Shown here one piece after another: positions 1 to 12,878 of a DNA stretch of 12,878 nt. The stretch's first letter is position 1, and the number at the start of each line of letters is the position of its first letter. The translations under genes were made by a program, and so were the position numbers. Source of the DNA: Tannerellaceae bacterium (lineage in GTDB: Bacteria > Bacteroidota > Bacteroidia > Bacteroidales > Tannerellaceae); contig JAISRY010000058.1 of the NCBI GenBank assembly GCA_031273385.1, positions 1 through 12,878 on the forward strand, in the 5' to 3' direction. Under the pieces are notes generated by a model. It ran no database searches and was not told the DNA's origin. It was given only the letters and a program-made list of their open reading frames with translations.

Positions 1-16
1 TTTATAATTAGCAAGT

Positions 17-595
17 ATGGAAAAGTCTTTGAAAGGTACTCGTACCGAGCAGAATTTATTGAAGTCGTTTGCCGGTGAATCGCAGGCAAGAAACCGCTAT
101 ACGTTTTTTTCGAGTGTAGCGAAGAAAGAGGGTTACGAACAGATCGCCGCTGTGTTTATGGAAACAGCCGAACAGGAAAAGGAACATGCCAAACGGTTCT
201 TCAAGTTTCTTGAGGGCGGGATGGTTGAGATCACCGCCTCTTTCCCTGCCGGGGTAATCGGCACCACCATGGAGAACCTGGCTGCCGCCGCTGCGGGGGA
301 GAACGAAGAATGGACGGAGCTCTATCCCACCTTTGCCGCCATAGCGGAAGAGGAGGGCTTTAAGCAGATAGCCGTAGCCTGGCGCATGATCTCTCTGGTT
401 GAGAAAGAGCATGAAAGGCGTTACCTCAAACTGCTGGAAAACCTGGAAAGGAGTCAAGTGTTTGAGAAAGAGGAAGAGATAGAATGGCAATGCCGTAACT
501 GCGGCTTCCTGCATAAAGGGAAGAAAGCCCCCAACAAATGCCCGGCCTGCGAACATCCGCAAGCATTCTTCGAGCCTAAGAAAGAAAACTATTGA
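17..595 (+). CDS. rbr: Rubrerythrin (diiron peroxidase with rubredoxin domain)
   Basis: This 192-residue protein has the usual rubrerythrin length and layout. Residues 1-150 form a ferritin-like four-helix domain with the expected diiron ligands: Glu21, the ExxH pair Glu54/His57, Glu95 and Glu98 in the GENEEW stretch, and the second ExxH pair Glu129/His132. Residues 157-185 form a rubredoxin-like Fe(Cys)4 centre with Cys159/Cys162 and Cys175/Cys178. Family knowledge: these cytoplasmic enzymes reduce hydrogen peroxide to water with electrons passed through the rubredoxin domain, protecting anaerobes from oxidative stress. The ATG at 17 aligns with the family N-terminus (MEKSLKGT). Only 16 bases precede it, so its promoter lies outside the window, and no Shine-Dalgarno sequence is visible. 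It converges on the next gene, with 15 bp between the two stop codons. Confidence 0.97.
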   Translation: MEKSLKGTRTEQNLLKSFAGESQARNRYTFFSSVAKKEGYEQIAAVFMETAEQEKEHAKRFFKFLEGGMVEITASFPAGVIGTTMENLAAAAAGENEEWTELYPTFAAIAEEEGFKQIAVAWRMISLVEKEHERRYLKLLENLERSQVFEKEEEIEWQCRNCGFLHKGKKAPNKCPACEHPQAFFEPKKENY

Positions 596-610
596 CAGCC
601 CGGCCTTCCT

Positions 611-2065
611 TTATTTCTTGCCGTATGTCACACCCTGCCAGTCGTCCGTGCGGAAAGGCGAAGCGGGTAATTGTGTGCCGTTGGAAAGGTTGCATGCCGG
701 ATTATCCGCCCATGCATACCTGACGGCGACAGGAAAGGAGACCTCCGGAGACGAAACGACCACCGTATTGCCGTCGATCACTGCGTCCGCCCAATGGAAC
801 GTATGATCGACGCCGGCAATGGCGAATCCTTTCAGCGGCTCGCCGCCCTTTGCCTGTAACCCCCCGTTCGTATGCTTGAAGAAGAGGCGTATCCTGTTCC
901 CCTCGATGGTGTATGATTCGTAGGCGGGGCCTGAATAGTCGATCTTTTCCCCGTAGGTATTCGCTCTTGCGGCCAATGCCAGGCGTCGCCCTACGTCCTG
1001 TTTGTTCTTCGGATGGATATCGTCGGCATCACCGATATCAATGGTGACGGCCATTCCGGTGTTGCTGAGGTGCAGGGTCTTTTGTTGCGCCTCCCTCAGT
1101 TCGGCCCATGCCGACTCGGCCGGTTCGGCCACCGGTTTCATGTAATTGGCCAACTGGACGAAATAGAACGGAAAGTCATACCCCCACTGTTTTCTCCAAT
1201 CGGTGATCATCAGCGGGAATAGCTCGCGGTATTGATAGGCGCGGCCGGCATTGGCTTCGCCCTGATACCAGATCGCCCCCTTGATGGTATACGGGATAAG
1301 GGGATGCAACATGGCGTTGTACAGCAGGGTAGGGCGGTTCGGGTTCTTATCCTGCCCGGGCGTCATGGCGGCAACGGCTTTTATCGCTTCGGTAAACTCT
1401 TTCATCGCCTCCAGCGATTCACGGCTTGTCCACGTTTCGGCGATCGTACCTCCCCATGAGGTATTGATCAGGCCGATGGGAATATGTTGCGACTGGTGGA
1501 TGCTGCGCCCGAAAAAGTAACCTACAGCGGAGAAATCGGGTACGGTGGCGGGAGAACAGACCTGCCAACCGTTGCCGGCGGCCTTGATATCGTTCAGGGG
1601 CGTAGGGCTGACCTCTTTCTCAATCTGCAAAAAGCGGATGTCCGGGTAGGCGGCATCCTTTATCTCCTCCTCATAGTTGTTCACCTTGCCCCATCCAAGC
1701 ACCTGCATCTCCATATTCGACTGCCCGGAGCAGATCCATACGTCCCCGGCCATGACGTTGTTTAGCTTGATGGTTTTCCCGGAAGAAAGGGTGATCGTAT
1801 ACGGCCCGCCGGCTACCGGCGTCTGTATTTCCACTTTCCAGAAGCCTGTCGGATCGGCTGTCTGGCTGTAAGTCTTGTTATCCCACGACGTGGTGATACG
1901 TACCGTTTTACCTGCTTTGGCCTTTCCCCAGACGGGGACGTTCGCCTGTTGTTGCAGTACCATATTGTCGGAGAAAACCGGGGATAACTCGATCTGGGCG
2001 GACAATTCTGCCGTCCAGAGCAGGCACAGAGCGCTTAGGAATAAAAGTAAATGTGTGTGTTTCAT
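611..2065 (-). CDS. Secreted SGNH/SASA-family carbohydrate O-acetylesterase (sialate O-acetylesterase-like)
   Basis: This 484-residue protein starts with a Sec-type signal peptide (basic start, hydrophobic run at residues 5-19, probable cleavage after the Ala of LSA-Q near residue 23), so it acts in the periplasm or at the cell surface. A beta-rich domain (about 24-105) precedes an SGNH hydrolase fold. The nucleophile block is SGQSNM (113-118, Ser116), followed by WGGT (203-206), WYQGEAN (265-271) and the DDIHP block (347-351) with the probable catalytic His350. This matches the SASA/DUF303 family annotated as sialate O-acetylesterase, which removes O-acetyl groups from sialic acids; other members deacetylate plant glycans, so the substrate is uncertain. 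No glycosidase, transporter or SusC/D gene lies nearby to suggest one. It has its own -7 box 26 bp upstream. The stop is TAA. Confidence 0.92.
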   Translation of the reverse strand: MKHTHLLLFLSALCLLWTAELSAQIELSPVFSDNMVLQQQANVPVWGKAKAGKTVRITTSWDNKTYSQTADPTGFWKVEIQTPVAGGPYTITLSSGKTIKLNNVMAGDVWICSGQSNMEMQVLGWGKVNNYEEEIKDAAYPDIRFLQIEKEVSPTPLNDIKAAGNGWQVCSPATVPDFSAVGYFFGRSIHQSQHIPIGLINTSWGGTIAETWTSRESLEAMKEFTEAIKAVAAMTPGQDKNPNRPTLLYNAMLHPLIPYTIKGAIWYQGEANAGRAYQYRELFPLMITDWRKQWGYDFPFYFVQLANYMKPVAEPAESAWAELREAQQKTLHLSNTGMAVTIDIGDADDIHPKNKQDVGRRLALAARANTYGEKIDYSGPAYESYTIEGNRIRLFFKHTNGGLQAKGGEPLKGFAIAGVDHTFHWADAVIDGNTVVVSSPEVSFPVAVRYAWADNPACNLSNGTQLPASPFRTDDWQGVTYGKK

Positions 2066-2090
2066 GGCTTAATCGTTTTAGAATACGCCA

Positions 2091-2098
2091 CAAATATA
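2091..2098 (-). promoter_or_regulatory. Bacteroidetes -7 promoter box (TATATTTG) for the esterase gene
   Basis: Reading the minus strand, TATATTTG fits the Bacteroides sigma consensus TAnnTTTG and ends 26 bp before the esterase ATG. It lies in the 48-bp gap after the DUF4296-like gene, so the esterase can be transcribed separately from the upstream operon. I see no clear -33 TTTG. Confidence 0.55.
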
Positions 2099-2113
2099 GT
2101 TTTTTTATTTGTA

Positions 2114-2899
2114 TCAGGGAATGGAATCCGTTAAATGTTTGATGGCTTCGGATCCGTAGTTGTATTTGACCAGGTTCAGGTTGTCCAGGTATACCTTATG
2201 ATAGCTGGCATCGGCATTGTCCATGCGGATATATCCATGTATGCTGCGTACCTGTTTTGTCGGGATACCCCTCAGGATGGTTTCGTGATAACCGTCGGCG
2301 GTTATCTTCCGGTGTACGGACAGCGTGGTGTCTACCTGGTCGATCGCCAGATGGACTTCGGGAGTAAAACGCATCGCTCCGGTCAGCCCCCAGACATGCA
2401 TCCCTAAAACGAAAGAGCTGCCGGACGAGTAGTTGATGTCCGGCTTTATGTTGAACGTCACCCCGTTGAACAGGGCGCCGGGCTGGAGGATCAGGAAATC
2501 GCGGCGCGGCCAGATATCGACCGAGTCCTGGTTGGACGTGGGCGCGGCGCTGGCCTGTATGTCGCCCATGCTCCGGATATGTTCGTCGACGTTCGCCAGC
2601 GCCAGCGCCAGCACGTCGATGTAAATATCCAGGTTCTTGCCATACCATACCAGCGAACTGTCGTATACGGCCTGCGTTATTTTATGTTTCTTGAAAACGG
2701 ACTGGTATAAAGCCTCTTTGCGTGCGGCGTCGGCATAGTCGGCATAGCTTGTCTGGATCATCGCCTCCGCCAGTTGCATGTCAACCAGCACCGCCTGCAT
2801 CTTTTTTTCAGGTAGAACCCCGCTTGGCACTTTACTGCAAGCCACCGGTAAAAGGGTAGCCAATAAAGCAATACTGTATTTATACAGTCTCTTCCGCAT
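2114..2899 (-). CDS. DUF4296-like lipoprotein
   Basis: This 261-residue protein begins MRKRLYKY, followed by a short hydrophobic stretch and a lipobox (LPVAC, lipidated Cys21), so it should be a membrane-anchored lipoprotein. Residues 24-115 (PSGVLPEKKMQAVLVDMQLAE onward) resemble the Bacteroidetes DUF4296 family: a helical region with the pattern for repeated YQSVF/KKHKIT-type segments. The rest (about 120-261) is beta-rich and unassigned. The function is unknown. The frame stays open back to 2977, but the ATG at 2899 is preferred because it opens directly on the lipoprotein signal and has AAGGGG about 9 bases upstream. With this start it overlaps the end of lspA by 20 bp, which suggests translational coupling. 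It is last in the ileS operon. LspA, encoded just upstream, would process its signal peptide. Confidence 0.82.
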   Translation of the reverse strand: MRKRLYKYSIALLATLLPVACSKVPSGVLPEKKMQAVLVDMQLAEAMIQTSYADYADAARKEALYQSVFKKHKITQAVYDSSLVWYGKNLDIYIDVLALALANVDEHIRSMGDIQASAAPTSNQDSVDIWPRRDFLILQPGALFNGVTFNIKPDINYSSGSSFVLGMHVWGLTGAMRFTPEVHLAIDQVDTTLSVHRKITADGYHETILRGIPTKQVRSIHGYIRMDNADASYHKVYLDNLNLVKYNYGSEAIKHLTDSIP

Positions 2900-3521
2900 C
2901 TTCTTTCCCCTTATCTTTGGATAGGCAGTTTGATAATGTACGGCGATAGAACAGAAAGAGGATGAATACGCCGACACAGATGGCCGAATCGGCTAAATTG
3001 AAGATCGGGCGGAAAAAGACAAACTCGTTGCCCCCCCATACGGGCAACCACTCCGGCAGGGTAGTCTTGATCAGGGGAAAGTAAAACATATCGACCACTT
3101 TCCCGTGCAGCCACGTGGCATAGCCCCCGCTTTCGGGCATGAACGAGGCCACCTGCCCGAAGCTATGGTCAAAGATCACGCCATAAAAGATGGAGTCGAT
3201 GATATTCCCGATCGCGCCGGCAAAGATCAGGGCTACGCAGGCGATAAACCCGAAGCGGAAATTCTTCTTTGTAAACGTATACAGGTAGTACCCGATAAAG
3301 CATACGGCCACGATACGGAAGAGGGACAAAAACAGTTTGCCGATCACCTCCAACCCGAACGCCATCCCCGGATTCTCCGTAAAGTAGATATAAAACCATG
3401 GCGTGACCTGTATGCTCTCACCCAGTACCATGTGCGTTTTGACCCATATCTTCAACGCCTGGTCAAGAATAAGGAGCAGCATGATGATCAATGCCGCTCC
3501 CCCGCTTTTCGAACAGCTCAT
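2880..3521 (-). CDS. lspA: Lipoprotein signal peptidase (signal peptidase II)
   Basis: This 213-residue inner-membrane aspartic protease cuts the signal peptide from prolipoproteins after the lipobox Cys is diacylated. Four hydrophobic spans lie at about 8-26, 60-82, 92-112 and 176-192. Conserved blocks are the first-helix Asp (LLILDQ, Asp20), FTENPGMAFG (48-57), AGAIGNIID (101-109), VVDMF (142-146, probable catalytic Asp144) and FNLADSAICVG (174-184, probable catalytic Asp178). The GNxxDR block reads GNIIDS. The extended loop of about 25 residues between GNIID and VVD, and the longer total length compared with about 165 residues in E. coli, fit Bacteroidetes LspA. GGAGG lies 10 bases before the ATG. 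The gene abuts the DksA-like gene directly (stop at 3522, start at 3521), so the two are surely cotranscribed. Confidence 0.96.
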   Translation of the reverse strand: MSCSKSGGAALIIMLLLILDQALKIWVKTHMVLGESIQVTPWFYIYFTENPGMAFGLEVIGKLFLSLFRIVAVCFIGYYLYTFTKKNFRFGFIACVALIFAGAIGNIIDSIFYGVIFDHSFGQVASFMPESGGYATWLHGKVVDMFYFPLIKTTLPEWLPVWGGNEFVFFRPIFNLADSAICVGVFILFLFYRRTLSNCLSKDKGKEDAEETV

Positions 3522-3902
3522 TTATTTTGCACCTCCCTGTTTGGCCTCTATACTCAACGTCGCGTGAGGGACTGCCCTCAGCCTCTCTTTCGGGATTAGT
3601 TTTCCGGTTTCCCGGCATACGCCGTATGTCTTGTTTTCGATACGGATCAAAGCGGCCTGCAGGTTCTGGATGAACTTCATCTGACGCTGCGCAAGGCGTC
3701 CGGCTTCCTCTTTGGATAATGTGGCGGCGCCCTCTTCGAGTACCTTAAACGTGGGCGACGTATCGGAGACATCGTTTCCGTCTGAGTTCGTCACGCCGGC
3801 TCGCAGCAGGTCGTAATCCGTTTTCGCCATCTCCAGCTTCTCCAATATGATAGCGCGGAACTCTTCTAATTCTGCATCCGAATATCTTGTTTTCTCTGCC
3901 AT
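3522..3902 (-). CDS. DksA/TraR-family regulator with degenerate zinc finger
   Basis: This 126-residue cytoplasmic protein has the DksA/TraR layout. A helical coiled coil (about 8-92) has a tip motif Asp44-x-x-Asp47-x-Ser49, comparable to the DxxDxA tip of E. coli DksA. A C-terminal finger region (94-122) reads YGVCRETGKLIPKERL followed by RAVPHATLSIEAK. Only one of the four zinc-binding Cys positions remains (Cys96), so the finger is probably metal-free and held by packing. Family knowledge: DksA-like proteins enter the secondary channel of RNA polymerase and tune transcription during stress, often with ppGpp. Whether this short form does so is inference. It sits 44 bp after ileS and touches lspA, so it belongs to the same operon. 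No Shine-Dalgarno sequence is seen before its ATG. Confidence 0.9.
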   Translation of the reverse strand: MAEKTRYSDAELEEFRAIILEKLEMAKTDYDLLRAGVTNSDGNDVSDTSPTFKVLEEGAATLSKEEAGRLAQRQMKFIQNLQAALIRIENKTYGVCRETGKLIPKERLRAVPHATLSIEAKQGGAK

Positions 3903-3946
3903 GGTTCAATAACTTTTAATTTTATACTTCTATTTTTATTCTTCAT

Positions 3947-6900
3947 TCACGCTTTATCTATCCTGATCGACAAATTAAAGGCTTCAAAATCCAGTAGCGC
4001 CGCATCGCTCAGGATATCCACCACCTTGATGGAGACGGCCAGCACCTGGTTTTTGATATACTCTTTATATGCCTCGATCACCTCGTCCATCTCTACGGAG
4101 GAGAGGATGTGTATTTTCACTTTATCCGTAATATCATACCCGCTGCTTTTGCGCAGGTTCTGGATACGGTTCACCAATTCGCGCGCCAACCCCTCCCGCC
4201 GGAGTTCGTCCGTAACGGTAATATCCAGAGCAACCGTTAGTTGTCCCTCGTTTGCGACCAGCCATCCCGGGATATCTTCCGATACCACCGCGGCGTCGTC
4301 CTGCTCGATGACCGCTTCCTGCCCCTCTATCTGGAACGTAAACCGCCCCGTCGATTCGAACGCCAGGATATCTTCCGCCCCCATCAGCCGGATGGCTTCG
4401 GCCAGTGGCTTCATGATTTTCCCATACCGCGGGCCGAGCTTCTTAAAGTCGGGCTTCACCTTCTTGACAAGGATACCGGCGGAATGATCGACAAATCTCA
4501 GCTCTTTGACATTGACCTCGTTCAGGATCAGGTTTTTTACGGCTTCGATATGCTCCTGCTGGTTGACGCTTGCTACCGGAATCATAATGGTTTGCAACGG
4601 CTGGCGTACCTTGATATTCACTTTCCGGCGGAGCGCCAGGATCATAGAGGAGATATCTTGCGCCATCTTCATTCGCTCTTCCAGTGTTTTGTCGATAAAT
4701 GCCTCATCGTAAACGGGGAAATCCGAGAGGTGGACAGAGGCCTTTGTCTCCCGTCCGGTCACAGCCGTCAGGTCGCCATACAGCCGGTCGGCATAAAAGG
4801 GCGATATGGGCGCCATCAGTTTGGCCACCGTTTCCAGAGCGGTATACAGGGTCTGATAGGCGGACAGTTTGTCCTGTGTCATGCCTCCCCCCCAGAAGCG
4901 GCGGCGGTTTAAGCGGACATACCAGTTGCTCAGGTTGTCGTTCACAAATTCCGAAATGGCGCGTCCCGCACGTGTCGGCTCATAATCCCCCAGGTAGCCG
5001 TCCACCTCTTTTACCAGGCTGTTCAGCAGGGAGAGTATCCAGCGGTCTATTTCAGGGCGTTGGGCATAATCGACCTCCGGCTCGGCGTAGGTAAACCCAT
5101 CCACATTGGCATAGAGCGCAAAGAAAGAATAGGTATTATATAAGGTGCCGAAAAACTTGCGGCGTACCTCTTCCAGCCCGTCAATGTCAAACTTGATATT
5201 ATCCCACGGCGAGGCATTCGAAATCATATACCAGCGCAACGGGTCGGAGCCATGCTGCTCGATCGTCGCGAACGGGTCGACCACATTCCCCAACCTTTTG
5301 GACATCTTATTCCCGTTCTTATCCAACACCAACCCGTTTGAAACGACTGTTCTGAACGATATGCTGTCGAACGCCATCGTCGATATCGCATGGAGCGTAA
5401 AGAACCATCCGCGCGTCTGGTCTACCCCCTCGGCAATAAAATCGGCGGGGAAAACGGCCTGCCGGTCAAAGGCCTCTTTATTCTCAAACGGATAGTGGAT
5501 CTGGGCATAAGGCATCGCCCCCGAATCAAACCATACGTCGATCAGGTCTGCTTCGCGTTTCATCGGCTTACCGCTTGGCGAAACCAGGATGATATCATCC
5601 ACATACGGGCGGTGCAGGTCGATCCTGCCGTAGTTTTTCTCCGTATAGTCGCCCGGGAGGAAATCCCTGTAGGGATGGGTTTCCATCAGTCCGGCTTCGA
5701 CGGATTTCCCGATCTCCCGATATAACTCTTCGACCGAACCGATACATATCTCTTCGCTTCCGTCCTCCGTCCGCCAGATAGGTAGGGGAGTTCCCCAATA
5801 ACGGCTACGGCTCAGGTTCCAGTCCTGCAGGTTTTCCAGCCATTTGCCGAAACGCCCCGTTCCGGTACTCTGCGGCTTCCAGTTGATGGTGTTGTTCAGC
5901 TCGATCAGCCGGTCGCGGTAGGCGGTTGTCCGGATAAACCAGCTGTCCAGCGGATAATACAGCACCGGCTTATCCGTGCGCCAGCAATGCGGGTAGCTGT
6001 GTACATGTTTTTCGATACGGAAAACGCGGTTTTGCACCTTTAGCATCATACAAAGGCTCACGTCCAGTGTCTCGTCGCTGTCGGAGAGGTTCGCGTCGTA
6101 GTCGTTCTTCACATAACGGCCGGCAAAGGGATCGTAGTCCGCCGCGCTCATCCTGTCCTGCACAAAAACAGGGTCAAGGTCTTCCAGCAGGAAATATTTC
6201 CCCGTCAGGTCGACCATCGGGCGCCGGTTGCCCTCCTTATCCGACAACATCAGGGGAGGCACGCCGTTTTGCTTGGCTACGCGGTCGTCGTCGGCGCCAA
6301 AAGTAGGGGCGATATGCACAATACCCGTCCCCTCCCCGGTCGTGACGAAGTCTCCCGCTATGACGCGGAACGCCCCCTCGCCGGGGTTCACCCACGGGAA
6401 AAGCTGTTCGTATGTGATACCCACCAGCTCGGCGCCCGTCCATTCGGCGACAATCCGGTAGGGAAGCAGTTTGTCCCCCTGTTTGTAGGCGGACAGCTCA
6501 AGGCCCTCCGCTTTCGGTTGAAAATAGGCCGGCACCGAATCTTTCGCCAATACGGCGGTGATGGGCATTCCGGTATAGGGGTTGAATGTCTGTACGGCAA
6601 CATAGCGGATATCCGCCCCGACGCATAGCGCCGTATTGGAGGGCAGCGTCCACGGCGTGGTCGTCCATGCCAGGAAGAAAGCCTCCCCGTGAAGCGTCAT
6701 CTCCGGTTTGGGTGTCAGGATAGCGAACTGGGCGGTACAGGAGGTGTCTTTCACGTCGCGGTACGTCCCCGGCTGGTTCAATTCGTGCGTACTCAACCCT
6801 GTCCCCGCTGCCGGCGAATAGGGCTGGATCGTATACCCTTTATATAAAAGGCCTTTTTTGTACAACTCTTTCAGCAGGAACCAGAGCGTTTCGATATACC

Positions 6901-7366
6901 GGTTGTCATACGTGATATAGGGATCGTTCATGTCTACCCAGTAGCCCATTTTCTCCGTCAGGTCTTCCCATTCCTTCGTATATTTCATGACCGCTTTGCG
7001 GCAGGCGGTATTGTAATCGGCGACAGAAATCTTTTTGCCAATATCCTCTTTCGTTATACCCAACTCTACTTCCACTCCCAACTCAACGGGCAGCCCATGC
7101 GTATCCCATCCTGCCTTACGCTTCACCTGAAACCCTTTCATGGTCTTATAGCGGCAGAAGATATCCTTTATCGAGCGGGCGATCACATGATGGATACCCG
7201 GCATACCGTTGGCCGACGGCGGCCCCTCATAAAAGACGAATGACGGCGAACCCTCGCGGATCTCAAGGCTCTTCCGAAAGATATCGCCATCGCGCCACTT
7301 CTTCAGTATTTCCTTGTTAATGCTCGATAAATCAAACTCCGAATACTCGGCAAATTTCTTGCTCAT
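3947..7366 (-). CDS. ileS: Isoleucyl-tRNA synthetase, IleRS2 type with GIHH signature
   Basis: This 1139-residue class I synthetase attaches isoleucine to tRNA-Ile. The ATG at 7366 is chosen over an in-frame GTG at 7372 because AAGGAG (7377-7372) fits the ATG with 5-base spacing and would overlap the GTG. From this start, PPSANGMPGIHHV spans about 49-61 with the HIGH-equivalent residues Gly57-Ile58-His59-His60. The CP1 editing domain (about 200-400) contains TTTPWTLPSN and TGIVHIAPTFGADD. DWNLSRSRYWGTPLPIW is near 515-531, DQTRGWFF near 649-656 and KMSKR at 687-691. An anticodon-binding region and a long C-terminal extension follow. The PPSANGxPGIHH context and the length fit the eukaryote-like IleRS2 class rather than IleRS1. 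It is the first gene of a four-gene operon and has its own promoter box. Confidence 0.97.
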   Translation of the reverse strand: MSKKFAEYSEFDLSSINKEILKKWRDGDIFRKSLEIREGSPSFVFYEGPPSANGMPGIHHVIARSIKDIFCRYKTMKGFQVKRKAGWDTHGLPVELGVEVELGITKEDIGKKISVADYNTACRKAVMKYTKEWEDLTEKMGYWVDMNDPYITYDNRYIETLWFLLKELYKKGLLYKGYTIQPYSPAAGTGLSTHELNQPGTYRDVKDTSCTAQFAILTPKPEMTLHGEAFFLAWTTTPWTLPSNTALCVGADIRYVAVQTFNPYTGMPITAVLAKDSVPAYFQPKAEGLELSAYKQGDKLLPYRIVAEWTGAELVGITYEQLFPWVNPGEGAFRVIAGDFVTTGEGTGIVHIAPTFGADDDRVAKQNGVPPLMLSDKEGNRRPMVDLTGKYFLLEDLDPVFVQDRMSAADYDPFAGRYVKNDYDANLSDSDETLDVSLCMMLKVQNRVFRIEKHVHSYPHCWRTDKPVLYYPLDSWFIRTTAYRDRLIELNNTINWKPQSTGTGRFGKWLENLQDWNLSRSRYWGTPLPIWRTEDGSEEICIGSVEELYREIGKSVEAGLMETHPYRDFLPGDYTEKNYGRIDLHRPYVDDIILVSPSGKPMKREADLIDVWFDSGAMPYAQIHYPFENKEAFDRQAVFPADFIAEGVDQTRGWFFTLHAISTMAFDSISFRTVVSNGLVLDKNGNKMSKRLGNVVDPFATIEQHGSDPLRWYMISNASPWDNIKFDIDGLEEVRRKFFGTLYNTYSFFALYANVDGFTYAEPEVDYAQRPEIDRWILSLLNSLVKEVDGYLGDYEPTRAGRAISEFVNDNLSNWYVRLNRRRFWGGGMTQDKLSAYQTLYTALETVAKLMAPISPFYADRLYGDLTAVTGRETKASVHLSDFPVYDEAFIDKTLEERMKMAQDISSMILALRRKVNIKVRQPLQTIMIPVASVNQQEHIEAVKNLILNEVNVKELRFVDHSAGILVKKVKPDFKKLGPRYGKIMKPLAEAIRLMGAEDILAFESTGRFTFQIEGQEAVIEQDDAAVVSEDIPGWLVANEGQLTVALDITVTDELRREGLARELVNRIQNLRKSSGYDITDKVKIHILSSVEMDEVIEAYKEYIKNQVLAVSIKVVDILSDAALLDFEAFNLSIRIDKA

Positions 7367-7401
7367 ACTCACTCCTTATCTATGATTCTAAAAAATTTCC
7401 A

Positions 7402-7432
7402 CAAAGGTAGTTCTTTATTCTGAATAATGAAA
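7402..7432 (-). promoter_or_regulatory. Promoter of the ileS operon
   Basis: On the minus strand, TACCTTTG (7409-7402) matches the Bacteroidetes -7 consensus TAnnTTTG. A TTTC (7432-7429) sits 19 bases upstream where TTTG would be expected for the -33 box. The -7 box ends 35 bases before the ileS ATG. Both elements and the spacing fit known Bacteroides promoters. Confidence 0.7.
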
Positions 7433-7467
7433 TACCTGCATCGTTGATCATGACACAAAGTGGAAAT

Positions 7468-7528
7468 TATCATTTTGTCATTTTCCCGCCGGATTTTTTT
7501 TGCGAAACGGCGAAATGACAAAATGATA
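7468..7528. repeat. Long imperfect inverted repeat (hairpin)
   Basis: TATCATTTTGTCATTT (7468-7483) is the exact reverse complement of 7513-7528, a perfect 16-bp pair. After a 3-base bulge (7484-7486), CGCCG (7487-7491) pairs with CGGCG (7508-7512), leaving a 16-base loop. The element starts about 60 bp upstream of the ileS promoter box. It could fold in RNA or DNA, or bind a dimeric regulator. Confidence 0.8.
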
Positions 7529-7718
7529 GTTTTATCACTCCTAAACTCTCTGAGAATCGGCTGTATCGCCCCGCGGGACGAGCCGCTTCCAAATATGGCG
7601 GAAAAACGGGGGTTAAGGAGGTATGTTTTGCCGGCATATATGAATGATTATAAGGCACAAAACCGCTCATTTTGCCCCTTTAAAGTGGAGTGGCGTTTTG
7701 GAGCAATTTTGCCGTTAA

Positions 7719-7731
7719 ATTTTGTCATTTT
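7719..7731 (+). repeat. Third copy of the ATTTTGTCATTTT word
   Basis: This 13-bp string is identical to 7472-7484, which lies in the left arm of the nearby hairpin. The octamer ATTTTGTC also occurs inverted at 7517-7524 and 7945-7952. A related 13-mer, TTGTCATTTCGCC, is at 7892-7904 and inverted at 7509-7521. The spacer is therefore built from related words. Confidence 0.6.
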
Positions 7732-7787
7732 AATCTTTGTAAACGCGCGATTAAGACTTGCTAACAAAACATCCGAAGCTCTCCGGA

Positions 7788-7870
7788 AAATCATCTGGAT
7801 GATGTCCGGACATCATCTGGAATACTTCAGAAATCATCAAGATGATGTCGGAACATCATCCAGGTGATTC
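7788..7870. repeat. Tandem pair of palindromic units (GATGATGT / ACATCATC)
   Basis: Unit 1 contains GATGATGTCCGGACATCATC (7798-7817), a perfect 20-bp palindrome. Unit 2 has GATGATGT (7841-7848) and ACATCATC (7853-7860) around a 4-base centre CGGA. The two units align over 30 positions with 26 identities at a 43-bp offset, both beginning AAATCATC (7788 and 7831). The outer flanks CGGAAAATCA (7784-7793) and TGATTCCG (7865-7872) are also roughly complementary. Confidence 0.8.
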
Positions 7871-8355
7871 CGAACAATTTTCTGAGAATCGTTGTCATTT
7901 CGCCCGAAACAGCGGAATGCCCCTCCAAAAATAGAGAAAAATTCGACAAAATGCAAAAAATACGCCTCTGCCGAAAAAGCCGTTTTCTTTACAAAATGTC
8001 ATAAAAATCCCCTTTTCAGTAACTATTTGTATTTTCAAAATGTCGGAATCACGTTTGCTTTTTGCTGTGCCGGCGGTAGTTGTCTGAATCAGAATTTTCA
8101 GGATTATAGAATGGACAGAATGAAGCAATTGAAAATGACGGGTACCACTGTCGTTATAATGACGACGAATCATAATCGTGTGAAAATCAACGCTATCGCC
8201 GCCATTTCCACTTGTTTAAACTACCTGTTTGTTCTGCACATATTAATATATCCGAAACAAAGACTTAGATCTTCTGCAACAAAATGCTTCATGTTTCAGA
8301 AGAAAAAAATAGATAATACGGGTATGATTTATGCATGGTATATCCAATTGTTTCA

Positions 8356-8363
8356 TAACTTTG
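8356..8363 (+). promoter_or_regulatory. Bacteroidetes -7 promoter box (TAACTTTG) for the PstS-like/helicase pair
   Basis: TAACTTTG matches TAnnTTTG and ends 31 bp before the ATG of the lipoprotein gene. The -33 box is unclear; only a TTTA near 8328 lies upstream, at poor spacing. Its position argues against the open frame 7892-8398 being a gene. Confidence 0.55.
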
Positions 8364-8394
8364 TTGTGATACTGTTTAATCCATTAAAGATGAT

Positions 8395-9354
8395 ATGAAA
8401 ATGAGGAACTTAAGGTTGTTAACGCTCTTGCTTTGTCCTATCTTTTTTGCTTGTGATAAAGAAGCGGAAGATATTCCATTCGTTGGTTTGGAAGAGGTGG
8501 AAGTCGAAAATTATCCTATCGTGGATGGTTCGACATCTACTGACCCATTAAACAAACTGTTGGTTTGTAAGCTTTTAGGCTTCGATTACAGATGGGAACG
8601 GGCAATGTTTATGAATGGCTTGTGGTATTTATGGAACAATATTCCTGCTGAATTTGTGACCAAACATCTTAAATCCTCTCAAACACACCAGGCTTTTGTC
8701 AATTTGATTGATGGAGAGGCAGAAATTATTCTCACTGCACGAAAAATGTCGCCGGACGAGAAAGCGTATGCCGAAAAAGCAAAGGTTTCCCTGATCGAGA
8801 CGCCTATAGCGCTTGATGCCTTTATATTTATCGTGAATGTCGAAAACCAAATAGAATCATTGACAACAAAGCAGATACAGGATTTTTATACAGGTAAAAT
8901 AACGAATTGGAAAGAGGTCGGAGGCGCTGACAGTCCGATCAATCCATACGTGAGAAACCCCAATTCGGGTAGTCAGGAACTGATGGAATCAATGATTATG
9001 AAAGAGTTGGATATGCCGGATTGGGACGTGGAATGGAGTTCTGAGGCCATACCGAGTATGGACTTGGCATTTGTCCGTATTGTGAATAATATCAATGGTC
9101 TATGCTATACGGTTTATTACTATAAAGAACAGATAGTAAGGGATGAGCTTTCGGTTAGGCACATTGCCGTCGATGGTGTCTATCCGGACAAAAACACCAT
9201 AAAAAACCAATCATACCCCTACGTAGCCGAAGTATATGCCGTTATCCGCAACAACCTGGACAAAAGCTCAATGGCCTATAAATTATATCAATACCTCCAA
9301 ACAGAAGAGGGCAAAGACATTATTTCAGAGAGTGGATACATACCTATATTATGA
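8395..9354 (+). CDS. PstS-like solute-binding lipoprotein
   Basis: This 319-residue protein has a lipoprotein signal: a basic start, a hydrophobic run and a lipobox ending at Cys20 (PIFFAC), so it should be anchored in a membrane and face the periplasm or surface. The mature part resembles the type II periplasmic binding fold of phosphate-binding PstS proteins: VDGSTST (43-49), a TARKMSPDE block (115-122), then LTTKQIQDFYTGKITNWKEVGG (156-177) and a PNSGSQE block (189-195). Those Ser/Thr-rich loops hold phosphate in PstS. No pstC, pstA, pstB or phoU gene is near, so it may bind a different ligand or act as a sensor. The ATG at 8401 is an alternative start. Its stop overlaps the next start by 4 bp (ATGA), implying a shared mRNA. 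The gene is more AT-rich than the ileS operon. Confidence 0.85.
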   Translation: MKMRNLRLLTLLLCPIFFACDKEAEDIPFVGLEEVEVENYPIVDGSTSTDPLNKLLVCKLLGFDYRWERAMFMNGLWYLWNNIPAEFVTKHLKSSQTHQAFVNLIDGEAEIILTARKMSPDEKAYAEKAKVSLIETPIALDAFIFIVNVENQIESLTTKQIQDFYTGKITNWKEVGGADSPINPYVRNPNSGSQELMESMIMKELDMPDWDVEWSSEAIPSMDLAFVRIVNNINGLCYTVYYYKEQIVRDELSVRHIAVDGVYPDKNTIKNQSYPYVAEVYAVIRNNLDKSSMAYKLYQYLQTEEGKDIISESGYIPIL

Positions 9355-12299
9355 CTGAATCTGAATGGCAAAAACGCATAGCGGAATTAGAGGCTCAGAA
9401 CGCTGCTTTGACGGAGGAAAATAAAAAGCTGCGGGAAGCGTTGGGCTTGCCATCCAGGGCGGTTATGGCCGGAAAACAGGAGGAAACCGTATCTATACAG
9501 CACGTCGAAATTCAAGATGATGACACGGAAAAAGAGGCCATCCCGCCTGTTAACAAATACAGCTCCCCCGAAGAAAAGATTGAACTATTCATGTCATTAT
9601 TTCGAGGGCGAACGGATGTGTATGCAAAACGCTGTTATAGCAAGAATTACGACAGCAGTTATTATATCCCGGCCTGTAAAAATGAATGGGTACGGGGCGT
9701 TTGCGAAAGGCCGCGTGTCAAATGCAAAAATTGCACGAAAAGGGAACTCCTGCCATTTACCAAAGAGGTGATTGATCAGCATTTACGCAACAAAGACGAA
9801 CAAGGGAACGGCATTATAGGCGTTTATCCGCTTTTACGGGATGAGACTTGCCTGTTTTTGGCTGTCGATTTTGATGATGAAAGCTGGCGGAAAGATATTG
9901 CCGTTTTCCGCGCCGTTTGTGAAGAGCTGAAAATTCCAATAGCGATAGAACGCTCACGTTCAGGGAATGGCGGTCATGCCTGGCTGTTTTTTGAAGAACC
10001 CGTATCTGCCCTGTCCGCCCGAAAACTGGGCAATGCTTTGCTGACAAAAGCGATGTCCGTCAGGCATGAAATACGCTTTGCCTCATACGACAGGATGTTT
10101 CCGAATCAGGATTTTATGCCTAAAGGCGGTTTCGGAAACCTGATCGCTTTGCCTTTGCAAGGCGGAGCAAGGCAAAGGGGAAACAGTGAATTTATTGACG
10201 AAACATTCCGACCCTATCCCGACCAATGGGCTTACCTGGCCTCTATCAGGAAGATAAGCGGAGAGGAGATCCAACAATTACTCGCCGGCCTGTGCGAAGG
10301 AGATGGCTTGGGTTTACTTGCAGATACGGAAACAGGCGATGAGGATCATCCCCAACTTCATCCTCAACTATGGGAAGCTAAAAAGCCGGAAATAAACCTC
10401 GTAAGCAAAGATTTCCCGGATAAATTGTGTATTATTGAGGCGAACAGGCTGTATGTCCCTAAAAATGGAATCAGTCAGCGGGCGCTCAATCGAATCAAAC
10501 GGCTTGCCGCCTTTCAAAATCCGCTGTTTTATAAAACGCAGCGTATGCGCATGTCCACATTCAATATTCCACGCATTATTTATTCGTTGGCCGAAACGCC
10601 TGATTATTTGGGTATTCCACGTGGATGCCGCTCATCGCTCGTCCATCTATTAGATGACGCCAAAATAGACTATGTATTTGATGATAAGCGGAATAGGGGA
10701 AAGAAGATTAAGGTCGCTTTCCTCGGAACGCTTCGCGAAGAACAACTGTTTGCCGCCGATGCCCTACTCCAACATGAAAACGGCGTATTATCCGTGCCGA
10801 CGGCCTTTGGAAAAACGGTTATCGGCGCATCACTCATTGCCGGGCGGAAATGCAATACCCTAATATTGGTGCATTTACAAACATTATTCGATCAATGGAA
10901 AAAGTCGTTGGAGCAATTCCTCCACATAGACGAAGTGTTGCCGGAGATGGAGCATAAACGGGGACATAAAAAGAACCGTTCTATTATCGGGCAATTGGGT
11001 TCAGGCAAAAACACGCTCTCCGGTATTATAGATATAGCGCTCGTACAGAGCTTGATCCATGACAACGAAGTGGATGAAACGGTCAAAAATTACGGTATGG
11101 TCATTGTGGACGAATGTCATCATGTCCCTTCTGTGAACTATGAAAAAGCGCTTGGCGCCGCAAATGCCCGGTATGTCTATGGATTGACGGCGACGCCGGT
11201 TCGACAGGACGGGTTGCACCCGATTACGTTTATGCATTGCGGAGCAATACGTTATGCCGTAAATGCGAAGCAGCAGGCGGCAAAGCGGGATTTCGAACAC
11301 TATGTGATGCCCTGTTTTACCGGATTCAAAAAGCCGCTGACACAGGATGAGGCGAATTGGCATATCACCCAGGTCTATTCAGCGCTTGTAGAAGACGATG
11401 TGCGTAATCGCCAGATAGTTGCCGATGTAATAGATGCAGTAGGCGCCGGGCGAACACCCATTATCCTTACCCAGCGGACAGACCACGTATCCGCTTTAGC
11501 TGATTTGCTTAAAAATCAATGCAATGCTCATGTCATTACGCTTATTGGCGCAGGTTCGGCGAAGCTAAAGCGCGAAACGATGCATACGTTGGAAAATATC
11601 CCTCAAAATGAACGATTAATCATCGTTGCGACAGGAAAATATGTAGGCGAAGGCTTTGATTATCCAAGGTTGGATACCCTGTTTTTGGCGACACCCATAG
11701 CGTGGAAAGGCACATTGGCACAATATGCAGGCCGTTTGCACCGCGATTATCCCGGCAAACAGGATGTGATTGTGTATGACTATGTTGACATCCATATTCC
11801 GGTGTTGGAACGCATGTATCACAAACGGTTGGCCGGATACGCACAGATAGGGTACAAAACGATAGCGACACGAAACCAGCCGGATAAAATCAATACGATT
11901 TATGATACAACCAGCTTTGTCCCGGTCATAAAAAATGATTTTGCCGGCGCAAAGAAAGAGATCCTGATAGTCAGCCCTTTCATCCGGAAAAAACGTGTCG
12001 AAACCATCCTCGAATGGCTGAAAGAACCCTTGAAAACAGGCGTGACGATTACCGTCATTACAAGACCGGCAGAACAGAAAGAAAAAGGCCACGTAACGGC
12101 ATGCCTGGATGACCTGCAGCGCCATGGCATCACCACCATCCAAAGAAGCAACATACACCAGAAATTCATCCTCATCGACGATAAACTCGTATGGTACGGA
12201 AGCGTCAATCTCCTAAGCTTCGGACGCGCTGAAGAAAGCATGATGCGCCTGGATTCAAGAGAAATAGCCGCCGAATTAGACACGATGATCCGGCGGTGA
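9351..12299 (+). CDS. Primase-helicase-PLD nuclease fusion (TOTE-type conflict protein)
   Basis: This 982-residue protein joins several modules. Residues 5-32 form a leucine-rich coiled coil. Residues 70-310 resemble an archaeo-eukaryotic primase: a Cys cluster (Cys109, Cys118, Cys125, Cys128), the metal-binding DFDD (173-176), SGNGGHAW (204-211) with the SxxxxH-type motif, and YDRMFPNQ/GFGNLIALPLQ (246-270). Residues 455-815 are an SF2 helicase: RxxQ (462-465), Walker A PTAFGKT (483-489), DECH (587-590), TATP (613-616), VGEGFDYP (765-772) and QYAGRLHR (791-798). Residues 865-980 form a phospholipase-D-type domain with one HxK(x4)D motif (His936, Lys938, Asp943) and GSVN (950-953). All catalytic motifs look intact. 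Family knowledge: Pfam, as I recall, calls this primase the TOTE conflict system primase. A role in defence against foreign DNA is inferred. The start overlaps the upstream stop by 4 bp. Confidence 0.9.
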   Translation: MTESEWQKRIAELEAQNAALTEENKKLREALGLPSRAVMAGKQEETVSIQHVEIQDDDTEKEAIPPVNKYSSPEEKIELFMSLFRGRTDVYAKRCYSKNYDSSYYIPACKNEWVRGVCERPRVKCKNCTKRELLPFTKEVIDQHLRNKDEQGNGIIGVYPLLRDETCLFLAVDFDDESWRKDIAVFRAVCEELKIPIAIERSRSGNGGHAWLFFEEPVSALSARKLGNALLTKAMSVRHEIRFASYDRMFPNQDFMPKGGFGNLIALPLQGGARQRGNSEFIDETFRPYPDQWAYLASIRKISGEEIQQLLAGLCEGDGLGLLADTETGDEDHPQLHPQLWEAKKPEINLVSKDFPDKLCIIEANRLYVPKNGISQRALNRIKRLAAFQNPLFYKTQRMRMSTFNIPRIIYSLAETPDYLGIPRGCRSSLVHLLDDAKIDYVFDDKRNRGKKIKVAFLGTLREEQLFAADALLQHENGVLSVPTAFGKTVIGASLIAGRKCNTLILVHLQTLFDQWKKSLEQFLHIDEVLPEMEHKRGHKKNRSIIGQLGSGKNTLSGIIDIALVQSLIHDNEVDETVKNYGMVIVDECHHVPSVNYEKALGAANARYVYGLTATPVRQDGLHPITFMHCGAIRYAVNAKQQAAKRDFEHYVMPCFTGFKKPLTQDEANWHITQVYSALVEDDVRNRQIVADVIDAVGAGRTPIILTQRTDHVSALADLLKNQCNAHVITLIGAGSAKLKRETMHTLENIPQNERLIIVATGKYVGEGFDYPRLDTLFLATPIAWKGTLAQYAGRLHRDYPGKQDVIVYDYVDIHIPVLERMYHKRLAGYAQIGYKTIATRNQPDKINTIYDTTSFVPVIKNDFAGAKKEILIVSPFIRKKRVETILEWLKEPLKTGVTITVITRPAEQKEKGHVTACLDDLQRHGITTIQRSNIHQKFILIDDKLVWYGSVNLLSFGRAEESMMRLDSREIAAELDTMIRR

Positions 12300-12465
12300 A
12301 AAAAGACATGCATTAACTTAGTATTGCCGGTGCTGATAAGATAGAGTGTAAAAACTAATAGAACTTCTTGAAACTTCGAGATTCTTCAAAAATCAAGAAG
12401 AATTAAAAAAGAAGTTATATCTTTGTATTTTAAAACTATTGATGACATTTAATATGTAATTGATT
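12300..12465. other. Intergenic gap with short inverted repeat upstream of the Fic gene
   Basis: CTTCTTGA (12364-12371) and TCAAGAAG (12393-12400) are perfect 8-bp inverted arms separated by 21 bases. ATTCTTC (12381-12387) can alternatively pair with GAAGAAT (12397-12403). The right arm ends 17 bp before the -7 box at 12418, so the repeat lies where an operator could act. No T-run follows on the plus strand, so it is a poor terminator for the helicase gene. Confidence 0.4.
12418..12425 (+). promoter_or_regulatory. Bacteroidetes -7 promoter box (TATCTTTG) for the Fic gene
   Basis: TATCTTTG is an excellent match to TAnnTTTG and ends 40 bp before the Fic ATG. No -33 TTTG is seen at the normal spacing, which may mean the promoter needs an activator. 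It suggests that Fic is transcribed separately from the helicase. Confidence 0.6.
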
Positions 12466-12878
12466 ATGTTGGAACACCCGCCCATAGCAACCGAACAGGA
12501 AGAGTTTAATTCCGTTCAATTGGCTTTTACAACTGCAATTCAGCAGATAAACGCCGAATATCCTTATTGGAATAAGGTTAAATATCTGGAAACCAAAGAT
12601 AAGCATGACAAAAAAACTATTTGGTTTGCCTTGAAATTTTTGCGCCAATTAAACAGAACAGTTTTGACATTTGGGAAATATCAATTCAGTTACACGGTTA
12701 CAGACGAGATGTTTGAATTGCTACACTATTTCGATATGAATATCGGTGGCGGTTTGGCAAGTGAAAATCTAATTCCAAACGAAAACAAAAATCGTTACCT
12801 CGTATCGTCGATTATGGAAGAGGCGATTGCTTCGAGTCAAATGGAGGGTGCCGCCACTACGCGAAAAGTTGCCAAAGA
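12466..12878 (+). CDS. Fic-family protein, N-terminal part (class II autoinhibited), cut by the window end
   Basis: A frame opens at ATG 12466 and is unbroken to the window edge: 137 codons plus 2 bases. An in-frame TAA at 12457 lies just upstream, so this is the natural start region. The N-terminus is helical. The stretch RYLVSSIMEEAIASSQMEGA (110-129) matches the N-terminal inhibitory helix region of class II Fic proteins, with the motif (S/T)xxxE(G/N) as Ser123-x-x-x-Glu127-Gly128. In the family, that Glu blocks productive ATP binding until it is released. The catalytic HPFx(D/E)GN(G/K)R motif would lie beyond the window, so AMP transfer to a target Tyr, Ser or Thr is expected but not seen. 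Targets are unknown. It could be a stress, toxin-like or defence protein. Confidence 0.85.
   Translation, partial: MLEHPPIATEQEEFNSVQLAFTTAIQQINAEYPYWNKVKYLETKDKHDKKTIWFALKFLRQLNRTVLTFGKYQFSYTVTDEMFELLHYFDMNIGGGLASENLIPNENKNRYLVSSIMEEAIASSQMEGAATTRKVAK

Follow-up and report, generated by a model that had tools for sequence, protein, structure and literature searches.

The window analysed here, a 12,878-nucleotide stretch of DNA from a Tannerellaceae bacterium, carries a gene in which an AEP primase-polymerase (PrimPol), an XPB/UvsW-like SF2 motor and a PLD-fold tail are fused in one chain (Table 1). The product resembles an enzyme of defence or of mobile elements. The leading, still tentative reading is that this accessory gene, spread horizontally, encodes by itself an anti-invader PrimPol-translocase whose nuclease is optional. 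AEP-TOTE proteins are frequent and bear the name of a conflict system. Their natural forms with His (H) or Tyr (Y) at the PLD site share primase and motor, which makes the role of the nuclease in defence testable, and a PrimPol-translocase defending without cutting would represent a principle different from nuclease-based restriction.

Domain organization of the fusion protein

The protein matched PF22548 (AEP-TOTE) in Pfam at 1e-97, its PLD domain was matched at 1.5e-12, and the SF2 motor was recovered as well. The PrimPol domain presents the AEP fold, the DxD and sxH motifs and a third acidic residue; the candidate for the latter is D247, which a pairwise alignment places next to the CAPP Glu, shifted by one position. 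The SF2 part preserves motifs I, II, III and VI and two RecA folds and resembles XPB, UvsW and RadD, and the tail of the window copy holds an intact HxK(x4)D(x6)GSxN, with one HKD motif per chain. As judged from sequence and structural models, the N-terminal domain has a CAPP-type AEP PrimPol fold, the motor is an XPB/UvsW-type SF2 enzyme and the tail is a PLD fold. A previous sequence-only reading had proposed a primase, a helicase and a nuclease fused in one chain with their named motifs intact and a primase fold at residues 70-310; the ORF, the Pfam matches and the structure comparison confirmed the fusion, all motifs were found at the residues given for them, and the primase and PLD folds were both upheld structurally.

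Table 1. Features of the fusion gene and of the gene preceding it in the window
Feature	Coordinates	Strand	Basis or conservation
PstS-like lipoprotein gene	8395..9354	+	PF12849
AEP PrimPol - XPB/UvsW-like SF2 - PLD fusion gene, 982 aa	9351..12299	+	ORF
N-terminal short helix, residues 3-31, possible coiled coil	9357..9443	+	AF2 secondary structure
AEP primase-polymerase domain, residues 71-317, with Cys cluster C95, C109, C118, C125, C128	9561..10301	+	
DFD metal motif, D173 and D175	9867..9875	+	Asp in 165/165 rows with a letter
H209, His of the sxH motif	9975..9977	+	168/168 rows with a letter
D247, candidate third acidic residue	10089..10091	+	Invariant, 170/170 rows with a letter
XPB/UvsW-like part preceding the motor core, residues 356-455	10416..10715	+	XPB and UvsW alignments begin near residue 356
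SF2 motor, residues 456-835: GKT 487-489, DECH 587-590, QYAGRLHR 791-798	10716..11855	+	
PLD-fold domain, residues 850-982	11898..12296	+	
H936-x-K938-x4-D943 motif, intact in the window copy	12156..12179	+	

Relation to described systems

The AEP and helicase architecture is already in print. In the available text of PMC8211822, it is the commonest one among non-CRISPR CAPP PrimPols, whose homologues outside CRISPR operons are typically found in MGEs and TEs, and some in phages. The CAPP_A 'CAPP-Helicase' combines an AEP PrimPol and a helicase as the window protein does, whereas the latter adds a PLD at its C-terminus; this term does not occur in the main text of PMC8211822. No cas gene was detected in a scan of nine window ORFs, a set excluding shadow ORFs and those at 7460-7867 and 7892-8398, nor any Cas1 in the genome itself, which is 70% complete, and the window gene does not show the cas1/cas2 association by which a CRISPR-associated PrimPol is recognised. 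Among 20 carrier genomes, Cas1 was present somewhere in 14 and none was seen in 6.

A TOTE conflict system consists of TPR, OB, TBP and Effector, according to the available text of PMC12458937, citing Aravind, Iyer et al. 2022. The window protein carries the Pfam domain named after these systems (AEP-TOTE), as their Effector component would, and databases label its relatives by this domain name. Nevertheless, the window gene is not a TOTE system as defined by these four components, because no TBP-fold protein was found in its own genome, at that completeness, or in the 20 carrier genomes, of unstated completeness, by a search that was positive in four control archaea. Models for TPR and OB (cold-shock) had no match in the nine ORFs scanned in the window, which ends with the contig shortly after the fusion gene, or in 20 neighbour proteins scanned around relatives. 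A literature search for 'TOTE conflict' returned no paper; among the matches listed for TOTE, only PMC12458937 concerns the system, its available text containing no experiment on the AEP-TOTE family.

The Type IV restriction enzyme SauUSI (7clg) is described in the available text of PMC7913695 as a dimer formed via its nuclease domains, which translocates and shreds DNA and possesses a target-recognition domain (TRD). Both the motor and the PLD of the window protein align well to it, but the SauUSI PLD is N-terminal (chain residues 2-173), while that of the window protein is C-terminal in a chain beginning with the PrimPol, and a TRD is absent from its Pfam matches, which a domain without a model would escape. 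The tail also matched MkoC and MkoB of the Mokosh system in PADLOC (1.1e-18 and 1.2e-13, respectively), but only over residues 824-981, with the AEP outside the match. The motor fold, together with the part preceding its core, is shared with T4 UvsW and archaeal XPB, branch or repair helicases that are not known to be fused to a primase.

Conserved engine and variable tail

The catalytic residues of primase and motor were near-invariant (165-170 of 165-170 rows with a letter) in an alignment of relatives composed of top-scoring matches and loci fetched, in which near kin are over-represented and from which 10 identical copies had been dropped. Fifteen of its 174 rows were discarded for having <600 core residues, leaving 159, and 35 more (duplicates, rows whose tail was absent, short or odd, and other rows lacking a PLD) were removed before building a tree of 118 PLD rows and 6 tail-less ones. 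The PLD triad H-K-D was intact in 63 of the 118 PLD-bearing relatives, Tyr replaced His in 45 and the triad was otherwise altered in 10, corresponding to at least 8 changes on the tree. Moreover, many relatives have no PLD tail, a DUF559 nuclease occupies the PLD slot in one of them (L118), and a third C-terminal form of about 290 aa (L036, L037, L042) matched no Pfam family in its tail. K938, D943, G950 and R966 are retained by every one of the 46 Tyr rows whose tail is complete. In the class comparison K938 and D943 are fixed by construction, the H and Y classes being defined by the triad, but they are also retained by Tyr rows in a row set free of triad-based selection. Most Tyr rows, of which L008 is an example, also carry Gly/Ser for N953, Asp for S956 and E962, and Thr for S963, changes that occur together. 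This residue pattern of the Tyr-form PLD resembles selective remodelling of the site more than mere degeneration.

Since many close relatives have lost the nuclease motif, DNA cleavage is probably not central to the function of this family. According to the sequence-only reading, the protein would cut foreign DNA after copying or unwinding it. This is not supported as a general mechanism, the triad being changed in 55 of the 118 PLD-bearing relatives whereas the sites of primase and motor are retained, and many relatives lacking the PLD altogether. The corresponding model, a SauUSI-like restriction enzyme in which cutting by a PLD dimer is the essential step, would agree with the intact HKD of the window copy, with the alignment of motor and PLD to that translocating, DNA-shredding dimer (PMC7913695) and with the different nuclease in the same slot of L118. 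The repeated changes of the triad, the tail-less relatives and the missing TRD match speak against it, and this model is considered unlikely.

In the preferred anti-invader reading, the conserved engine would be the primase-polymerase joined to a dsDNA/branch-handling SF2 motor. The motor would engage and travel on forks, R-loops or other branched structures that arise as invader DNA replicates, and the PrimPol would prime or extend on the exposed strand, derailing invader replication. The C-terminal nuclease, where active, as it probably is in the window copy, would nick or break the captured DNA, and two chains would be needed to complete its active site, in keeping with the single HKD per chain and with SauUSI, in which the nuclease domains hold the dimer together. 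This nuclease would be an optional add-on, in relatives lost, Tyr-replaced, absent or once exchanged for the DUF559 nuclease. A further proposal, to which only a small probability is given, is defence by synthesis: the PrimPol-translocase would be the conserved weapon, priming or copying on captured invader forks and poisoning replication, and the PLD tail would be shifting from a nuclease to a module for binding, dimerisation or regulation or, within the Tyr clade, to a remodelled active site with Tyr for the catalytic His.

Genomic context and competing origins

Upstream of the fusion gene, the window holds ordinary chromosomal genes and the PstS-like gene, with no element gene in view; downstream, where the contig end cuts the window, nothing is seen but a partial ORF whose similarity to Fic_N stays below threshold, which is also the only possible defence gene visible. 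The PstS-like gene overlaps the start of the fusion gene by 4 nt (ATGA), and was rejected as a functional partner, as the other clustered loci hold no relative of it. Ten PstS-like relatives are followed by unrelated genes, opposite-strand genes or none within the stretch covered. The PstS-like gene seems to be a resident orphan rather than a conserved partner, the overlap most probably marking a junction left by an insertion. A search for terminal or direct repeats flanking the fusion gene gave nothing convincing.

The AEP-TOTE domain was carried by 118 of the 120 best homologues listed and occurred in 25 of the 296 genomes of the phylum. No intact copy of the fusion gene was found in 17 genus mates, which supports an accessory gene. 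Identity as a phage replication gene was rejected: 914 phage records matched and none covered 80%, all of the best 40 falling within residues 348-850, that is, the motor. Viral contigs yielded no relative when scanned with patterns from a single protein, and 106, of which 80 were kept, when alignment A2 was used. Seven of those kept (L115-L121) span AEP and motor, and three (L115-L117), lying outside the 118-row PLD count, reach the PLD; of these, L116 keeps its HKD, whereas L115 and L117 have lost theirs. A plasmid form with PLD was not observed among the 30 best of 238 plasmid records, none extending beyond residue 874 of 982.

Several AEP-helicase homologues are associated with mobile elements. 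On plasmids of Rhizobium, Sulfitobacter and Dinoroseobacter they adjoin a tandem trio of tyrosine recombinases, in Pantoea they have a recombinase on one side and a DUF4158 protein on the other, and they reside in satellite-like YfjI/Gp2 islands in E. coli, where a tail-less relative was matched in 868 of 5426 complete genomes. Likewise, L117 lies near an integrase and a relaxase and L121 near an integrase; one more plasmid relative adjoins HipA and BrnTA, not recombinases. The argument that no element is nearby and that the gene is hence not an element's own is weakened by these locations of relatives. Neighbours of relatives were often defence or toxin-antitoxin genes in a PADLOC tally (25 of 211 models named, several models of one protein each counting, 7 of 157 neighbour ORFs left out for size) when compared with ten taxon-unmatched control loci around PstS-like genes, of which L107-L109 are one syntenic region and whose 69 ORFs include the ten PstS-like genes themselves and an AbiEi match. 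The suggested placement among conflict systems is supported to the extent that defence genes stand beside many relatives, while the TOTE label was not earned.

The element-borne locations count against the anti-invader reading and, together with those of the non-CRISPR CAPP homologues (PMC8211822, available text), favour a primase-helicase that serves the replication, repair or maintenance of the mobile element itself and travels with integrative elements and plasmids, its PLD being a resolving or nicking accessory, often dispensable. This origin is regarded as possible, though the less probable of the two, given that the E. coli islands already have a YfjI protein, that the PLD-clade loci (clustered) have varied neighbours with no constant replication partner, and that the window copy stands amid chromosomal genes. 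To our knowledge, XPB/UvsW-type SF2 motors are not typical replicative helicases, which also weighs against it. The anti-invader reading is further weakened by the ordinary surroundings of the window copy, by the plain neighbours of L013, L014 and L017 and by the unmatched control with its AbiEi match; because defence genes also ride mobile elements, neighbourhood cannot separate these two readings. A host damage-tolerance or repair enzyme, with the XPB/UvsW-like motor and a PrimPol for repriming, would account for the resemblance to XPB, UvsW and RadD, and PrimPols elsewhere serve damage tolerance, but the patchy presence, including the 17 genus mates, is unlike that of a core repair gene and leaves this explanation very improbable.

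An AbiEii-fusion arrangement, absent from the window, recurs with a 9-10 bp gap in L006, L008, L009, L011 and L027, and AbiEii is also found upstream of L121.

Conservation of the primase, motor and nuclease sites

The three modules of the fusion protein noticed in the sequence-only reading, an AEP PrimPol, an XPB/UvsW-like SF2 motor and a PLD nuclease-like tail, were borne out, with their folds (by model) and intact motifs established. Conservation was assessed over 174 distinct relatives with both AEP and motor, counting the rows with a letter at each position. The primase site was kept throughout, with Asp at D173 and D175 in 165/165 rows, H209 in 168/168 and D247 in 170/170, as were the motor residues K488 (169/169) and D587 (168/168); the motor exceptions were one Lys in 169 rows at E588 and one Lys in 164 at R795.

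The H-K-D triad of the PLD, by comparison, was intact in 63 of the 118 PLD-bearing rows, with Tyr replacing His in 45 and other changes in 10. In a tree built without the PLD by a quick method, with 28 of its 121 inner branches open, at least 10 changes occurred among these three states and at least eight between intact and not intact, seven changes of the latter kind being forced by well-supported branches. One well-supported 47-row group held 42 of the 45 Tyr rows, alongside one His row and four otherwise changed, and Tyr was seen again outside it in the relatives P0013 and L005/P0089. The outer PLD-bearing lineages were mostly of the His form, which makes His the probable ancestral state on this midpoint-rooted tree, where the first-splitting pair (L032/L033) had no intact triad. 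K938, D943, G950 and R966 were retained in every one of the 46 Tyr rows that had a full tail, and most of these also showed co-changes at N953, S956, E962 and S963. Three further full-length copies, from viral (IMG/VR) contigs, presented the motif intact in L116 and lost in L115 and L117. Mean pairwise identity in the ten otherwise changed rows was 0.38 for the PLD versus 0.66-0.67 for AEP and motor, and in the His rows 0.57 versus 0.67-0.70, indicating that the PLD evolves faster than the other modules throughout, with a further acceleration in rows that have lost the triad. That the nuclease site has repeatedly been lost or remodelled, while the rest of this three-module enzyme is conserved, is moderately surprising.

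The C-terminal slot itself varied among the fetched loci, being occupied by a PLD, by no tail or by a tail of ~290 aa without a Pfam name. This last extension matched no Pfam family in the AEP-motor proteins L036, L037 and L042, and one of similar length was found in L121, judged by end sequence only. Another viral-contig fusion (L118:3786-6650) carried a DUF559 nuclease domain (4.4e-11) instead of the PLD.

Window surroundings and distribution

Upstream of the fusion gene, the Pfam scan of the window ORFs identified ordinary minus-strand genes, in a region with a GC content (1-kb windows) of 50-57% versus 38-48% from ~7 kb onward. Nine window ORFs were scanned and gave no transposase, integrase or cas match; the contig ends 579 bases past the fusion gene. 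Relatives of the adjacent PstS-like gene occur without the fusion gene in other Bacteroidota genomes, amid varied neighbours.

Features surrounding the fusion gene in the window
Feature	Position	Strand	Remarks
Rubrerythrin gene	left end of window		
SASA-type esterase	upstream of fusion gene	minus	
DUF4296 protein	upstream of fusion gene	minus	
Signal peptidase II	upstream of fusion gene	minus	
DksA/TraR-type protein	upstream of fusion gene	minus	
Class I tRNA synthetase with anticodon domain	upstream of fusion gene	minus	IleS by our reading
PstS-like substrate-binding lipoprotein gene	8395-9354		stop overlaps fusion gene start codon (ATGA)
Partial ORF	12460-12878		runs off contig end; possibly a Fic protein, from weak, sub-threshold Fic_N and DUF4172 matches

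The fusion gene is accessory and mobile. Its protein was matched at E<=0.001 in 37 of 147 related genomes, 23 of these matches being weak and mostly helicase-only, and at better than E 1e-50 in 14 of the 147, the window's own included. None of the 17 genus mates (58-99% complete) presented an intact copy; one had a weak match only and another a decayed copy (G016:C235:165-1223, 57% identity, nine in-frame stops), a sign of gain and loss. Across the phylum, AEP-TOTE was found in 25/296 genomes, again including the window's own. The protein database yielded 7,987 homologues from 8,000 scored, some perhaps motor-only matches, and AEP-TOTE was borne by 118 of the best 120 of them. Tail-less homologues are carried by plasmids, with 238 matching records (43 at >=80% coverage), and of the 5426 complete E. 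coli genomes 868 matched one such homologue (681 at >=80% gene coverage).

Neighbourhoods and the likely role

An AbiEii (type IV toxin) gene lay directly upstream of the fusion gene, with a 9-10 bp gap, in L006, L008, L009, L011 and L027, forming a possible recurring operon; its identity came from Pfam for L006 and L027 and from BLAST clustering with L006 for the others, L008 and L009 being near-copies. The gene before it in L006 and L008 had no Pfam family named, and AbiEi models matched 3 of the 150 scanned neighbours. An AbiEii gene was also observed upstream in L121. Neighbours of other relatives included HsdR, type IIG RM, Schlafen-AlbA, HipA, RhuM, AAA_14-DUF4143 and a DNA methylase with a HEF_HK ATPase. 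Against such a defence setting, plain genes lay beside several relatives, among them a peptidase (L013), a leucine-rich-repeat protein (L014) and a transporter (L017). In one type IIG protein (L003:1946-5473), Pfam also matched Y1_Tnp (IS200-like transposase) inside the chain. PADLOC matched 211 models from 150 neighbour ORFs at 21 loci, against nine, AbiEi among them, from 69 ORFs at 10 loci around PstS-like genes, a rough control that was not taxon-matched, had three syntenic loci and counted ten PstS-like genes among its ORFs.

Defence against incoming DNA, as the sequence-only reading had proposed, is tentatively the likeliest role. The main rival, that the gene is a mobile element's own enzyme, is rather unlikely; in its favour are the tail-less PrimPol-helicase genes of alphaproteobacterial plasmids (L088, L089, L090), each convergent with a tyrosine recombinase gene trio, those within YfjI/Gp2 islands in E. 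coli, and L117, near a relaxase and an integrase. PMC8211822 describes CAPP_A PrimPols that include a PrimPol-helicase type, and reports a similar architecture as the commonest among non-CRISPR homologues, which typically reside in mobile elements; PMC5862659 treats other AEP families of mobile elements, the term "PLD" being absent from its main text. A TOTE system, defined in the relevant part of PMC12458937 as TPR, OB, TBP, Effector, was rejected as an identity, since of these parts only the effector domain was found for the window gene, and no TBP turned up in its own 70%-complete genome or in 20 carrier genomes; the domain name is still borne.

Under the preferred defence role, the protein would engage branched replication intermediates, as its XPB/UvsW kinship suggests, and might prime or extend there, in line with its CAPP kinship. 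The essential function would reside in the PrimPol-motor, with the nuclease optional, because the primase and motor sites are near-invariant and the PLD site is not; cutting, which the sequence-only reading placed after copying or unwinding, is not supported as a general step with so many triads altered, and that interpretation is supported in part. In the window copy, nicking by a PLD dimer may nevertheless occur, given its single HKD, the best precedent for an SF2 motor plus nuclease dimer being SauUSI, as presented in part of PMC7913695.
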